DNA of 64,000 bases from Clostridia bacterium. GTDB taxonomy: Bacteria > Bacillota > Clostridia > Saccharofermentanales > Saccharofermentanaceae. The notes beneath the pieces are model-generated. The model was not told the origin of the DNA. It ran no database searches and worked only from the letters and a program-made list of their open reading frames with translations. A program made the translations under genes and the position numbers. Location: NCBI GenBank assembly GCA_024403775.1, contig JAKSRE010000002.1, forward strand, positions 62,001-126,000, written 5' to 3'. Shown piece by piece: positions 1-64,000 of this stretch; the first letter of the stretch is position 1, and each line of letters begins with the position of its first letter.

Positions 1-36
1 TTGGAGAGATTCATACGGAAAACTCTATAATTAGAT
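1..36 (+). other. Possible 3' tail of an upstream gene
   Basis: Frame 1 is open from the window edge to a TAA at bases 28-30 and would encode a tail ending RKTL. This may be the last nine codons of a gene lying outside the window. Too little is present to say what it is, and the open frame could be chance. Confidence 0.25.
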
Positions 37-65
37 TTACCATTTTATTACTTTTGGATTATAAT
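37..65 (+). promoter_or_regulatory. Sigma-A type promoter for the aminotransferase/htpG genes
   Basis: TTACCA (37-42), a 17-base spacer and a perfect TATAAT (60-65). Transcription would start near base 72, about 26 bases before the first ATG. The same hexamer pair recurs at 49351-49379, which supports it as a working promoter form in this genome. Confidence 0.5.
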
Positions 66-97
66 AAGCTGTTAGTTTATATTTTGGAGAGATTTTA

Positions 98-955
98 ATG
101 GCATATCCTTTGGTTGAAAGCTGTATTTTGGACAGCGTTTATGTTAATGGAAAAATCTATAGCATAGAAGATTCTGATATTTCTTGGGTAAAAGAACCAA
201 CTGATTCCATGACCTATTATGAGACAATTAGAATTCTAAATTCACGTCTTCTTTTCATTGAAGATCACCTTACTCGTCTTAAGGCTTCAGTAAAAGGGGA
301 GGAAGATTTTGAGTTTAATGCTGATTTTGTAAAATCAGAGTCAGTTTCTTTTGTAAAAAATATGTCAGATTCTGGATGTGATCTTAAGAATGCGAATTTA
401 AGAGTAGTTCTTACAAGAGATAATCTTATTATCCATATTTGTGAGGCGAATATTCCTTCTGATGAACAGAAGAAATCAGGAATTGTAACACGAATTCTTA
501 ACTGGGAAAGAGTTGCTCCTAATATTAAAGTTTTCAGAGGCGACTATAAGCAGAAAGTAGCTGAGACTTTTTCTATGGATACTTCTTTTGGTACACCTTA
601 TGAAGTACTTCTTACTAATAACTCAGGTAAACTATATGAAGGAAGTAAGTCTAATCTATTTGTTATAGTTGGTGATACTGTTTATTCTGAGACAGACGAT
701 AAGATTCTTATTGGTATTACCAGAAAGCGTGTATTAGAGGCTCTTAATAATTCAGGCCTTAAGCTTGAGTATAAGACATTTACTCTCGATGAGATAAAGC
801 AAAATAATGCTGCTGTATTTGTATCATCTACTCCTTTTGATATTCTGCCTGTTTATAGTATCGATGATACTGTTATTGATTCTTCAGCAAATATTAATTT
901 ACAGAAGATATCAAAGGCCTATGATGAGGCAGTAAGTAATTATATGAATAAATAA
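98..955 (+). CDS. Class IV PLP-dependent aminotransferase
   Basis: 285 aa. The fold-IV PLP enzyme family includes branched-chain aminotransferases, D-amino-acid aminotransferases and 4-amino-4-deoxychorismate lyase. Visible family marks are the YYETIR segment (40-45), the PNIK segment whose Lys144 should carry PLP, and EGSKSN (181-186), the usual E-G-S-x-S-N loop contacting the cofactor. The ATG has GGAGAG 7-12 bases upstream. The length suits both a branched-chain aminotransferase-like enzyme and a PabC-type lyase. Sequence inspection cannot decide between them, so no symbol is given. htpG follows 18 bases downstream and is likely co-transcribed. Cytosolic; no signal peptide seen. Confidence 0.8.
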   Translation: MAYPLVESCILDSVYVNGKIYSIEDSDISWVKEPTDSMTYYETIRILNSRLLFIEDHLTRLKASVKGEEDFEFNADFVKSESVSFVKNMSDSGCDLKNANLRVVLTRDNLIIHICEANIPSDEQKKSGIVTRILNWERVAPNIKVFRGDYKQKVAETFSMDTSFGTPYEVLLTNNSGKLYEGSKSNLFVIVGDTVYSETDDKILIGITRKRVLEALNNSGLKLEYKTFTLDEIKQNNAAVFVSSTPFDILPVYSIDDTVIDSSANINLQKISKAYDEAVSNYMNK

Positions 956-973
956 TTTTGGAGGTACATATAA

Positions 974-2863
974 ATGGAAACTCGTAGTGGAAAGGTGTCT
1001 GTTACAACCGAAAATATTTTTCCAGTAATCAGACAATGGCTTTATTCTGACAAGGATATTTTTATAAGAGAGCTTGTTTCAAACTGTTCTGATGCTGTAA
1101 GTAAGCACAAAAGACTTGTTGAGATTGGTAAGGCCGAGGCTTTTGATGGTGATTATCGTGTAGATGTCATTTTCGATGATAAGGAAAAAACAATTAAGTT
1201 TATCGATAACGGTATTGGTATGAGTGCTGAGGAAATCGATAAATACATAAATCAGATTGCTTTTTCTGGAGCTATCGACTTTGTTACTAAATACCAGGAG
1301 CAGTCTACTGATAAGAGTGGAATTATCGGCCACTTTGGTCTTGGCTTTTATTCAGCATTTATGGTAGCAGATGAGGTTACTATCCTCTCGAAAAGCTTTG
1401 TTAAAGATGAACCAGCTGTTATGTGGAAATCCGAAGACGGCATGGAGTACGAGGTATCTGATGGTGTAAAGGAGACTCAGGGTACTGAGATTACTCTTAA
1501 GCTTTCAGAAGATGCACAGGCAATGTTTACTGATACAGAGATTCAGTCAATTCTTGCTAAATACTGCTCATTTATGCCAGTTGACCTTTATTATACAAAT
1601 GCTAATAAGAAGGCTGAGGCTTCAGTTGATGAAAATGGTGAAGAGACTGAGGAGATCTCTGAAGAAAAGCCAATTAATAATAAGGAACCACTTTGGACAA
1701 AGATGCCAAAGGACTGTACAGATGAGGATTATATTGAGTTCTATCACAATGTATTTAATGATATGAGAGATCCTCTTTTCTGGATTCACCTCAATATGGA
1801 TTATCCTTTCACACTTCAGGGAATTCTTTATTTCCCAAAGACTGATAATGTATATCAGTCACTTGAAGGAAGAATCAAGATTTATAATCATCAGGTATTT
1901 GTAGCTGATAATATCGAGGAAATTATTCCAGAGTTCCTTTTCCTTTTAAGAGGTTGTCTTGACTGTTCAGATTTGCCACTTAATGTATCTAGATCAGCTT
2001 TGCAGCAGGATGAGTATGTTAAGAAGCTTTCTGGCCACATTATTCGTAAGGTATCAGACCGCTTAAATGATCTTTTCAAAAAGGAAAGAGAATCTTATGA
2101 GAAATACTGGAGTGACATTTCTGTATTTGTTAAATACGGTATGATGCGTGAAGCTAAGTTTAATGAGAAGTGCAAGGATATCTGCCTCTTTAAAACAGTA
2201 GATGGTGCATTTAAGACAGTAAAGGAACTTACTGAGGGTAAGGATACAGTAAAGTATACAAGTGATCCTAAGTCTCAGGCAGCCTATATTGAGATGGCAA
2301 AGAAGGAAGGCTTTGATGTTGTTATTCTCGACGAAGAGATTGATAACAATTTTATCTCTTTCCTTGAATATAACCATAGTGACGTTCACTTTAAGAGAGT
2401 GGATTCTGAATTATCTGGTGAGATGCAGGATGAAGATACAACAAATAAATTCCGTGATTTCTTCAGAGGGGCTCTTTCAAATGACAATTTGGAAGTAAGT
2501 GCAATGGCTATGGGTGATGCTAAATTACCTGCATTTATTAGAGAGACTGAGGAAGCACGCCGAATGAAAGAGATGCGTGAGCAGTTTAAGAGAATGAGTA
2601 CTGGTAAGGAAGATGATCCTTATAAAGATTTGGATTCAATGTTCCCAGTTAAGCAGGATCTTGTAATTAATACAGATAATCCATTGATCAGTAAGCTTTC
2701 TGCTTTGATCTCACTTGGAACAAAGACAGAAGAATGTAACAGACTTGCCGTACATGTTTATGATCAGGCTCGTCTTGCACATGGTTCACTTGATAGTGAA
2801 GGTTTAACAAGATTTTTGGAATATAATTCTGAGCTTTTGGCACAAAGTGCAGATAATATATGA
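974..2863 (+). CDS. htpG: Molecular chaperone HtpG (Hsp90)
   Basis: 629 aa, the normal size for bacterial Hsp90, an ATP-driven cytosolic chaperone dimer. The N-terminal GHKL ATPase shows IRELVSNCSDA (31-41), with Cys where Ala is commoner, DNGIGM (78-83) and the GHFGLGFYSAFM lid segment (119-130). A short acidic linker lies near residues 210-235. The middle domain has the conserved LPLNVSRSALQQ segment, which supplies the gamma-phosphate arginine. A GGAGG at 960-964 places the ATG. No CIRCE or CtsR-like operator is visible upstream, so heat regulation is not evident from the sequence. Confidence 0.97.
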   Translation: METRSGKVSVTTENIFPVIRQWLYSDKDIFIRELVSNCSDAVSKHKRLVEIGKAEAFDGDYRVDVIFDDKEKTIKFIDNGIGMSAEEIDKYINQIAFSGAIDFVTKYQEQSTDKSGIIGHFGLGFYSAFMVADEVTILSKSFVKDEPAVMWKSEDGMEYEVSDGVKETQGTEITLKLSEDAQAMFTDTEIQSILAKYCSFMPVDLYYTNANKKAEASVDENGEETEEISEEKPINNKEPLWTKMPKDCTDEDYIEFYHNVFNDMRDPLFWIHLNMDYPFTLQGILYFPKTDNVYQSLEGRIKIYNHQVFVADNIEEIIPEFLFLLRGCLDCSDLPLNVSRSALQQDEYVKKLSGHIIRKVSDRLNDLFKKERESYEKYWSDISVFVKYGMMREAKFNEKCKDICLFKTVDGAFKTVKELTEGKDTVKYTSDPKSQAAYIEMAKKEGFDVVILDEEIDNNFISFLEYNHSDVHFKRVDSELSGEMQDEDTTNKFRDFFRGALSNDNLEVSAMAMGDAKLPAFIRETEEARRMKEMREQFKRMSTGKEDDPYKDLDSMFPVKQDLVINTDNPLISKLSALISLGTKTEECNRLAVHVYDQARLAHGSLDSEGLTRFLEYNSELLAQSADNI

Positions 2864-2921
2864 TAAAATTCTAGAGTATATTTTTATAATCGAAAATAGC
2901 GTTTTGTTGGAGGAATTTTAA

Positions 2922-5900
2922 ATGTTCTTAGAAGTAAGAAGAGTTTTATCTGAGAAGAAAGAACCTTATGCAGTTGAAGCAAAGGGAATTCTCAAGGACG
3001 TTAAGTCAGATTTGGGTATTAATACTATTACTAAGGTAAGAGTTATTAACCGCTATGACGTATCAGGATTAACTGATGAAGAATACAATGAGGCTAGAAC
3101 AGTTGTATTTTCAGAGCCACCTGTTGATGATGTTTATGATGAGACAGTTGACTTAAATGATAGTTGTTATGTTCTTGGTATTGAGGCTCTTCCTGGACAG
3201 TATGACCAGCGTGCTGATTCTGCTGCACAGTGTATTCAGTTCCTCACACAGAAGGAGAGACCTATCTGTAAGACAGCTAAGTTAGTAGTTTTCTATGGTA
3301 GTGTAACTGAAGAAGATAAAACTAAGATTAAGAATTATCTTATTAACCCAGTTGAGTGTAGAGAGGCTTCTTTTGAAAAGCCTGAGACTCTTCAGGACAA
3401 GTATGATATTCCAACAGAAGTTAAGACAGTTGATGGATTTATCGCTATGAGCGATGATGAGCTTAAGGCTCTTCGTGCAAGCATGGGTCTTGCAATGAGT
3501 GATGCAGATGTTAAGTTTACACAGGACTATTTTGCATCTATTAAGCGTGATCCAACTATTACTGAAATCAGAGTTCTCGATACTTACTGGTCAGATCACT
3601 GCCGTCATACAACATTTCTTACTGAGCTTACAGATGTTGTTTTTGAGGGTGACGATGAGCTTACAAAGGAAATCAAAGAGACATACGCTGATTATAAGAA
3701 TGTAAGAGAAGAAGTATATGGAGAGAGAATCTCCAAAAAGCACATCTGCCTTATGGATTTGGCTACAATGGCAATGCGTAAGCTTAAGAAAGATGGTAAG
3801 CTTCAGGATCTCGATGAGTCAGAAGAGATTAATGCTTGTTCTATTAAGATTAAGATTCAGGTTGATGGTAAGGATGAAGATTATATCCTTATGTTCAAGA
3901 ATGAGACACATAACCACCCAACTGAGATTGAGCCATTTGGTGGTGCTGCAACATGTCTTGGTGGTGCTATCAGAGATCCACTTTCTGGTAGATCATATGT
4001 TTACCAGGCAATGCGTGTAACAGGTGCTGGAGATCCAACAGTTCCTGTATCTATGACACTTAAGGGTAAGCTCTCACAGAAGAAGATTGTTAGAACAGCA
4101 GCAGCTGGTTACAGTTCATACGGTAATCAGATTGGTCTTGCTACAGGTCAGGTAGAAGAAGTTTACCATCCAGGTTATGTAGCTAAGCGTATGGAGATTG
4201 GTGCTGTTATTGGTGCTGCTCCTGCTTCAAATATCGTTCGTGAGCGTCCAATTCCAGGTGATATCGTTGTATTACTTGGTGGTAGAACAGGTCGTGACGG
4301 TATCGGTGGTGCAACAGGTTCATCCAAGGCTCATGATGAGAAGTCAGTTCTTACTTGTGGTGCTGAGGTTCAGAAGGGTAATCCTCCTACAGAGCGTAAG
4401 ATTCAGAGATTGTTCAGAAATCCAGATGTTACAAAGCTTATCGTAAGATGTAATGACTTTGGTGCAGGTGGTGTATCTGTAGCAATTGGTGAGCTTGCTG
4501 ATGGTCTTGAGATTAATCTTGACTTGGTTCCTAAGAAGTATGAAGGTCTTGATGGTACTGAAATTGCTATCTCAGAGTCTCAGGAGAGAATGGCTTGTGT
4601 TATTCACAAGGAAGATAAGGAGAAGTTCCTTTCATATGCTGATAAGGAAAACCTTGAGGCTATCGTTGTTGCTGAAGTAACTGAAGAGCCACAGATGAAG
4701 ATGGTATGGAATGGTAAGGTTATCGTTGATCTTCCAAGAAGCTTCATCGATACAAATGGTGCCAGCCAGTTTACAAAGGTAGTAGTTAAGCCTTCAGATG
4801 TTGAAAATAAGTATATCGATTCAGTTAATGCTGAATATAATGAGAATAGCTTTGCTGATTCTCTTAAGGGTGTTCTTGGAACACTTCAGGGCTGTTGTCA
4901 GAGAGGTCTTATCCAAAGATTTGACTCAACAATCGGTGCAGCTTCTGTAATCATGCCATATGGTGGTGAGTATCAGCTCTCACCAGAGGAAGGTATGGCT
5001 GCAAAGATTCCTCTTGATAAGGGATATACAGCAGACTGTTCTGTTATGACTTATGGTTTTGATCCATACTTTACAGAGTGGAATCCATATGCTGGTGCCT
5101 ACCACTCAGTAGTTGAGAGCTTGCTTAAGCTCTTGTGTATGGGTGTTGATCCACTTACAGCTAGACTTACATTCCAGGAATACTTTGAGAGAATGAGTTC
5201 TGATGAAGCTTGGGGTAAGCCACTTTCAGCACTTCTCGGTGCATATAAGGCACAGCTTGATTTTGGTACAGCATCAATTGGTGGTAAGGACTCAATGAGT
5301 GGTACATTTAATGATATCCACGTTCCACCAACACTTGTAAGCTTTGCAGTAGGTATGTCAAAGTCAGACAAGATTGTTACTGCTTCTGTATCAGCAAGTA
5401 ATCAGAAGCTTTATGCAATTAAGATTAACCGCAATGAGAATGGTTACTATAAGAAGGATCATGCTCTTCGTGTAATTAAGGCTGTTAAGGAAATCATTTC
5501 TAGAGGTCAGCTTAGAAATGCAGCAGTTGTTAAGTCAGCTGGTATTGCAGCGAGAGTTGCTCAGATGTGTTTTGGTAACAAGTTAGGATTTGAGTTTGCT
5601 ACAGATGTAAATATGGAGAAGCTCTTTAATAAGTCACTTGGTACTATCATTGTTGCTGTTGATAATGACGGTAATGCAGTTGATAAGATTGAGATGGCTG
5701 GTGGATTCTATCTTGGTAAGACAAATAATTCTGGTAAGTTTACTTATGGTGATATGGAAATCAGTGTAGAGGATGCTCTTGCATCATATGAAGGTAAGCT
5801 TGAGCCAATTTTTGCTACAAAGGCAACAGAAGGTACAATGCCTGTAGATATTGATGTATTTACTACAGATAAGACATTTAAGGCTTCTAATGTTCTTACT

Positions 5901-6704
5901 GGCGCTAAGCCACGTGTTATTATTCCTGTATTCCCAGGTACTAACTGCGAGATTGATTCTGCTAGAGCTTTTGAGCGTGCTGGCGGTGAGGCTGATATTC
6001 TCGTAATCAGAAATAAGAATCAGAATGATATCACTGAGTCACTTACTGAGCTAGCTAAGCGTATCAATAATAGTAATATTATTATGCTTCCAGGTGGATT
6101 CTCAGCTGGTGATGAGCCAGAGGGTTCAGGTAAGTTCTTTGCTGCAGCATTCAGAAATCAGTATGTAACAGAAGCAGTAAGAGATTTGCTCTTTAACCGT
6201 GATGGACTTATGCTTGGTATCTGTAATGGATTCCAGTCACTTATTAAGCTCGGTCTTGTTCCATATGGTGATATCACTGAACTTAAGTCAGGAAGTCCTA
6301 CACTTACATTTAATAACATTGGTCGTCATCAGAATTCTTATGTAGCAACAAAGATTATGTCAAATAACAGCCCATGGCTCTCTCTTACAAAGCCTGGTGA
6401 GATTTATAAGATTCCTGTATCACACGGTGAGGGAAGATTTGTTGCAGACAGCGAGCTTGTTAAGAAGTTAGCTGCTAACGGCCAGATTGCTACATGTTAC
6501 GTAGATGAGAATGGTGCACCTGCTTTGGATACACAGTTTAACCCTAATGGTTCTGTATGTGCTATCGAAGGTATCCTGTCACCTGATGGACGTATCTTGG
6601 GTAAGATGGGTCACAGTGAGCGTTATGACAAGGATTTGTGTAAGAATATCCCAGGTCCTAAGGATCAGAAGATCTTCGAGTCAGGTATCGCTTATTTCCT
6701 CTAA
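2922..6704 (+). CDS. purL: Phosphoribosylformylglycinamidine synthase, single-chain PurL with fused glutaminase
   Basis: 1260 aa. It catalyses step four of purine synthesis (FGAR + Gln + ATP to FGAM). The protein is one long chain: a FGAR-binding N-terminal region, two AIRS-like ATP-binding halves (FKNETHNHPTEIEPFGGAAT near 325-345 is the typical HNHP motif), and a class I glutamine amidotransferase from about residue 997. In that domain LGICNGFQ supplies the nucleophile Cys1101, and GHSER supplies His1231 and Glu1233, so the glutaminase looks active. The length and fused architecture match the clostridial type rather than the Bacillus PurL/PurQ/PurS complex. The RBS is TTGGAGG just upstream. 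The 58-base leader is too short for a purine riboswitch. Confidence 0.96.
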   Translation: MFLEVRRVLSEKKEPYAVEAKGILKDVKSDLGINTITKVRVINRYDVSGLTDEEYNEARTVVFSEPPVDDVYDETVDLNDSCYVLGIEALPGQYDQRADSAAQCIQFLTQKERPICKTAKLVVFYGSVTEEDKTKIKNYLINPVECREASFEKPETLQDKYDIPTEVKTVDGFIAMSDDELKALRASMGLAMSDADVKFTQDYFASIKRDPTITEIRVLDTYWSDHCRHTTFLTELTDVVFEGDDELTKEIKETYADYKNVREEVYGERISKKHICLMDLATMAMRKLKKDGKLQDLDESEEINACSIKIKIQVDGKDEDYILMFKNETHNHPTEIEPFGGAATCLGGAIRDPLSGRSYVYQAMRVTGAGDPTVPVSMTLKGKLSQKKIVRTAAAGYSSYGNQIGLATGQVEEVYHPGYVAKRMEIGAVIGAAPASNIVRERPIPGDIVVLLGGRTGRDGIGGATGSSKAHDEKSVLTCGAEVQKGNPPTERKIQRLFRNPDVTKLIVRCNDFGAGGVSVAIGELADGLEINLDLVPKKYEGLDGTEIAISESQERMACVIHKEDKEKFLSYADKENLEAIVVAEVTEEPQMKMVWNGKVIVDLPRSFIDTNGASQFTKVVVKPSDVENKYIDSVNAEYNENSFADSLKGVLGTLQGCCQRGLIQRFDSTIGAASVIMPYGGEYQLSPEEGMAAKIPLDKGYTADCSVMTYGFDPYFTEWNPYAGAYHSVVESLLKLLCMGVDPLTARLTFQEYFERMSSDEAWGKPLSALLGAYKAQLDFGTASIGGKDSMSGTFNDIHVPPTLVSFAVGMSKSDKIVTASVSASNQKLYAIKINRNENGYYKKDHALRVIKAVKEIISRGQLRNAAVVKSAGIAARVAQMCFGNKLGFEFATDVNMEKLFNKSLGTIIVAVDNDGNAVDKIEMAGGFYLGKTNNSGKFTYGDMEISVEDALASYEGKLEPIFATKATEGTMPVDIDVFTTDKTFKASNVLTGAKPRVIIPVFPGTNCEIDSARAFERAGGEADILVIRNKNQNDITESLTELAKRINNSNIIMLPGGFSAGDEPEGSGKFFAAAFRNQYVTEAVRDLLFNRDGLMLGICNGFQSLIKLGLVPYGDITELKSGSPTLTFNNIGRHQNSYVATKIMSNNSPWLSLTKPGEIYKIPVSHGEGRFVADSELVKKLAANGQIATCYVDENGAPALDTQFNPNGSVCAIEGILSPDGRILGKMGHSERYDKDLCKNIPGPKDQKIFESGIAYFL

Positions 6705-6710
6705 TTAAGT

Positions 6711-7565
6711 ATGTACAGAGACGAAGTAAAAAATATAATGAATACATTCGAGATTCTGCCCGAGCAAAAGTTCGGACAGAATTTCTTATGTGACGAGAAA
6801 ATTATAGATTCAATTATTGAGTGCTCAGGAATTCATGAAGGTTCTACTGTTCTGGAGATAGGTCCTGGTATTGGTGCCTTAACATCCAGAATACAGGAGA
6901 TTACTTCTGATTATACCTGTGTAGAAATAGATAAGAGACTGGCATCCTTTCTTCGCGAAAATGTTATTAAAGAGAATGTTAAAATAATAGATAGTGATTT
7001 TCTTGATCTTCAATATGATGAATATAAAAGAGATAAAAGATATGACTACATTATCAGTAATATTCCTTATTATGTAATGACGCCAATAATGAAGAAACTG
7101 ATAATTGATAATTTTGACTGTAAACGTATGACATTTATGGTTGAAGAAGCAGCAGTAAATAGAATAATTGCAAGTCCTGGAAATAAGAATTATGGGCCGT
7201 TAGCTGTACTTTGCAGTAATTTCGGAATTGTTAATAAAGAGTTTAATGTTCCGTCTGATGCGTTTATTCCACGCCCACATACCTTATCTAGTGTTATTAC
7301 AATCGATAATTCAGTAAATATTGTAAACAAGTTTGTAAACGACAGTCAGCTCTATTTACAGTTTGTTGACGCGTGTTTCTCACAAAGACGCAAGAAATTG
7401 AGCAATTCTTTGTCATCTTTTTTGAGTTCTGGAAAGCTCGGAAAGCCAGTAACCACGGGGGATTTGGCCGATTTGCTTAGTAGTATGAATATACCTTCAG
7501 ATGTGCGTTCTGAGGCATTAACACCAGAGGATTTTCATTTAATTTTTCTTAATTTATTAGTCTAA
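6711..7565 (+). CDS. rsmA: 16S rRNA (A1518/A1519-N6)-dimethyltransferase RsmA/KsgA
   Basis: 284 aa. It dimethylates two adjacent adenines in the 3' hairpin of 16S rRNA during small-subunit maturation, using SAM. Visible: FGQNFL (21-26), the SAM loop EIGPGIG (49-55), the acidic VEIDKR segment (71-76) and the catalytic NIPYY (117-121, usually NLPYY). The start at 6711 lies 6 bases after the purL stop without a clear Shine-Dalgarno. A second Met at codon 10 (6738) is possible, but the 6711 start gives an N-terminal length closer to the family norm. Probably translated from the purL message. Confidence 0.93.
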   Translation: MYRDEVKNIMNTFEILPEQKFGQNFLCDEKIIDSIIECSGIHEGSTVLEIGPGIGALTSRIQEITSDYTCVEIDKRLASFLRENVIKENVKIIDSDFLDLQYDEYKRDKRYDYIISNIPYYVMTPIMKKLIIDNFDCKRMTFMVEEAAVNRIIASPGNKNYGPLAVLCSNFGIVNKEFNVPSDAFIPRPHTLSSVITIDNSVNIVNKFVNDSQLYLQFVDACFSQRRKKLSNSLSSFLSSGKLGKPVTTGDLADLLSSMNIPSDVRSEALTPEDFHLIFLNLLV

Positions 7566-7592
7566 ATTCATTTACACCGCCACAACCACTTT

Positions 7593-7631
7593 AATATTTC
7601 TTATTTATATAATCCAAACATAAGAAATATT
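7593..7631. repeat. 12-bp perfect inverted repeat just before the CAP gene RBS
   Basis: AATATTTCTTAT at 7593-7604 is exactly complementary to ATAAGAAATATT at 7620-7631, with a 15-base loop that contains TATAAT (7608-7613). The repeat ends four bases before the GAGGTGG ribosome binding site. With no U-tract it is not a standard terminator. It could be an operator, a 5' mRNA stability hairpin, or a structure that modulates ribosome access. Confidence 0.6.
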
Positions 7632-7646
7632 TACGAGGTGGCAGCT

Positions 7647-9041
7647 ATGAAGAAGATAACTCGATCAATTACATCGTTAATCGTATCATTATTAGTTATT
7701 TCTCTTTTCGGTAATATGGTAGTTTTAGCATCAAGCAATAATAATGGTGTTGAAGCTTTTGTTGCTCGTCTCTATAACATCTGTCTTGAGAGAGATTACG
7801 ATCAGGCAGGTCTTGAAAGCTGGAGTGAACTTCTTGTTTCTGGTGCCACCGATGGTGGTTCTGTTGCAAGAGGTTTTTTTACTTCTGATGAGTATGTTAA
7901 TGTTGTAGCTGATGATGAGGCTCAGTATCTTACAAAGTTATACAGAGTATTCTTCAACAGAGAGCCAGATGAGGGTGGATTCAGTGGTTGGATCGTTAAG
8001 CTTGATGGTTCTATGGCAGCAAGAAACAGTGTAATGAATGGTTTTATAAGTTCTGCAGAGTGGACAAATACTTGTGAAGCATACGGTATCTTAAGTGGTG
8101 CTGAGAATGTAAATAATGCAGCAACAAGTGGTACAGATGGAATAAGCGTTTTTGTTAACAGCTTGTACGAGGGTTGTCTTGGCCGTGCTGCTGATGAGGG
8201 TGGTTTTATTGCTTGGTCACAGAAACTTTCTAATCGTGAGATTACTGGTCGTGATGCAGCTTATGGTTTCTTCTATAGTGCTGAGTTTACAAATAAGTAC
8301 GCTACACTTTCTACTTCAGAAAAGGTAGAGACTTTCTATCAGGTTTTCTTTAACAGAGCAGCTGATGTAGATGGACTTAATTACTGGTGTGATGTTATTA
8401 ATAGTGGCGCTTCATTTGATGTAATGTTTGATGGTTTCTCAGCTTCTCAGGAGTTCATGAAGAAGTGTTCTGATTGTGGTATCCTTTATTCTATGGATGA
8501 GGCTACAGCTCCAGCTCCACAGGAAGAAGTTAGTGTTCCAGTAGTTGAAGTAGTAGAGCCTGTGGCAGTAGTTGTTAATCAGTGTTCTAATCGTTTCAAT
8601 AGTAATGCTGTTGTTACTATTACTGTTGACTTAGGTAATGGTGAGACTAGAGAGGTTACTGGTTACTTCGATTATGAAGCAGAGGAAGAGATTCTTGATT
8701 GTCTTAATGCAGATCGTGAATTCGCTGGTTTAGAGCCATTGGTTATGACTGATGATTTCCGTGATGCAGCTAGACTTAGAGCAGTAGAACTTGTTTGTTC
8801 TCCTTCACACACAAGACCTAATGGTGAGTCTTGCTTCACAGCAATCCCTTGGAATAATTGTGGTGGTGAGAATATCGCAGCTGGTTTTGAGACTGGTGCT
8901 GATTTTAATTATCAGTGGTACAACTCAACAAAGCACAGAGAGAATATGCTTAATGAGAATTATAAGTTCGTAGGTATTGGTGTATTCGTTTGTGAAGGTT
9001 CTGAATATTATGAGTATGGTGCTGAGTCTTTCTCAGGCTGA
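7647..9041 (+). CDS. Secreted DUF4214-CAP (SCP-like) domain protein
   Basis: 464 aa. Residues 1-29 form a signal peptide (MKKITR, then a hydrophobic core ending VVLAS). Next come two pairs of DUF4214-type units, recognised by the repeated pattern LYxxxLxRxxDxxGxxxW followed by GFxxSxE (about residues 35-160 and 170-285). A Pro/Val-rich linker precedes a C-terminal CAP domain (about 340-460) with HTRPNG (His388), GENIAAG and HRENML, the usual CAP cavity residues. DUF4214 occurs in secreted and surface proteins of anaerobes and CAP domains in extracellular proteins of varied function. The actual role is unknown. The start was set by GAGGTGG at 7635-7641; the open frame extends three codons further to a GTG that overlaps this RBS. 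Confidence 0.85.
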   Translation: MKKITRSITSLIVSLLVISLFGNMVVLASSNNNGVEAFVARLYNICLERDYDQAGLESWSELLVSGATDGGSVARGFFTSDEYVNVVADDEAQYLTKLYRVFFNREPDEGGFSGWIVKLDGSMAARNSVMNGFISSAEWTNTCEAYGILSGAENVNNAATSGTDGISVFVNSLYEGCLGRAADEGGFIAWSQKLSNREITGRDAAYGFFYSAEFTNKYATLSTSEKVETFYQVFFNRAADVDGLNYWCDVINSGASFDVMFDGFSASQEFMKKCSDCGILYSMDEATAPAPQEEVSVPVVEVVEPVAVVVNQCSNRFNSNAVVTITVDLGNGETREVTGYFDYEAEEEILDCLNADREFAGLEPLVMTDDFRDAARLRAVELVCSPSHTRPNGESCFTAIPWNNCGGENIAAGFETGADFNYQWYNSTKHRENMLNENYKFVGIGVFVCEGSEYYEYGAESFSG

Positions 9042-9068
9042 TTTAATTAAATAATTCAATATTGGTAC

Positions 9069-9115
9069 AACTATCGGCTCTTTATTGATATAATTAAGAG
9101 TCGATAGTTTTCTTT
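9069..9115 (+). terminator. Intrinsic terminator after the CAP gene
   Basis: AACTATCGGCTCTT (9069-9082) pairs with AAGAGTCGATAGTT (9096-9109) with one G-U pair, followed by TTTCTTTT. An extended -10-like TGaTATAAT (9086-9094) sits in the loop. Confidence 0.75.
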
Positions 9116-9130
9116 TGTGGAGATAATGAA

Positions 9131-9772
9131 ATGAGTTCAAATTTATATGGAAAATATAGCAATAAAACTTCTGTGAAGAAGTCCAAAACAAGTCAGAAGA
9201 CAGTTGACTTGATTGATAACGAATATAAGCAGAGACCAAGAAGTAAACTGGTCGAGATATCTAGAGATACACCTAGACCTACTTTAGAAGAGAAAATAAA
9301 ATTAAAAGAAGGTTCTGAAGGCGATAGTTTAGATAGTAATATGCAGTTATCTCCTATGAATAAGGCTGTTAATACTGATAAGCAGAATAAAAGAGTTCAG
9401 GTAGAAATCTGGGGAAGACATTATTATCTTGGTTCTAGAGAAGGATTAAGTGAAGATAAGATTAGAAGAGTTGCTGAATTTGCAGATTCATTATTAACAA
9501 AAACTTCCGATAATAATCCTGGACTTATTGACAGCAGAGTAGCAATTCTTGCTTTGCTTGATTGTTCTGAAAAGTATATCGAACTTGAAGATAAATATAA
9601 TAATATGAGAACAGATTATATTTATTATCGTCAGAAGGAAGAAGAGAAGTTTAAGGGTAATCCAATTGAAGATACTCCTATGCAGGATTTCTTCGATTCG
9701 AAGGATCTAGACACAAAAGAACATAAGGAAGCGCATACATCGAGAGGAAAGAATAAGAATGAACAAAATTGA
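9131..9772 (+). CDS. ZapA-like cell-division protein with a long N-terminal extension
   Basis: 213 aa. Residues about 85-165 (VQVEIWGRHYYLGSREGLSE..., then the RVAILALLDCSEKYIELEDKY helix) match ZapA, a small FtsZ-bundling protein whose C-terminal half is a coiled coil. ZapA is normally about 85-100 aa. Here roughly 84 residues rich in Lys, Ser and Asp precede the domain, and about 45 charged residues follow it; both look disordered. The RBS is GTGGAG before the ATG. The final 14 bases overlap the U32 peptidase gene, implying translational coupling. Calling it a divisome factor is inference from the domain. Confidence 0.75.
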   Translation: MSSNLYGKYSNKTSVKKSKTSQKTVDLIDNEYKQRPRSKLVEISRDTPRPTLEEKIKLKEGSEGDSLDSNMQLSPMNKAVNTDKQNKRVQVEIWGRHYYLGSREGLSEDKIRRVAEFADSLLTKTSDNNPGLIDSRVAILALLDCSEKYIELEDKYNNMRTDYIYYRQKEEEKFKGNPIEDTPMQDFFDSKDLDTKEHKEAHTSRGKNKNEQN

Positions 9773-12140
9773 ATTGATGGCTCCAGCCGGTAATCTTGAC
9801 ATTTTAAAAGCTGCTGTTGATTATGGTGCAGATGCAGTTTATTTGGGAGTTGGCGCATTTAATGCAAGAATGAATGCAGATAATTTTGGATTTGAAGAAC
9901 TTCAGGAAGGCATCAGATATGCAAAACTGAGAAGTTCCAAAGTTTATCTTACCTTAAATACAATTGTTAATTCTTTTGAGATGGAAGAAGCTGTTGTTAC
10001 TGCTGCTAATGCTTATGATCTTGGAATTGATGGAATTATCATTCAGGACCTTGGACTTGCTATGGCTATTCATAAGCAGTATCCTAATATTCCGCTTATA
10101 GCTAGTACACAGATGAATATTTTTTCTGTATCTGAGTATTCAAAACTTAAGGAATTAGGTTTTAGCAGAATTGTATTACCACGTGAATTATCTATGGATG
10201 AGATTAGAAGACGCAATAAAGCAGCTTCAAGACTTAAGCTTCAGACTGAAGTATTTGCACATGGTGCAATTTGTGTTTGCTGCTCTGGATTGTGTCTTTT
10301 CAGTAGTATGAATAAGAGTGGTTCAAGAAGTGGAAACAGAGGTCTTTGTGCTCAGCCATGTCGTCAGGAATATAAGCTTTCTAAGCAGAATACTGAGATT
10401 AAATCAGGTCATCTTTTATCTCTAAAGGATAGAAGCATAATTGAATATTTAAGTGACATTATCGAATCTGGCACTACTTCAATTAAGATTGAAGGAAGAA
10501 TGAGAGATATAAATTATGTTAAGAGTACAGTTAAGGCCTATAGAACTTTAATTGATGCTTACTATGAAGGAAGCCTCAATGATTCAACAGTTAAATCTGT
10601 CATGAATGATCTTCTGGTTAATTTTAATCGTGGTGGAAAATTTACTTCACAGTATTTAAGCGGTAATAAGCAGAAGGATTTCTTATCTGGTGAATATGTT
10701 GGTAAATTTGGTTTGAAACTTGGAATAATCAGATCTACTGATGCCAAGAAAGGTACAGTAACTTTTACTTTCAATGAGAAGTTACCACTTCCTTCAAGAG
10801 GCGATTATTTATCAGTAAGAGATGGTTCTAAGGAAATCTGTTCTTTCCCAATCGGTAAAGTTCATGAGATGCCAAAGGCACTTGCTGTTAAAGGTCTTCA
10901 CCCAGACATGATTGTTAAACTTCAGGAAAATATGTCTGTATACTTAATGGGACATGAGACTGAATTTGATAAGAAGGATTATCGTAAAACACATATTAAT
11001 CTTTCTATTGATAGTACTGATACTACTATTACAGCAAGTGCACGAGTAGTTAGCGGAATGCATAAAGAGGTGTTTGCTGAGTTTGAGTTAGATCTCGAAA
11101 ATGATTTCGAAGGTAATCCACTTACTAATGAGCGTGTTGAAGCTCAGATGCGCAAATTTGGTGATACTCCATTTGTTGTTGATGAGGTGTTCATAGTATC
11201 TGAGACTGGTTTTGCCTGTAGAATTAGTACTATAAATGAACTTAGAAGAGGATTAGTAGATAATCTCATTTCTGAGATTATGTTTAATGATGAACACTAT
11301 CTAAATAATGATTTTGAAGATTTCTTTGATTTTGATGCTGAACCAGAAAGTAATCAGGATGATGAAGATTTATTTGTAGATGAAGGAAGTATAACCAATA
11401 TGGTTTACTATCCATCTTATAAGATGATCGGTTCTGACATGAATTTGGACTATGACTGGTATGCTTTTAATATTTATGATTTGTGTGTAAAAGCCTTTAG
11501 AGAAAGCATAATTAAGTTCATTAACGATAATGAGAAGAAGTTAGTAGTTGTATTGCCTGATTTCTATCATGATTTTGTAAAAAGAGCCTTTAATGATGCA
11601 ATTATTGAATTAAAGGAAAGATTAGGAAGTTCCTTTGTTGCTTATATTGATTCCTGCATCGTAAATAGCGGTAATGACAAAGATTTTGATGAGAATAATG
11701 AACTTATGCATTTTGTATCTGGTGGAACCAATATTTATAATAATGATACTGCTGATATTGCTATTTCAATGAATGATGGTCTCTATCCTTCATATGAGCT
11801 TCAGACTGATGAGGCTCTTGAAGCTTTACTTAAATGTAAGCAGAAAGAAGGCAAATATGTTCTTCTTCATAAGGAAGGAAGAATCCCTTGGATGCAGTCA
11901 GACTTCTGTTCAATTGGTGCTCATCAGGATAAGTGCAGATCTTGTTTTGACAGTGTATATTACACACTTAAGGCATCAGATGATTTGAAGTCAGAACCAA
12001 CAGAACTTTATGTGTTCTCCAGACCAATTGATTGTTCTTCATCTATCTGGGGAGATGCAAAAAATAAATTTACTGACGACGATTCTTATACATTGTCAGA
12101 TGCTGGATTTAACGTAATTAATGTAGATGTTATTGTCTAA
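9759..12140 (+). CDS. U32 family peptidase / RlhA-like 23S rRNA hydroxylation protein
   Basis: 793 aa. The N-terminal ELMAPAGNLDILKAAVDYGADAVYLG-type start is the hallmark of the U32 (collagenase-like) family, followed by the signature region near 165-205 with its Cys cluster (VCCSGLCLFS, GLCAQPCRQEY). A DUF3656-like middle and a second half carrying CSIGAHQDKCRSC near the C-terminus make it a two-part long-form member. In E. coli the long-form relative RlhA (YdcP) is required for hydroxylation of a 23S rRNA cytidine, and others act as hydroxylases with prephenate-derived cofactor. True protease activity is doubtful. It overlaps zapA at its start and the dut leader at its end. Confidence 0.85.
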   Translation: MNKIELMAPAGNLDILKAAVDYGADAVYLGVGAFNARMNADNFGFEELQEGIRYAKLRSSKVYLTLNTIVNSFEMEEAVVTAANAYDLGIDGIIIQDLGLAMAIHKQYPNIPLIASTQMNIFSVSEYSKLKELGFSRIVLPRELSMDEIRRRNKAASRLKLQTEVFAHGAICVCCSGLCLFSSMNKSGSRSGNRGLCAQPCRQEYKLSKQNTEIKSGHLLSLKDRSIIEYLSDIIESGTTSIKIEGRMRDINYVKSTVKAYRTLIDAYYEGSLNDSTVKSVMNDLLVNFNRGGKFTSQYLSGNKQKDFLSGEYVGKFGLKLGIIRSTDAKKGTVTFTFNEKLPLPSRGDYLSVRDGSKEICSFPIGKVHEMPKALAVKGLHPDMIVKLQENMSVYLMGHETEFDKKDYRKTHINLSIDSTDTTITASARVVSGMHKEVFAEFELDLENDFEGNPLTNERVEAQMRKFGDTPFVVDEVFIVSETGFACRISTINELRRGLVDNLISEIMFNDEHYLNNDFEDFFDFDAEPESNQDDEDLFVDEGSITNMVYYPSYKMIGSDMNLDYDWYAFNIYDLCVKAFRESIIKFINDNEKKLVVVLPDFYHDFVKRAFNDAIIELKERLGSSFVAYIDSCIVNSGNDKDFDENNELMHFVSGGTNIYNNDTADIAISMNDGLYPSYELQTDEALEALLKCKQKEGKYVLLHKEGRIPWMQSDFCSIGAHQDKCRSCFDSVYYTLKASDDLKSEPTELYVFSRPIDCSSSIWGDAKNKFTDDDSYTLSDAGFNVINVDVIV

Positions 12141-12153
12141 TCAGGAGGATAAA

Positions 12154-12657
12154 ATGGACCAGGAAAAGGTAATTCTTAAGATAGAAAAATGCAGAGAAGA
12201 AGCAGTTATTCCTACATTTGCTAATTTTGGTGATGCCGGAATGGATTTATACAGCTGTAAAGATGTTCTTATTGAACCTGGTAGAAGTGCATTAATTCCA
12301 ATTGGAATTAAAATGGCCATACCAGTTGGTTATGAAGTTCAGATTCGTCCAAGAAGTGGTATATCATTAAATACTCCTATTAGAATTCCTAATGCGCCAG
12401 GAACAATTGATTCTGGCTACAGGGATGAGATTAATGTCATATTGTATAACTGTTCATTTATGAATGAATCTATTGATGGTGAACCTTTGACACTTAAGAC
12501 CAAAGGCAATAAGCACGGTAATTATTTAATCAAAAAGGGTGACCGAGTTGCTCAGATGGTTTTTGCAAAGGTAACTTATCCTGAAATCGAAGTTGTTGCT
12601 TCTGTTCAGGAAGAAGGCGTAAATCGTGGTGGTGGATTTGGATCATCTGGTATCTGA
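12154..12657 (+). CDS. dut: dUTP diphosphatase
   Basis: 167 aa. It hydrolyses dUTP to dUMP and PPi, keeping uracil out of DNA. All five trimeric dUTPase motifs are present in order: DAGMDLYS, RPRSGIS, PGTIDSGYRDEI, GDRVAQM and the C-terminal RGGGFGSSG. The start is the ATG preceded by AGGAGG (12142-12147). The open frame continues nine codons upstream into the end of the U32 peptidase gene, but that extension has no RBS. Active trimer expected in the cytosol. Confidence 0.96.
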   Translation: MDQEKVILKIEKCREEAVIPTFANFGDAGMDLYSCKDVLIEPGRSALIPIGIKMAIPVGYEVQIRPRSGISLNTPIRIPNAPGTIDSGYRDEINVILYNCSFMNESIDGEPLTLKTKGNKHGNYLIKKGDRVAQMVFAKVTYPEIEVVASVQEEGVNRGGGFGSSGI

Positions 12658-12704
12658 TGAGTTTATGATATTTAGTTTTTGATTTTGATTTTCGAGAGGA
12701 AAAC

Positions 12705-13685
12705 ATGGTTGAGATATTTAAGTCAATAAATGAGCGTGAGATGAATGGTAAGCAGCTTCATAAGGTCAAGAAGACTGAAGGTATTTCTGACGACTGCTGG
12801 ATTGATATGTATTCTCCAACAGAGCAGGAAATTGCGGAAGTTGTTAATACTCTTGGTATCCCTGATGAATTTGTAAGAGACTCCTTGGATGAAGAAGAGA
12901 GACCACGTATCGATTATGATGAGGATACTGATTCTATCCTGGTAATTGTTGACGTACCATATACAAGACGAGAGCAGTCTATTTCCAAGTATGAGACTAC
13001 TCCACTTGGTATTATTATTACACGTAAAAATGTTGTAACCGTATCTCTTCATAAGACAGCAGTATTAGACCCATTTAAGAATAATCGAGTTAAAGATTTA
13101 GTTTTAAATTATCGTACAAGATTTGTTCTTTTAGTCCTTTTGAATGTTGCGAAAGACTATTTAAGACTTCTCAGATATATTGACAAGAATCTTGATTTGA
13201 CCGCTTCAAATCTTCAAAAGGGAATTAAGAATGAGGATCTTTACGAGATAATGGAAATTAGTAAAACACTCGTATATTTTACAACTTCTCTTAAATCGGA
13301 TGAGGCAGTAATTGATAAATTAATCAGAGGAAGAAGACTTAAGAAATACAATGAAGATGAGGAACTTCTTGATGATGTAATGATTGAATTCAGACAGGCT
13401 CATGAGATGTCTGAGATTTATACAAATATTGTTAATAATACTCAGGAAGCTTATTCTTCAATCATTAACAATAATATGAATGTTGTGATGAAGGTATTGG
13501 CTGCTGCGACTATCATAATGGAAATTCCTAATATTTTTACAAGCTTTTTTGGTCAGAACTGTCCAATGCCTTGGGATGAGGGATTTAAGTCCAATCCATT
13601 GCCTTTTATATGTATAACAGTTTTTTGTATTGCCACTATCGTTGTATCAACGTGGTTTATGAAGCGAAAGGGATTGCTAAAGTAA
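12705..13685 (+). CDS. CorA-family divalent-cation transporter with variant GQN motif
   Basis: 326 aa. A long charged N-terminal cytoplasmic domain is followed by a helix and two C-terminal transmembrane segments (about 263-283 and 294-316), as in CorA Mg2+ channels. The loop after the first segment reads FFGQNCPMPW, where CorA proteins have Y-G-M-N; Met is replaced by Gln. GMN is the selectivity signature at the pore mouth, so altered ion preference or regulation is possible. The RBS is GAGAGG. The alpha/beta-hydrolase-like gene begins at the next base after the stop, indicating one transcript. Confidence 0.85.
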   Translation: MVEIFKSINEREMNGKQLHKVKKTEGISDDCWIDMYSPTEQEIAEVVNTLGIPDEFVRDSLDEEERPRIDYDEDTDSILVIVDVPYTRREQSISKYETTPLGIIITRKNVVTVSLHKTAVLDPFKNNRVKDLVLNYRTRFVLLVLLNVAKDYLRLLRYIDKNLDLTASNLQKGIKNEDLYEIMEISKTLVYFTTSLKSDEAVIDKLIRGRRLKKYNEDEELLDDVMIEFRQAHEMSEIYTNIVNNTQEAYSSIINNNMNVVMKVLAAATIIMEIPNIFTSFFGQNCPMPWDEGFKSNPLPFICITVFCIATIVVSTWFMKRKGLLK

Positions 13686-14714
13686 ATGAGCAACAGTTTT
13701 TATTCAGGTAAACAGAATAAGCATTTCAGAAGAGGAAATAATAGCTTTATCTTTCAGGCAGCACTTGTTTTAAGTATAATTGCGGTAATTCTTGTAAGTA
13801 TGATTGTACTTACTATTTTCTCTTCCAATAATTTGATGGGAATTGAAGGAGAACCAGTATCAAATGTACCTTCAAACGTTCTTCCTTCATATTCAACATG
13901 TTCATTTCAGTCTTATGATGGTCAGACCAATCTTTCTGGATGGTTTTTTAAGTGCGATAATCCAGTATCGACAGTTATATTAGTACACGATGTTGGAGAT
14001 AACAGACTCCAGTTTGGCGTAAATATGATTGATATGGTTGAGCAGCTTCTTGATAACCACTATAATGTTTTCCTTTTCGATCAGCGCAATACAGGTGACT
14101 CAGAGGGTGATATTGTTGGCTATGGTTATCTTGAATGGCAGGATGTTCTTGGAGCAATTGCCCAGGTAAAAAAGATTTCTGTTACCACAAATGTTATTCT
14201 TTATGGGGTAGGAACTGGAGTTACTTCTTCGCTATTAGCTTATGATATGCTTCCACCAGTAGATTGTAAGGAAAGTGATTTGAATCGATATAGTAATGAT
14301 ATCATCGCTTTAGGTTTTAATCAGAGTTATATTGTTGGATTCATTTTCGATTCTCCTGCAAAGAATTCTGACGATTATATTTCTCCTGTTGTAGCTCAGA
14401 CGGAGTTTTTGGGAAGTATTACAAAGAATACTGTTCCTTATGCCATCAGAATCTCATCTGGAGTAGATTCTTCTCTGAATATAGCTTCTGAGATTTCTAG
14501 ACTACCTATACCTGTTTGTATTATTTATGGTGGACATGATTCTTTTATTGGTGCTGACAAAATAAATCAGCTTGTTACGGAAAGAAACAGAATCAATGAA
14601 CATCTTACTTCATCACTTTTGGTTCCTGGAGCAGGATATCTTGAATCCTATAATTCAGACAGAGAATTGTATATTGAAACGGTAATCAATTATCTTAACA
14701 AGTTCTTTGACTGA
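13686..14714 (+). CDS. Membrane-anchored alpha/beta-hydrolase-fold protein lacking catalytic Ser and His
   Basis: 342 aa. One N-terminal transmembrane anchor (about 22-46) precedes an alpha/beta-hydrolase domain on the outer face (DQRNTGDSEG at 132-141, WQDVLGAI at 151-158). In active relatives the nucleophile elbow is G-x-S-x-G; here it is GVGTG (174-178), so Gly176 replaces the Ser. The acid appears intact as Asp285 in YGGHD. The usual GAGH histidine site reads GAGY (Tyr318). Two of three triad residues are therefore missing, and the protein is probably not a classical esterase or peptidase. It lies flush against the CorA-like gene. A binding or regulatory role is speculation. Confidence 0.8.
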   Translation: MSNSFYSGKQNKHFRRGNNSFIFQAALVLSIIAVILVSMIVLTIFSSNNLMGIEGEPVSNVPSNVLPSYSTCSFQSYDGQTNLSGWFFKCDNPVSTVILVHDVGDNRLQFGVNMIDMVEQLLDNHYNVFLFDQRNTGDSEGDIVGYGYLEWQDVLGAIAQVKKISVTTNVILYGVGTGVTSSLLAYDMLPPVDCKESDLNRYSNDIIALGFNQSYIVGFIFDSPAKNSDDYISPVVAQTEFLGSITKNTVPYAIRISSGVDSSLNIASEISRLPIPVCIIYGGHDSFIGADKINQLVTERNRINEHLTSSLLVPGAGYLESYNSDRELYIETVINYLNKFFD

Positions 14715-14734
14715 TAATTAATTTGGAGTATAAT
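14707..14734 (+). promoter_or_regulatory. Promoter for tsaD-smpB
   Basis: TTGACT (14707-14712), 16-base spacer, TATAAT (14729-14734). The -35 hexamer overlaps the stop codon of the preceding gene. The predicted start lies about 40 bases ahead of tsaD. Confidence 0.55.
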
Positions 14735-14779
14735 AATTTTTATTTCTTTGTAGAGAATTGGTTAAACTAGGTAAATGTC

Positions 14780-15802
14780 ATGGATAGCAATGATTTGAAT
14801 AGAAAAGATGTATATATTCTTGGAATTGAGTCTTCATGTGATGAGACTGCTGTGTCTGTTGTAAAAAATGGAAGGGAAGTTCTTAGTAACGAGATTGCTT
14901 CTCAGGCTGATTTCCATGAACAGTTTGGTGGTGTAGTACCAGAACTCGCGTCCAGAATGCATATTGAAGCAGTATATCCTTGTATTGTAAATGGACTAAA
15001 AAAAGCGAATCTTAGTTTTAGAGATATTGATGCAGTTGCTGTTACATATGGACCAGGACTTGTTGGCGCATTGCTTGTAGGTTTGTCTGCTGCAAAGGGT
15101 GTATGTGAAGCTACTGGTCTTCCACTTATCGGCGTTAATCATATGCATGGCCATATTGCAGCAAATTACATTACTCACAAAGATTTAGAGCCACCTTTTA
15201 TTTGTCTTTGTGTCAGTGGTGGACATAGTCAGATTATCCTGGTAAAAGACTATCTTGATTTTGAACTTCTTGGTACAACAAGAGATGATGCAGCTGGTGA
15301 AGCAATTGATAAGATTGCAAGAGTAATCGGTCTTGGTTATCCAGGTGGACCAAAGATGGATAAGGCAGCTCAAGGTGGCAATGTTACTAGATATACATTT
15401 GCAAAAACGCATATGAATGATACTCTCGATTTCTCATTCAGTGGAATTAAGACATCTGCATTAAATCAGATAAATAAACTTAAAATGCAGGGAGAAGATA
15501 TTGATATCTGCGATTTTGCTGCTTCCTACCAGCAGCATATTGCTAATGAACTGGTTAGAAATACTATTATTGCTGCAAAATCCAAAGGCATTCGTAAGAT
15601 TTGTATTGCGGGTGGAGTTAGTGCAAATTCATTCCTTCGCAATGAATTGAAGAAGCAGGGTAAGAAATTTGATTTGTATTTCCCTGAAATGAAATATTGT
15701 ACAGATAATGCTGCCATGATTGCGTCTATTGGTTATTTTGAATATGTGAAGGGAACAAGGCATGGACTGGATTTGAATGCCTGTCCTTCATTGGAATTGT
15801 AA
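14780..15802 (+). CDS. tsaD: tRNA N6-adenosine threonylcarbamoyltransferase TsaD
   Basis: 340 aa, standard family length. TsaD (Gcp/YgjD) transfers threonylcarbamoyl from TC-AMP to A37 of ANN-decoding tRNAs, with TsaB and TsaE. Visible: GIESSCDETA at the N-terminus, the metal-binding HMHGH, the ASNA-type CVSGGHSQI strand-loop, GYPGGPKMD, and the late CIAGGVSANSFLR and DNAAMIA segments. All expected metal ligands appear present. The gene runs into smpB, whose ATG lies 19 bases after the stop. Confidence 0.97.
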   Translation: MDSNDLNRKDVYILGIESSCDETAVSVVKNGREVLSNEIASQADFHEQFGGVVPELASRMHIEAVYPCIVNGLKKANLSFRDIDAVAVTYGPGLVGALLVGLSAAKGVCEATGLPLIGVNHMHGHIAANYITHKDLEPPFICLCVSGGHSQIILVKDYLDFELLGTTRDDAAGEAIDKIARVIGLGYPGGPKMDKAAQGGNVTRYTFAKTHMNDTLDFSFSGIKTSALNQINKLKMQGEDIDICDFAASYQQHIANELVRNTIIAAKSKGIRKICIAGGVSANSFLRNELKKQGKKFDLYFPEMKYCTDNAAMIASIGYFEYVKGTRHGLDLNACPSLEL

Positions 15803-15821
15803 AGGTAATTGGGTATATAAT

Positions 15822-16292
15822 ATGGCTATAGTTAAAGGTGTAAAAATAATTGCTGAGAATCGTAAAGCTTTTCACGATTATTTTATTGAAGAGAAATATG
15901 AATGTGGTATTGTACTTTCGGGAACGGAAGTAAAGAGTCTTCGTGCAGGCAAAGTGAATCTAAAGGATTCATATGTAACTGTAAAAGATGGCGAGATATT
16001 TTTAATAGGTGTCCACATAAGTCCATATGAGAATGGAAATAGATTTAATCTTGATCCTATGCGTACACGTAAATTGTTAATGCATAAGAATGAGATTATT
16101 CGTTTATATTCTACTGTTAAACAGGATGGTTTGACACTTGTTCCTACAAAATGTTATTTTAAGGATAGTAAAGTTAAGTTTGAGATTGGACTTGCTCGTG
16201 GTAAAAAGAATTATGATAAGCGTGATGTAATGGCTAAGAAACAGGCTGATCGTGATATCGAGCGTGCTATGAAACAAAGAAGCAGAGGATGA
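15822..16292 (+). CDS. smpB: SsrA-binding protein SmpB
   Basis: 156 aa. It binds tmRNA and carries it to stalled ribosomes for trans-translation. Visible: IAENRKAFHDYFI, the GTEVKSLRAGKVNLKDSY motif, HISPYENGNRFN and the basic tail with KRDVMAKKQADRDIERAMKQ. The open frame extends 15 codons upstream into tsaD, but SmpB proteins start close to this Met, and AAAGGT lies upstream. No ssrA gene is visible within the following intergenic space. Confidence 0.96.
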   Translation: MAIVKGVKIIAENRKAFHDYFIEEKYECGIVLSGTEVKSLRAGKVNLKDSYVTVKDGEIFLIGVHISPYENGNRFNLDPMRTRKLLMHKNEIIRLYSTVKQDGLTLVPTKCYFKDSKVKFEIGLARGKKNYDKRDVMAKKQADRDIERAMKQRSRG

Positions 16293-16308
16293 GGATAAGG
16301 ATTAACTG

Positions 16309-16827
16309 ATGATTAAGAACAAAGACGTAACAGTATCGGTTAAATATTTTGCATTGGCAAGCTTGTTTTGGATATTATCTGTAATTTGGCTTGCAATTAT
16401 TATTTATTTAGCCTGTGAAGTTTCTGTTGATTCTACTGCTCGTAGTCTTCAAACTGTGGATGTACTAAGTTCTACTCTAAGTATAAGTGTTCCAGAGGAA
16501 ATTGTTCGTAAAGGGGCACATGTTGCTGAATTCGGTGTTTTATCCTTCTTGTTTTATTTCTCATTACTTTTTACTAATCGTATTTCTAATGACTATTCTT
16601 TTAAGAGCACTGATGCAAATCTTATTCGTTCCGAGAATGAATACTGCATTGTATTTACAATCTGGTTATCAACAATGGTAGCTTTTGTTAGTGAATATCT
16701 CCAGCTTTATATTGAAGGAAGATCTGGAAGCGTAATAGATGTACTTATTGATTCTGTTGGAATTTTTGTAGTGCTTTTGGTAATCCGAATAGCTTTTTCT
16801 ATAAAAATTATGATAAGTAATCATTGA
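16309..16827 (+). CDS. VanZ-like membrane protein
   Basis: 172 aa with four predicted transmembrane segments (about 12-38, 72-90, 118-138, 146-166). The pair VRKGAHVAEFGVLSF and SEYLQLYIEGRSGSVIDVLIDSVG is the VanZ-like family pattern. VanZ itself gives low teicoplanin resistance, but most chromosomal members have no known function. It lies 16 bases after smpB and is followed by two hairpin terminators, closing the tsaD operon. Confidence 0.8.
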   Translation: MIKNKDVTVSVKYFALASLFWILSVIWLAIIIYLACEVSVDSTARSLQTVDVLSSTLSISVPEEIVRKGAHVAEFGVLSFLFYFSLLFTNRISNDYSFKSTDANLIRSENEYCIVFTIWLSTMVAFVSEYLQLYIEGRSGSVIDVLIDSVGIFVVLLVIRIAFSIKIMISNH

Positions 16828-16851
16828 TTAGTATATAGTTATAGTAAAAAG

Positions 16852-16880
16852 GCATCCCTTTTAAAGGGATGCTATTTTGG
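16852..16880 (+). terminator. Intrinsic terminator of the tsaD operon
   Basis: GCATCCCTT (16852-16860) pairs with AAGGGATGC (16864-16872), followed by TATTTT. Confidence 0.6.
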
Positions 16881-16882
16881 TG

Positions 16883-16918
16883 AAAAAAAAAGAGACCTCA
16901 CAGGGAGGTCTCTTTTAA
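16883..16918. terminator. Bidirectional intrinsic terminator between convergent genes
   Basis: AGAGACCTC (16891-16899) pairs with GAGGTCTCT (16905-16913). A run of eight A lies on the left and TTTT on the right, so it can serve both the + strand VanZ-like gene and the - strand DUF3048 gene. Confidence 0.8.
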
Positions 16919-16930
16919 ATTTTGTAATAA

Positions 16931-18142
16931 TCACTCTGCGTCATTAATCTTTACATCATCTACAGAAATTTTCTTAAACTCATCGTTATCAACTACACAG
17001 ATATAGGTAATACCACGGTTAACCTGAACTTCTTCTCCAGCATCATTGTAAAGAACGATAAGATCATTAGGAGAATCCTTTGTCCAAGTGAGATGGATGT
17101 ACTTACCACTATTAAAGTAGTAACCTTCGCCACCTTCCTCAAGGTAAGCATCAACAGTACCATCTCCATGACCAGTGATTCTAGCGTAGATAACAACTAC
17201 ATTATTTACGAAAAGCTGTTCACCTGTTGTCTCATCAAGCTGAGCACTTCCGTACTGTGACTTATAATAACCATTTAATTCTGCATCATATTCAAATAAT
17301 GCATCGTCATTTGTAGGTGAGAAGTAAACATTTAAGTTCTCACATGTGAGAGTAGAATTTGCAATATCTTCTGAGTTATCAGGAACATAATTAAAGAGGA
17401 GTGGAGTCTCACCAGTTCTCTCTATATTAAAATAGTCAATACCTTCACTGATGTGTGCACCATCTGATACAGCTGTATGCTCAAGAGCTCTCTGTGAAAG
17501 CCATACTGAGTCTCTCCAGAAGAAAAGACCTGTTGGAAGAACAACTTCACCATTAGCAGAATTGTTTGATCCACTTGAACAGTTGTTACCGTCGATGTGA
17601 TCAATACCCCAGGCACTAATGTGGTCAGGTACTCGTGCATTACGTCCATAATGGATAAAGATAGAATTATTACCAGCAGCAAGATCAGTTGACATGATAC
17701 GGGCACTTCTAAGTGAACCGATTTCTGGAACTTCGTTTACATCAGCAAATACGCAAAGAAGACGTGTCTGACCTCCTTCTGTCTGATATTCATAAATCGC
17801 ATCAGCCTGACTAATACCACGCTGAGACATAGCGTTATAGCAGTTGTTTACAACGATTGCAACACTTCTATAACCAACATTTTCAGGATTCATATCCTGA
17901 AGACCAGATACAGGGTTAACTGCCATAGGGTTTGAAGGATCATATAATCCATTTACAAGCTCTGTAGTTGTTGTAGTTGTTTCCTCTTCTGTTGTAGTAG
18001 TTGCTTCTGTAGTAGTAGCAGCTGTTGTTGTAGCTGCTGTAGTAGTAGCAACAGTTTCTTCTGTCTCATTCTTTCCACAAGCAGAAAGATTAAACATAAG
18101 AATAAATGAAGTTAATAGTGCAATTGATTTTTTATACTTCAT
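16931..18142 (-). CDS. DUF3048 (YerB-like) lipoprotein with Thr-rich linker
   Basis: 403 aa. A signal peptide ends in the lipobox LSAC (Cys about 21), so the protein should be lipid-anchored outside the membrane. Residues about 30-60 are almost entirely Thr, Glu and Ala. The remainder matches the two-part DUF3048 family (N-terminal part with RSARIMSTDLA and HYGRNARVPD; C-terminal beta-rich part). The B. subtilis relative YerB has no firmly established activity that I know. The start was placed by GAGGAGG six bases from the ATG; the longer frame adds 11 codons through that RBS. Divergent from an LCP gene, suggesting an envelope role. Confidence 0.85.
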   Translation of the reverse strand: MKYKKSIALLTSFILMFNLSACGKNETEETVATTTAATTTAATTTEATTTTEEETTTTTTELVNGLYDPSNPMAVNPVSGLQDMNPENVGYRSVAIVVNNCYNAMSQRGISQADAIYEYQTEGGQTRLLCVFADVNEVPEIGSLRSARIMSTDLAAGNNSIFIHYGRNARVPDHISAWGIDHIDGNNCSSGSNNSANGEVVLPTGLFFWRDSVWLSQRALEHTAVSDGAHISEGIDYFNIERTGETPLLFNYVPDNSEDIANSTLTCENLNVYFSPTNDDALFEYDAELNGYYKSQYGSAQLDETTGEQLFVNNVVVIYARITGHGDGTVDAYLEEGGEGYYFNSGKYIHLTWTKDSPNDLIVLYNDAGEEVQVNRGITYICVVDNDEFKKISVDDVKINDAE

Positions 18143-18195
18143 TTTTACCTCCTCGAGTTGTACACGAAAATACATTCGCTATATATAACATAAAA

Positions 18196-18204
18196 ATTAT
18201 ATCA
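18196..18204 (-). promoter_or_regulatory. Extended -10 promoter for the DUF3048 lipoprotein
   Basis: On the minus strand TGaTATAAT, read from 18204 to 18196, is an extended -10. TTGCTG lies 19 bases further upstream as a poor -35. The distance to the ATG is about 54 bases. Confidence 0.45.
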
Positions 18205-18269
18205 TTCTTTATTTAAAAACCAGCAATATTATTAAAAATAACCTTATAAGTTTGTGTTTTTCGTCATCG

Positions 18270-18278
18270 TGGTATAAA
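18270..18278 (+). promoter_or_regulatory. Extended -10 promoter for the LCP gene
   Basis: TGgTATAAA at 18270-18278. No good -35 is seen at 17 bases. The start would give a leader of about 43 bases to the ATG at 18328. Confidence 0.35.
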
Positions 18279-18327
18279 ATATCGCTGGTAAATTTATTTT
18301 TACTGTGAAATTTATGAGGTGACAAAG

Positions 18328-19398
18328 ATGGCTAAAAAGAAGAGTACATCAATAGCAGACGTCATTGTTCGATTTATTGCTATTGTTTTAGGTCTGTTCT
18401 GTGGCATATTTTTATACGGCATGAAGCTTCTCGGTGGATTCAATTATGTTATGACTCCTATCGTAGCTGCCGAAGATTATGATGTTATTTCTATCGATAC
18501 TAGTGGAAGTTTTAGTGGTGGAGATGTAGATTCTTCCTGGGCTGATGGTGGTCATACAAGAGTGTTTGTAGATCCTAATCATCCAATTATTCAGGTAGAC
18601 CGAATAGATCCAGATGTAGAGAATATATTAGTTTTTGGTGTTGATTCGCGTGGAACTAATGATTATCAGTGCAGATCAGACTGTATGATTGTAGTATCCA
18701 TTAATAGTAAAGAAAATACTGTAAAACTTATCTCTTTGATGAGAGATATTGGTGTATATATTGGTGATACACCAGAGAATCAGTCTTCTTCATTGGACAA
18801 ACTTACACATGCTTATGCCTATGGTGGTGTAGGTCTGATGATTAATACAATTAATCTCAATTTTGGTCTGGATATTCAAAGATTTGCAATGCTAGACTTT
18901 GGAAGTGCTGCTGACGTTATTGATTTGGTTGGCGGAGTAAATATCGATGTTAGTTCGGAAGAAGTTAACTATGCAAATATGTGTATAGCTGAGCTTAACA
19001 GCCTTTCTGATAAGCAGGTTCCATACTTAACTAATGGTGGTATGCAGCTTCTTAACGGAACACAGGCTATTGGCTGGTCCAGAATTCGTTATCTAGATTC
19101 AGATTTTGTAAGAACATCAAGACAGAGAACTGTAGCGACTGCACTTATTGCAGCGGTTGCCGATATGCCTACAGTTTATCAGCTTGGCTTAATTGAAGAA
19201 TCTGCTGGTATGTTTGAGACAAATATGCAGTCACTGGATTTGACACGTATTGGCTTTAATGCGGTAGCTGGTGCAGGTAATATTTCGGAGTATCGTGTTC
19301 CTGAAGATAATTTATATTCAGTTCAATCTAATCCTTGGATGATGATTCTTGATTGGGATACGCAACTTCCATTACTTCATGAATTTATATGGGGGTAA
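18328..19398 (+). CDS. LytR-CpsA-Psr (LCP) family glycopolymer transferase
   Basis: 356 aa. LCP proteins sit in the membrane and ligate lipid-linked wall polymers (teichoic acids, capsule) to peptidoglycan. One N-terminal transmembrane segment (about 12-35) is followed by the LCP domain from about 95: NILVFGVDSR, RSDCMIVVSIN, the LISLMRDIGV strand, the AMLDFGSAADVIDLVGGV stretch, and the distal SRIRYLDSDFVRTSRQR, which carries the conserved arginines. The start was set by GAGGTG at 18316-18321. The next gene starts 3 bases after the stop, so both are co-translated. Confidence 0.93.
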   Translation: MAKKKSTSIADVIVRFIAIVLGLFCGIFLYGMKLLGGFNYVMTPIVAAEDYDVISIDTSGSFSGGDVDSSWADGGHTRVFVDPNHPIIQVDRIDPDVENILVFGVDSRGTNDYQCRSDCMIVVSINSKENTVKLISLMRDIGVYIGDTPENQSSSLDKLTHAYAYGGVGLMINTINLNFGLDIQRFAMLDFGSAADVIDLVGGVNIDVSSEEVNYANMCIAELNSLSDKQVPYLTNGGMQLLNGTQAIGWSRIRYLDSDFVRTSRQRTVATALIAAVADMPTVYQLGLIEESAGMFETNMQSLDLTRIGFNAVAGAGNISEYRVPEDNLYSVQSNPWMMILDWDTQLPLLHEFIWG

Positions 19399-19401
19399 TA
19401 T

Positions 19402-21189
19402 ATGAGTAAGACAAATTCTACATGTATATGTGAGACAAATCAGGTTGTTAATGAGCCACAGGAAAATGTGTTTTTCTTTCAAACTTACAGAACAATTAAT
19501 GATTTTCCAGGCGAGTTTTTGAGAAGTGCAAAATCAACAGCTCCAATTCAGATTTGTGCTCTTTTCTCATGTTATGGCCCTGACAGTGTTGGTGCCAAAC
19601 TTAACATAGTACTTAATGAAGAATTAAGTAAGATAGTTGAAAGTTATGCTAATAAGTCTGTGCTTGATTTTGAGAGTTTTAGTAATCAGGTTATAAATGT
19701 TCTTAATGTTAAAGTATGTCAGGCATCGGTTTCTGCTGGTGGACAGAAACTTCAGGTATCTATGACACTTCTTCTTATTGAAGGAGATACATTAAGAGTT
19801 ATAAGTGTTGGAAATACTAAAGCTGTACTTATCAGAGATAATAAAATTATGTCACTTACAGAAGATCAGACTCTTGCACACCGCTATGTTCAGATGGGTG
19901 CAATTACGCCTGAACAGGAAGCTACTCATCCTGACAGAATGACACTTACACAGTATCTTGGTAAGATGCCACAAGATGGAGATATTCAGGTTGATAAGAG
20001 AGTACATTTAAAACTTAAAGATAACGATGAGATTTGTCTTATGGGACATGGATTGTCAAAGAAACTCCCTTCCAATATGAGAAACAATCTTCTCGTTAGA
20101 CCTACTCAGACTGAGACAAAAGCTAAGGAACTTATCTCAACTGCTTTTAATTACGGAATTAAAGCTGGTCTGACTGTAATTGTTATTAAGATTGAATCTA
20201 CATTCTTACTTCCTGGCGATGCAGTATTCGGTGCTGCTCCTGAAGCTGATGATGCTATTGTAAAAACAAATACAAAGAATGATTCAGAACCACAGATTAA
20301 GTCTGATATTAACAACAAAGATGATCAGAAAGACAGCGATATGGGACATACTAAAGCTCTTTATAAAGGACAAAGTACGCCTATTAATGCCAAGCAGGAG
20401 AGTGAAGATTTAATGAAAGCAAAAAAAGAAAAGAAGAGAAAGACGTTAAATATTATTATTCCAATATGTCTGTTCTTTGTATTTATGGCAGTTGGATATT
20501 TTGGAATGTATTGTCTTTTCCACGCTAAGAGTATCATTGGATCTGTGAATTCTACAACTACGGATACTGTAAGTGAAGAAAAGTACTTATATGTTATAAA
20601 CGACAATACTCCAGTATATTCTCAGGATAATGTTGAAAGTACAATAATCGCAGTACTTAGTAGAGGAGCAGTTGTTAAGGTAACAGGTACAGGAGATTCT
20701 TTTGCCAATGTTGAGACTGAAGATGGTGTAGTAGGTTATGTTCTTAATGTGCAGCTTACATCAGATTATTCTTCAGTTATGGATGACCTTCAGGTAGTTC
20801 CTGAAGAGACTACTGAGATTCCACCTGAATCAAGCGTAGTAGAGAATGTAGAAACAGAAGCACCAGTTGAAACTACTACAGTAAGTACTGCGAACGAGAC
20901 AACTGCAGCAACAACAGCTGCAACAACAGCTGCTACTGAAGCAACAACGGCAGCTACTGAGTCAACAACAGAAGCTACTACAGAGGCAACAACAGAGGCC
21001 ACTACAGAAGAGACAACAGAAGCAACTACAGAAGCAACTACTGAAGCAGCTACTGAAGCAACAGAGGCAACTACAGAGGCAACAACTGAAGCAACAGAGG
21101 CAACTACTGAGGCAACAACTGAAGCAACAGAGGCTCCTCAGACAGAGGCTCCTGTTGAAGCACCAGCTGAAGGTGGAGAAGAGGCATAA
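19402..21189 (+). CDS. Transmembrane PP2C-like pseudophosphatase with extracellular SH3b domain and Thr-rich tail
   Basis: 595 aa. Residues about 25-265 resemble a PPM/PP2C phosphatase: VGNTKAVLIRDNKI (136-149) matches the GDSRAYLIRDGKI strand pair, and LTEDQT (152-157) matches LTEDHS. The metal-binding residues are largely gone: the DGMGG loop reads CYGPD (57-61), GDS reads GNT, and the late DGL reads HGL (216-218). A Lys-rich stretch and one transmembrane helix (about 348-373) follow. Outside the membrane lie a bacterial SH3-like domain (396-456) and about 100 residues of Thr/Glu/Ala repeats. Likely a signalling or scaffolding protein paired with the LCP enzyme upstream; catalysis is doubtful. 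Confidence 0.75.
   Translation: MSKTNSTCICETNQVVNEPQENVFFFQTYRTINDFPGEFLRSAKSTAPIQICALFSCYGPDSVGAKLNIVLNEELSKIVESYANKSVLDFESFSNQVINVLNVKVCQASVSAGGQKLQVSMTLLLIEGDTLRVISVGNTKAVLIRDNKIMSLTEDQTLAHRYVQMGAITPEQEATHPDRMTLTQYLGKMPQDGDIQVDKRVHLKLKDNDEICLMGHGLSKKLPSNMRNNLLVRPTQTETKAKELISTAFNYGIKAGLTVIVIKIESTFLLPGDAVFGAAPEADDAIVKTNTKNDSEPQIKSDINNKDDQKDSDMGHTKALYKGQSTPINAKQESEDLMKAKKEKKRKTLNIIIPICLFFVFMAVGYFGMYCLFHAKSIIGSVNSTTTDTVSEEKYLYVINDNTPVYSQDNVESTIIAVLSRGAVVKVTGTGDSFANVETEDGVVGYVLNVQLTSDYSSVMDDLQVVPEETTEIPPESSVVENVETEAPVETTTVSTANETTAATTAATTAATEATTAATESTTEATTEATTEATTEETTEATTEATTEAATEATEATTEATTEATEATTEATTEATEAPQTEAPVEAPAEGGEEA
20880..21170 (+). repeat. Coding low-complexity repeats (Thr-Glu-Ala-Thr units)
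   Basis: Imperfect tandem units of 9-15 bases built from GCAACTACAGAG/GAAGCAACA encode TTEAT and EAT repeats at the end of the pseudophosphatase gene. The repeats could expand or contract by slippage without breaking the frame. The translated stretch is likely extended and surface-exposed. Confidence 0.85.
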
Positions 21190-21216
21190 TTAATAGATTT
21201 AAGATATAAATGTAAT

Positions 21217-21262
21217 AACTGTCTCCAAATAGAAGTTTTTCTACTTTGAGACAGTTTTTTTA
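21217..21262 (+). terminator. Intrinsic terminator after the pseudophosphatase gene
   Basis: AACTGTCTC (21217-21225) pairs with GAGACAGTT (21248-21256), with partial pairing inside the loop, followed by a T-run. Confidence 0.75.
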
Positions 21263-21297
21263 TCTCAAAATATAAACCAAATAAATATACACAATAA

Positions 21298-21325
21298 TAA
21301 AGGCTGCCTCAAATTTGAGACAGCC
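21298..21325 (-). terminator. Intrinsic terminator of lysC
   Basis: GGCTGCCTCAAA (21302-21313) pairs with TTTGAGACAGCC (21314-21325). Read on the minus strand it is followed by TTTATTATT, as expected for lysC transcription. Confidence 0.7.
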
Positions 21326-21351
21326 AACGTAAAGAAAGTTGTTTTATCTTA

Positions 21352-22704
21352 TTAATATCTGAATAACTCTTTGTAGAGAACTCTTACAGCATAATCGCAA
21401 TAAGCCTCAGATACACCAAACATCATGGAAATCTCTGAAGCACCCTGGTTAACTACTTTGAGGTTTATACCTGCATTACCAAGTGCAGAAGCTGCGCGTG
21501 CCATGATACCTACAGAATTTGCCATTGCCTGACCAACAATCATAACAACTGCCAAATCTCTTTCAACAGTGATTGAATCAACACTTAACTCACTATAGAT
21601 ACGCTTGAGAACAGCTGCTTCTTTTTCTTCTGTAAAATTCTTCTTGCGGATGATAAATGTAATTGAATCAATACCAGAAGGCATATGCTCAATTGAGATA
21701 CCCTCATCAGTAAAAATCTTGAAGAGATTAAGTAAGAAACCAACCTGTCTGTTCATAAGGTACTTAGTGATAGTAACAGTACAGAAACCTCTGTCTCCTG
21801 CAATACCAGTTACAAGTGAATCATAGTGAGTTCTCTTAGCAACAATCTTTGTACCTGAAGAAGAAGGGTTATTAGTATTCTTTATGTGTACAGGAATACC
21901 TCGTACATATACAGGATAAAGAGCTTCTTCGTGAAGTACTGTAAAACCAGCATAAGCAAGTTCTCTCATCTCATCATATGTGATCTCTGTGATAGGGAAT
22001 GGGTTCTTAACAATATTTGGGTTAACTGCAAATACATTGTCTACATCAGTCCAGTTCTCATATACATCAGCCTTAACAGCAGCAGCAAGAATAGAACCAG
22101 TAATATCAGAACCACCTCTTGAGAATGTAATAATCTCGCCTTCCTTTGAATATCCGTAGAAACCAGGGAAGATACAGAGCTTATCACTTGTTGCAAGAGC
22201 AGCAAGATTTGTGTAAGACTCATTAAGAATAACTGCTTTTCCGTTAGCGTCATGCTTCAAGAAAAGACCTTTTTCTTTTGGATTGCAGTATTCAGCTGGT
22301 ACGTTGATTGAATTAAGGTATCTAGCAACAAGTCTAGCATTACAATCTTCACCCATAGCTTTAACAGAATCCAAATACTTTACATCATCATTATATGAAG
22401 CTGTTGCAGTAGCACGAAGTGTACTCTCAATTTCTGGAAGAATATCAGTAATATTAAGATCCTTAGTAATACTCTCAAAACGGTTAACTACAGCCTGAAT
22501 CTCATCCTCATAGCTATTTCCTGCAAGTCTTGCCTTAGCAACAGCGATAAGAAGATCAGTAACCTTAATGTCCTCTTTTGTTCTCTTACCAGGAGCAGAT
22601 ACAACAACGATTCTTCTGTCTGCGTCAGAAAGAACTATGTCACATACTTTTTTAATCTGAAAAGCATCTGCAAGTGATGAACCACCAAATTTTGCTACCT
22701 TCAT
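21352..22704 (-). CDS. lysC: Aspartate kinase
   Basis: 450 aa. It phosphorylates aspartate, the entry to lysine, threonine, methionine and diaminopimelate synthesis. The N-terminus VAKFGGSSLAD is the kinase signature; FSRGGSDITGSILAAA and the ENWTDVDNVFAVNP strand follow. A C-terminal pair of ACT-like regulatory units (about 300-450) ends with VNQGASEISMMFGV. The length suggests a clostridial monofunctional enzyme, which may be feedback-regulated. The RBS is AGAGG. The 160-base divergent space to yqeG shows none of the conserved parts of a lysine riboswitch. Confidence 0.95.
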   Translation of the reverse strand: MKVAKFGGSSLADAFQIKKVCDIVLSDADRRIVVVSAPGKRTKEDIKVTDLLIAVAKARLAGNSYEDEIQAVVNRFESITKDLNITDILPEIESTLRATATASYNDDVKYLDSVKAMGEDCNARLVARYLNSINVPAEYCNPKEKGLFLKHDANGKAVILNESYTNLAALATSDKLCIFPGFYGYSKEGEIITFSRGGSDITGSILAAAVKADVYENWTDVDNVFAVNPNIVKNPFPITEITYDEMRELAYAGFTVLHEEALYPVYVRGIPVHIKNTNNPSSSGTKIVAKRTHYDSLVTGIAGDRGFCTVTITKYLMNRQVGFLLNLFKIFTDEGISIEHMPSGIDSITFIIRKKNFTEEKEAAVLKRIYSELSVDSITVERDLAVVMIVGQAMANSVGIMARAASALGNAGINLKVVNQGASEISMMFGVSEAYCDYAVRVLYKELFRY

Positions 22705-22873
22705 AGTTATATACCTCTAAATAATTATAATATGCTAAAACGTTACTATATTATCACAACGTACCGATTTTAAAAGTGAAGATTTTAAAAAACTTGATTT
22801 TCGTGAATATTATCAGTATAAATATCGTTAAGGCACTCGAAAATTGTGTATACTAGCGTGAGGTTTGAAGATA

Positions 22874-23380
22874 ATGAATATATTTACTGCCATGGTTCCA
22901 AATGAAGTTTGGCCAAAACTGGTTGATATTCCAAGGGAACGATTAGAGGAATTAAAGAAGAAGGGAATAAAAGTTGCTCTTCTTGATTATGACAATACAA
23001 TTGACATTGACAGATCTACGGCACCGAGTGATTACAGTTTGGAATGTATTAACTATCTTGAGATGAACGGATTTAAATGCTGTCTTGTATCTAATGCCAA
23101 ATCATCACGTTCTTCCAAGATAGCAAAGGAACTTAATCTTCCTTCAGTGAATTGCGCACATAAGCCAAGAACGGATGGGGTAATGAAAGCTGTCTCAATG
23201 ATGAATGTTAAGGTAGACGAGTGCGTAATGATTGGAGATCAGGTCTTTACGGATGTTATGGCTGGAAATCTTGCAGGCTGTCACACGATAATGGTTGAGA
23301 AGTATCAGCCTAAGGAAATTTGGTATGTTGCAATTAAAAGACCTTTTGAAAAAGTAGTTAGAATGATTGCAAGATTTTGA
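22874..23380 (+). CDS. YqeG family HAD-superfamily phosphatase
   Basis: 168 aa. The nucleophile motif is LLDYDNT, with Asp at the first and third positions of DxDxT. It is followed by LVSNAKSS (motif II), a Lys in the KPRTDG loop (motif III), and GDQVFTDVMAGN (motif IV). The YqeG subgroup (HAD IIIA) is widespread in Firmicutes, often near ribosome-related genes, with unclear substrate. The start was set at the ATG ten bases after GTGAGG; an in-frame TTG three codons upstream is too close to this RBS. Confidence 0.88.
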   Translation: MNIFTAMVPNEVWPKLVDIPRERLEELKKKGIKVALLDYDNTIDIDRSTAPSDYSLECINYLEMNGFKCCLVSNAKSSRSSKIAKELNLPSVNCAHKPRTDGVMKAVSMMNVKVDECVMIGDQVFTDVMAGNLAGCHTIMVEKYQPKEIWYVAIKRPFEKVVRMIARF

Positions 23381-23419
23381 TTATTTTTTTGTTTATTGTA
23401 CTTAATTTTAAATAAATGC

Positions 23420-23448
23420 TTGAAGTATTTTGAATATTCAATTAAAAT
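23420..23448 (+). promoter_or_regulatory. Possible efp promoter
   Basis: TTGAAG (23420-23425), 17-base spacer, TAAAAT (23443-23448). This would give a leader of about 58 bases. The surrounding 130 bases are very AT-rich, so chance matches are easy. Confidence 0.35.
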
Positions 23449-23512
23449 TACATAATGCAAACAAGCGTTAAGATACGTTTTTATATTTATTTATTGTTTT
23501 AAGGAGTTTTTT

Positions 23513-24070
23513 ATGATTAGTGCAGGTGATTTCAGAAACGGAATGTGTTTTGAGATGGATGGTCAGGTTTATACTGTAGTAGAGTTCCAGCATGTTAAGC
23601 CAGGTAAGGGTGCAGCTTTTGTTAGAACAAAGTACAGAAATGTAAAGACAGGTTCCGTAGTTGAGAGAAGCTTTAACCCTAACGAGAAGTTCGAGCAGGC
23701 TCAGCTTGAGAGAAATGATATGCAGTATATCTATGCAGATGGTGATTTGTACTACTTTATGGATCAGGAGACATATGATCAGCGTCCAATTAATAAGGAT
23801 ACAATCGGTGACGGTATTAAGTTCCTTAAGGAAGCAATGGTTTGTAAGGTAATGTCATACAAGGGTGAGGTATTCTCAGTAGAGCTTCCTATTACTGTTG
23901 AGCTTGAGATTACAGAGTGTGAGCCAGGTGTTCGTGGTGATACAGCTACAAATGCTACAAAGCCAGCTACACTTGAGACAGGTGCTGTAGTTAAGGTTCC
24001 ATTGTTCGTAAATCAGAACGAGATTATTCGTATTGATACACGTACTGGTGAGTATCTCGAGAGAGCTTAA
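23513..24070 (+). CDS. efp: Translation elongation factor P
   Basis: 185 aa, normal length. EF-P binds between the P and E sites and relieves stalling at polyproline. Three beta-barrel domains are expected. The modified-residue loop reads KPGKGAAF with Lys32 at the tip, and the C-terminal signature region includes [20 protein letters not shown] lies ahead of the ATG. In sporulating Firmicutes efp commonly precedes the spoIIIA operon; here asp23 follows directly. Confidence 0.97.
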
Positions 24071-24093
24071 TTAGTATTTTATTAAGAATGTTT

Positions 24094-24129
24094 TCAGCCG
24101 ACGATATTCATATTGTCGGCTGATATTTA
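24094..24129 (+). terminator. Hairpin after efp, probable terminator
   Basis: TCAGCCGAC (24094-24102) pairs with GTCGGCTGA (24114-24122), and the stem may extend through ATAT. The following TATTTATAT is a weak U-tract. Confidence 0.5.
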
Positions 24130-24180
24130 TATAGAATTGTATTTTGAAAATTAATATAACGGCAGAAAAAGAGGTAATCA

Positions 24181-24567
24181 ATGGAAAATTCCGTTAATGA
24201 ATCAATAAAGGGTGATCGCTCTTTAACACAGGGATTCGTGGCGCAGTATGCTGCAGAGGCTGCTGCTCAGATTGATGGTGTGGCATCTTTGGCTTCTTCT
24301 TTTGTTGTTGCTCTCAAGGAGAAGGCAGGAGTAGTACATGAGGGTAAGGGAGTTCGTGTTGTTTTTTATAACGACGATGCAAACTCAGTATCCATAACCG
24401 TATATCCTGTCATTTTTTATGGTAAAATAATCCCTGAAGTAGCTTGGGCTATTCAGGAACGTGTAAAACTTGATGTAGAGAAGTACACAGGTCTTAGTGT
24501 TGAGAGTGTTGATGTTCATGTATGTGGTGTGGTTGAAGCACCAGATAGTGACGTTTTAGAGGAATAA
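24181..24567 (+). CDS. Asp23/Gls24 family envelope stress response protein
   Basis: 128 aa. The protein matches the Asp23/Gls24 (YqhY/YloU) family: an early FVAQYAAEAAAQIDGVASLAS helix, a central VRVVFYNDDANSVSITVYPVIFYG strand pair, and the end VESVDVHVCGV. Asp23 proteins are abundant and tether to the membrane through AmaP. The next two genes, AmaP and DUF2273, complete the usual trio. RBS GAGGTAA. Its position ahead of nusB matches yqhY in B. subtilis. Confidence 0.88.
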   Translation: MENSVNESIKGDRSLTQGFVAQYAAEAAAQIDGVASLASSFVVALKEKAGVVHEGKGVRVVFYNDDANSVSITVYPVIFYGKIIPEVAWAIQERVKLDVEKYTGLSVESVDVHVCGVVEAPDSDVLEE

Positions 24568-24579
24568 AGGAGTTATAAG

Positions 24580-25131
24580 ATGAATTGGTTTACAAAGTCA
24601 GTTTTGTTTTTGTATTCATTGATTATTGCTGTTTTATCAGGAATACTTTTATGTGCAGTATTTGATGATGGAATTTTTGCTGATCTTTTGTCACCGCTTT
24701 CTTCGATAGTAACAGATCCTGTTCGTAAGTATTTTTACATAGTAATAATGCTTTTCCTTTTGTTCCTTAGTGTAGCTTCTATTTTGATTTGCATTACTTC
24801 TGGCAGAATGTCAAAGACAAGAATCAGAAATACTGATATTGGTGGTGTTGATATTGGTGCTGATGCGATTGAGAGTATTGCCTCTAACTCAGCAAAATCT
24901 GCTCAGGTAGGAATTAAGAATGTAAAAGTAAGAGTTTCTTCTTCAAAGAACAATTCAATAATTGTTAAACTTAATGCGGATTTGTATTCAAATGTTGAGA
25001 TTCCTTCTTCAATGACTAAAGTTCAGGAAAAAGTTAAGAAGGATATTGAGAGATATACTGGTCTTACTGTTGAGTCAGTACAGGTTAAGGTTGTTAAGGT
25101 TGAACCAATTGTAGCAAAGGTTGATAAGTAA
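24580..25131 (+). CDS. amaP: AmaP-like alkaline shock response membrane anchor protein
   Basis: 183 aa. Two N-terminal transmembrane helices (about 5-27 and 49-71) are followed by an Asp23-related cytoplasmic domain (about 95-178, ending TGLTVESVQVKVVKVEP). In Staphylococcus AmaP anchors Asp23 at the membrane. The adjacent asp23-like gene ends in a similar TGLSVESVDVHV segment, consistent with a heteromeric partner. It starts 12 bases after asp23 with an AAGGAG site. Confidence 0.85.
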   Translation: MNWFTKSVLFLYSLIIAVLSGILLCAVFDDGIFADLLSPLSSIVTDPVRKYFYIVIMLFLLFLSVASILICITSGRMSKTRIRNTDIGGVDIGADAIESIASNSAKSAQVGIKNVKVRVSSSKNNSIIVKLNADLYSNVEIPSSMTKVQEKVKKDIERYTGLTVESVQVKVVKVEPIVAKVDK

Positions 25132-25132
25132 T

Positions 25133-25372
25133 ATGTTTGAGAAGTTTCTGTCTTTTGTTTTAGAGAAGATTACTGATACAAAGCCAGGCATAATGTCCAG
25201 TTTTGTTTTCTTTCTTATTGCCGTATTAATCTGCATTTTTGGTTTTTATAAAACTGTTTTTATTATATTATTTACTATAGTTGGCTTTTTTGTTGGAGCA
25301 TTTCTTTTTAACGATGGAAGTCGTTTTAAAGACTTTCTTGATAGAATATTGCCACCAGGGAGAATGAGATGA
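25133..25372 (+). CDS. DUF2273 small membrane protein
   Basis: 79 aa with two hydrophobic helices (about 22-40 and 44-62), then a basic tail ending ILPPGRMR. DUF2273 proteins accompany Asp23/AmaP genes in many Firmicutes. The role is undefined but presumably in the same membrane assembly. The start ATG lies one base after the amaP stop. The open frame reads four codons further to a TTG inside amaP, which has no RBS. The stop overlaps the nusB start as ATGA. Confidence 0.8.
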   Translation: MFEKFLSFVLEKITDTKPGIMSSFVFFLIAVLICIFGFYKTVFIILFTIVGFFVGAFLFNDGSRFKDFLDRILPPGRMR

Positions 25373-25809
25373 GTAACGATGAATTAATTTATGGCCGTGG
25401 TTTAGCTAGACAGGCAGTTGTTCAGTTCCTTGTTCAGCTTGATTTTCGTTGTGATTCTTTTGAGGAGAATCTTGAGAAATTTGCTGGTTTTTTGGCTGAA
25501 GATGATGAATTGGATTCTGATATTGTAAATGACGAATACTTCATTAACGTGTCCAAGGGTGTATATTCACAGAAAGCAGAGCTCGATAAGAGAATAACTG
25601 GTTTTATGCGTAAGGACTGGAGTATTGACAGAATAAATAAAGTTGTAGCTGCAATTCTTGAAGTGGCTTTTTATGAGATTTTGAATTGTGAGGATATCCC
25701 TGACAGTGTTTCAATTAATGAAGCAGTAAAGCTTACTAAGAGATTTGCTGATACAAAGGATTATTCTTTTGTAAACGGTATTTTGTCATCTTTGGAAAAG
25801 AGTCTGTAA
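25369..25809 (+). CDS. nusB: Transcription antitermination factor NusB
   Basis: 146 aa, all-alpha. It binds boxA RNA with NusE (S10) during rRNA antitermination. The N-terminal RGLARQAVVQFLVQLDF and C-terminal SINEAVKLTKRFADTKDYSFVNGILSSL are typical; the latter is the strongest NusB signature. Translation is coupled to the DUF2273 gene through ATGA. Its position between the Asp23 cluster and xseA matches the ancestral Firmicutes order, except that folD is absent. Confidence 0.95.
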   Translation: MSNDELIYGRGLARQAVVQFLVQLDFRCDSFEENLEKFAGFLAEDDELDSDIVNDEYFINVSKGVYSQKAELDKRITGFMRKDWSIDRINKVVAAILEVAFYEILNCEDIPDSVSINEAVKLTKRFADTKDYSFVNGILSSLEKSL

Positions 25810-25822
25810 TAACTATTACGAT

Positions 25823-27097
25823 ATGTCTTCGTTTAATACAGTTACTGAATTTATTGAATATGTTTCAGCCAGATTAAGTGGTGATAGTAATCTAAATGTT
25901 TTCTCGATTACTGGTGAATTGTCCGGTGTTACGGTATACCGTTCCGGACATTGTTATTTTACGCTTAAAGATGATGCTTCATGTGTAAGTTGTGTTATGT
26001 TCAGAAGCTATCTTTCTCAGATGGATTTTGTTCCAAGAGACGGTATGAAAGTGGTTTTATCTGGTGGTGTTAACTTATATGGTCCTACAGGTAAGTTCCA
26101 GATTAATGTCCGTGGCATGAGATTTGCTGGTAAAGGCGATCTCAAAGAACAGTATCTAAAACTGTTTATGAAGTTACAGGAAGAAGGCTTATTTAATGTA
26201 GAACACAAGCGTAAAGTTCCAACTTTACCTAGAAGGATTGGTGTTGTTACTTCTCCTTCAGGTGCTGTTATTAATGATATTATTCGTACACTTAAGAGAC
26301 GTAACCCTTATTTTGATTTGCTTATTTATCCTGCTGCTGTTCAGGGCGAAGCTTGTCCTAACGAGATTGCTGCTGGAATAAAATATTTGGATTCCAGAGA
26401 AGATATTGATGTTATTATTGTAGCTCGTGGCGGCGGATCCTATGAGGACTTGTTTGGATTTAACAGTGAAGTAATAGCTAGAAGCTGTTTTGAGGCTACA
26501 ACTCCTGTTATCTCTGCTATAGGACATGAGACAGATACAACGATTCTTGATTATGTGGCAGATTTAAGGGCCGCTACTCCTACTGCAGCTGCTGAACTGG
26601 TTATGCCACAATATGATGTTCTTATGAACTATCTATCCAATACAAGTATCCGACTAGATATGGAGATAAGTTCGTTAATAAAAAATAGGCGCAACTACTT
26701 GGATTCATTAAAAAATCATAAAGCTTTATTATCTCCAATGTTTTATCTTGGCGAGTCTCAGAATAATTTAAATACACTTGTAAATCAGATGATTAAGAGT
26801 GCAGATAGTTTGATTGTTAGTAACCAGCGGGAACTTGATAAATTGAGTATTTTATTAAATCAGTCAGTAACAGATCAGATAAGGACTAATCAGGGCAGAC
26901 TAGAAGTATGCATTAATATGCTTGATACAATGAGTCCTTTGAATGTTCTTAAGAGAGGTTATTCATTTATTACTGATAATAAGGAAAAGGTACTTACAAG
27001 TGTTGATGGAATAAATGTTAATGATAAAGTTAAAATACAAATGTCTGATGGCAGCATTGTTGCAAATGTTGAAGAGATAGTAAGCAGTAAAGAGTGA
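25823..27097 (+). CDS. xseA: Exodeoxyribonuclease VII large subunit
   Basis: 424 aa. ExoVII degrades single-stranded DNA from both ends. The N-terminal OB-fold (about 1-105) includes ITGELSGVTVYRSGHCYFTL. The catalytic region has VVTSPSGAVINDI, RRNPYFDLLIYPAAVQGE, the VARGGGSYEDLFGFNSE segment and ISAIGHETDTTILDYVAD. A long coiled-coil region (about 285-370) precedes the SPLNVLKRGYSF motif. The stop lies within the leader of xseB, whose product is the partner subunit. Confidence 0.96.
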   Translation: MSSFNTVTEFIEYVSARLSGDSNLNVFSITGELSGVTVYRSGHCYFTLKDDASCVSCVMFRSYLSQMDFVPRDGMKVVLSGGVNLYGPTGKFQINVRGMRFAGKGDLKEQYLKLFMKLQEEGLFNVEHKRKVPTLPRRIGVVTSPSGAVINDIIRTLKRRNPYFDLLIYPAAVQGEACPNEIAAGIKYLDSREDIDVIIVARGGGSYEDLFGFNSEVIARSCFEATTPVISAIGHETDTTILDYVADLRAATPTAAAELVMPQYDVLMNYLSNTSIRLDMEISSLIKNRRNYLDSLKNHKALLSPMFYLGESQNNLNTLVNQMIKSADSLIVSNQRELDKLSILLNQSVTDQIRTNQGRLEVCINMLDTMSPLNVLKRGYSFITDNKEKVLTSVDGINVNDKVKIQMSDGSIVANVEEIVSSKE

Positions 27098-27111
27098 TGG
27101 GAGGATTGACA

Positions 27112-27357
27112 ATGGCTAAGAAAAATAATGATGGTTTTGTTTATGAGCAGGGAATTAGTGAACTTGAAGAGATAGTAAAGAAATTAAGTCAGGGTCAGGT
27201 GTCACTTGATGAGTCCTTAAATCTTTATAAGCGTGGAGTTGAGCTTACCAATTTATGTGGTAACAGACTTAATGAAGTTGAACAGACAATAAAGATGATT
27301 AATTTGTCAAATAATCAGGAAGATATGTTCGTTGGTAATGAGGAAAGTGAATTATGA
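27112..27357 (+). CDS. xseB: Exodeoxyribonuclease VII small subunit
   Basis: 81 aa. The helical hairpin is recognisable from ISELEEIVKKLSQGQVSLDESLNLYKRGVEL, split by the conserved Gly and followed by CGNRLNEVEQ. Several copies wrap the XseA coiled coil. The start is the ATG six bases after GGGAGGA; the frame extends six more codons upstream over the xseA stop without an RBS of its own. The stop overlaps the ispA start as ATGA. Confidence 0.93.
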   Translation: MAKKNNDGFVYEQGISELEEIVKKLSQGQVSLDESLNLYKRGVELTNLCGNRLNEVEQTIKMINLSNNQEDMFVGNEESEL

Positions 27358-28265
27358 GTGAGATAAACATGCTTTTCGAAGAATATTCAGATAAAGTAAA
27401 CAGAGAGATTCAGCCACTCCTAAAGAATGTTTTTGATGGTCTTGATGATATTACCTGTGAGGCATCTTTATATAGTCTTCTTGCAGGCGGTAAGAGAATA
27501 AGACCATGCCTTATGCTTTGTGTTGCTGAGATGATTGGACTTGATAAATCTATGGTTATGGATTTTGCTGTAGCTCTTGAGATGATTCATACATATTCTT
27601 TGATTCATGATGATTTGCCAGCTATGGATAATGATGATTTAAGAAGAGGCAAGCCTACCTGTCACAAAGTTTATGGCGATGGAATAGCACTTCTTGCAGG
27701 TGATAATCTTCTTAACAGAGCTGCCGAGCGCCTGTTTGAGTTAAGTGTAAAGAATCCTAATTCAATTCGTGCAGCATCATATATGATGCATAATAGTGGA
27801 ATTTACGGAATGATTGGCGGACAGAGCATAGATTTGGATTCTTCGAATAAGAAGATTTCTCTGGAGCGTTTGTATGAACTTCAGGATAAAAAGACGGGTG
27901 CATTACTTAAAACTTCAATTGTACTTCCGTATATTGTAGCTGTTGATAATTCTGTAATTAAGCCAGATGAGGATTTGGAAAATACATTAAATGATTTAGC
28001 TTATCATCTCGGTCTTGCTTTTCAGATAAAGGATGATATTCTAGACGTTGAATCTGATGCCAAGACATTGGGTAAGTCTGTCGGTAAGGATGAGCGTGAC
28101 GATAAATCTACATTTGTTACTTTGCTTGGCCTTGAAGAAGCGAAAGTGAAACTTGAAAAGGAAGTAAAGGATTGTCACGAAGCTGTATATAAACTCTCAA
28201 ATAAGGGATATAAGGTTCATGATTTGAATACTATCGTTTATTTTTTGCTGATGAGAGAGAATTAA
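27354..28265 (+). CDS. ispA: Polyprenyl synthetase, farnesyl/geranyl diphosphate synthase
   Basis: 303 aa. It condenses isopentenyl diphosphate with allylic diphosphates to make C10-C15 chains for quinone and undecaprenyl routes. The first aspartate-rich motif is DDLPAMDNDD (86-95), followed by RRGKPTCHKVYG. GGQSIDL and the second motif DDILDVESD lie in the C-terminal half. Leu-Ala-Gly-Gly-Lys-Arg-Ile-Arg (43-50) binds diphosphate. It is directly followed by dxs, so one operon covers two isoprenoid steps. Confidence 0.93.
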   Translation: MSEINMLFEEYSDKVNREIQPLLKNVFDGLDDITCEASLYSLLAGGKRIRPCLMLCVAEMIGLDKSMVMDFAVALEMIHTYSLIHDDLPAMDNDDLRRGKPTCHKVYGDGIALLAGDNLLNRAAERLFELSVKNPNSIRAASYMMHNSGIYGMIGGQSIDLDSSNKKISLERLYELQDKKTGALLKTSIVLPYIVAVDNSVIKPDEDLENTLNDLAYHLGLAFQIKDDILDVESDAKTLGKSVGKDERDDKSTFVTLLGLEEAKVKLEKEVKDCHEAVYKLSNKGYKVHDLNTIVYFLLMREN

Positions 28266-28277
28266 GGAGTTTTTGTT

Positions 28278-30158
28278 TTGGAATATAAATATCTCGGACA
28301 GAATTTAACATCTGATAAGCTTAAGAGCTTAACGAACGCAGAGCGTAAGGTTTTGTGTGCGGAAATTCGAGATAAAATAATTAAAACAGTAGCAAGTAAT
28401 GGTGGTCATCTGGCATCTAATCTTGGTACTGTAGAACTTACTGTTGCGTTATTGTCTGTTTTTGATTATGAGAAGGATAAATTCGTTTTTGATGTTGGAC
28501 ATCAGTCTTATTCATATAAGCTTCTCACAGGCAGATATGACAGATTTGATACATTAAGAACCAAGGACGGAATATCTGGTTTTCCTCGTATTAGTGAGAG
28601 CCCATATGACAGCTTTGATACAGGCCACAGCTCGACATCTGTTTCTGCCGCAGCTGGAATTGCAAGAGCAGGTGTTCTTAATAAGCAGAATTATAATACT
28701 ATTGCTGTTATTGGTGATGGAGCCATGACAGGTGGTCTTGCTTATGAGGCGATAAATGATATTGGTCATGCAAAGACAAAAATGCTTATTATTCTTAATG
28801 ATAACGAGATGAGTATTGATAAAAATGTTGGAGGTCTCTCGCAGCATTTGTCCAAGATTCGTCTGTCTGGAAGCTATATTCATGCGAAGCATAGCACAGA
28901 ACAGTTTTTAAATAAGCATTTACCATTTTTCGGAAAGCCAATTATTAATTTTATTGTGAACGTGAAAGACTTCTTACGATTTGTTATTTATCGTAAAAGA
29001 CCAACCATTTTTGATGATTTAGGACTTAAGTATTATGGCCCTGTCGATGGACATGATACGGAAGGCTTGATTAATGCATTAAATGCAGTTAAAGATATTG
29101 ATGATCCAGTTTTACTTCATGTTTGCACCAAGAAGGGTATGGGCTATTCTTTTGCTGAGAAGAATCCTTCTAATTATCATGGTGTTGGTCCGTTTGATGT
29201 TAATAAGGGGGTTGAAATGTCTGGAAAAGAAAGTTTTACCAGTGCATTTTCTAAGCTTCTTGTTGAGAAAGCTAAACATAACGATAAAATTGTTGCTGTT
29301 TGTGCTGCAATGAGTCAGGGTACAGGACTTGATCTTTTTAAAGATGAATTTCCAAATAGATTTTTTGACTGTGGAATTGCAGAAGAACATGCAGTTACAA
29401 TGGCTGGCGGACTTTCTGTTTCTGGATTAATTCCTGTTGTCGGCATTTATTCATCTTTCTTGCAGCGAGCTTATGACTCGATTATTCATGATGTTTGTTT
29501 TATGAATAATCATGTTATCTTTGCTGTTGATAGAGCTGGATTTGTAGGAAATGATGGACATACTCATAATGGCCTTTTCGATATGGCTTATTTTAATACA
29601 ATGCCTAACATTACTATTATGGCTCCTTGTAATTATGAGGAACTGGATTTCTGCTTTGAATATGCAATTAATGATTGCGAAGGTCCTGTAGCTATTCGTT
29701 ATCCTAGAGGTAGCGCTAAGTTTAACAAGAGTATTTATTCTAATTACGAGATGGTTGCCAGACCTCATTCAATTCAGAAATACGGTAATGATTTTGTACT
29801 GATTAGTTTTGGAAATATGTGTGATAATGCCCTTAATGCGGTAAATAAACTAAATGATAATGGAATAAAGGGTGAATTAATTCATATTGCTATGGTCAAG
29901 CCATTACCTGTTGATGATTTACTGGTTCGTCTTGGTACGGTAAAAAATGTTTTTACCTGTGAGGAAGGCGTTCTAAATGGTGGAATTGGCGAGACGCTTC
30001 AGTATCAGCTTTTAAATAAAGGATATTCAGGTACTGTGGAAGTATTTGCGGTTGAAGATTCAATAGTTAGAGCAGCTTCTCAAAATGAGCAGTTTAAAAT
30101 GACTGGACTTGATTCTGATTCGTTATGTAACAGAATTATGGATAGATTAAAAAAGTAA
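28278..30158 (+). CDS. dxs: 1-deoxy-D-xylulose-5-phosphate synthase
   Basis: 626 aa. The thiamin-diphosphate enzyme joins pyruvate and glyceraldehyde-3-phosphate, the first MEP-pathway step. The TPP motif starts at GDGAMTGG (146-153). The transketolase-like centre has DCGIAEEHAVTMAGG, and DRAGFVGNDGHTHNG carries the His residues. The start is a genuine TTG: AAGGAG (28264-28269) sits eight bases upstream and no ATG is suitably placed. In many Firmicutes tlyA follows dxs; here nadK does, after a 98-base gap. Confidence 0.96.
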   Translation: MEYKYLGQNLTSDKLKSLTNAERKVLCAEIRDKIIKTVASNGGHLASNLGTVELTVALLSVFDYEKDKFVFDVGHQSYSYKLLTGRYDRFDTLRTKDGISGFPRISESPYDSFDTGHSSTSVSAAAGIARAGVLNKQNYNTIAVIGDGAMTGGLAYEAINDIGHAKTKMLIILNDNEMSIDKNVGGLSQHLSKIRLSGSYIHAKHSTEQFLNKHLPFFGKPIINFIVNVKDFLRFVIYRKRPTIFDDLGLKYYGPVDGHDTEGLINALNAVKDIDDPVLLHVCTKKGMGYSFAEKNPSNYHGVGPFDVNKGVEMSGKESFTSAFSKLLVEKAKHNDKIVAVCAAMSQGTGLDLFKDEFPNRFFDCGIAEEHAVTMAGGLSVSGLIPVVGIYSSFLQRAYDSIIHDVCFMNNHVIFAVDRAGFVGNDGHTHNGLFDMAYFNTMPNITIMAPCNYEELDFCFEYAINDCEGPVAIRYPRGSAKFNKSIYSNYEMVARPHSIQKYGNDFVLISFGNMCDNALNAVNKLNDNGIKGELIHIAMVKPLPVDDLLVRLGTVKNVFTCEEGVLNGGIGETLQYQLLNKGYSGTVEVFAVEDSIVRAASQNEQFKMTGLDSDSLCNRIMDRLKK

Positions 30159-30265
30159 AAATGAATTCTTATTTTTCTCGAAATTGTTCCAACTTTTGTG
30201 ATATTGGTTTATTTACTCAGAGAATTTGTTTATAATATCTCAAAATAGCTTTAAGGTTGGAATTT

Positions 30266-31093
30266 ATGGTTGTAGGAATATTTTCAAACGTTTCACGTGA
30301 TATAAATGGTGAAGTCGCTAAGGTAGTTCGTGAATATATTAATAATCACGGTAGTGTTGCATTGCAAAATGAAGATTTTAGTAATGTTGATATTATCATC
30401 ACCATTGGTGGCGATGGAACTCTTTTGTCTGCTATTTCCAAATATCGTTATCTGAATGTTCCGTTTGTTGGAATTAATAAGGGGAGTATTGGATTTCTTA
30501 CAGAAATCGAAATGGACAGATTAGAAGAGGCTTTGGACTGTATTCTTGCTGGACAATATAAGATTATTGAACGTAGTCAGATTTATTGTGAAATATTCGA
30601 TAAAGACGGACATCTTAAAGATAGCAGCATATGCTTAAATGATGCAGTTGTATCCCGTGGCTCTGATCTTCATGTAGTTAAGATGGATTTGTATATTAAT
30701 GGAAGTCCAGTAGAGCATTTTGTTGGTGATGGATTAATTATCTCAACTGCTACTGGTTCAACCGCTTATTCTCTTGCTGCTGGTGGCCCTATTTTGACAC
30801 CAGGTATGGAAGATATGATTATTACTCCACTTTGTCCACATACTTTACACAGATCAAGTTATGTAATTGATAAAAACAGTGTCGTTGAGGTCAGATTTGG
30901 TTATTTTGAATCAACTCCAATTATTTCTCCTGATGGAAGAAGAATGACTGATTTGGAACCTAATGATATTATTAAGATTAGTAAGTATGATGCTAAGATT
31001 AAAACGATTGATTTAGGATTTAAGGATTTTTACCAGAAGGTAAGTGAGAAGATAGCAGCGAGAGGTTCTTTCTATGAAAATGGCAAAAAATGA
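30266..31093 (+). CDS. nadK: NAD kinase
   Basis: 275 aa. It makes NADP from NAD and ATP or polyphosphate. The catalytic GGDGT is at 48-52, followed by LNDAVVSRG, the ISTATGSTAYSLAAGGPILTP motif and SPDGRR near the end. The start is the ATG nine bases after AAGG; a TTG three codons upstream is too close to that site. A TATAAT at 30231-30236 (poor -35) could give a separate promoter. The last 20 bases overlap argR. Confidence 0.95.
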   Translation: MVVGIFSNVSRDINGEVAKVVREYINNHGSVALQNEDFSNVDIIITIGGDGTLLSAISKYRYLNVPFVGINKGSIGFLTEIEMDRLEEALDCILAGQYKIIERSQIYCEIFDKDGHLKDSSICLNDAVVSRGSDLHVVKMDLYINGSPVEHFVGDGLIISTATGSTAYSLAAGGPILTPGMEDMIITPLCPHTLHRSSYVIDKNSVVEVRFGYFESTPIISPDGRRMTDLEPNDIIKISKYDAKIKTIDLGFKDFYQKVSEKIAARGSFYENGKK

Positions 31094-31550
31094 TCGTCAG
31101 GAATTAATACTCAGATTGATTAAGGAAAATGTTATTACTACCCAGGAAGAACTGACTAATCTTGTTAATAGTAATGGCTATCAGATTACTCAGGCAACCT
31201 GTTCCAGAGATATTAAAGAGTTGGGCATTATTAAAGTTACTGTGCCAAATCAGGGGACAAAATACGCAGTTCTTGAGAGAACAGGAGATGTTGCTCCTGG
31301 AAGATTACTGTCTGTATTTACAAATTCAGTTTTGTCCTGTAAACCTGCCATGAATCTTGTTATTCTTAAAACCCTGCCTGGTATGGCTCAGGCGGCAGCA
31401 TCGGCACTGGATTCAATTCATTTGCAGTCAGTGGTAGGTACTATTGCTGGTGATGACAATATTTTTGTAGCAACTCCTAGTGTCGAAGAAGCTGAGGCTT
31501 TGGTAAAAACAATTAATGATATGATTAATACTTCAATTAGTGCTGATTAA
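31074..31550 (+). CDS. argR: Arginine repressor ArgR
   Basis: 158 aa (possibly 156 from the Met two codons on). The N-terminal winged helix includes ITTQEELTNLVNSNGYQITQATCSRDIKELGIIKV, and the C-terminal hexamerisation/arginine-binding domain has LPGMAQAAASALD and GTIAGDDNIFVA. It controls arginine synthesis and catabolism genes in response to arginine. argJ in this window (58.4-59.6 kb) is a likely target, although no clear ARG box was confirmed by eye. GAGG lies eight bases before the ATG inside nadK. Confidence 0.94.
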   Translation: MKMAKNDRQELILRLIKENVITTQEELTNLVNSNGYQITQATCSRDIKELGIIKVTVPNQGTKYAVLERTGDVAPGRLLSVFTNSVLSCKPAMNLVILKTLPGMAQAAASALDSIHLQSVVGTIAGDDNIFVATPSVEEAEALVKTINDMINTSISAD

Positions 31551-31574
31551 AATACTAATTGTATGGTGATATAA

Positions 31575-33272
31575 ATGCTAATACGACTTGAGATTAAGAA
31601 TTTTGCTGTAATTGAGCATGCAGTTTTTGAACCAACCAAGGGATTTAATGCAGTTACTGGTGAGACTGGTGCTGGTAAATCTCTTCTTATTGATGCGATA
31701 TCGCTTGTAACTGGTAAGAAAGCCAACAGGGATATCATTCGTTCTGATGCTGATTTTGCTTCTGTTGAGGCAGTTTTTGATATAGAAGAATTGATTAATA
31801 TTCCTGAGTTTATGGAATTTATTTCAAAAAATGAGATTAATATTGAGGATAATCTTCTTATTATTTCCCGTAGAATTTCTAAGGATGGTAAATCGATTGC
31901 ACGTATCAATGGTAGTACAGTTTTGTTATCTGTAATCAGAGAAGTTGCTGATTTCCTTATTGATATACATGGACAGCATGATACACAGATTATTTTCGAT
32001 GAGAAGAAACATATTGATATTCTTGATTCTTTTGGTAAAGACTATATTTCTGTGCCATTTAAAGCTTATTGCGATAAACTCGATGAAGTAAAGGCTTGTT
32101 CAGCAAAGATTAAGCGTTTGTCTGACAAGTCTGATTCTCTGGGGAATAATGATTATTTGAAAAAGGCTGTTCTGGAGATATCAGAAGCTAATCTTCAGGA
32201 GGGCGAAGAAGAAGAGCTTGACAGAAAACTTAAATCTCTCTCTTTACAGAAAGAGACTATGATCTATTGGAATATTATTAATGAAGCACTAAATGGTGAA
32301 GATGATAAGGGAATAACTCCATTAGGCAGAATAGAGTCTGCGTTAAATAATCTGAATAAAATTAAAAACATTGATTCTGGGCTTGTTGGAAAAGAGTACT
32401 TTGACGGTATGGATGCTTTGATGCAAAGTTATGCTGATATGAGTTCTGAGACAGCGAGATTAGTAGAATTAATGGAGTTTGATGAGGATTCCTTTAATAG
32501 AATCGAAAACAGAATAGCTGTGATTTATGAGCTTAAAAATAAGTATGGAAATTCAATTAGTGAGATACTTGAATTTGAGCGTAATGCTAATGCTGAATTA
32601 TTAGATTCTGAGAATAAAGAGAAAATAATTAAAGAACTTAAAGTACAAAGGCAGAAATTATCTGAGGAGTTACTTACTGCTTCAAAAGAACTTAGTGAAG
32701 CAAGACATAATGCGGCAAGTATTTTGTCTTCGAAAATTGTCAGTGAATTAAGTGATCTCAATATGCCGAATAGCAAATTTGAAGTATGCTTTACTGAACA
32801 TGATAAAACAAAGTATTTTTCTTCAAAGGGAAGTGAAGATGTTGTGTTTAAGTTCTCAGGTAATAGAGGTGAGAATTTAAAGCCACTGTCTTCTATTGTC
32901 TCAGGTGGTGAGGCTTCAAGAATTATGCTTGCTATCAAGGTAATATTGTCTGATTCAGAAGTTCTTTCTACAATGATTTTTGATGAGATTGATACAGGAG
33001 TATCAGGCCTTGCTGCAAATTCTATTGCTACCAAACTAAAATATCTTGGTAATGGACATCAGGTATTAAGTGTAACTCATTTATCTCAGATTGCAGCTTC
33101 TGCAGATTCTAATTATCTGATTAGGAAAGTAGTTGATTCTGACGTTACAAAAACAGAGATAACAAAGCTTGATTCTGAATCTAAGGTATATGAGATATCG
33201 AGATTGCTGTCAGGTACAACAAACACTGAGTCCTTACAGCTCGCCAGAGAGCTCATTAACAGCTTTTTGTGA
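31575..33272 (+). CDS. recN: DNA repair protein RecN
   Basis: 565 aa. An SMC-like ATPase that acts in double-strand break repair. Walker A is GETGAGKS (29-36), DIHGQHDTQ follows near 133-141, then a coiled-coil middle (about 165-375). The C-terminal half has the ABC signature SSIVSGGEASRIMLA, Walker B STMIFDEIDTGVSG and VLSVTHLSQIAA. The 3' end overlaps the opposite-strand rluA-like gene by 39 bases, and no terminator fits between them. Confidence 0.95.
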   Translation: MLIRLEIKNFAVIEHAVFEPTKGFNAVTGETGAGKSLLIDAISLVTGKKANRDIIRSDADFASVEAVFDIEELINIPEFMEFISKNEINIEDNLLIISRRISKDGKSIARINGSTVLLSVIREVADFLIDIHGQHDTQIIFDEKKHIDILDSFGKDYISVPFKAYCDKLDEVKACSAKIKRLSDKSDSLGNNDYLKKAVLEISEANLQEGEEEELDRKLKSLSLQKETMIYWNIINEALNGEDDKGITPLGRIESALNNLNKIKNIDSGLVGKEYFDGMDALMQSYADMSSETARLVELMEFDEDSFNRIENRIAVIYELKNKYGNSISEILEFERNANAELLDSENKEKIIKELKVQRQKLSEELLTASKELSEARHNAASILSSKIVSELSDLNMPNSKFEVCFTEHDKTKYFSSKGSEDVVFKFSGNRGENLKPLSSIVSGGEASRIMLAIKVILSDSEVLSTMIFDEIDTGVSGLAANSIATKLKYLGNGHQVLSVTHLSQIAASADSNYLIRKVVDSDVTKTEITKLDSESKVYEISRLLSGTTNTESLQLARELINSFL

Positions 33273-34160
33273 TTCTTTTGAAAACAGGCTTAGCATATCT
33301 TCAGGAAGGGGACTGTTAAATACCATAGTCTTCTGTGTGTCTGGGTGTATAAAATCCAGATAGTAAGCATGAAGAGCCTGCCTTCCAATTTTTGAATCGA
33401 GTATTTTGGAATTGTCGAATTTGTCACAAGGATTATCTATTGAATTTGGACCATATAATCCATCACCGACAAGTGGATGTCCAATATGAGTTGAGTGAAC
33501 TCTAATCTGATGACAACGACCAGTCTCGAGTATGTATTTCACTAGCGAAATATTATTTTCTGAATCATAATGAAGAACCTTGTAGTGTGTGATGGAAGGG
33601 TGTCCATCATCAGCACATTCACGAATCATTACTGAATTTGGTCTTCTTCTGATAGGAAGATTTATAGTTCCACTTAGATTATCAAATCTGCCATATACAA
33701 CAGCAAGGTATTTTTTGTCCATTTTGCTTTTTTGAACCAGGTCATGTGCATAGCCATTTTTTGCAATACAAATAATACCAGTAGTCTCTCTGTCGAGTCT
33801 CATGACTGGATGCATTGGAGTATCCGAGAGACGGGTTGTAAGTGAATCGTCAAGATGGTTGTGAGTTGGGTGAGTTACCAGATTGTTTGGCTTCTCAACA
33901 ACCACTATATGTTCATCTTCAAAATAGATTTTAATACCAGAATCTTTTTTTACTTCTCCACAGTCATCACCGTAACTTGCAAAGACATAATCGCCTTCCT
34001 TTGCAGTATCAATAACCCTGCGGTGAACGCCGTTTACGTCTAGTTCACCATAGAGTTTAATCTTCTTTATAAGTGCATGACTCATATGACAGTAATTCTC
34101 GAGAATATTTCGTAATTCTCTGCCATCAAATTCAGCTGGTACATAAAAATCTATCTTCAT
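33234..34160 (-). CDS. RluA-family pseudouridine synthase
   Basis: 308 aa. An S4-like N-terminal part (about 15-75) precedes the RluA catalytic domain with NLVTHPTHNHLDDSL, the catalytic-Asp motif MRLDRETTGIICIAK, KYLAVVYG and the late GRCHQIRVHSTHIGHPLVGDGLYG. The exact RNA target (23S rRNA or tRNA) cannot be told from sequence. AAGGAG lies just ahead of the ATG at 34160; the longer frame runs 21 codons past it without support. Its 3' end is convergent with and overlaps recN. Confidence 0.9.
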   Translation of the reverse strand: MKIDFYVPAEFDGRELRNILENYCHMSHALIKKIKLYGELDVNGVHRRVIDTAKEGDYVFASYGDDCGEVKKDSGIKIYFEDEHIVVVEKPNNLVTHPTHNHLDDSLTTRLSDTPMHPVMRLDRETTGIICIAKNGYAHDLVQKSKMDKKYLAVVYGRFDNLSGTINLPIRRRPNSVMIRECADDGHPSITHYKVLHYDSENNISLVKYILETGRCHQIRVHSTHIGHPLVGDGLYGPNSIDNPCDKFDNSKILDSKIGRQALHAYYLDFIHPDTQKTMVFNSPLPEDMLSLFSKESQKAVNELSGEL

Positions 34161-34277
34161 AAAATGCTCCTTAAATGGTATGGTTATTCTATCTGATATC
34201 AAGCATTTCGTAAAGAAAGACAAATAATGAATAATTAGTAAAAAAACATTTTTTTACACAAAATTATATTGTTGGTT

Positions 34278-34286
34278 TGATATAAT
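34278..34286 (+). promoter_or_regulatory. Extended -10 promoter of the hydrogenase operon
   Basis: TGaTATAAT at 34278-34286 is a full extended -10. The nearest -35-like TTTACA (34253-34258) is too far away, and an alternative TTGTTG/TAAAAT pair (34269-34297) overlaps. The leader would be about 28 bases. Confidence 0.45.
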
Positions 34287-34320
34287 TATGTTAAAATTTT
34301 TCGACGGGAGGTGAGTCATT

Positions 34321-34812
34321 GTGTCTATTATTAAGTTGACTCCGGAAGAGCAGGCTACAAAATTAGAAGCTGTTCTTTCAAAGTACAGAGGACAGGGCCA
34401 GAAAGCATTGATGGCTTCTTTGCAGCAAGCACAGGAGATTTATGGATATCTTCCATTGCCTGTACAGAAGAAGGTAGCTGAAGCACTTGAAGTATCAGTT
34501 GCTGAAGTTTATGGCGTTGTTTCTTTCTATTCATTCTTCTCTCTTAAGCCAAAGGGAGAGTACGCATTTAATGTATGTCTTGGTACTGCTTGTTACGTTA
34601 AGGGTTCACAAGCACTCCTTGATAAGATCGAAGATTGCCTTGGTATTAAGCAGGGTGATGTAACAGAGGATACTAAGTTCTCTATTTCAGCATGTCGTTG
34701 CGTTGGTGCTTGCGGTCTTGCACCAGTAGTACTCGTAAACGATGATGTTTACGGCAGATTATTGCCAGATGAGATTCCAGGTATCATTGCTAAGTATAAG
34801 GAGGAAGCATAA
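34321..34812 (+). CDS. NuoE-like [2Fe-2S] subunit of NAD-linked [FeFe] hydrogenase (HydC/HndA type)
   Basis: 163 aa. The thioredoxin-like [2Fe-2S] domain has ligands Cys86, Cys91, Cys127 and Cys131 in the C-x4-C and C-x3-C pattern (CLGTAC, CVGAC), preceded by an all-helical region. It is the small electron-transfer subunit of a trimeric hydrogenase that, in characterised homologues, couples H2 metabolism to both NAD(H) and ferredoxin. The start is a GTG, with GGGAGGTG placed nine bases upstream and no usable ATG. The stop overlaps the next ATG by one base. Confidence 0.92.
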   Translation: MSIIKLTPEEQATKLEAVLSKYRGQGQKALMASLQQAQEIYGYLPLPVQKKVAEALEVSVAEVYGVVSFYSFFSLKPKGEYAFNVCLGTACYVKGSQALLDKIEDCLGIKQGDVTEDTKFSISACRCVGACGLAPVVLVNDDVYGRLLPDEIPGIIAKYKEEA

Positions 34813-36614
34813 TGGATAATTATCGTGCACATGTCCTCGTTTGCTGTGGTACTGGATGTACTTCTTCAAGCTCAATGAAGATTATGGAGAAGTTCAACGA
34901 GGTTATCGCTGAGAAGGGCCTCGCAAATGAGATTAAGGTTGTTAAGACAGGATGTTTCGGTCTTTGTGCCGCTGGTCCTATCGTAGTTATTTATCCTGAG
35001 GGAACAATGTACTATCGTTGTACTCCAGAAGACGTTGAGGAGCTTGTTAATGAGCACCTTATCAACGGTAATGAAGTTGAGCGTCTTAAGAATGCTGGTG
35101 GTTCAACAGACCCTAAGAATTTCTATGCTAAGCAGCAGCGTGTTGCTTTGAGAAACTGCGGTCGCATTAACCCAGAGGATATTAATGAGTATATCGCTTA
35201 TGACGGTTATCAGGCTCTTGGTAAGGTTCTTACAGAGAAGATGGATCCTGATGCAGTTATCCAGAGCATTATTGATTCTGGTTTGCGTGGCCGTGGTGGC
35301 GGTGGATTCCCAACAGGTCTTAAGTGGAAGTTCGCTTCTGGTAACAGAGGACAGGGAATCACAAAGTATGTTTGTTGTAATGCCGATGAGGGTGACCCAG
35401 GTGCATTCATGGATCGTTCTATTCTTGAGGGTGATCCACATAGCGTAATCGAGGCTATGGCTATTGCTGGTTACTGTATTGATGCTCATCAGGGTTATGT
35501 ATATGTTCGTGCTGAGTACCCAATCGCTGTTCAGAGACTCCAGCTTGCTATTGATCAGGCTAAGGAGATGGGTCTTCTCGGAAAGAACATCTTTGGTTCA
35601 GGATTTGATTTTGATCTTGATATCAGACTTGGTGCTGGTGCATTCGTTTGTGGTGAGGAGACTGCTCTCATGCGTTCTATCGAGGGTAAGAGAGGTAACC
35701 CAACTCCACGTCCACCATTCCCAGCTATTAAGGGCTTGTTTGGTAAGCCAACAATCCTTAACAACGTAGAGACATATGCTAATATCCCACAGATCATCCT
35801 TAAGGGTGCTGACTGGTTTGCTAGCATGGGTACTGAGAAGTCAAAGGGTACTAAGGTATTCGCTCTCGGTGGTAAGGTTAATAACGTAGGTCTTCTTGAG
35901 ATTCCTATGGGTACTACAGTTCGTGAGATCGTATTTGATATCGGTGGTGGTATCCCTAATGGTAAGGCATTTAAGGCTGTTCAGACTGGTGGTCCTTCAG
36001 GTGGATGTATTCCTGCATCACTCCTTGATACACCAATCGATTATGATAACCTCGTAGCTGTAGGCTCAATGATGGGTTCAGGCGGAATGATTATCATGGA
36101 CGAAGACACATGTATGGTTGATATTGCTAAGTTCTTCCTTGAATTTACAGTTGATGAGTCATGTGGTAAGTGTTCACCATGTCGTATCGGTACAAAGAGA
36201 ATGTACGAGATTCTTTCTAGAATTACAGATGGTACAGGTACACTTGATGATATTCAGGCTCTTGAGGATGTTGCTGTTGCATTGAAGAATGGTTCACTTT
36301 GTGCTTTGGGCCAGACTGCTGCTAACCCAATCCTTTCTACATTGAAGCATTTCCGTGAGGAGTATGTTGAGCACGTTGTAGATAAGAAGTGTCGTTGTGG
36401 TGTATGTAAGAATCTTCTTGCATTCTCAATCGATAAGGATAAGTGCGTTGGTTGTGGTATGTGTGCTAAGGCTTGTCCAGCATCAGCTATCACAAGAACA
36501 GATTACATTGCTCCAGGCAAGAAGCTTGCTGCATTTGAAATCGATTCTTCTAAGTGTGTTAAGTGTGGCGCTTGTATGGGTACATGTAAGCTCAAGGCTA
36601 TCGTTAAGCAGTAA
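34812..36614 (+). CDS. NuoF-like NADH/FMN subunit of [FeFe] hydrogenase (HydB/HndC type)
   Basis: 600 aa. Domain order: N-terminal thioredoxin-like [2Fe-2S] domain (VCCGTGCTSSS, TGCFGLCAAGP), the NuoF core with the NADH/FMN loop GRGGGGFPTGLKWKF and GDPGAFMDRSILEGDPH, the NuoF [4Fe-4S] motif SCGKCSPCRIGT, a late CRCGVC zinc/cluster motif, and a C-terminal 2x[4Fe-4S] ferredoxin (CVGCGMCAKAC, CVKCGACMGTC). This is the layout of flavin-containing subunits of electron-bifurcating hydrogenases. The bifurcating mode is inferred from architecture. Confidence 0.95.
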   Translation: MDNYRAHVLVCCGTGCTSSSSMKIMEKFNEVIAEKGLANEIKVVKTGCFGLCAAGPIVVIYPEGTMYYRCTPEDVEELVNEHLINGNEVERLKNAGGSTDPKNFYAKQQRVALRNCGRINPEDINEYIAYDGYQALGKVLTEKMDPDAVIQSIIDSGLRGRGGGGFPTGLKWKFASGNRGQGITKYVCCNADEGDPGAFMDRSILEGDPHSVIEAMAIAGYCIDAHQGYVYVRAEYPIAVQRLQLAIDQAKEMGLLGKNIFGSGFDFDLDIRLGAGAFVCGEETALMRSIEGKRGNPTPRPPFPAIKGLFGKPTILNNVETYANIPQIILKGADWFASMGTEKSKGTKVFALGGKVNNVGLLEIPMGTTVREIVFDIGGGIPNGKAFKAVQTGGPSGGCIPASLLDTPIDYDNLVAVGSMMGSGGMIIMDEDTCMVDIAKFFLEFTVDESCGKCSPCRIGTKRMYEILSRITDGTGTLDDIQALEDVAVALKNGSLCALGQTAANPILSTLKHFREEYVEHVVDKKCRCGVCKNLLAFSIDKDKCVGCGMCAKACPASAITRTDYIAPGKKLAAFEIDSSKCVKCGACMGTCKLKAIVKQ

Positions 36615-36634
36615 TGGGAAAGGAGATTATTAAT

Positions 36635-38401
36635 ATGGATATGGTTAATCTTACAATTGACGGTGTTCAGGTCTCTGTACCTTCTACTTACACAGTTCTC
36701 GAGGCTGCCAGAGAAGCTGGTATAAAGATTCCTACACTTTGTTATTTAAAGGAAACTAATCAGATCGGTGCTTGCCGTGTTTGTTTGGTTGAAGTTGAGA
36801 AGGCAAGAGCACTTGCAGCTGCTTGTGTTCAGCCTGTAGCTGAGGGTATGGTTGTTCATACAAACAGCCCTAAGGTACGTGCTACAAGAAAGAATACATT
36901 GGAGATGATTTTGTCAGATCATAACGTTGACTGTCTCTCATGTATTAGAAATGGTAACTGTGAGCTTCAGAAGCTTGCTGAAGAGTATGGTATCCGTAAG
37001 GTTACATTCACAGGTGCTAAGTCTTCATCTATTATCGATGATAAGTCATTCTCTATCGTTAGAGATTCATCTAAGTGTGTAAAGTGCGGACGTTGTGTTG
37101 CTGCTTGTAAAGAGCAGAGCATTGGTGTATTGAGCTTCCTCAACAGAGGATTCGAGACATCTGTAGGTCCTGCTTACGATATTTCTATGGCAGATGCTCC
37201 ATGTATCTACTGTGGTCAGTGTATCGTATCTTGCCCAGTTGGTGCTCTCTATGAGAAGGAAGATACAGAGAAGGTTTGGGATGCAATCAATGATCCTTCA
37301 AAGCATGTTGTTATGCAGGTTGCTCCAGCTGTTCGTGCTGCTATCGGTGAGGAGTTCGGTCTCCCAATCGGTACACGTGCTACAGGCAAGATGTTTGCAG
37401 CTATGAAGAGACTTGGTGCAGATAAGGTTTATGATACAAACTTTGCTGCTGACCTTACAATCATGGAAGAGGGAACAGAGCTTCTTAACAGAATTAAGAA
37501 TGGCGGCGTTCTCCCAATGATTACTTCATGTTCACCAGGATGGATTCGTTTCTGTGAGTTCTATTTCCCAGAGTTCATTCCTAATCTTTCTTCATGTAAG
37601 TCACCACATGAGATGGAAGGTGCAATCATTAAGTCATATTACGCTCAGAAGAACGGAATTGATCCTAAGGATATCGTAGTTGTTTCTGTAATGCCATGTA
37701 CTTCTAAGAAGTCTGAGGCAGCTCGTGAGCAGCTCGTTAATAAGGACGGACTTAAGGATGTTGATATCGTTATCACAACACGTGAGCTTGCTCGTATGAT
37801 TAAGGAAGCTGGTCTTAACTTCAATAGCCTCCCAGATGAGGGTCCAGATCAGGATCTCATGGGCGAGTACACAGGTGCTGGTGTTATCTTCGGTGCTACA
37901 GGTGGTGTTATGGAGGCTGCTCTCCGTACAGTTGCTGATATTCTCGAGGATAAGGATTTACCTGAGTTCGAGTATCAGGCAGTTCGTGGTGTAGAGGCAG
38001 ACGTTAAGGAAGCTACTGTTACACTCGGTGGTAAGGATATTAAGGTTGCTGTTGCACATAGTGCAGCTGCTGCTCGTCAGCTCCTTACAAAGATTAAGAA
38101 TGGCGAAGCTAATGATTATGCATTCATCGAGATCATGGGTTGTTCTGGTGGATGTGTATGCGGTGGTGGTCAGCCAATCGTTAATGCACAGGATTTGATG
38201 GATATCGATCTTAGAGCTGAGCGTGCTAAGGCATTGTATGAGGAAGATTCTATTATGCCACAGCGTAAGTCTCATAAGAATTCTCAGATCAATAAGCTTT
38301 ACGAGGAGTTCCTCGGTGAGCCAAATGGTCACCTTGCTCATGAGTTGTTGCACACAACATACTGCAAGAGAGAAGTATATCCAGAGTCAGTAATCGAGTA
38401 A
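36635..38401 (+). CDS. Catalytic subunit of NAD-linked [FeFe] hydrogenase (HydA/HndD type)
   Basis: 588 aa. The N-terminal plant-type [2Fe-2S] domain is followed by a CLSCIRNGNCEL His/Cys cluster segment, two [4Fe-4S] sites (CVKCGRCVAAC, CIYCGQCIVSC) and the H-cluster domain. H-cluster motifs: L1 TSCSPGW (Cys299, Ser300), L2 MPCTSKKSE (Cys355), L3 EIMGCSGGCVCGGG (Cys503, Cys507). The second Cys of the usual TSCCP is Ser here. The C-terminus carries the small-subunit-like HTTYCKREVYPE tail. The start is the ATG after AAAGGAG; an earlier ATG at 36614 overlaps the previous stop but precedes this RBS. Confidence 0.94.
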   Translation: MDMVNLTIDGVQVSVPSTYTVLEAAREAGIKIPTLCYLKETNQIGACRVCLVEVEKARALAAACVQPVAEGMVVHTNSPKVRATRKNTLEMILSDHNVDCLSCIRNGNCELQKLAEEYGIRKVTFTGAKSSSIIDDKSFSIVRDSSKCVKCGRCVAACKEQSIGVLSFLNRGFETSVGPAYDISMADAPCIYCGQCIVSCPVGALYEKEDTEKVWDAINDPSKHVVMQVAPAVRAAIGEEFGLPIGTRATGKMFAAMKRLGADKVYDTNFAADLTIMEEGTELLNRIKNGGVLPMITSCSPGWIRFCEFYFPEFIPNLSSCKSPHEMEGAIIKSYYAQKNGIDPKDIVVVSVMPCTSKKSEAAREQLVNKDGLKDVDIVITTRELARMIKEAGLNFNSLPDEGPDQDLMGEYTGAGVIFGATGGVMEAALRTVADILEDKDLPEFEYQAVRGVEADVKEATVTLGGKDIKVAVAHSAAAARQLLTKIKNGEANDYAFIEIMGCSGGCVCGGGQPIVNAQDLMDIDLRAERAKALYEEDSIMPQRKSHKNSQINKLYEEFLGEPNGHLAHELLHTTYCKREVYPESVIE

Positions 38402-38424
38402 TTTTTGATTTGATTCTTTTAAAG

Positions 38425-38456
38425 AGAGTTGTCTCAACAGAGGCAACTCTTTTTTT
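38425..38456 (+). terminator. Terminator of the hydrogenase operon
   Basis: AGAGTTGTCTC (38425-38435) pairs with GAGGCAACTCT (38440-38450) across a four-base loop, followed by T6. Confidence 0.9.
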
Positions 38457-38572
38457 ATTATTATTTGATGATAATGGTAAGCCTAATGAAGCGTTCTATA
38501 GCGTAATGGATTTTTGATCGTATTACTTTTTAATATTTAGTATTTAATATAGAAATTAATGTAGGTTAATAG

Positions 38573-38616
38573 CACTGTCTCAAACTGTAATTAACAGTTT
38601 GGACGGTGTTTTTTTT
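38573..38616 (+). terminator. Orphan intrinsic terminator
   Basis: CACTGTC (38573-38579) pairs with GACGGTG (38602-38608), with an inner stem AAACTGT/ACAGTTT (38582-38588, 38594-38600), followed by T8. No coding gene lies between it and the previous terminator. Confidence 0.75.
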
Positions 38617-38621
38617 ATAAA

Positions 38622-38671
38622 TAAACAGTATATAACAGTTGACAACAGTTATATACTGTTATATACTGTTT
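38622..38671. promoter_or_regulatory. Repeated inverted operator of the GntR/ABC operon
   Basis: AAACAGTATATAAC (38623-38636) is the exact inverse complement of GTTATATACTGTTT (38658-38671). A further direct copy, ATATACTGTT, occurs twice in tandem (38651-38660, 38661-38670). The half-sites ACAGT/ACTGT flank the -35 and cover the spacer and -10. This is what an autoregulating YtrA-type GntR repressor would be expected to bind. Confidence 0.75.
38639..38667 (+). promoter_or_regulatory. Promoter of the GntR/ABC operon
   Basis: TTGACA (38639-38644), exactly 17 bases, TATACT (38662-38667). This is a near-consensus sigma-A promoter buried in the operator repeats. The predicted start is near 38675, about 32 bases before the regulator ATG, which has GTGAGGA as RBS. 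Confidence 0.8.
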
Positions 38672-38706
38672 ATCGTATACAGCAAACACATATGTGAGGA
38701 AAAAAT

Positions 38707-39078
38707 ATGCATATTATTATCAACAATTCTTCTATGGTACCGGTTTATGAACAGGTGGTGCTACAGATAAAACAAAGCATAATAAGTGGTGAACTTAAGG
38801 AAAATGAGCCATTACCTTCTGTACGAAGTTTTGCAAATGAACTTAAGATTAGTGCACTTACAGTTAAGAAGTCTTATGACAGATTAGAAGAAGAAGGTTT
38901 TGTTATTACTGTACATGGCAAGGGAACTTATGTTGCACCTACTAATAAACAGCTTGCTATTGAGGCCAGACGTAAAAATGTTGAAGAAGATTTTTCCATG
39001 GCCGTCCAAAAAGCACGTGAGTGTGGTATGACCGATGCCGAGATTAAGGAGATATTGGAGATTATATTGGAGGATTAA
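38707..39078 (+). CDS. GntR family transcriptional regulator, YtrA subfamily
   Basis: 123 aa. An N-terminal winged helix (about 8-78; VPVYEQVVLQIKQSIISGELKENEPLPSVRSFANEL is the GntR DNA-binding signature) is followed by only about 45 residues, the short dimerisation tail typical of YtrA-type regulators. These are usually encoded with ABC transporters and respond to cell-wall-active compounds in characterised cases. The last residues overlap the RBS of the ATPase gene. The inverted repeats over its promoter suggest autorepression. Confidence 0.9.
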   Translation: MHIIINNSSMVPVYEQVVLQIKQSIISGELKENEPLPSVRSFANELKISALTVKKSYDRLEEEGFVITVHGKGTYVAPTNKQLAIEARRKNVEEDFSMAVQKARECGMTDAEIKEILEIILED

Positions 39079-39079
39079 T

Positions 39080-39925
39080 ATGATTAAGATAGATGGATTA
39101 AAGAAAACATATGATGGTTTTAAGCTGGATATATCTCTCGAGATTCCAGAAGGACAGGTTACAGGCATTATTGGAAGAAATGGTGCTGGTAAATCTACAA
39201 CAATCAAGTCCCTTTTGGGCCTTCGTAAGATTGATGGAGGAAAAATCAATATACTTGGTAAAAATGTTGATGAGTTAACAAATAAGGATAAAGAGAATAT
39301 TGGTGTTGTTTTATCTGATTCCTTTTTTAGTCTGGAACTTAATCTTAATGATGTAAATAGAATTCTTAAGAAAACATATAAAGATTATGATGAGAAGTTT
39401 TTTAATAGCATCTGTAAAGATCAGGGGCTTCCAATGGACAAGAAGCTAAGAGATTTCTCAACAGGTATGAAAGCTAAGGCCAAAGTTATTACAGCTATTA
39501 GCCACAAGACAAAGATATTGGTATTAGATGAGCCAACAGCAGGACTTGATGTAATAGCTCGTAATGAAGTATTGGATTTATTGAGAAAATACATGGAAGA
39601 AGATCCAACACGTATTATGCTTATTACTTCTCATATTTCTTCTGATTTGGAAGGTATTTGTGATGATTTGTATTTCATTGAAGGTGGTAAAGTGGTTCTT
39701 CATGAGGATACAGATGTAATTTTGGGAGCTTATGGCCTTATTAAAGCTAGTGAAGAGGATTTTGCAAAACTTGATAAGGAATACATCCTTGCTAGTAGTA
39801 AGACAAAGTTTGGATACGAAGCTATTACTAAAGAGAAGAAGTTCTATATGGAGAACTATCCTAATCTTGTTATCGAGAACATCGGTATCGATGAAGTAAT
39901 TACACATATGACAAAGAAGGTATAA
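39080..39925 (+). CDS. ABC transporter ATP-binding protein (YtrB-like)
   Basis: 281 aa. Walker A is GRNGAGKST, signature FSTGMKAKAKVITA (a variant of LSGGQ typical of this subgroup), Walker B ILVLDEPTAGLD, and the H-loop ITSHISSD. The last 80 residues lack familiar motifs. The start is the ATG six bases after GGAGG; the open frame extends 15 codons back into the GntR gene. It pairs with the following permease. The exported or sensed compound is unknown. Confidence 0.9.
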   Translation: MIKIDGLKKTYDGFKLDISLEIPEGQVTGIIGRNGAGKSTTIKSLLGLRKIDGGKINILGKNVDELTNKDKENIGVVLSDSFFSLELNLNDVNRILKKTYKDYDEKFFNSICKDQGLPMDKKLRDFSTGMKAKAKVITAISHKTKILVLDEPTAGLDVIARNEVLDLLRKYMEEDPTRIMLITSHISSDLEGICDDLYFIEGGKVVLHEDTDVILGAYGLIKASEEDFAKLDKEYILASSKTKFGYEAITKEKKFYMENYPNLVIENIGIDEVITHMTKKV

Positions 39926-39929
39926 GAAT

Positions 39930-40571
39930 ATGAATGGTTTATTAGAAAAAGACTTTAGACTGATTTCCAAGAGATTAACTTATTTTGTGATGTTAGCAGG
40001 AATTATTATATTTTTAGGTTTTTCTGCTGAGGCATCATTTATTGCGGCTTATGTACCAATTCTAGCGGCTATATGTTCAATCACGACCATCAGCTACGAT
40101 GAATTTGATAATGGTATGGCTTATCTTTTTACTTTACCGGTAAAAGCAAGAGATTACGCTATTGAGAAATATATATTTGGATTGATTCTGGGATTAGTTG
40201 GATCAGCCTTTTCTATATTAATCGTATTGATAATTGGTAAGATTAAAAATGAAGCTGTTGATATAGAGACTATGCTTTTAATTCTTCCTGTATTTTTAAC
40301 GATGATGGGTATTATGTTCCCAATTGAATTAAAGTTTGGTGCAGAAAAAAGCAGAATTGCAATGTATATTGTCTTTGGTAGCGTAGTTGGATTAGGTATC
40401 TTGGGTAAGAAAATTATAGAGACCATGAATATCGATTTGACACCTATTTTGACAAAAATTAATTCAATGCCAGATGCTTTGGTGGCAGCTTCGATTGTTC
40501 TGATAAATGTGATTATTTTTGTAGTATCACTCTTCATTTCTATTAAAATAATGGAGAAAAAAGAATATTGA
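39930..40571 (+). CDS. ABC-2 type transporter permease
   Basis: 213 aa with six predicted transmembrane segments. The motif YDEFDNGMAYLFTLPVKARDYAIEKYI (split around residues 51-77) matches the ABC-2 permease group associated with YtrA/YtrB-like cassettes: a cytoplasmic loop with conserved Leu-Pro-Val before the third helix. It starts four bases after the ATPase stop and should form the homodimeric membrane half of the transporter. Confidence 0.85.
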   Translation: MNGLLEKDFRLISKRLTYFVMLAGIIIFLGFSAEASFIAAYVPILAAICSITTISYDEFDNGMAYLFTLPVKARDYAIEKYIFGLILGLVGSAFSILIVLIIGKIKNEAVDIETMLLILPVFLTMMGIMFPIELKFGAEKSRIAMYIVFGSVVGLGILGKKIIETMNIDLTPILTKINSMPDALVAASIVLINVIIFVVSLFISIKIMEKKEY

Positions 40572-40627
40572 TTTTGATAAGTAATTATTTGATTTAGTTA
40601 TTACTTAATATAATTGAATAATATAAG

Positions 40628-40686
40628 TGAAAAAGAGTTGAAAGAATTGTTTTACTTTTTCTTTTGACTCTTTTCATATATAATTT
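40628..40686 (+). terminator. Imperfect hairpin after the GntR/ABC operon
   Basis: TGAAAAAGAGTTGAAAG (40628-40644) can pair with CTTTTGACTCTTTTCA (40661-40676) with one bulge and G-U pairs, followed by TATATAATTTTT. It may end the operon; the stem is AT-rich and weak. Confidence 0.3.
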
Positions 40687-40718
40687 TTCTATTGCTGATA
40701 AGGTTATAGGTATAAATT

Positions 40719-42500
40719 ATGTTTTCTAAGATTAAGACAATTAATTTCTTTTTAAAAGGAAGTAAACGCTATTTTGCATTAGCGATTATTTTTGTCTTTT
40801 TACAGGTTATTTTTGATCTAGTTAATCCTAAGATTATGGGATATACCGTAGATTATATTGTTGGCGATACAAGTCAGACACCGAAGTTTATTTTAAGTTT
40901 TCTTAATTCTTTAGGCGACAGAGATTATGTGATTTCTCATATTTGGATTATTTCTATTATTGTTGTCTTGATTGGTTTATTAAGTGCATTAAGCCGATAT
41001 TTCTTTAGAGTATCTAATTCAATTGGTGGTGAGAGTCTGGCTAAAAATATGAGAGATAACCTTTTTAGTCACATATTACATCTTCCATATAAATGGAATG
41101 ATGTGAATAAGACAGGCGATATCATTCAAAGATGTACTTCCGATGTTGATACAATAAGAAATTTTGTTCAAGAACAGCTTGTTAACCTGGTTAGAATGGT
41201 AGCAATGATTGCATTAGCTTTGCTATTTATGTTCAGAATTCATGTTGTATTAACTTTGGTTTCTTGCTTTTTTATAGCGATTGTTATTGGCTATTCGCTT
41301 TCTTTTCACGGTAAGGTAGGAGAGAAATTTGCAAAAGTCGATGCTGAAGAGGGTAGATTATCTTCTACTGCCCAGGAGAATCTTGAAGGGGTTAGAGTAG
41401 TAAGAGCGTTTGGCAGGGAGATTTTTGAATTAGAACGATTTAAGGCTAGAAATGAAGTTTATGTCGGTCATTGGGTTGAGATGATGAGTATTCTTGCAAC
41501 CTTCTGGACTATAAGTGATTTTATAAAAAATGCACTTACCATTTCAATTTTGGCTTTGGGTGCTTATTTTACTATTAGTGGTCAGATTAGTGCAGGACAG
41601 TATGTCTCATATATTGCTTACGTTCTTATGATTATCCAGCCTATTGTTGAATTGGGAAGAGTAATATCTGATATGAGTAAGTCAGGTGTGTCAATTGATC
41701 GTCTTAAATACATATTGGATTCAGAAATTGAGAAGGATCCTTTGGATGCAATTGATTTTCCTCCTTTTGGCGATGTTGAGTTCAAGAATGTCAGTTTTAG
41801 TTATAATGAATCTTTGGTATTAGATTCTGTAAATATGTCTATTAAGAAGGGACAGACAGTTGGTATTCTTGGTGGTACTGGTTCAGGTAAATCTACATCA
41901 ATGCTTCTTCTGGATGGGTTATATGACGTTCTTGATGGCAGCATAACCATTAATGGAGTAGATATTAAAACTATTAAGAAGAGTGAACTTCGCCAGCATA
42001 TAGGATTTGTTTTGCAGGAACCATATCTGTTTTCAAGAAGCCTTAGAGATAATATAACGATTGCTTCAGAAAAGACAGATAATGACTCAGTTGAAAATGC
42101 AGTAAAAGTCTCTTCATTAACTTCGACAATTGAGAAGTTTAAAGATGGTTACAATACCTTTGTTGGAGAGAGAGGCGTTACTTTGTCTGGCGGACAGAGA
42201 CAGAGAACAGCGATAGCTCAAATGCTCATTAGAGAGCCAGATATTATGATTTTCGATGACTCTTTATCTGCCGTTGATGCCAAAACTGATGCTTCCATAA
42301 GAAAAGAACTCAAGAGGATTGCTAAAGATAAGACTGTAATTATTATTTCTCACAGAATTACTACTTTGATGAGTGCTGATAACATCTATGTTTTCGATGG
42401 GGGCAAGATAGCTGAGAGTGGTTCTCATGATGATTTAGTATCTCAGGGCGGCATTTACAGTAAGATTTTCGATTTGCAGCGAAGTGTACAAGAGGCATAA
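40719..42500 (+). CDS. Heterodimeric ABC exporter, subunit with degenerate Walker B
   Basis: 593 aa. Six transmembrane helices (about 1-315) are fused to an ATPase domain: Walker A GGTGSGKST, Q-loop FVLQEPYLFS, intact signature TLSGGQRQRTAIAQ, Walker B IMIFDDSLSAVD. The catalytic Glu after Walker B is Asp514, and IISHRI is the H-loop. This pattern matches the non-catalytic-site subunit of BmrCD- or TM287/288-like multidrug exporters. The partner gene begins five bases downstream. Confidence 0.92.
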   Translation: MFSKIKTINFFLKGSKRYFALAIIFVFLQVIFDLVNPKIMGYTVDYIVGDTSQTPKFILSFLNSLGDRDYVISHIWIISIIVVLIGLLSALSRYFFRVSNSIGGESLAKNMRDNLFSHILHLPYKWNDVNKTGDIIQRCTSDVDTIRNFVQEQLVNLVRMVAMIALALLFMFRIHVVLTLVSCFFIAIVIGYSLSFHGKVGEKFAKVDAEEGRLSSTAQENLEGVRVVRAFGREIFELERFKARNEVYVGHWVEMMSILATFWTISDFIKNALTISILALGAYFTISGQISAGQYVSYIAYVLMIIQPIVELGRVISDMSKSGVSIDRLKYILDSEIEKDPLDAIDFPPFGDVEFKNVSFSYNESLVLDSVNMSIKKGQTVGILGGTGSGKSTSMLLLDGLYDVLDGSITINGVDIKTIKKSELRQHIGFVLQEPYLFSRSLRDNITIASEKTDNDSVENAVKVSSLTSTIEKFKDGYNTFVGERGVTLSGGQRQRTAIAQMLIREPDIMIFDDSLSAVDAKTDASIRKELKRIAKDKTVIIISHRITTLMSADNIYVFDGGKIAESGSHDDLVSQGGIYSKIFDLQRSVQEA

Positions 42501-42504
42501 GTGA

Positions 42505-44331
42505 ATGGATAATAGCGAAAAGATAGTTAAACTTCCTCTTTTTGGCCTGCCAAAGTTGTGGCCGTTTATAAAGAAGTATAAAGCAATGTATATAAGAATG
42601 GTAATCGCAGGAATTATATACAGTGTTTTTGATGCACTTTATCCTCTTTTTAATAGATACGCAATTAATCATTTTGTTGGCGAAAATACAATCGATACAT
42701 TACCAGTATTTGTTGGTATTTATTTAATCATTACCATACTTCAGTGTGCGGTTAATTATATAAATGTAATGCAGTGCTCTAAGATTGAATTGTATATGGA
42801 CAGAGATCTTAGAAATCTGGCATTTGCTCATTTGCAAGAGGTTTCATTATCGTACTTTAACCGCAATAATGTTGGTTACATTCATGCCAGAGTTATGAGT
42901 GATACAGGAAGAATCGGTGAACTTGTTGCCTGGCGTGTTATGGATGTTGTCTGGTGGGGAAGTTATGTCATTTTTGCGATAGTAGTGATGTTGATTATTG
43001 ATTTTAAGATGGCAATTTATCTTCTTTTGTTGTTTCCACTTGCGATAATTATTACTCTTGTGTTTGAACGCAGACTTCTTGTACTTAACAGACAGGTAAG
43101 GGAATTAAATTCTAAGATTACTTCTGATATTAATGAGGGTATTACAGGGGTTAAGTCGATTAAATCGTTAGCTATTGAAGATAAGATTGAAAGAGAATAT
43201 AAAGAAGATACTTACCGTATGTATAAAAAAAGTGTTAGTACGGCAAGGCACAGTGCTTTATTTACTTCTCTTATGACTCTTATTTCCACAGGTTCTCTTG
43301 CTATTGTACTTTGGAAAGGTGGTTCCCTTACTTCACAGGGACTGGTTCAGATTGGAACTTTTTCTATCTTCATGTCCTATGCACTGGGTATGCTTGAACC
43401 TATACAGATTGTAATTAACAATATCACAAGAATGATAGCAGTAGGAGTAAATATCGAGAGATATCTGGAACTTGTTAATACCCAGGGAGAAGTATTTGAT
43501 TCTGAAGAAGTTATCACAAAATATGGTGATTCATTTAATCCTAAATATGAAAATTTTGAAGAACTTAAAGGTGAAGTTGAATTTAAGGATGTAACATTTA
43601 AATATCCTGATGGTGAAGAAATAGTATTAAGTCATTTTAATCTTCTCGTAAAAAAGGGTAGTAGTGTTGCGATTGTTGGTGAGACAGGTGCAGGTAAATC
43701 AACTTTGGTAAATTTGGTATGTCGTTTTTTTGAACCTACGGAAGGACAGGTTCTTATTGATGGAAAAGACATAAAACAAAGATCACTTAAATGGCTTCAT
43801 AGTAATATTGGATATGTGCTTCAAAATCCGTATTTATTTTCGGGAACAATAAGAGACAATCTAAAATATGGTAAAGAAGATGCAACTGATGATGAGATAA
43901 TGTCAGCAATTATGCAGGTTGGTGCCGAAAGAATTCTTAAGAAGTTAAAGGATGGACTTGATACCGAATTAGGTGAAGGAGGAGATTATTTATCTACTGG
44001 AGAAAAGCAGATAATCTCAATTGTAAGAGCTCTTCTTGCAGATCCTAAGATTTTGATTCTTGATGAAGCAACGAGTTCAGTAGATTCTTTGGCAGAGAAT
44101 GCAGTTCAAAAGGCTATTAGTGTTGTAACAGAGGACAGAACTTCTTTTATTATTGCACATAGATTATCTACAATAATTGATGCTGATGTCATTCTTGTTG
44201 TATCAGATGGCAAAATAGTAGATAATGGTACTCATAAAGAACTAATGAAGAAAAAGGGCGAATATTATACTCTATATATGCGTCAGTTCGAGGAACTTGA
44301 GACTTGGAATGATACAAGAACAAATAAATAA
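42505..44331 (+). CDS. Heterodimeric ABC exporter, subunit with degenerate signature motif
   Basis: 608 aa with the same transmembrane-ATPase layout. Walker A GETGAGKST, Q-loop YVLQNPYLFS, Walker B ILILDEATSSVD with the catalytic Glu, and H-loop IAHRLS. The signature reads LSTGEKQ (496-502) instead of LSGGQ. Combined with the Asp in its partner, one of the two ATP sites is degenerate and the other complete, as in known asymmetric exporters. Substrates could be drugs, lipids or peptides; the sequence does not decide. Confidence 0.92.
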   Translation: MDNSEKIVKLPLFGLPKLWPFIKKYKAMYIRMVIAGIIYSVFDALYPLFNRYAINHFVGENTIDTLPVFVGIYLIITILQCAVNYINVMQCSKIELYMDRDLRNLAFAHLQEVSLSYFNRNNVGYIHARVMSDTGRIGELVAWRVMDVVWWGSYVIFAIVVMLIIDFKMAIYLLLLFPLAIIITLVFERRLLVLNRQVRELNSKITSDINEGITGVKSIKSLAIEDKIEREYKEDTYRMYKKSVSTARHSALFTSLMTLISTGSLAIVLWKGGSLTSQGLVQIGTFSIFMSYALGMLEPIQIVINNITRMIAVGVNIERYLELVNTQGEVFDSEEVITKYGDSFNPKYENFEELKGEVEFKDVTFKYPDGEEIVLSHFNLLVKKGSSVAIVGETGAGKSTLVNLVCRFFEPTEGQVLIDGKDIKQRSLKWLHSNIGYVLQNPYLFSGTIRDNLKYGKEDATDDEIMSAIMQVGAERILKKLKDGLDTELGEGGDYLSTGEKQIISIVRALLADPKILILDEATSSVDSLAENAVQKAISVVTEDRTSFIIAHRLSTIIDADVILVVSDGKIVDNGTHKELMKKKGEYYTLYMRQFEELETWNDTRTNK

Positions 44332-44335
44332 AAAG

Positions 44336-44371
44336 AACCCAGCATGAATTCTATGCTGGGTTAAATTTTTT
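44336..44371. terminator. Bidirectional terminator between the exporter and a minus-strand gene
   Basis: AACCCAGCAT (44336-44345) pairs with ATGCTGGGTT (44353-44362), with AAATTTTTT on the right and an A-rich run on the left. Confidence 0.85.
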
Positions 44372-44387
44372 CTTAAACTTATAACAA

Positions 44388-44657
44388 TCATAGCCAGTCA
44401 TAATCGCCACCAGTAATGGCAAGACTTAAAAGCCCATCTATGCGTTCAACATTTTCTTCTCCTTCAATAACTTCAAGAAGAACGGCATCTTCCTTTATCT
44501 CAGGCATTTCTTCATCAGGTCCAATCTCCATAGAAGGTATTTCACCACAGTAAGGACAAACCAGTCTTGGGCCAATCTGTATATCTAGAAAACGCTCACT
44601 ACAAGATTTACATTCATAAAAACCACATATCTTAGTTCCATCTGGTACATAAAACAT
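44388..44657 (-). CDS. Small zinc-ribbon protein of unknown function
   Basis: 89 aa. Two Cys pairs, CKSC and CPYC, separated by about 17 residues form a likely zinc ribbon in the first half. The second half is strongly acidic (PDEEMPEIKEDAV, EGEENVER) and ends GGDYDWL. GGAGG sits nine bases before the ATG; a longer frame would start at a TTG overlapping that site. No family was recognised. It could be an adaptor that binds a nucleic acid or protein partner. Isolated between two + strand operons. Confidence 0.7.
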   Translation of the reverse strand: MFYVPDGTKICGFYECKSCSERFLDIQIGPRLVCPYCGEIPSMEIGPDEEMPEIKEDAVLLEVIEGEENVERIDGLLSLAITGGDYDWL

Positions 44658-44789
44658 AATTAACACCTCCAAGCTTTAATAAATAGTATCACATTAAAAG
44701 TAAAATATACTAATAATATTCCTATAGAAAAAAGAACAAATATTTGTTATAGTTGATTTAGATTAAAACAAAGTATAAAAAGAGGTTAT

Positions 44790-46094
44790 ATGAGCGATTT
44801 CTCATCACAGCCATTAGCTTATCGCATGGCTCCTAGAACACTTGATGAATATATAGGTCAAGAACATATTATTGGTAAAGGCAAGCTTCTTAGAAGAATG
44901 ATTGAAGCAGATCGTTTGTCGTCTATTATTTTATTTGGCCCTCCAGGTGTTGGTAAGACTGCTTTGGCCAGACTCATTTCTCATACAACAAGTTCTAATT
45001 TTGAGAAGATAAATGCTGTTACTGCTGGTGTTGGCGATATTAAAAGAATTACTGAAGATGCTTCTAATCCTATGCTCTCAAGTAATAAAAAAACTGTTTT
45101 GTTTATTGATGAGATTCACAGATTTAATAAACTTCAGCAGGATGCATTACTTCCTTTTGTAGAGGATGGAACAATAATATTAATAGGAGCTACTACTGAG
45201 AATCCTTTTTTTGAAGTGAATAAGGCGCTTATATCTAGATCAACAGTTCTTCAGTTATATCCATTAACTGAGGATAATATCATTACAATTTTGAAGGAAG
45301 CTATTACTGACGAAGATCGTGGTTTTGGTAATATAGATGTCGACGTATCTGAAGAGGCTTATAAAATAGTAGCTCAGCTATCTGGCGGAGATGCACGTAA
45401 TGCTCTTAAGGCAATTGAACTTGCAGTTATTACTACTTCACCAGATAAAGATGGAAGAATAGTAATTGATAAAGATGTAATCTCTGACTGCATGCAGAAG
45501 AAAACACAAGTCTTTGATAAGAATGGTGAGAATCATTACGATAATATTAGTGCCATGATTAAATCAATGCGAGGTTCAGATCCTAATGCTGCTGTCCTCT
45601 ATCTCGCAAGAGCTTTGGAAGCAGGAGAGGATATTGAGTTTCTTGCAAGACGTATTTTAATATGTGCTAGTGAAGATGTCGGCATTGCAAATCCTAATGC
45701 AGTTTTAATTGCGAATGCCTGCTATCAGGGTGTTATGCAGGTAGGTATGCCTGAAGCCAGAATTCTTTTATCTGAGGCTTGCATTATGGTAGCTGCATCA
45801 CCTAAATCAAATAAGGCATACCTTGCAATAGATGCAGCTCTTGAGGATGTAAGGAACGGTGATACTGGATCGATTCCTATGCATTTACGTAATTCTCCAG
45901 CAAAGGGAATGGAAGAATTAGGTTATAGTGTAGGTTACAAATATCCTCACGACTATCCTAATCACATAACAAAGCAGCAATATATGCCTAATGGAATGGA
46001 AAACAAAGTATATTATGAACCTACTGAGATTGGTTATGAGAAGAAGATATCTGAGTATCTGCAGTTTGTAAAAAGTGTTACTTCTAGAGAGTAA
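44790..46094 (+). CDS. rarA: Replication-associated recombination protein A (MgsA/RarA ATPase)
   Basis: 434 aa. A AAA+ clamp-loader-like ATPase acting at stalled forks. RMAPRTLDEYIGQEHIIG precedes Walker A GPPGVGKT (50-57), Walker B is VLFIDEIHRF, sensor 1 LIGATTENPF, and the C-terminal part has the family signatures SMRGSDPNAAVLYLARAL and the NHITKQQYMPNG segment. AGAGG lies ahead of the ATG. A strong terminator follows. No neighbouring partner gene. Confidence 0.95.
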   Translation: MSDFSSQPLAYRMAPRTLDEYIGQEHIIGKGKLLRRMIEADRLSSIILFGPPGVGKTALARLISHTTSSNFEKINAVTAGVGDIKRITEDASNPMLSSNKKTVLFIDEIHRFNKLQQDALLPFVEDGTIILIGATTENPFFEVNKALISRSTVLQLYPLTEDNIITILKEAITDEDRGFGNIDVDVSEEAYKIVAQLSGGDARNALKAIELAVITTSPDKDGRIVIDKDVISDCMQKKTQVFDKNGENHYDNISAMIKSMRGSDPNAAVLYLARALEAGEDIEFLARRILICASEDVGIANPNAVLIANACYQGVMQVGMPEARILLSEACIMVAASPKSNKAYLAIDAALEDVRNGDTGSIPMHLRNSPAKGMEELGYSVGYKYPHDYPNHITKQQYMPNGMENKVYYEPTEIGYEKKISEYLQFVKSVTSRE

Positions 46095-46150
46095 TGTGTG
46101 AATTCTTGGTATTATTTGTTGTTTTTTATTAAACTCGTTGTCTTTCTTTA

Positions 46151-46182
46151 CAACCCGTAACATATGTTACGGGTTGTTTTTT
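46151..46182 (+). terminator. Terminator of rarA
   Basis: A near-complete palindrome: CAACCCGTAACA (46151-46162) pairs with TGTTACGGGTTG (46165-46176), followed by TTTTTT. Confidence 0.9.
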
Positions 46183-46241
46183 GCAATAGTATATTTTACT
46201 TATGATAAATAAATAATTGATGTATTAGCGAGGAATAAATT

Positions 46242-47450
46242 ATGACAAGAGTTTATTTGGATAATGCTGCTACTACTAAGGTAAGAGCAGAAGTAGTAGA
46301 AGAGATGAATAAGGCTTTTACTATTGAATATGGTAATCCTTCATCAATTTATGAGGAAGGTGAATCAGCTAAGGCTCTTATGATTGATGCAAGAGAGAGA
46401 ATTGCAAAGTGCCTTAATGCAAGTGCTAATGAGATTTTCTTCACTTCTTGTGGAAGTGAGTCAGATAACTGGGCTATTAAGGGTGCAGCTCTTCGCTATG
46501 GTGATAAAAAGAAGAAGATTATTATCTCAGCAATTGAGCATCACGCTATTCTTCATACTTGCGATGCTTTGGCAAAGCAGGGTTTTGAGATTGTTAAGTT
46601 GCCAGTTGATGAATATGGCGTTGTAAGTCTTGATGAGCTTAAGAAGAATATTGATGATAATACTCTTATTGTATCTATTATGTATGCAAATAATGAGATC
46701 GGTACAATTCAGCCTGTAAAGGAGATAGCTAATATCTGTAAAGAACACAAAGTTTTGTTCCATACTGATGCAGTTCAGGCTTGTGGTAGTGTTCCAGTTG
46801 ATGTTAAGGATATTGGATGCGATATGCTTTCTCTTTCAGGCCATAAACTCAATGCTCCTAAGGGTATAGGACTTCTTTATATTCGTAAAGGTTTAGTAAT
46901 AAATAATCTCATTGATGGCGGTCAGCAGGAAAGAGGTAAGAGAGCAGGTACTGAGAACCTCCCGTACATTCTCGGTCTCGCTAAGGCTCTTGAATTGGCT
47001 TGCCAGGAGATGGAAGAGACATCTGCAAGAATTTCTGATATCAGAGACACACTGATAGCTGAGATTGAGAAGGAAATCCCTTATTGCAGATTGAACGGAC
47101 ACAGAACACAGCGACTCCCAGGAAATGTTAATTTCTCCTTTGAGTTTATTGAAGGAGAATCAATGCTTCTTTTCCTTAATATTAAGGGATTCGCATGTTC
47201 TTCCGGTTCAGCTTGTACTTCTGGTTCACTTGATCCATCACACGTTCTTCTTGCAATAGGACTTCCACATGAGATTGCTCATGGTTCTTTAAGAATGTCT
47301 ATTGGTAAGTTTAATACTAAGGAAGAAGTACTTAGTATCGTTCCTGTACTTAAGGGAATTGTACAGAGACTTCGTGATATGAGTCCACTTTATGAGGACT
47401 TCATGAATGGAAGAGATTTTGTTCAGGGCAAATGCGCTCTTTGTGATTAA
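46242..47450 (+). CDS. nifS: Cysteine desulfurase NifS/IscS
   Basis: 402 aa. A PLP enzyme that takes sulfur from cysteine and passes the persulfide to the scaffold protein. The PLP lysine is Lys202 in LSGHKLNAPKGIG, HTDAVQA binds the cofactor ring, and the mobile-loop cysteine is Cys325 in SSGSACTSGSLDPSH. Upstream, YLDNAATTKV is the family N-terminus. It is followed 29 bases later by nifU, giving the compact clostridial Fe-S assembly pair that would serve the hydrogenase and ferredoxins. Confidence 0.96.
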   Translation: MTRVYLDNAATTKVRAEVVEEMNKAFTIEYGNPSSIYEEGESAKALMIDARERIAKCLNASANEIFFTSCGSESDNWAIKGAALRYGDKKKKIIISAIEHHAILHTCDALAKQGFEIVKLPVDEYGVVSLDELKKNIDDNTLIVSIMYANNEIGTIQPVKEIANICKEHKVLFHTDAVQACGSVPVDVKDIGCDMLSLSGHKLNAPKGIGLLYIRKGLVINNLIDGGQQERGKRAGTENLPYILGLAKALELACQEMEETSARISDIRDTLIAEIEKEIPYCRLNGHRTQRLPGNVNFSFEFIEGESMLLFLNIKGFACSSGSACTSGSLDPSHVLLAIGLPHEIAHGSLRMSIGKFNTKEEVLSIVPVLKGIVQRLRDMSPLYEDFMNGRDFVQGKCALCD

Positions 47451-47479
47451 TTAATAATAAATAACAGGTGGTAAAGATT

Positions 47480-47926
47480 ATGTATTCAGCAAAAGTTATG
47501 GACCATTTTGAGAATCCTCGTAATGTAGGTGAGATTCCAGACGCTAATGGCGTTGGTGTAGTAGGTAATGCAAAGTGTGGTGACATCATGAAGATGTACC
47601 TCAAGATTGAGAACGATGTTATTACAGACTGTAAGTTTAAGACATTTGGTTGTGGAAGTGCTATTGCAACATCTTCTATGGCTACTGAACTTATTATTGG
47701 AAAGACAATTAAGGAAGCTATGGCTCTTACAAATAAGGCCGTTGCAGAGGCTCTTGACGGACTTCCACCAATTAAGATGCACTGTTCACTTCTTGCAGAG
47801 CAGGCAGTAAAGGCAGCTCTTAAGGATTATTACGATAAGAATGGTGGTATTCCAGAAGAGTATAACGATTACTTTAATGTTCTTGATGAAGATGCTGATG
47901 AACACGAGCATGGTGAGGAAGAATGA
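47480..47926 (+). CDS. nifU: NifU/IscU-like Fe-S cluster scaffold protein
   Basis: 148 aa. Cluster ligands are Cys33 (AKCGD), Cys58 (FGCGS) and Cys102 (HCSLLAE), with Asp35 in the usual assembly position; the N-terminus MYSAKVMDHFENPRNVG is typical. Only the U-type N-terminal domain is present, with a His/Glu-rich tail. The start is set by AGGTGG before the ATG; a GTG four codons upstream overlaps that RBS. The stop overlaps the following lipoprotein start as ATGA. Confidence 0.95.
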   Translation: MYSAKVMDHFENPRNVGEIPDANGVGVVGNAKCGDIMKMYLKIENDVITDCKFKTFGCGSAIATSSMATELIIGKTIKEAMALTNKAVAEALDGLPPIKMHCSLLAEQAVKAALKDYYDKNGGIPEEYNDYFNVLDEDADEHEHGEEE

Positions 47927-48453
47927 GAATAACAAAAGCGCTTACTTCTTTTGTTCTTTGTTTGTTACTGGTATTAAATCTCTGCGCTTGTGGAAATGGC
48001 GTAAAACCAATGGAACGCCTTGATACAGTCAGTATTAATGTGTCTGCCTCGAATGCAGCCCGTGGTTATCTTCAGGCTGTGCTTGAAGAAGATGAAGCTT
48101 TGTTTGAGAAGTGCTTTCCTGATGGTGTATACAGGGATTATCTTGGTATAGAATACTTTGAGAAACTTTCTTCTTTTGTCTCTGAGGCTGGATATAAGTT
48201 CTTGGGTACCAGAAGTGGTTCTGTGAGAGCTCTGGATGAGGAATATGGAGAGTTATATAAGGATTTTAGAGTAGATATAGCAGATAGTCATAATATTGAT
48301 GTAAACAACATTTCAGATATTCAGGTTGTAAACACCAAGACTTATTTGGAAGTTGAAGGCAGGAATTATTCTAATGACTGCTATGTGATTGTTTATAAGT
48401 ACAATGATATGTGGTTTGCATTTAATATAACAACTTTAGAAGATATTAAGTAA
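47923..48453 (+). CDS. Lipoprotein of unknown function, coupled to nifU
   Basis: 176 aa. The signal peptide ends in lipobox LCAC (Cys about 24), so a lipid-anchored extracytoplasmic protein is expected. The mature part (about 150 aa) has an N-terminal helix around ASNAARGYLQAVLEEDEALFEKCFPDG and a mixed beta C-terminus ending in YVIVYKYNDMWFAFN, resembling small DUF-type or NTF2-like folds. No family recognised. It shares ATGA with nifU; a functional link to Fe-S assembly is not otherwise supported. Confidence 0.8.
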   Translation: MRITKALTSFVLCLLLVLNLCACGNGVKPMERLDTVSINVSASNAARGYLQAVLEEDEALFEKCFPDGVYRDYLGIEYFEKLSSFVSEAGYKFLGTRSGSVRALDEEYGELYKDFRVDIADSHNIDVNNISDIQVVNTKTYLEVEGRNYSNDCYVIVYKYNDMWFAFNITTLEDIK

Positions 48454-48456
48454 AAT

Positions 48457-48500
48457 AAAACAGGCTGACTCAAAGATAATATTGAGTCAGCCTGTTTGTA
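48457..48500. terminator. Bidirectional terminator between convergent genes
   Basis: AACAGGCTGACTCAA (48459-48473) pairs with TTGAGTCAGCCTGTT (48482-48496), with A-rich left and T-rich right flanks. It serves the lipoprotein gene and the minus-strand PHP gene. Confidence 0.9.
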
Positions 48501-48509
48501 TTTTTACAA

Positions 48510-49313
48510 TCAAATCGTCTCTGCTACTGGTTTACGATTCTCAAAATGATATACCTCATTTATACCAAGTTCTTTGAGATAATCTATAGTTTCTTCAAAG
48601 TGGATTCCCAATGTGTTAGGCGTATGAGAATCTGAACCAAGAGATATCATTTTTCCACCCATATCCATATATCTTTTGATAACAGCCTTATCAGGCATAT
48701 ATTCCTTAATCTTACGCTGCTTCATTTTATGGATTGATCTCGTGTTAATCTCAAGACATTTGTTTTTTGCAATCATTACTTCAAATAGTCTGTCAAAAGA
48801 CTTAGGGCAGTCTTCATAGAAAATCTGACTGTTACGATGATTACTGTAGCGGTTAATATAGTCGTAGTGACCTATAATGTCATATTCATTACAGATATCA
48901 GCCATCTCTGCCATTACATCAATGTACTCGCCATATAACTCATTCTTAGGTCTTTTGTAACAATCTCTGTAGTAGTAGATGTCCTGACCATCTACAAGGT
49001 GATTACTTAGTATAATTTGATCAAAAGGAGCGGTTTTGGCAAGAACGTCGACTTCTTTTGCCAGATGCTTTTGATATCCGAATTCCACACCCATAAGAAG
49101 CTTAACTTTATCTTTTGAGAGATCTTTCCAGGTGACAAAGGCTTTGCTGTACTGGTCAATATCAAATAACTGATCATCAAAACCTAATTCATAGTGTTCA
49201 GTAATTGCGATATTACTTATTCCTTTTTCTTTGGCACTTGTCATCAATTCATATATGCTCATCTCGGCATCAAAGCTAAAATGACAAGTGTGATTATGTG
49301 TGTCTGCTACCAT
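48510..49313 (-). CDS. PHP-domain phosphoesterase, histidinol-phosphatase-like
   Basis: 267 aa. The PHP metal motif DTHNHTCHFS opens the protein, AITEHYE and GVEFGYQ follow, then SNHLVDG, GHYDYINRY, CLEINTR and the closing LGSDSHTP, together giving the nine metal ligands of the family. Such proteins of about 270 aa include HisJ/HisK-type histidinol-phosphate phosphatases, but the same fold serves other phosphoesters. No his genes lie nearby. AAGGAC precedes the ATG at 49313. Confidence 0.85.
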   Translation of the reverse strand: MVADTHNHTCHFSFDAEMSIYELMTSAKEKGISNIAITEHYELGFDDQLFDIDQYSKAFVTWKDLSKDKVKLLMGVEFGYQKHLAKEVDVLAKTAPFDQIILSNHLVDGQDIYYYRDCYKRPKNELYGEYIDVMAEMADICNEYDIIGHYDYINRYSNHRNSQIFYEDCPKSFDRLFEVMIAKNKCLEINTRSIHKMKQRKIKEYMPDKAVIKRYMDMGGKMISLGSDSHTPNTLGIHFEETIDYLKELGINEVYHFENRKPVAETI

Positions 49314-49350
49314 TTCATTTGTCCTTATTAGAAAAACTTATGATGTAATG

Positions 49351-49379
49351 TTACCATATAATCGTTTTATTGTTATAAT
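49351..49379 (+). promoter_or_regulatory. Promoter of the M18 aminopeptidase gene
   Basis: TTACCA (49351-49356), 17 bases, TATAAT (49374-49379), with TGt directly ahead of the -10 (49371-49373). Leader about 26 bases. Confidence 0.65.
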
Positions 49380-49411
49380 ATTTTTCGATAAGAAAAAAAG
49401 AGGTGCTAATT

Positions 49412-50833
49412 ATGGCTACAAAAAAGACTAAGAAGAATTCTGTAAAAGAATTATTTGCAGAATTTCCTAATATGTATGAGAAAGCAGGTAAGGATGAAGT
49501 TGCTGACTGCATGGAATATGCAGAGGATTATAAGGCATTTCTCGATATCTGCAAGACTGAAAGAGAGTTTGTAAAAAATACAATTGAAGCAGCTACAGAG
49601 AAGGGATTTGTTGATATTGAGAGCAAGGAAACTCTTAAGGCTGGCGACAAAGTATATGCTTCAATTAAGGGTAAAGGACTTTGCCTTGCTGTTATTGGTA
49701 AAACTCCAGTTACAGAGGGAATCAATATTCTTGGTGCACACATCGATTCACCACGTCTTGATCTTAAGCCAAATCCTATTTATGAGGATAAGGAAGCTTG
49801 TTACTTTAAGACACATTATTATGGTGGTATTAAGAAATATCAGTGGACTACAATTCCTCTTGCAATTCACGGAAGTGTATTTACAAAAGATGGTAAGCAG
49901 ATTGATCTTTGTGTAGGTGAGAATGATGATGATCCTATTTTCTACATTACTGATCTTCTTCCACATCTTGGTTCAGAGCAGATGAGTAAGAAAGCAAATG
50001 AATTCATTTCTGGTGAAGATTTGAATGTTGTAATCGGTGGAATTCCTCTTACTGATATTGAAGAGAAAGAAGCTTATAAGGCAAATATTCTTCAGTATTT
50101 ATTTGATAATTATGGTCTTGTTGAGAAGGATTTTGTATCTGCTGAGATTGAAATCGTTCCTCAGATGAAGGCAAGAGATGTTGGATTTGACAGAGCATTC
50201 ATAGCAGCTTATGGTCACGATGATAAGGTATGTGCTTATCCAGCAATTACTGCTTTGTTCGAGCAGGAGAGACCAAACAAGACTTGTGTTTGTCTTCTTA
50301 CTGATAAGGAAGAAATTGGTTCATATGCAAATTCAGGAGCTCAGTCTGTTTTATATGAGAATTTCATGATGGAACTTCTCGCTAAGACAGAGAATTCTAG
50401 CTTCGATTTACTTAAGTATCGTAAAGCTATTGCTAATTCTAAGATGCTTTCAGCCGATGTATCTAATGCTTTTGATCCTAAGTATGCATCTGTATCAGAT
50501 TCACGTAATTCAGCATATATGTCACATGGTATTAAGCTTGAGAAGTACGTTGGTTCACGTGGTAAATCTGGTACTAATGAAGCAAATGGTGACTTTGTAG
50601 CTGCTATAACTAAGATTTTCGCTGAGAATTCTATTCCATGGCAGACAGGTGAACTTGGTAAGGTAGATGCTGGCGGCGGCGGAACTATTTCTGCTTATAT
50701 GGCAAAACACGGTATGGATGTAATCGACTGTGGTGTTCCAGTTTGGTCAATGCATGCGCCTTATGAAGTTATCTCTAAGATGGATTTGTATTATACTTAT
50801 CTTGCATATAAGTCATTTATTGAGAATATCTGA
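49412..50833 (+). CDS. M18 family zinc aminopeptidase
   Basis: 473 aa. Zinc aminopeptidase of the aspartyl-aminopeptidase clan. Metal-site motifs are LGAHIDSPRLDL (first His and Asp), LTDKEEIGS (catalytic Glu pair), VSDSRNSAYMSHG and the C-terminal VWSMHAPYEV with the last His. The short PxxYEDKEACYFKTHYYGGIKKYQW region is typical of the bacterial form. It releases N-terminal residues from peptides in the cytosol. The start is set by AGAGGTG; the GTG three codons upstream is part of that site. Confidence 0.93.
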   Translation: MATKKTKKNSVKELFAEFPNMYEKAGKDEVADCMEYAEDYKAFLDICKTEREFVKNTIEAATEKGFVDIESKETLKAGDKVYASIKGKGLCLAVIGKTPVTEGINILGAHIDSPRLDLKPNPIYEDKEACYFKTHYYGGIKKYQWTTIPLAIHGSVFTKDGKQIDLCVGENDDDPIFYITDLLPHLGSEQMSKKANEFISGEDLNVVIGGIPLTDIEEKEAYKANILQYLFDNYGLVEKDFVSAEIEIVPQMKARDVGFDRAFIAAYGHDDKVCAYPAITALFEQERPNKTCVCLLTDKEEIGSYANSGAQSVLYENFMMELLAKTENSSFDLLKYRKAIANSKMLSADVSNAFDPKYASVSDSRNSAYMSHGIKLEKYVGSRGKSGTNEANGDFVAAITKIFAENSIPWQTGELGKVDAGGGGTISAYMAKHGMDVIDCGVPVWSMHAPYEVISKMDLYYTYLAYKSFIENI

Positions 50834-50853
50834 TTTTAATTGAGTTTATTTTG

Positions 50854-50886
50854 AGCCTGGTGCATCTGTTTGCATCAGGCTTTTTG
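50854..50886 (+). terminator. Terminator of the aminopeptidase gene
   Basis: AGCCTGGTGCA pairs with TGCATCAGGCT (50854-50881, one mismatch), followed by TTTTTG. Confidence 0.85.
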
Positions 50887-50951
50887 TTATTTTGTCTCGA
50901 AAAGTGGTTCTAAACCCTTAAATTATCTATATTTTTTATTCTCTTAACTGT

Positions 50952-50980
50952 TAGACAATAAGAATTATTTCTATTATAAT
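50952..50980 (+). promoter_or_regulatory. Promoter of the citrate synthase gene
   Basis: TAGACA (50952-50957), 17 bases, TATAAT (50975-50980). Leader about 80 bases; no riboswitch-like structure noticed in it. Confidence 0.65.
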
Positions 50981-51065
50981 CATTTGGTTAAATGAATTAT
51001 TGTATTTATTTATAAAGTATTGGATGAGATGCTTTAGTAGAAAAATAGGTAAGTGAGGCCAAGTT

Positions 51066-52424
51066 ATGGATAAAGATACAAAGGATATGTTGATGAAACA
51101 GATGGTTAGTAAGGCTAGTTTTAAGTCCAATATTAATCCTGATCTTTATGTTAAGTATAATGTTAAGCGTGGACTTCGTAACCTTGATGGAACAGGTGTT
51201 CTTGTAGGTCTTACTGAAGTCGGCGAAGTAATGAGTTATATTGTTGATGATGCTGAACGTGTTCCTGTAGAAGGTCGTCTTTACTATCGTGGATATGAGG
51301 TAAAGGATCTTGTTAATGGTTTTTACAGTAAGGGAAGATATGGTTATGAGGAGATTGCTTATCTTCTTTTGACTGGTTCACTCCCAACAGCAGAGCAGGT
51401 TGACGAGTTTACCAAGCTTCTTGCTTCATGTCGTATGCTTCCAAATAATTTTACAGAGGATATGATTCTTAAGGCACCAAGCCCAGATGTAATGAATAAG
51501 CTTGCCAGATCAGTTCTTGCACTTTATTCATACGATGACAATCCTGATTCAATTGCTATTGATAATGTAATAAGACAGTCTATTGAGCTTATTGCTAGAT
51601 TTCCAGTGCTTTTGTCATATGCTTATGCTGCAAGAAGACACTATGTTGAGCATAACAGCCTTTATTTGAGAGATCCAAATCCTGAATATAATACAGCTCA
51701 GAATATTCTTCACCTTATAAGACCAGATGGAAAGTTTACTGAACTTGAGGCAAGAATTCTTGACCTCGCATTGGTTCTTCATGCTGAACATGGTGGTGGT
51801 AACAATTCTTCATTCGTTACTCACGCTGTATCTTCAACTGGTTCTGATACATATTCTGTTATTGCTGCTGCAATTGGTTCTCTTAAGGGACCACAGCATG
51901 GTGGTGCTAGTAATAAAGCTTACGCCATGATGATGGATTTGATGGATAGTGTAGATGATATAACTGATGAGGATCAGATTAGAGCTTATCTTACAAAGAT
52001 TTTGCGTAAGGAAGCTTTTGATAAGTCAGGTTTGATCTATGGTATCGGACATGCTGTTTATACACTTTCTGATCCTAGAACTAAGCTTCTTACTCAGTAT
52101 GCAGAAAAGCTTGCAAAGGAAAAAGATAAGATGGATATCTATAATCTCTATCTTGCAGTTGAGAGAATTGCACCAGAGGTTTTCCATGAAGTGAAGAAGT
52201 CAGATAAGATTGTATGTGCAAATGTTGACTATTTTGCAGGATTTGTATATTCAATGCTTGATATTCCACCTGTACTTTTTACACCACTTTTCGCTTGTGC
52301 GAGAATTGCTGGATGGAGTGCACACAGAATTGAAGAGCTTTTGTCAGGCGGAAGAATCATGAGACCAGCTTTTAAGTGTGTTAATAAGAGAAGAGCTTAT
52401 GTTCCAATAGAGGAAAGAGAATAA
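51066..52424 (+). CDS. gltA: Citrate synthase (citrate/2-methylcitrate synthase family)
   Basis: 452 aa. It condenses acetyl-CoA with oxaloacetate. Active-site segments are LHAEHGGGNNSSF (first His), GPQHGGAS (second His), and the late AGWSAHRIEEL with an Asp-containing VDYFAG region. An N-terminal extension of about 50 residues before the RGYEVKDL segment is common in the clostridial group. With no other TCA genes nearby it probably feeds glutamate synthesis. Monocistronic by its own promoter and terminator. Confidence 0.93.
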   Translation: MDKDTKDMLMKQMVSKASFKSNINPDLYVKYNVKRGLRNLDGTGVLVGLTEVGEVMSYIVDDAERVPVEGRLYYRGYEVKDLVNGFYSKGRYGYEEIAYLLLTGSLPTAEQVDEFTKLLASCRMLPNNFTEDMILKAPSPDVMNKLARSVLALYSYDDNPDSIAIDNVIRQSIELIARFPVLLSYAYAARRHYVEHNSLYLRDPNPEYNTAQNILHLIRPDGKFTELEARILDLALVLHAEHGGGNNSSFVTHAVSSTGSDTYSVIAAAIGSLKGPQHGGASNKAYAMMMDLMDSVDDITDEDQIRAYLTKILRKEAFDKSGLIYGIGHAVYTLSDPRTKLLTQYAEKLAKEKDKMDIYNLYLAVERIAPEVFHEVKKSDKIVCANVDYFAGFVYSMLDIPPVLFTPLFACARIAGWSAHRIEELLSGGRIMRPAFKCVNKRRAYVPIEERE

Positions 52425-52433
52425 GTTTTTTAC

Positions 52434-52463
52434 GCGGTGCTAATAAGTTGGCACCGCTTTTAT
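52434..52463 (+). terminator. Terminator of citrate synthase
   Basis: GCGGTGC (52434-52440) pairs with GCACCGC (52451-52457), followed by TTTTATT. Confidence 0.8.
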
Positions 52464-52484
52464 TATGAAAAGTAAAAAAAGTTC

Positions 52485-52513
52485 TTGCATTATGTAAAAT
52501 GGTATGATATTAT
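52485..52513 (+). promoter_or_regulatory. tRNA-Glu promoter
   Basis: TTGCAT (52485-52490), 17 bases, TATTAT (52508-52513), 18 bases before the tRNA. Confidence 0.5.
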
Positions 52514-52530
52514 ACTTGAGCAATCGATGA

Positions 52531-52605
52531 GGCCCCATGGTCAAGCGGTTAAGACGGCGCCCTCTCACGGCGCAATCAGGAGTTCGATTCTCCTTGGGGT
52601 CACCA
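52531..52605 (+). tRNA. tRNA-Glu (CUC anticodon)
   Basis: Cloverleaf folds by eye: acceptor GGCCCCA/TGGGGTC, anticodon stem GCGCC/GGCGC around loop CTCTCAC giving CUC (codon GAG), T-arm with GGAG-TTCGATT-CTCC, and CCA encoded. D-loop has GCGGTTAAG. Confidence 0.95.
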
Positions 52606-52609
52606 TTGC

Positions 52610-52648
52610 AACGGTTCGTATCAAATTGGTGCGAATCGTTTTTTTTGC
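52610..52648 (+). terminator. Terminator after tRNA-Glu
   Basis: AACGGTTCGTATCAA (52610-52624) pairs with TTGGTGCGAATCGTT (52626-52640) using some G-U pairs, followed by T6. Confidence 0.75.
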
Positions 52649-52719
52649 TTAAATTATGGCTATTCTTATAATTGTATGATAGAATAAAAAAAGAACATAA
52701 ATTCGTTTTGGAGATGAAA

Positions 52720-55704
52720 ATGGAAAACTTTATAAAGATTCGCGGTGCGCGTGAGAATAATCTCAAGAATATAGATGTAGATATACCAAGAGACAAACTT
52801 GTAGTTCTTACTGGGGTATCTGGTTCGGGTAAGAGTTCACTTGCTTTTGATACAATTTTTGCAGAAGGACAGAGAAGATATGTTGAGTCATTATCTTCAT
52901 ATGCCCGTATGTTTCTTGGACAGATGGAAAAGCCTGATATCGATAGTATTGATGGTTTATCTCCTGCTATCGCAATCGATCAGAAGACAACAAGCAAGAA
53001 TCCACGTTCAACTGTTGGTACTGTAACTGAGATTTATGACTATTTCAGACTTTTATTTGCACGTGTTGGTACACCACATTGCCCTAAGTGTGGCAATCCA
53101 ATTCAGTCGCAGTCAATAGATCAGATTGTAAATCAGCTTACTAGTAACCATGAGGGCGACAGATTAATCATCATGGCTCCTGTTATACGTGGTCGTAAGG
53201 GCGAATTTACCAAGCAGCTCGATGAGTATCGTAAGGCTGGATATGTTAGAGCAGAGATTGATGGTATTATCTATGAGCTTGAAGAAGAGATTACTCTGGA
53301 TAAGAATATCAAGCATAATCTTTCTGTTGTAATCGACCGAATGGTTATGAGAGAAGATAATATAAGCAGATTGACTGATTCCTGTGAACAGGCTCTTAAA
53401 CTTGCTAATGGTCTTTTGGTAGTAAAGAGCATGAAGAGAATAATTAACGAGGATGGCACAGATTCTACTGAAGAGACTAGTGAATTATTCTCACAGTTAT
53501 TGTCATGTCCTGACTGTGGTTTCTCAATGGGCGAATTGTCAACAAGAATGTTTTCCTTTAATACTGGTTATGGTGCATGTCCTGACTGTAGCGGTATCGG
53601 AACTATTACCAGAGTTGACCCGGATCTTTGTGTTCAGGATAGTAAACTTTCACTTAATGAAGGTGCTATCAGAACTGCAGGATGGAATTTTGATGATCCT
53701 AAGAGCTGGGGACGTTGTTATATCGAAGCTCTTGCTAATGAATATGATTTCTCATTAGATACACCTTATGAGGATTTACCAGAGTCTGTAAAAGATATTA
53801 TCATGTATGGTAATGGTGGTCATAAGTTATATATCGATACACGTAACAGTATTTATAGAAGAGATAAGGATTATTATTCAGCATGGGAAGGTGTTGTTCC
53901 AAGTGTAATGCGTCGTTATCGTGAAAGTTATTCAGAAGATCAGAAGAAGAATCTTGAGCAGTTCATGAATATAGACACATGTTCTGGATGTAATGGTACC
54001 AGACTCAAAAAAGACAGTTTGTCTGTTTTAATAAATGGTCTTAATATTGCACAGGTAACAGATTTATGTATAAGTGATTGCCAGATTTTCCTTAATAGTC
54101 TTGTGCTTCCTGACAGAGATAGAATTATTGCTGAACCAATTTTGCATGAGATTGATGCCCGTCTTCAGTTCCTTATAGATGTAGGACTGGATTATATGAC
54201 TTTAAGCAGAGCGGCTTCAACATTGTCCGGTGGTGAGGCACAGAGAATACGTCTTGCAACACAGATTGGTTCTGGTCTTAAAGGTGTATTGTATATTCTT
54301 GATGAGCCTTCTATCGGTCTTCATCAGAGAGACAATACCAAGCTTCTTGAGACATTATGTAAATTGAGAGATCTTGGTAATACTGTGCTTGTTGTTGAGC
54401 ATGATGAAGATACCATGCGCTTGAGCGATGAGATTGTTGATATTGGACCTCTTGCTGGTGTAAATGGTGGTAAGGTCGTTGCACAGGGAACGGTTGACGA
54501 GATTTGTAAGGTGTCTGAGTCACTTACAGGACAGTATCTATCCGGTAAGAAATTCATACCAGTTCCAATAAACAGACGTGAGGCTTCTGAAGATTTTATT
54601 GAAATTAGAGGAGCTTCGTGTAATAACCTTAAAAATGTTGATATAGATATTCCGTTGGGCGTGTTTACATGTATTACAGGTGTATCAGGTTCTGGAAAGA
54701 GTTCTCTTGTTAATTCAACTTTGGTTCCATTCTTATCTCATAAATTGAATGGAGCAAAAAAGGTAAAAGTTAAATGTGATTCTATTAAAGGATTCTCAAA
54801 ACTTAATAAGATTATCGAGATTGACCAGTCTCCTATTGGTAAAACTCCTAGAAGTAATCCAGCTACATATATTGGTGTATTTGATTTGATTAGAGACCTG
54901 TTTTCCAATACACCTGATTCCAAGGCACGTGGATATAAGGCAGGAAGATTTAGTTTTAATGTAAAAGGTGGACGATGTGAAGTCTGTCAGGGTGACGGTG
55001 TTAATAAAATTGAGATGCATTTCTTGCCTGACGTATATGTTAAGTGTGATGTCTGTGGTGGTAGAAGATATAATCGTGAGACTCTTGAAGTTAAGTATAA
55101 GGACAAGAATATTGCAGATGTTTTGGAAATGACTGTAGACGAAGCAGTAGAATTTTTTGCTCAGGTTCCAAGAATCTATGCCAAAGTAAAAACTCTTCAG
55201 GAAGTTGGTTTGGGATACATTAAATTGGGCCAGCCATCTACACAATTATCTGGTGGTGAAGCACAAAGAGTTAAGCTTGCATCTGAATTATCAAGAAGAT
55301 CAACTGGTAAGACTATCTATGTATTAGATGAGCCTACTACAGGATTACATATAGCAGATGTTCATAAGCTGATTGATATTCTTGAGAGACTGGCTGAGAA
55401 TAATAATACAGTACTTGTCATTGAGCATAATCTTGATGTTATTAAGACCGCTGATTACATAATTGATCTTGGTCCTGAAAGTGGTAAAAATGGTGGAACA
55501 ATCATAGCCAAAGGAACACCAGAAGAAGTTGCAAAGGTTAAGAAATCTTACACTGGTCAGTTCCTTAAACGTGTACTTGAGGATGCCAAGAAGAAGAAAC
55601 AGTACTGCGACAGATCAGTATTTATTGATATTGAGAAATTGCAGGAAGAGGCGATGGAGATTATTACTGGGCCTGCTGTCAGACGTAAGATTAGGGAGGA
55701 ATAA
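52720..55704 (+). CDS. uvrA: Excinuclease ABC subunit A
   Basis: 994 aa. Damage-recognition ATPase of nucleotide excision repair. Two ABC modules: Walker A GVSGSGKSSLAFDT (32-45) and GVSGSGKSSLVN in the second half; signatures TLSGGEAQRIRLA and QLSGGEAQRVKLA; Walker B VLYILDEPSIGLH and IYVLDEPTTGLH. Zinc modules CPKCGN, CPDCGF...CPDCSG and CEVCQGDG...CDVCGGRR are intact. The start is the ATG six bases after GGAG; two earlier in-frame Mets lack a placed RBS. uvrB and uvrC are not in this window. Confidence 0.97.
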   Translation: MENFIKIRGARENNLKNIDVDIPRDKLVVLTGVSGSGKSSLAFDTIFAEGQRRYVESLSSYARMFLGQMEKPDIDSIDGLSPAIAIDQKTTSKNPRSTVGTVTEIYDYFRLLFARVGTPHCPKCGNPIQSQSIDQIVNQLTSNHEGDRLIIMAPVIRGRKGEFTKQLDEYRKAGYVRAEIDGIIYELEEEITLDKNIKHNLSVVIDRMVMREDNISRLTDSCEQALKLANGLLVVKSMKRIINEDGTDSTEETSELFSQLLSCPDCGFSMGELSTRMFSFNTGYGACPDCSGIGTITRVDPDLCVQDSKLSLNEGAIRTAGWNFDDPKSWGRCYIEALANEYDFSLDTPYEDLPESVKDIIMYGNGGHKLYIDTRNSIYRRDKDYYSAWEGVVPSVMRRYRESYSEDQKKNLEQFMNIDTCSGCNGTRLKKDSLSVLINGLNIAQVTDLCISDCQIFLNSLVLPDRDRIIAEPILHEIDARLQFLIDVGLDYMTLSRAASTLSGGEAQRIRLATQIGSGLKGVLYILDEPSIGLHQRDNTKLLETLCKLRDLGNTVLVVEHDEDTMRLSDEIVDIGPLAGVNGGKVVAQGTVDEICKVSESLTGQYLSGKKFIPVPINRREASEDFIEIRGASCNNLKNVDIDIPLGVFTCITGVSGSGKSSLVNSTLVPFLSHKLNGAKKVKVKCDSIKGFSKLNKIIEIDQSPIGKTPRSNPATYIGVFDLIRDLFSNTPDSKARGYKAGRFSFNVKGGRCEVCQGDGVNKIEMHFLPDVYVKCDVCGGRRYNRETLEVKYKDKNIADVLEMTVDEAVEFFAQVPRIYAKVKTLQEVGLGYIKLGQPSTQLSGGEAQRVKLASELSRRSTGKTIYVLDEPTTGLHIADVHKLIDILERLAENNNTVLVIEHNLDVIKTADYIIDLGPESGKNGGTIIAKGTPEEVAKVKKSYTGQFLKRVLEDAKKKKQYCDRSVFIDIEKLQEEAMEIITGPAVRRKIREE

Positions 55705-55836
55705 TAAGGGATTTTTGTCATTTGATATCCTCAAAAACACGTCTCCCAAAGAGCTATATTTGTTGTATAATAATTACTCGGAGTACAATTATATTTAAGG
55801 GAAGATTTTAAAAAGAAGTTAACGTGAGGAGAAAAG

Positions 55837-58296
55837 ATGGAATATTGTTCAAAGTGTAAAAAGCATGCAGCCTTTTTATATACAACTACTTTTGATGAGA
55901 AAGGCAATGCTACAAGTGAAGGCATATGCATAAGATGTGCATATGAGTCAGATATACCAAATATTAAGAATATGCTTAAGGGCACTGGAATCGGTCCACA
56001 TAATATTGATGATATTGCCCACAAGATGGATGCTGTTCTTAAGAATAATCTTAATCTTAACTCAAATGATGTTATTAAGCAGATGGTAGATGAACTTAAT
56101 AATATGCCAGAAGAAGAGATTGAGCAGATGCTTAATTTTGATTTTCTTGGAATGGGTGACGATGAAGAAGACGATGATGATGACGATTTTTCAAATAGTA
56201 CACCAACTGCTGTAATGGATGCTGAGTCAGATGATGGTGCTGAGGATGATGATCCTTATAAGGATTTACCTACAGGTTCTTTCAGTAATATTTTTGGTAA
56301 AAAGTCATCTCGCTCTTCTAAGAAGAAGGAAGGAAAATCCAGATTTAAGTTCCTTGGAGATTTTGGTACTAATCTTACTGAGAAGGCACAGAAAGGTCAG
56401 ATTGACAGAGTTATTGGTCGTGATGTTGAGATAGAGCGTGTAATTCAGATTCTTAACAGAAGATCAAAGAATAATCCTGTTCTTATTGGTGAACCAGGTG
56501 TAGGTAAGACTGCAGTTGCTCAGGGATTAGCACTTCGTATTGCTGAGAAGAAAGTACCTGAGAAGATTCTGGGAATGCAGGTATGGCAGATTGATATTCC
56601 TGCGATGGTTGCTGGTACTCAGTTCAGAGGCCAGTTTGAGCAGCGAATTAAAGGTGTTATAAACGAGGCTATTAAGGCAGATAATGTTATTCTTGTTATT
56701 GATGAGCTTCATATGATAATGGGCGCTGGTGATTCTTCAGAGGGATCTACGAATGCAGCTAATATTTTAAAGCCAGCACTAGCAAGAGGCGAACTTAGAA
56801 TTCTTGGTTCTACAACTACTTCTGAGTATAAGAGAATTGAGAAAGATTCTGCTCTTGAGAGAAGATTTCAGAAAGTTATTCTTGATGAGCCTTCTGTTGA
56901 GACGGCAATAGAGATTCTTAAGGGTATTAAGGATTACTATGAGAAACATCATTTTGTAACTTATTCTGATGAGGTTATTGAATTTGCTGTAAAGGCTTCT
57001 AAGAGATATATTACAGACCGATTCCTTCCAGATAAGGCAATCGACCTTATTGATGAGGCTGGATCTCATGCTAATCTCATGAATGTTAAGCTTGTGAAGA
57101 TTAAAGAGACAAAAAAGCAGCTTGATGAGGCTGAGATAGAACAGCAAAAGAGAATCGATGAATATGACGAACTGTCTCCAACTGTTGATAGCGAGACTCG
57201 TAATGATTATTATAAGACTCTGTCTGAGGTTAAGATAAAGTATAGTAAGCTTAAGGAAGAGTATGAGGCTCTTAAGAATGAGACTATGCCTGATCCAGTT
57301 CAAATTGATGATATTGCCAAGGTAGTTGAGATGTGGACAGGAATACCTTGTAAGACTATATCTGAAGATGAGACTCAGAGATTAATTCATCTTGAAGAGC
57401 GTTTGCATGAGCGAGTTATTGGTCAGGAAGAAGCAGTAAGGGCTGTTGCTCTTGCTGTTAAGAGAACAAGATCAGGTTTTACCAAGAAGCATAAGCCAAC
57501 TTCATTCTTGTTTGTTGGACCTACAGGTGTTGGTAAGACTGAACTTGTAAAGGCTCTTACTGAAGCTATGTTTAATACTGAAGATTCTCTTATCAGAATT
57601 GATATGTCTGAATATATGGAATCTCATTCAGTAAGTAAGCTTATTGGTTCTCCTCCAGGATACGTTGGTCACGAGGATTCTGGCCAGCTTACAGAGCAGG
57701 TTAGACGTAAGCCATATAGTGTTGTTCTTTTTGATGAGATTGAGAAAGCTCATGCTGATGTATATAATTTGCTCCTCCAGCTTCTTGATGAAGGACGACT
57801 TACAGATAGCCATGGCGTACATGTTAATTTTGAGAATACCATTATTATCATGACTTCTAATGCTGGTAATACTGCGAAGGCTCCTACAATCGGATTTATT
57901 GAGGATAAGCACGAGGCTCTCAGTAATAAAATTGGAAGTGCTCTTAAGGAATTATTCAGACCAGAATTCCTTAACAGAATCGATGAGACTATTATCTTTA
58001 ATCATCTTAGTAAGGATGAGATTAGAGATATCGCCGTTCTTATGATGAAGGAAGTATTTGCTTCTCTTGAAGAAAAGGGAATAAGTGGATCTTGTTCTGA
58101 TGCGGCATTAGACAGACTTTCTGAGATTGGCTATGATGAGAAGTATGGTGCAAGACCTCTTCGTAGAGAGATTAGACGTAATGTCGAAGACGGACTTACT
58201 GATTTGTATCTTTCTGGAAAACTTAAAAATTGTGAATCTGTACTTATAGATTACAGAGACGATGAATTTAAGTTTGATATAAAAAATAAAGAATAA
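55837..58296 (+). CDS. Zinc-finger Clp ATPase (ClpE/ClpC-like)
   Basis: 819 aa. Instead of the usual ClpC N-domain there is a four-Cys zinc motif (Cys4, Cys7, Cys31, Cys34), then a very acidic linker (about 100-150) and a basic patch. Two AAA modules follow: Walker A GEPGVGKT (from 218) and GPTGVGKT (from 561), with a coiled-coil insertion near 430-490. The loop IGF (685-687) is a ClpP-docking tripeptide, so it probably unfolds substrates for ClpP. The N-terminal zinc finger recalls ClpE. GTGAGGAG precedes the ATG. No CtsR box was recognised upstream. Confidence 0.88.
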   Translation: MEYCSKCKKHAAFLYTTTFDEKGNATSEGICIRCAYESDIPNIKNMLKGTGIGPHNIDDIAHKMDAVLKNNLNLNSNDVIKQMVDELNNMPEEEIEQMLNFDFLGMGDDEEDDDDDDFSNSTPTAVMDAESDDGAEDDDPYKDLPTGSFSNIFGKKSSRSSKKKEGKSRFKFLGDFGTNLTEKAQKGQIDRVIGRDVEIERVIQILNRRSKNNPVLIGEPGVGKTAVAQGLALRIAEKKVPEKILGMQVWQIDIPAMVAGTQFRGQFEQRIKGVINEAIKADNVILVIDELHMIMGAGDSSEGSTNAANILKPALARGELRILGSTTTSEYKRIEKDSALERRFQKVILDEPSVETAIEILKGIKDYYEKHHFVTYSDEVIEFAVKASKRYITDRFLPDKAIDLIDEAGSHANLMNVKLVKIKETKKQLDEAEIEQQKRIDEYDELSPTVDSETRNDYYKTLSEVKIKYSKLKEEYEALKNETMPDPVQIDDIAKVVEMWTGIPCKTISEDETQRLIHLEERLHERVIGQEEAVRAVALAVKRTRSGFTKKHKPTSFLFVGPTGVGKTELVKALTEAMFNTEDSLIRIDMSEYMESHSVSKLIGSPPGYVGHEDSGQLTEQVRRKPYSVVLFDEIEKAHADVYNLLLQLLDEGRLTDSHGVHVNFENTIIIMTSNAGNTAKAPTIGFIEDKHEALSNKIGSALKELFRPEFLNRIDETIIFNHLSKDEIRDIAVLMMKEVFASLEEKGISGSCSDAALDRLSEIGYDEKYGARPLRREIRRNVEDGLTDLYLSGKLKNCESVLIDYRDDEFKFDIKNKE

Positions 58297-58304
58297 ATAA
58301 AAAT

Positions 58305-58340
58305 ATGACCGGTTCAAATTCATTGAATCGGTCATTATTA
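58305..58340. terminator. Terminator between the Clp ATPase and argJ
   Basis: ATGACCGGTTCAA (58305-58317) pairs with TTGAATCGGTCAT (58323-58335) with one G-U, followed by TATTATTATT. Confidence 0.7.
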
Positions 58341-58368
58341 TTATCGAAAGTATTTATAAAACAGACTA

Positions 58369-59592
58369 TTAGGATCTGTAGCTACCGTTAATCTTTACAT
58401 AATCATATGAGAAGTCACATGTATACATTCTGTCATATGCATCACCTTCGTGAAGTGTAATCTTAACATTGATATCATGCTTTGTAAGAAGCTCATGAGC
58501 TACGTCCTCATCAAAATCAATTGCACAGCCATCTTTATAAACAGGAAGACCACTTAACTCAAGGTCAACCTTGTCAGGATCAAAAGTAGCTCCTGAATAA
58601 CCTACTGCTGTGATAATACGTCCACAGTTTGCATCCATACCAAAGAAAGCTGTTTTGCAAAGAGGTGATCTTGCAACAGAAGTAACGATTAATTTTGCAT
58701 CATTAGCGTCTTTTGCACCAAATACCTCAATCTCGATAAACTTTGTAGCACCCTCACCATCTGAAGCAATCATCTGAGCGATATCGTTTGAAAGGGAAGT
58801 GAAAGCTTCATCAAAGATAGAATAATCTTCTGAATTCTCTTCGATTTTAATTCCTGATTTACCATTTGCCATGATGATAACCATATCGCAAACTGATGTG
58901 TCGCCATCAACACTTACACGGTTAAAGGTATGTGCAACTGCACTGTGAATTAACTTATCAAGAACTTGTGAATCGATATCAGCATCAGTAGTAAATACAC
59001 CAATCATAGTAGCAAGATTAGGATGAATCATACCAGAACCCTTAGCCATACCAGAAATAGTAATCTGGCGACCATCATGAAGTGTAACTTTGGCACTTAC
59101 TTCCTTAGGTACTGTATCTGTAGTCATCATAGCTAGTTCAGCGTTATGTGCAGCCTGCTCTTCAGTAGAAAGTGAGTTAACAAGCTGAGGAAGAACAGCC
59201 TTAATCTTATCTACTGGGAGTCTTGTACCAATAACGCCAGTTGAAGCAGTAAGAATCTCATCGCCTGAGCATCCGAGAAGTTCACTTACTGATGAAGCAA
59301 TTGTACAAGCATCGTCATAACCTTTTTGTCCTACACAGGCATTGGCATTTTTACTATTTACAATAATGCCTCTGATTTTATTTCCTTTATTAATAACATC
59401 AATTGATCTAACAAGAGAATGACCCTTAACAAGATTTGATGTATATGTTCCTGCAACTGAACAAGGAACGTCTGAAACAATAAGTGCAACGTCTAAAGCA
59501 TTATTTCCTTTAAGATCAGCACTGATGCCGTTAGCCTTGAATCCTTCAGGCATAGTAATGTATGCTTTGTCTAATTCATTAATATTATCCAT
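58369..59592 (-). CDS. argJ: Bifunctional ornithine acetyltransferase / N-acetylglutamate synthase
   Basis: 407 aa. Arginine pathway enzyme that recycles the acetyl group from acetylornithine to glutamate. The precursor cleaves itself before Thr195 in NLATMIGVF, giving alpha and beta chains; GMAKGSGMIHPN precedes the site as usual. ASTGVIGTRLP (116-126) and NSKNANACVG (79-88) are further signatures. Whether it also makes N-acetylglutamate from acetyl-CoA cannot be read directly. AAGGAG precedes the ATG. ArgR in this window is the expected regulator. Confidence 0.95.
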   Translation of the reverse strand: MDNINELDKAYITMPEGFKANGISADLKGNNALDVALIVSDVPCSVAGTYTSNLVKGHSLVRSIDVINKGNKIRGIIVNSKNANACVGQKGYDDACTIASSVSELLGCSGDEILTASTGVIGTRLPVDKIKAVLPQLVNSLSTEEQAAHNAELAMMTTDTVPKEVSAKVTLHDGRQITISGMAKGSGMIHPNLATMIGVFTTDADIDSQVLDKLIHSAVAHTFNRVSVDGDTSVCDMVIIMANGKSGIKIEENSEDYSIFDEAFTSLSNDIAQMIASDGEGATKFIEIEVFGAKDANDAKLIVTSVARSPLCKTAFFGMDANCGRIITAVGYSGATFDPDKVDLELSGLPVYKDGCAIDFDEDVAHELLTKHDINVKITLHEGDAYDRMYTCDFSYDYVKINGSYRS

Positions 59593-59624
59593 ATGAATCT
59601 CCTTATAAATCTAGAGCTTTAAGT

Positions 59625-59653
59625 ATTTTACTCTTAAAAAACGTTCTTGACAA
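59625..59653 (-). promoter_or_regulatory. argJ promoter
   Basis: On the minus strand TTGTCA (59653-59648), 17 bases, TAAAAT (59630-59625). Its -35 shares five bases with the -35 of the divergent tRNA promoter. Confidence 0.55.
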
Positions 59654-59675
59654 TTATCATACTTATAAATATAAT
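59647..59675 (+). promoter_or_regulatory. Consensus promoter of the tRNA-His/tRNA-Gln unit
   Basis: TTGACA (59647-59652), 17 bases, TATAAT (59670-59675): a perfect sigma-A consensus 19 bases ahead of the first tRNA. Confidence 0.85.
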
Positions 59676-59694
59676 ACCTATGCAAAAGAAACAT

Positions 59695-59772
59695 GGTGGG
59701 ATTAGTTCAGTTGGTTAGAGCGCCAGTTTGTGGCACTGGAAATCATGGGTTCGAGTCCCATATCCCACCCCA
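59695..59772 (+). tRNA. tRNA-His (GUG anticodon)
   Basis: Acceptor GTGGGAT/ATCCCAC plus an encoded G at position -1 (59695) facing C73 (59769), the identity pair of tRNA-His. Anticodon stem CCAGT/ACTGG with loop TTGTGGC gives GUG. CCA encoded. Confidence 0.96.
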
Positions 59773-59799
59773 TTCTTTTTTTTTACAAAAAATTATTAT

Positions 59800-59874
59800 T
59801 GGGGTGTCGTCAAGCGGTAAGACACAACACTTTGACTGTTGCACTCGTAGGTCCGAATCCTGCCACCCCAGCCA
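59800..59874 (+). tRNA. tRNA-Gln (UUG anticodon)
   Basis: Acceptor TGGGGTG/CACCCCA (U1-A72, typical of tRNA-Gln), G73, CCA encoded. Anticodon stem CAACA/TGTTG with loop CTTTGAC gives UUG. Confidence 0.96.
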
Positions 59875-59917
59875 TTTTTTTTGATGACTGCTCGATTGCG
59901 CGAGTGGTCATTTGTGT
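59875..59917 (+). terminator. Terminator after the tRNA pair
   Basis: A T8 run follows the CCA. A hairpin ATGACTGCTCG/CGAGTGGTCAT (59884-59911, with G-U pairs) and TTTGTGTT come next. Confidence 0.5.
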
Positions 59918-59932
59918 TATATCTGACATTTT

Positions 59933-59962
59933 TTAACTGTTCTTAAATAAATGAGATATAAT
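59933..59962 (+). promoter_or_regulatory. Promoter of the LTA-synthase-like gene
   Basis: TTAACT (59933-59938), 18 bases, TATAAT (59957-59962). The ATG at 59987 has only AGGT as a weak RBS. Confidence 0.45.
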
Positions 59963-59986
59963 ACTTGAGTGTATTAGGTAATAATA

Positions 59987-62563
59987 ATGAATAAATATAT
60001 AAAGCAAATAAAAAAACTGGGGAATAAGACTTTTGATATTCATCTTTTGATGACGAGAAAATTCGTATATCAGATATCGATATGCGTGCTGGTTTTGATT
60101 GTGCTTTTTCTTAATCTAAATTCCTTCAGATCAATTAAGAATTATCGTAACTATACTGATGAGAATAATTGTTATATGTCTTTTTGCAGATCTTCTGCAT
60201 ACACTTTTAGTTTTGAGGCTAAGAGTAATACTTTGGATAATTTTCGAATTTATCTTAATACTGAAGCTTCTAGACTTACTTTATCAGATAAGCTTTCTGT
60301 TAAGATTTCTGATGATGAGGGTAAAGTTCTTCTTGAGACAAAATGTTATTTATATAACAGTACCCGTAATTATGCTGAAGTAGATTGTAAGGGGCTTGAA
60401 CTGGAACAGAACGAGCGATATATCGTGAAGTTTACTTTTGAAGAGTGTAGTAAGCGAACTTTGGTTGTTTTTCTTGCGCATCCTTCGGGTGGATTTGATT
60501 CTTCAAGAGATTATATTATGGCATCTGAGAATGAAGATGAGATGTCTTTTGATTTGGCAATCGGCTTTTCGAAAATACTTAATATTAACTATAGATATTC
60601 TCATATGAATGCAGGATATTTGTTCAGTAATCTTGCTGTTTACTTTCTTGCAGTAATAATTTTGTTTTTTCCTAATCTTAATGAGAAACGTATATTTAAG
60701 GAAATCTATAGGGGAGTATTTGGCACGCTTTTGATTTATCTTATTGGTCAGGTTCTGAATGTTGAGAATGATATGCCACTTAATATTCTGTTTCCGATGT
60801 CTTTAAAGCATTACTTTTGCCTCTTTACGATTTTGGCAATAATTGTAATTGTGTATTACACACTATATTTGATTTGTGGTTTTGGAAGCCTATCTATGTG
60901 TGTAGCTTCTCTGCCATTTCTGGTGCTTGCATATGTCAATTCCGTAAAACTTGTTATGAGAGGCGATACATTTATGCCATGGGATCTGTTTTCTGCAGGA
61001 ATTGCTGTTAAGACAGGGTCTACATACTACTTTCATATAACGAAACCTTTTATTTGCGGAATAATATTGACAATAGCTTTTGTTATTTTGCTTTTATACA
61101 CTGCAACTCCTCGTAAAAAATATACAAAAACAGGATTTGCTGTTTTAGGCACACTTGTAATGCTTGGGTTATTCCTGATGTACAGTGCTATTTTAAACAC
61201 TGGGTTACTTAGAAAACTTAATGTTTACTATGAAGTATATCCACCTATGCAAAGTTATAACGAGAATGGAACCTATTTGGCTTTTCTCTTCCACCTAAAT
61301 AACCTTAATGGCAGGGGAGCAAGTGTTGATTCTCCTGAACTTGCAAAAGATATTATCGATTCCTATTCTAATGAGGTTGCTCGTCAGAGATTGGATATTG
61401 ATGTATTTAATAACAGTCTTAAAAGCGTAAACTCTGAGGGTGATGTTTTAAGACCTAATGTAATTTGTATTATGAGCGAGGCATATACTGATTTATTTAG
61501 TATTCGTGGATTTAAAACTAACGAAGTTGTTACTCCTTTTGCAGATTTACTAAGAAATGAGAGCATAAATGGTAATCTAGCAGTAAGTATCTTTGGCGGA
61601 GGAACATGTAATACAGAGTTTGAGTTCCTTACAGGTAATTCTATGTCTACGCTTCTTCCAGGTTCATCTGTTTATTCTTTCTATGTAAATGATGTAGTTA
61701 CAGATTCATTGCCTTATATCTATCGCGAAAATGGTTATAGAACTGTAGCACTGCACTCATTTGACGGTGACTGGTGGGACAGACGAAGTAAGTATCCATT
61801 GTTAGGATTTGATGAATTCTATACGCGTGATGATTTTGATGAGAATGCAAAATATGTAAGACGTTATATATCTGATATGTCTACTTTTGAGAAGATTACT
61901 GATATATATGATGAGAGTGTAAATTCTGGTGATCCATTGTTCCTGTTCTGTGTAACTATGCAAAATCATGCTGATTTCTCTGAAAGATACGATAATATGT
62001 CCTATGATGTAAAGATCAAGGATTTGCAGCATGATAATGGTGATGAATTTAATTATGCGAATAACTATCTGTCACTTCTTAAAGAATCAGATGATGCATT
62101 GGAATATCTGATTAATCATTTTAGGGATTCTGATTATCCAACAATCGTATGTTTCTTTGGTGATCATCTTCCAACATTGGATGATGGATTCTATGATACT
62201 CTTCTTGAGAATGATCTTGGAAATATAAGTCTTAATGATTCACTGGATTTATATGAGACTACATATTTTATCTGGGCTAACTATGATTTGTATGATCTGG
62301 AGAATCCTGATTTTAATTCAAGTATTATATCTCCAAACTTCCTTGGACAGGAGATTCTTGATTATTCAGGTATTATATCTCCATATTCCAGAAGTGTTTT
62401 AAGAATCTTGCATGAGGATATTAGTGCGGTTAGTGCAGTAGCAGTATACGACAACAATGGCGTGCCATATACTGACGTTGGATTAATTCCAGAAGAAATA
62501 AATGATATGCTTAATGACTATTCTGCAGTTCAGTATGCGAGAATTTATTTTAATGGTGAATAA
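59987..62563 (+). CDS. LTA-synthase/sulfatase-family phosphoglycerol transferase-like protein
   Basis: 858 aa. The N-terminal half has several transmembrane helices, one near 30-48 and a group between about 205 and 400. Between the first helix and the group lies an extracellular beta-rich domain (about 55-200), which is unusual for short LtaS enzymes. The C-terminal extracellular sulfatase-fold domain (from about 488) carries IMSEAY (Glu498), GGGTCNTEFEFLTG (nucleophile Thr540), MQNH (His661) and FFGDH (Asp726, His727), the LtaS manganese and catalytic set. It should move phosphoglycerol or a similar group onto an envelope polymer. Exact polymer unknown. Confidence 0.88.
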   Translation: MNKYIKQIKKLGNKTFDIHLLMTRKFVYQISICVLVLIVLFLNLNSFRSIKNYRNYTDENNCYMSFCRSSAYTFSFEAKSNTLDNFRIYLNTEASRLTLSDKLSVKISDDEGKVLLETKCYLYNSTRNYAEVDCKGLELEQNERYIVKFTFEECSKRTLVVFLAHPSGGFDSSRDYIMASENEDEMSFDLAIGFSKILNINYRYSHMNAGYLFSNLAVYFLAVIILFFPNLNEKRIFKEIYRGVFGTLLIYLIGQVLNVENDMPLNILFPMSLKHYFCLFTILAIIVIVYYTLYLICGFGSLSMCVASLPFLVLAYVNSVKLVMRGDTFMPWDLFSAGIAVKTGSTYYFHITKPFICGIILTIAFVILLLYTATPRKKYTKTGFAVLGTLVMLGLFLMYSAILNTGLLRKLNVYYEVYPPMQSYNENGTYLAFLFHLNNLNGRGASVDSPELAKDIIDSYSNEVARQRLDIDVFNNSLKSVNSEGDVLRPNVICIMSEAYTDLFSIRGFKTNEVVTPFADLLRNESINGNLAVSIFGGGTCNTEFEFLTGNSMSTLLPGSSVYSFYVNDVVTDSLPYIYRENGYRTVALHSFDGDWWDRRSKYPLLGFDEFYTRDDFDENAKYVRRYISDMSTFEKITDIYDESVNSGDPLFLFCVTMQNHADFSERYDNMSYDVKIKDLQHDNGDEFNYANNYLSLLKESDDALEYLINHFRDSDYPTIVCFFGDHLPTLDDGFYDTLLENDLGNISLNDSLDLYETTYFIWANYDLYDLENPDFNSSIISPNFLGQEILDYSGIISPYSRSVLRILHEDISAVSAVAVYDNNGVPYTDVGLIPEEINDMLNDYSAVQYARIYFNGE

Positions 62564-62617
62564 AAAAATAAAAACTATTGTATAATATTATATATTACTT
62601 TGTTTTGAGGTTATTTT

Positions 62618-63307
62618 ATGCAACAGAATAGTTTAAATTCAGCTTCGGGGGCAAGCGTTCTGTCAAGATTTGTCAGAGCGGTTGTTTTGATTATTGTCTC
62701 GTTGCTTATTTCTATATTGTCTGTATCTTTTGCTATGCATCATATGAGACTGCAGTTTGAGGATGAGTACAGATCAATTGCTCATACCAAAGTTGAGCAG
62801 ATATGTGATCTTGTAAAGATGACTGTAAATGGTGATGAGATTGTTGCTGACTCAAATATGGCAGCAGTAAAATACACTAACGTTTTTAATCTTTTGCTTA
62901 AAGACGTTAATGAAGGTGATTTTTCTGATAGTACGTATGCTATGTTCCAGTATACTGGTGGCCAGATCTCGATGCTTGCATCAGAACTTGAGGCAGAAAG
63001 TTCGAATTTTGTTGTAACAAAGAAAGAGATAAGTGAGTGGTTATCTTCAGATAATTCAAATTATGTTTCTACAACCGATACATATGAGAGTGTAATAGTT
63101 CCTATTTGTGACAGTCAGGGACGTTGCGTTGCTGTTTTCGAGTATCATACAGATTTTAGCGAACTTTCTGGTTTGGGTAATACTTTGGAAAACAGAATAC
63201 TTAAAGCTGTATTAATTGCAGTTGTTGCCTGTGTTGTTCTTTTTGTTATTCAGATGTCTTTACCGAAGCTTTTGTTTAGCGAGAAGAAGAGAGGAGGTAA
63301 CGCATGA
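62618..63307 (+). CDS. Membrane protein with extracellular sensor-like domain, no output domain
   Basis: 229 aa. One N-terminal transmembrane helix (about 20-42), an extracellular region of about 150 residues and a second helix (about 193-215), then a ten-residue basic tail. The extracellular part begins with a helix (MRLQFEDEYRSIAHTKVEQICDLVK) and has the PICDSQGRCVAVFEYHTDF strand-turn-strand of Cache/PAS-like sensor domains. There is no HAMP, kinase or signalling module. The stop overlaps the next gene as ATGA. Family not recognised with certainty. Confidence 0.75.
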   Translation: MQQNSLNSASGASVLSRFVRAVVLIIVSLLISILSVSFAMHHMRLQFEDEYRSIAHTKVEQICDLVKMTVNGDEIVADSNMAAVKYTNVFNLLLKDVNEGDFSDSTYAMFQYTGGQISMLASELEAESSNFVVTKKEISEWLSSDNSNYVSTTDTYESVIVPICDSQGRCVAVFEYHTDFSELSGLGNTLENRILKAVLIAVVACVVLFVIQMSLPKLLFSEKKRGGNA

Positions 63308-64000
63308 GTCGTAATAGTGCCGAGAGAAGAAGAATTAAAGAGAAAAGAGCAATTAGTGCTACTATCGGATACTGTTTTGTTACAGTTCTTGTTGTTCTTC
63401 TTGTAATGTCATCCTATTTGTCAGGTATTTATACAGATGTACTTAAGACTGAACGAGCTGACAGCATGAAGTCACTAGCTGTTGCTTGTGCGACTACCTT
63501 AAATTACAGTGATATTCATGAAGGAATGCAGTTCCCTCTGCCTAAGTATGAGTATGAAGATGGCAAGGAATATATCTTTGATATATATACCAGAGCTGGA
63601 AACTCTTATATCAGACTTTATTCATCTTCAGGTGAATCAGCAGGTGACTATACTTTGTCTGGTGCTGGGGATGACTATAATACCTGTTTTGAGAAGCAGA
63701 GTATTTGCTTAACCAAGCGAGTAGATAACAAGGTGTCATATGTATGTGCTCTTGCACCTATCATCTCATCAGATAATACTGTTTCTGGAATTCTTGAGAT
63801 TAGAATGCCGTATTCAGATTTTGAGTCTACTGTAAACGGTATGTCTTTAAGCTGGATTTTTACAATTGTTTCAATCGCAGTATCAATGGGAATAATAATT
63901 TTTGAGATTAATCTTCTTGTCTCATCATTGTCTACAGGTTTTTCAGGTAATGTTCCTCAGCTTTTTGCATATGGTGAAGATGCGGTTCGTTTCTTGTCAT
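63304..64000 (+). CDS. Sensor-like membrane protein, 3' end outside the window
   Basis: Open to the window edge, 232 complete codons visible. A basic N-terminus (SAERRRIKEKR), a transmembrane helix (about 19-44), an extracellular domain of about 130 residues ending in LAPIISSDNTVSGILEIRMPYSDFE, a Cache-like closing strand pair, and a second transmembrane helix (about 185-208). The following residues (about 210-232) do not look like HAMP. The missing C-terminus should hold the output domain. GAGGAGG precedes the ATG, which overlaps the preceding stop; both proteins share topology and probably act together. Confidence 0.8.
   Translation, partial: MSRNSAERRRIKEKRAISATIGYCFVTVLVVLLVMSSYLSGIYTDVLKTERADSMKSLAVACATTLNYSDIHEGMQFPLPKYEYEDGKEYIFDIYTRAGNSYIRLYSSSGESAGDYTLSGAGDDYNTCFEKQSICLTKRVDNKVSYVCALAPIISSDNTVSGILEIRMPYSDFESTVNGMSLSWIFTIVSIAVSMGIIIFEINLLVSSLSTGFSGNVPQLFAYGEDAVRFLS

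Follow-up and report, generated by a model that had tools for sequence, protein, structure and literature searches.

A probable family of catalytically dead, membrane-anchored alpha/beta-hydrolases kept for binding in an order of Clostridia

Pseudoenzymes, in which conserved catalytic motifs are absent, can take on binding, scaffolding or allosteric roles (PMC10211241), and the word hydrolase does not occur in the main text of that review. A dead alpha/beta-hydrolase fold is, as a kind, already known: the cited passages describe NDRG3 as having a replaced triad and a blocked pocket, and neuroligins as further non-catalytic alpha/beta-hydrolase folds (PMC7022630, PMC5943944). In literature searches on pseudoenzymes with a hydrolase fold, on the nucleophile elbow and on Saccharofermentans, we found no description of the family reported here. 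The window that we analysed is a stretch of 64,000 nucleotides, numbered from its first letter, within a 2.82 Mb assembly of a bacterium of the Saccharofermentanales (hereafter the order).

The gene, its fold and its membrane anchor

The gene spans positions 13686..14714 of the plus strand and encodes 342 aa in an intact frame. Its first base directly follows the stop codon of a CorA-like transporter gene (12705..13685, plus strand; PF01544, 7.4e-53), an optional neighbour, which agrees with the placement directly behind that gene in the initial annotation. A frequent neighbour at 12127..12657 (plus strand), on the far side from tsaD, is taken by us to be a dUTPase gene, and the stable downstream neighbour at 14780..15802 (plus strand) is presumably tsaD.

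A serine alpha/beta-hydrolase combines the fold and an acid with a Ser, Cys or Asp nucleophile in GxNuxG and a catalytic His; the window protein has the fold and the acid, but lacks both the nucleophile and the His. Its nucleophile elbow reads GVGTG (residues 174-178; 14205..14219, plus strand), with Gly176, encoded by GGA at 14211-14213, in place of Ser. Tyr318 (TAT, 14637..14639, plus strand), the last residue of GAGY (residues 315-318), replaces the catalytic His, and the acid Asp285 (GAT, 14538..14540, plus strand) is kept at the end of GGHD (residues 282-285). All three residues and their codons are exactly as first annotated. A Ser elsewhere in the elbow, which would have spoken against that reading, was looked for and the elbow of the window protein contains none, Gly176 being followed by Thr177. 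His101 (13986..13988, plus strand), the first residue of the oxyanion-loop motif, is conserved in the order and in triad-bearing relatives, the motif being HD in the window protein versus HG in most of those relatives.

In a Pfam search the window protein matched PF12146 at 18.2 bits, below the gathering cut-off of 27, and the triad-bearing relative L212 scored 48.4 bits in the same comparison. Some members of the order pass the cut-off of a related Pfam family (L118, PF12697, 34.4 versus 26.3), and the NCBIfam matches of the window protein and four relatives all lie far under the curated cut-offs. The Ndr profile gave no match among the Pfam hits of the window protein at E<=1, a search in which HMMER filters can drop weak matches. 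An AlphaFold2 model, built from an alignment of 27 order members in which use of the open frame makes some rows begin with a residue other than Met, reached a mean pLDDT of 90.9 and a pTM of 0.87. It consists of a long N-terminal helix (residues 20-51) followed by the strands and helices of an alpha/beta-hydrolase. Gly176 sits between strand 170-175 and helix 177-188, and this arrangement places it at the nucleophile elbow. The nearest solved fold is that of the Pyrococcus furiosus esterase Pf2001 (5g59; Foldseek E 2.9e-17), to which the model aligns with a Z of 28.1 and an rmsd of 2.7 over 269 residues; our literature search returned one paper that mentions Pf2001 and none on Pf2001 itself. 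Pf2001 is also the only PDB sequence matched by the family profile at E<=1e-10. Taken alone, the window protein matched it weakly (E 0.004), followed by ferritin chains that we regard as chance matches, and the triad-bearing L212 matched Pf2001 and 12 others, several of them named esterases.

The N-terminal helix (13743..13838, plus strand), with a hydrophobic core at residues 27-45, a hydropathy of 3.09 and a K/R-rich tail before it, is read as a single membrane anchor. Residues, model and N-terminal helix together support the initial description of an alpha/beta-hydrolase fold that is tethered to the membrane and lacks a Ser-His-Asp triad. With the first Met of each open frame taken as the start, so that some starts are wrong, 126 of 141 order proteins have more K/R residues ahead of the anchor than behind it (equal numbers in 7, fewer ahead of it in 8), and by a crude count 13 of the 141 have no stretch above a hydropathy of 1.6. 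The K/R-rich side of a membrane helix stays inside (the positive-inside rule), and the excess on the N-terminal side of the anchor therefore suggests that the N-terminus lies inside and that the hydrolase domain is extracytoplasmic.

Triad loss, distribution and selection across the order

Gly occupies column 176 in 141/141 distinct proteins of the order, a few of them fragments, from four families. Proteins were counted as distinct by comparing the C-terminal 300 residues of their open frames, and 11 loci outside the order that passed the score limit had been taken out by name beforehand. All four Gly codons are in use (GGA 41, GGT 48, GGC 43, GGG 9). Of the 141, 123 have Asp at position 285, where 2 have a gap; at position 318 there are 97 with Tyr, 22 with His, 12 with another residue and 10 with a gap. 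By family, f2 keeps His in 20/25 and Asp in 22/25, f3 has mixed His/Asp states, and f4 has Asp in 2/7 and no aligned His (gaps in 6/7). Random alternation between active and inactive residues among homologs, which would have told against the initial reading, was not seen; Gly176, Asp285 and Tyr318 are all present in 80/80 homolog loci. That reading had looked to Lachnospiraceae for the close homologs, a placement contradicted by the record titles, since none of the 80 names this family and the genomes are titled Saccharofermentans, Mageeibacillus, Ruminococcaceae, Oscillospiraceae, Clostridiales, Clostridia and similar.

The 54 order rows group as a single clade in a tree of 87 rows, with an SH-aLRT of 100 obtained with the quick method only. 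The 32 tree rows outside the order carry Ser in 31 cases and the whole triad in 25. The triad-bearing group ('canon') was labelled after the motifs were seen; it includes L265, a distant paralogue with Ser that was found in an order genome and sits on a very long branch, and this row is excluded from the 32 outside rows. Four full-triad outside loci (L175, L180, L181 and L183) were left out of the tree, as were repeat fetches of the same places. The minimum number of changes on the tree is 2 for the nucleophile state, the second being in family f81, and 6 for the His state. One Gly-bearing order clade together with Ser in nearly all outside rows argues for a single, early loss of the nucleophile within the order, with His and Asp apparently eroded later and unevenly.

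Two groups outside the order show other states. L225 (genome G364, family f81), whose branch is long, also has Gly in its elbow and is either a second loss or a misplaced relative; the second homolog of the same genome, L282, has Ser there. Homologs of f28, another family of the class (L210, L218, L220-L223), keep Ser, have Tyr for His in 6/6 and keep the acid poorly, a pattern that reads as a second, different route of triad erosion.

A profile search recovered the gene in 161/188 order genomes, and in 97/106 of those with completeness of 90% or more and contamination of 5% or less. tsaD was looked for in 18 of the 27 order genomes without the gene, and 13 of these 18 lacked a tsaD match at E<=1e-60 as well, a sign that the locus is absent from those 13 assemblies. 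In a further gene-less genome, G816, the contig ends at tsaD. In four f4 genomes (G037, G040, G049 and G759) dUTPase and tsaD lie within ~100 bases of each other, too close for the gene to fit between them, and elsewhere in these genomes the only match at E<=1e-8 is one distant Ser-bearing paralogue in G040; the gene is thus not indispensable across the whole order. At E<=1e-20, a search of 391 genomes of the class matched in 36, of which 22 are outside the order with far weaker scores, and a search of 299 genomes of the phylum matched in 14 besides the window's own, again with far weaker scores. The genus genome search listed no internal stop in any matching row. Three genomes (G834, G053 and G737) have one stop listed within the matched span, yet their open frames run to 339-347 aa. 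The one clear break noted is in G805 (L251 / L268; apparently the same genome as L080), where decay or an assembly error has split the gene between two frames.

We estimated selection by NG86 dN/dS in 25 non-overlapping pairs drawn only from the 80 homolog loci, 3 of which were unusable for this gene. The median omega over the 22 usable pairs was 0.041 (range 0.020-0.070), against medians in the same pairs of 0.043 for tsaD (23 pairs), 0.048 for dUTPase (21) and 0.032 for smpB (21). The 15 pairs with CorA at neither locus gave 0.028-0.056 and the 5 pairs with CorA at both gave 0.020-0.070. The gene is under strong purifying selection, with the constraint expected of a working gene, and this selection goes together with an absent catalytic motif, the combination that defines a pseudoenzyme.

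Conserved positions fall into two sets. Those common to the order (42 rows) and the triad-bearing relatives (25) are His101, Asp132, Arg134, Gly137, Ser139, Gly147, Glu150, Asp153, Asp222 and Pro224. Those conserved in the order only include Tyr148, Pro251, Ala253, Arg255, Glu299, Arg300, Arg302 and Thr308, and six of these eight fall in model helices 249-257 and 290-307, taken here as putative cap and pocket-side helices. Such order-only conservation suggests remodelling rather than decay.

Genomic neighbours and competing explanations

All 80 homolog loci have tsaD on the same strand, no more than 1.5 kb away. In f2, f3 and f4 the two genes are that close in 43 of the 44 loci where tsaD was seen, and in all 44 tsaD is on the other strand; the gene has there kept its place beside tsaD with a strand opposite to f1, as if inverted in place. 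Counting loci with tsaD and 2.5 kb of flank, dUTPase is beside the gene in 69/74 homolog loci, 8/14 in f2, 5/9 in f3 and 5/5 in f4. tsaD, smpB and dUTPase are housekeeping genes; with such neighbours, and with the gene able to lie on the strand opposite to tsaD, gene context gives little hint of function.

CorA was seen at 39/80 homolog loci, 35/57 f1, 1/25 f2, 9/17 f3 and 0/7 f4 loci, some flanks being cut. Where a dUTPase or U32 gene was also seen, the counts are 35/76, 30/52, 1/16, 7/8 and 0/7, respectively. When 39 whole genomes were searched with the window CorA as query (E<=1e-15), CorA was found in 9/23 f1, 0/6 f2, 2/2 f3 and 7/8 f4 genomes. The 14 f1 genus genomes (G002, G004-G007, G013, G017, G019, G022, G025, G026, G031, G032 and G034) and the six f2 genomes without a CorA match at that threshold all keep the gene; completeness is 90% or higher for nine of the 14, with 97% or more in five of them, and 80-89% for the remaining five. 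The gene therefore does not need CorA, which is no obligatory companion, and the tie to CorA suggested in the initial annotation is weak and not supported. The pairing is nevertheless old. CorA lies in the fetched flank of 5/7 triad-bearing f55 loci, within 30 bases of the homolog in three, ~390 bases away in L219 and, in L215, in two pieces of which the nearer is 158 bases away, and this neighbourhood is therefore probably older than the loss of Ser. The L215 pieces (5082-5450 and 7321-7974) are separated by 1.9 kb, as an insertion into the gene would leave them.

The window CorA has GQN (13551-13559) in place of GMN as its filter motif. Among distinct CorAs at the locus, GQN occurs at 35/35 homolog loci, 11/11 in f1, 6/9 in f3 and 1/1 in f2, the remaining three f3 sequences having GMN, as do the CorAs beside triad-bearing f55 homologs. 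The CorA family motif is given as GxN in the cited passage (PMC6972854), and our literature search found no paper linking CorA with GQN.

The residues, the fold, the single clade with Gly throughout, the purifying selection and the presence of the gene without detectable CorA, all computational observations, point to what is probably a family of membrane-anchored alpha/beta-hydrolases that is inherited vertically, is catalytically dead and is kept for binding or scaffolding. Its ancestor, an anchored serine hydrolase, would have exchanged Ser for Gly a single time, ahead of the split between the sampled families of the order, and His and Asp would then have drifted. The outward-facing domain would be unable to act as a serine hydrolase. 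A remodelled pocket or cap surface may bind a small ligand or an envelope protein, and the gene may be kept for that, giving it a role at the outer face of the membrane in the manner of NDRG and neuroligins. As His and Asp survive in most f2 proteins, residual chemistry is possible there.

It is unlikely, although less so than the other alternatives, that the protein is still an enzyme, acting through a shifted nucleophile at Thr/Ser177 or through other pocket chemistry such as the f2 His-Asp pair. Position 177 is indeed Thr or Ser in 129/141 order proteins, and the conservation of His101, Asp132, Arg134, Ser139, Glu150 and Asp153 is close to that in triad-bearing relatives. However, Thr already stands beside the nucleophile in 5/26 triad-bearing rows and in 6/6 f28 rows (GFSTG); being present in Ser-bearing relatives, Thr177 is not a replacement gained upon the loss of Ser. 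Nor is it constant in the order, where position 177 is Ala or Cys in 12/141 proteins, and we judge an elbow nucleophile at Thr/Ser177 unlikely. The wider form of this explanation is weakened by Tyr for His at every one of the 80 homolog loci and by the inconstancy of both His and Asp across the order. It is also improbable that the protein, itself inactive, forms a dimer with an active hydrolase paralogue and so activates or stabilises it: pseudoenzymes can act through allosteric regulation (cited passages of PMC10211241) and some genus genomes hold distant Ser-bearing paralogues (L132-L141), but many gene-bearing genomes have no other match at E<=0.001, a cutoff that would miss distant paralogues.

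A role as regulator or assembly factor of the adjoining CorA-like channel would account for the position of the gene in the window and for the frequency and age of the pairing described above, but it too has a low probability, and the genome-wide co-occurrence search speaks against it. Selection on the gene is equally strong in locus pairs without CorA, and CorA is nearly absent from the f2 and f4 loci. In the f3 loci with CorA that were read (e.g. L111, L114 and L125) the two genes are convergent and so not co-transcribed, the f4 genomes G037 and G040 have CorA and lack the gene, and the hydrolase domain, if outside as predicted, would lie away from the cytoplasmic domain of CorA. A decaying pseudogene is scarcely credible. 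The split frame of G805 and the single stops listed in G834, G053 and G737 are what such decay might look like, but an omega of ~0.04 and the absence of internal stops from the genus genome rows rule out recent decay outside these four exceptions.

Comparison with known systems

Returning to the reading of a dead, anchored hydrolase kept for binding, its closest relatives in sequence are the triad-bearing anchored hydrolases of other Bacillota (f55, f65 and the phylum rows; Hydrolase_4 / Abhydrolase_1). The two share the fold, a common motif order (HG/HD, DxRxxGxSxG, GxxE..D) and a sequence kinship that extends into the N-terminal anchor region. Against these relatives, the order has Ser changed to Gly at the elbow and the genus has His changed to Tyr; there are also extra residues at ~192-215 and 299-300, besides the residues conserved in the order only. 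f28 is the sister group on the tree (SH-aLRT 82) and likewise has Tyr at the His position, but it differs in the Ser at its elbow and in having neither tsaD nor CorA within the fetched flanks of its six loci.

Living relatives thus show Ser-His-Asp, Ser-Tyr, Gly-His-Asp, Gly-Tyr-Asp and Gly with neither partner. A broader proposal, which we put forward tentatively and hold to be somewhat doubtful, is that a bacterial order made an anchored surface hydrolase into a near-universal non-catalytic envelope receptor or scaffold, with the steps preserved among its relatives. If this is true, the relatives form a natural series from enzyme to binding protein, and the triad-bearing relatives together with the partly eroded intermediates offer a direct test of what a hydrolase gains on losing its nucleophile. 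The family is also a likely annotation trap, as such genes may be labelled alpha/beta hydrolase.

The non-catalytic examples in the cited passages are eukaryotic, whereas the window family is bacterial, order-wide and constrained like tsaD. In NDRG proteins and neuroligins, as described in those passages (PMC7022630, PMC5943944), a triad that is replaced by non-reactive residues or is non-functional stands in a kept fold and the proteins work by binding, as proposed here; the likeness drawn here is one of fold type, and the window family differs further in being anchored by a single N-terminal helix.
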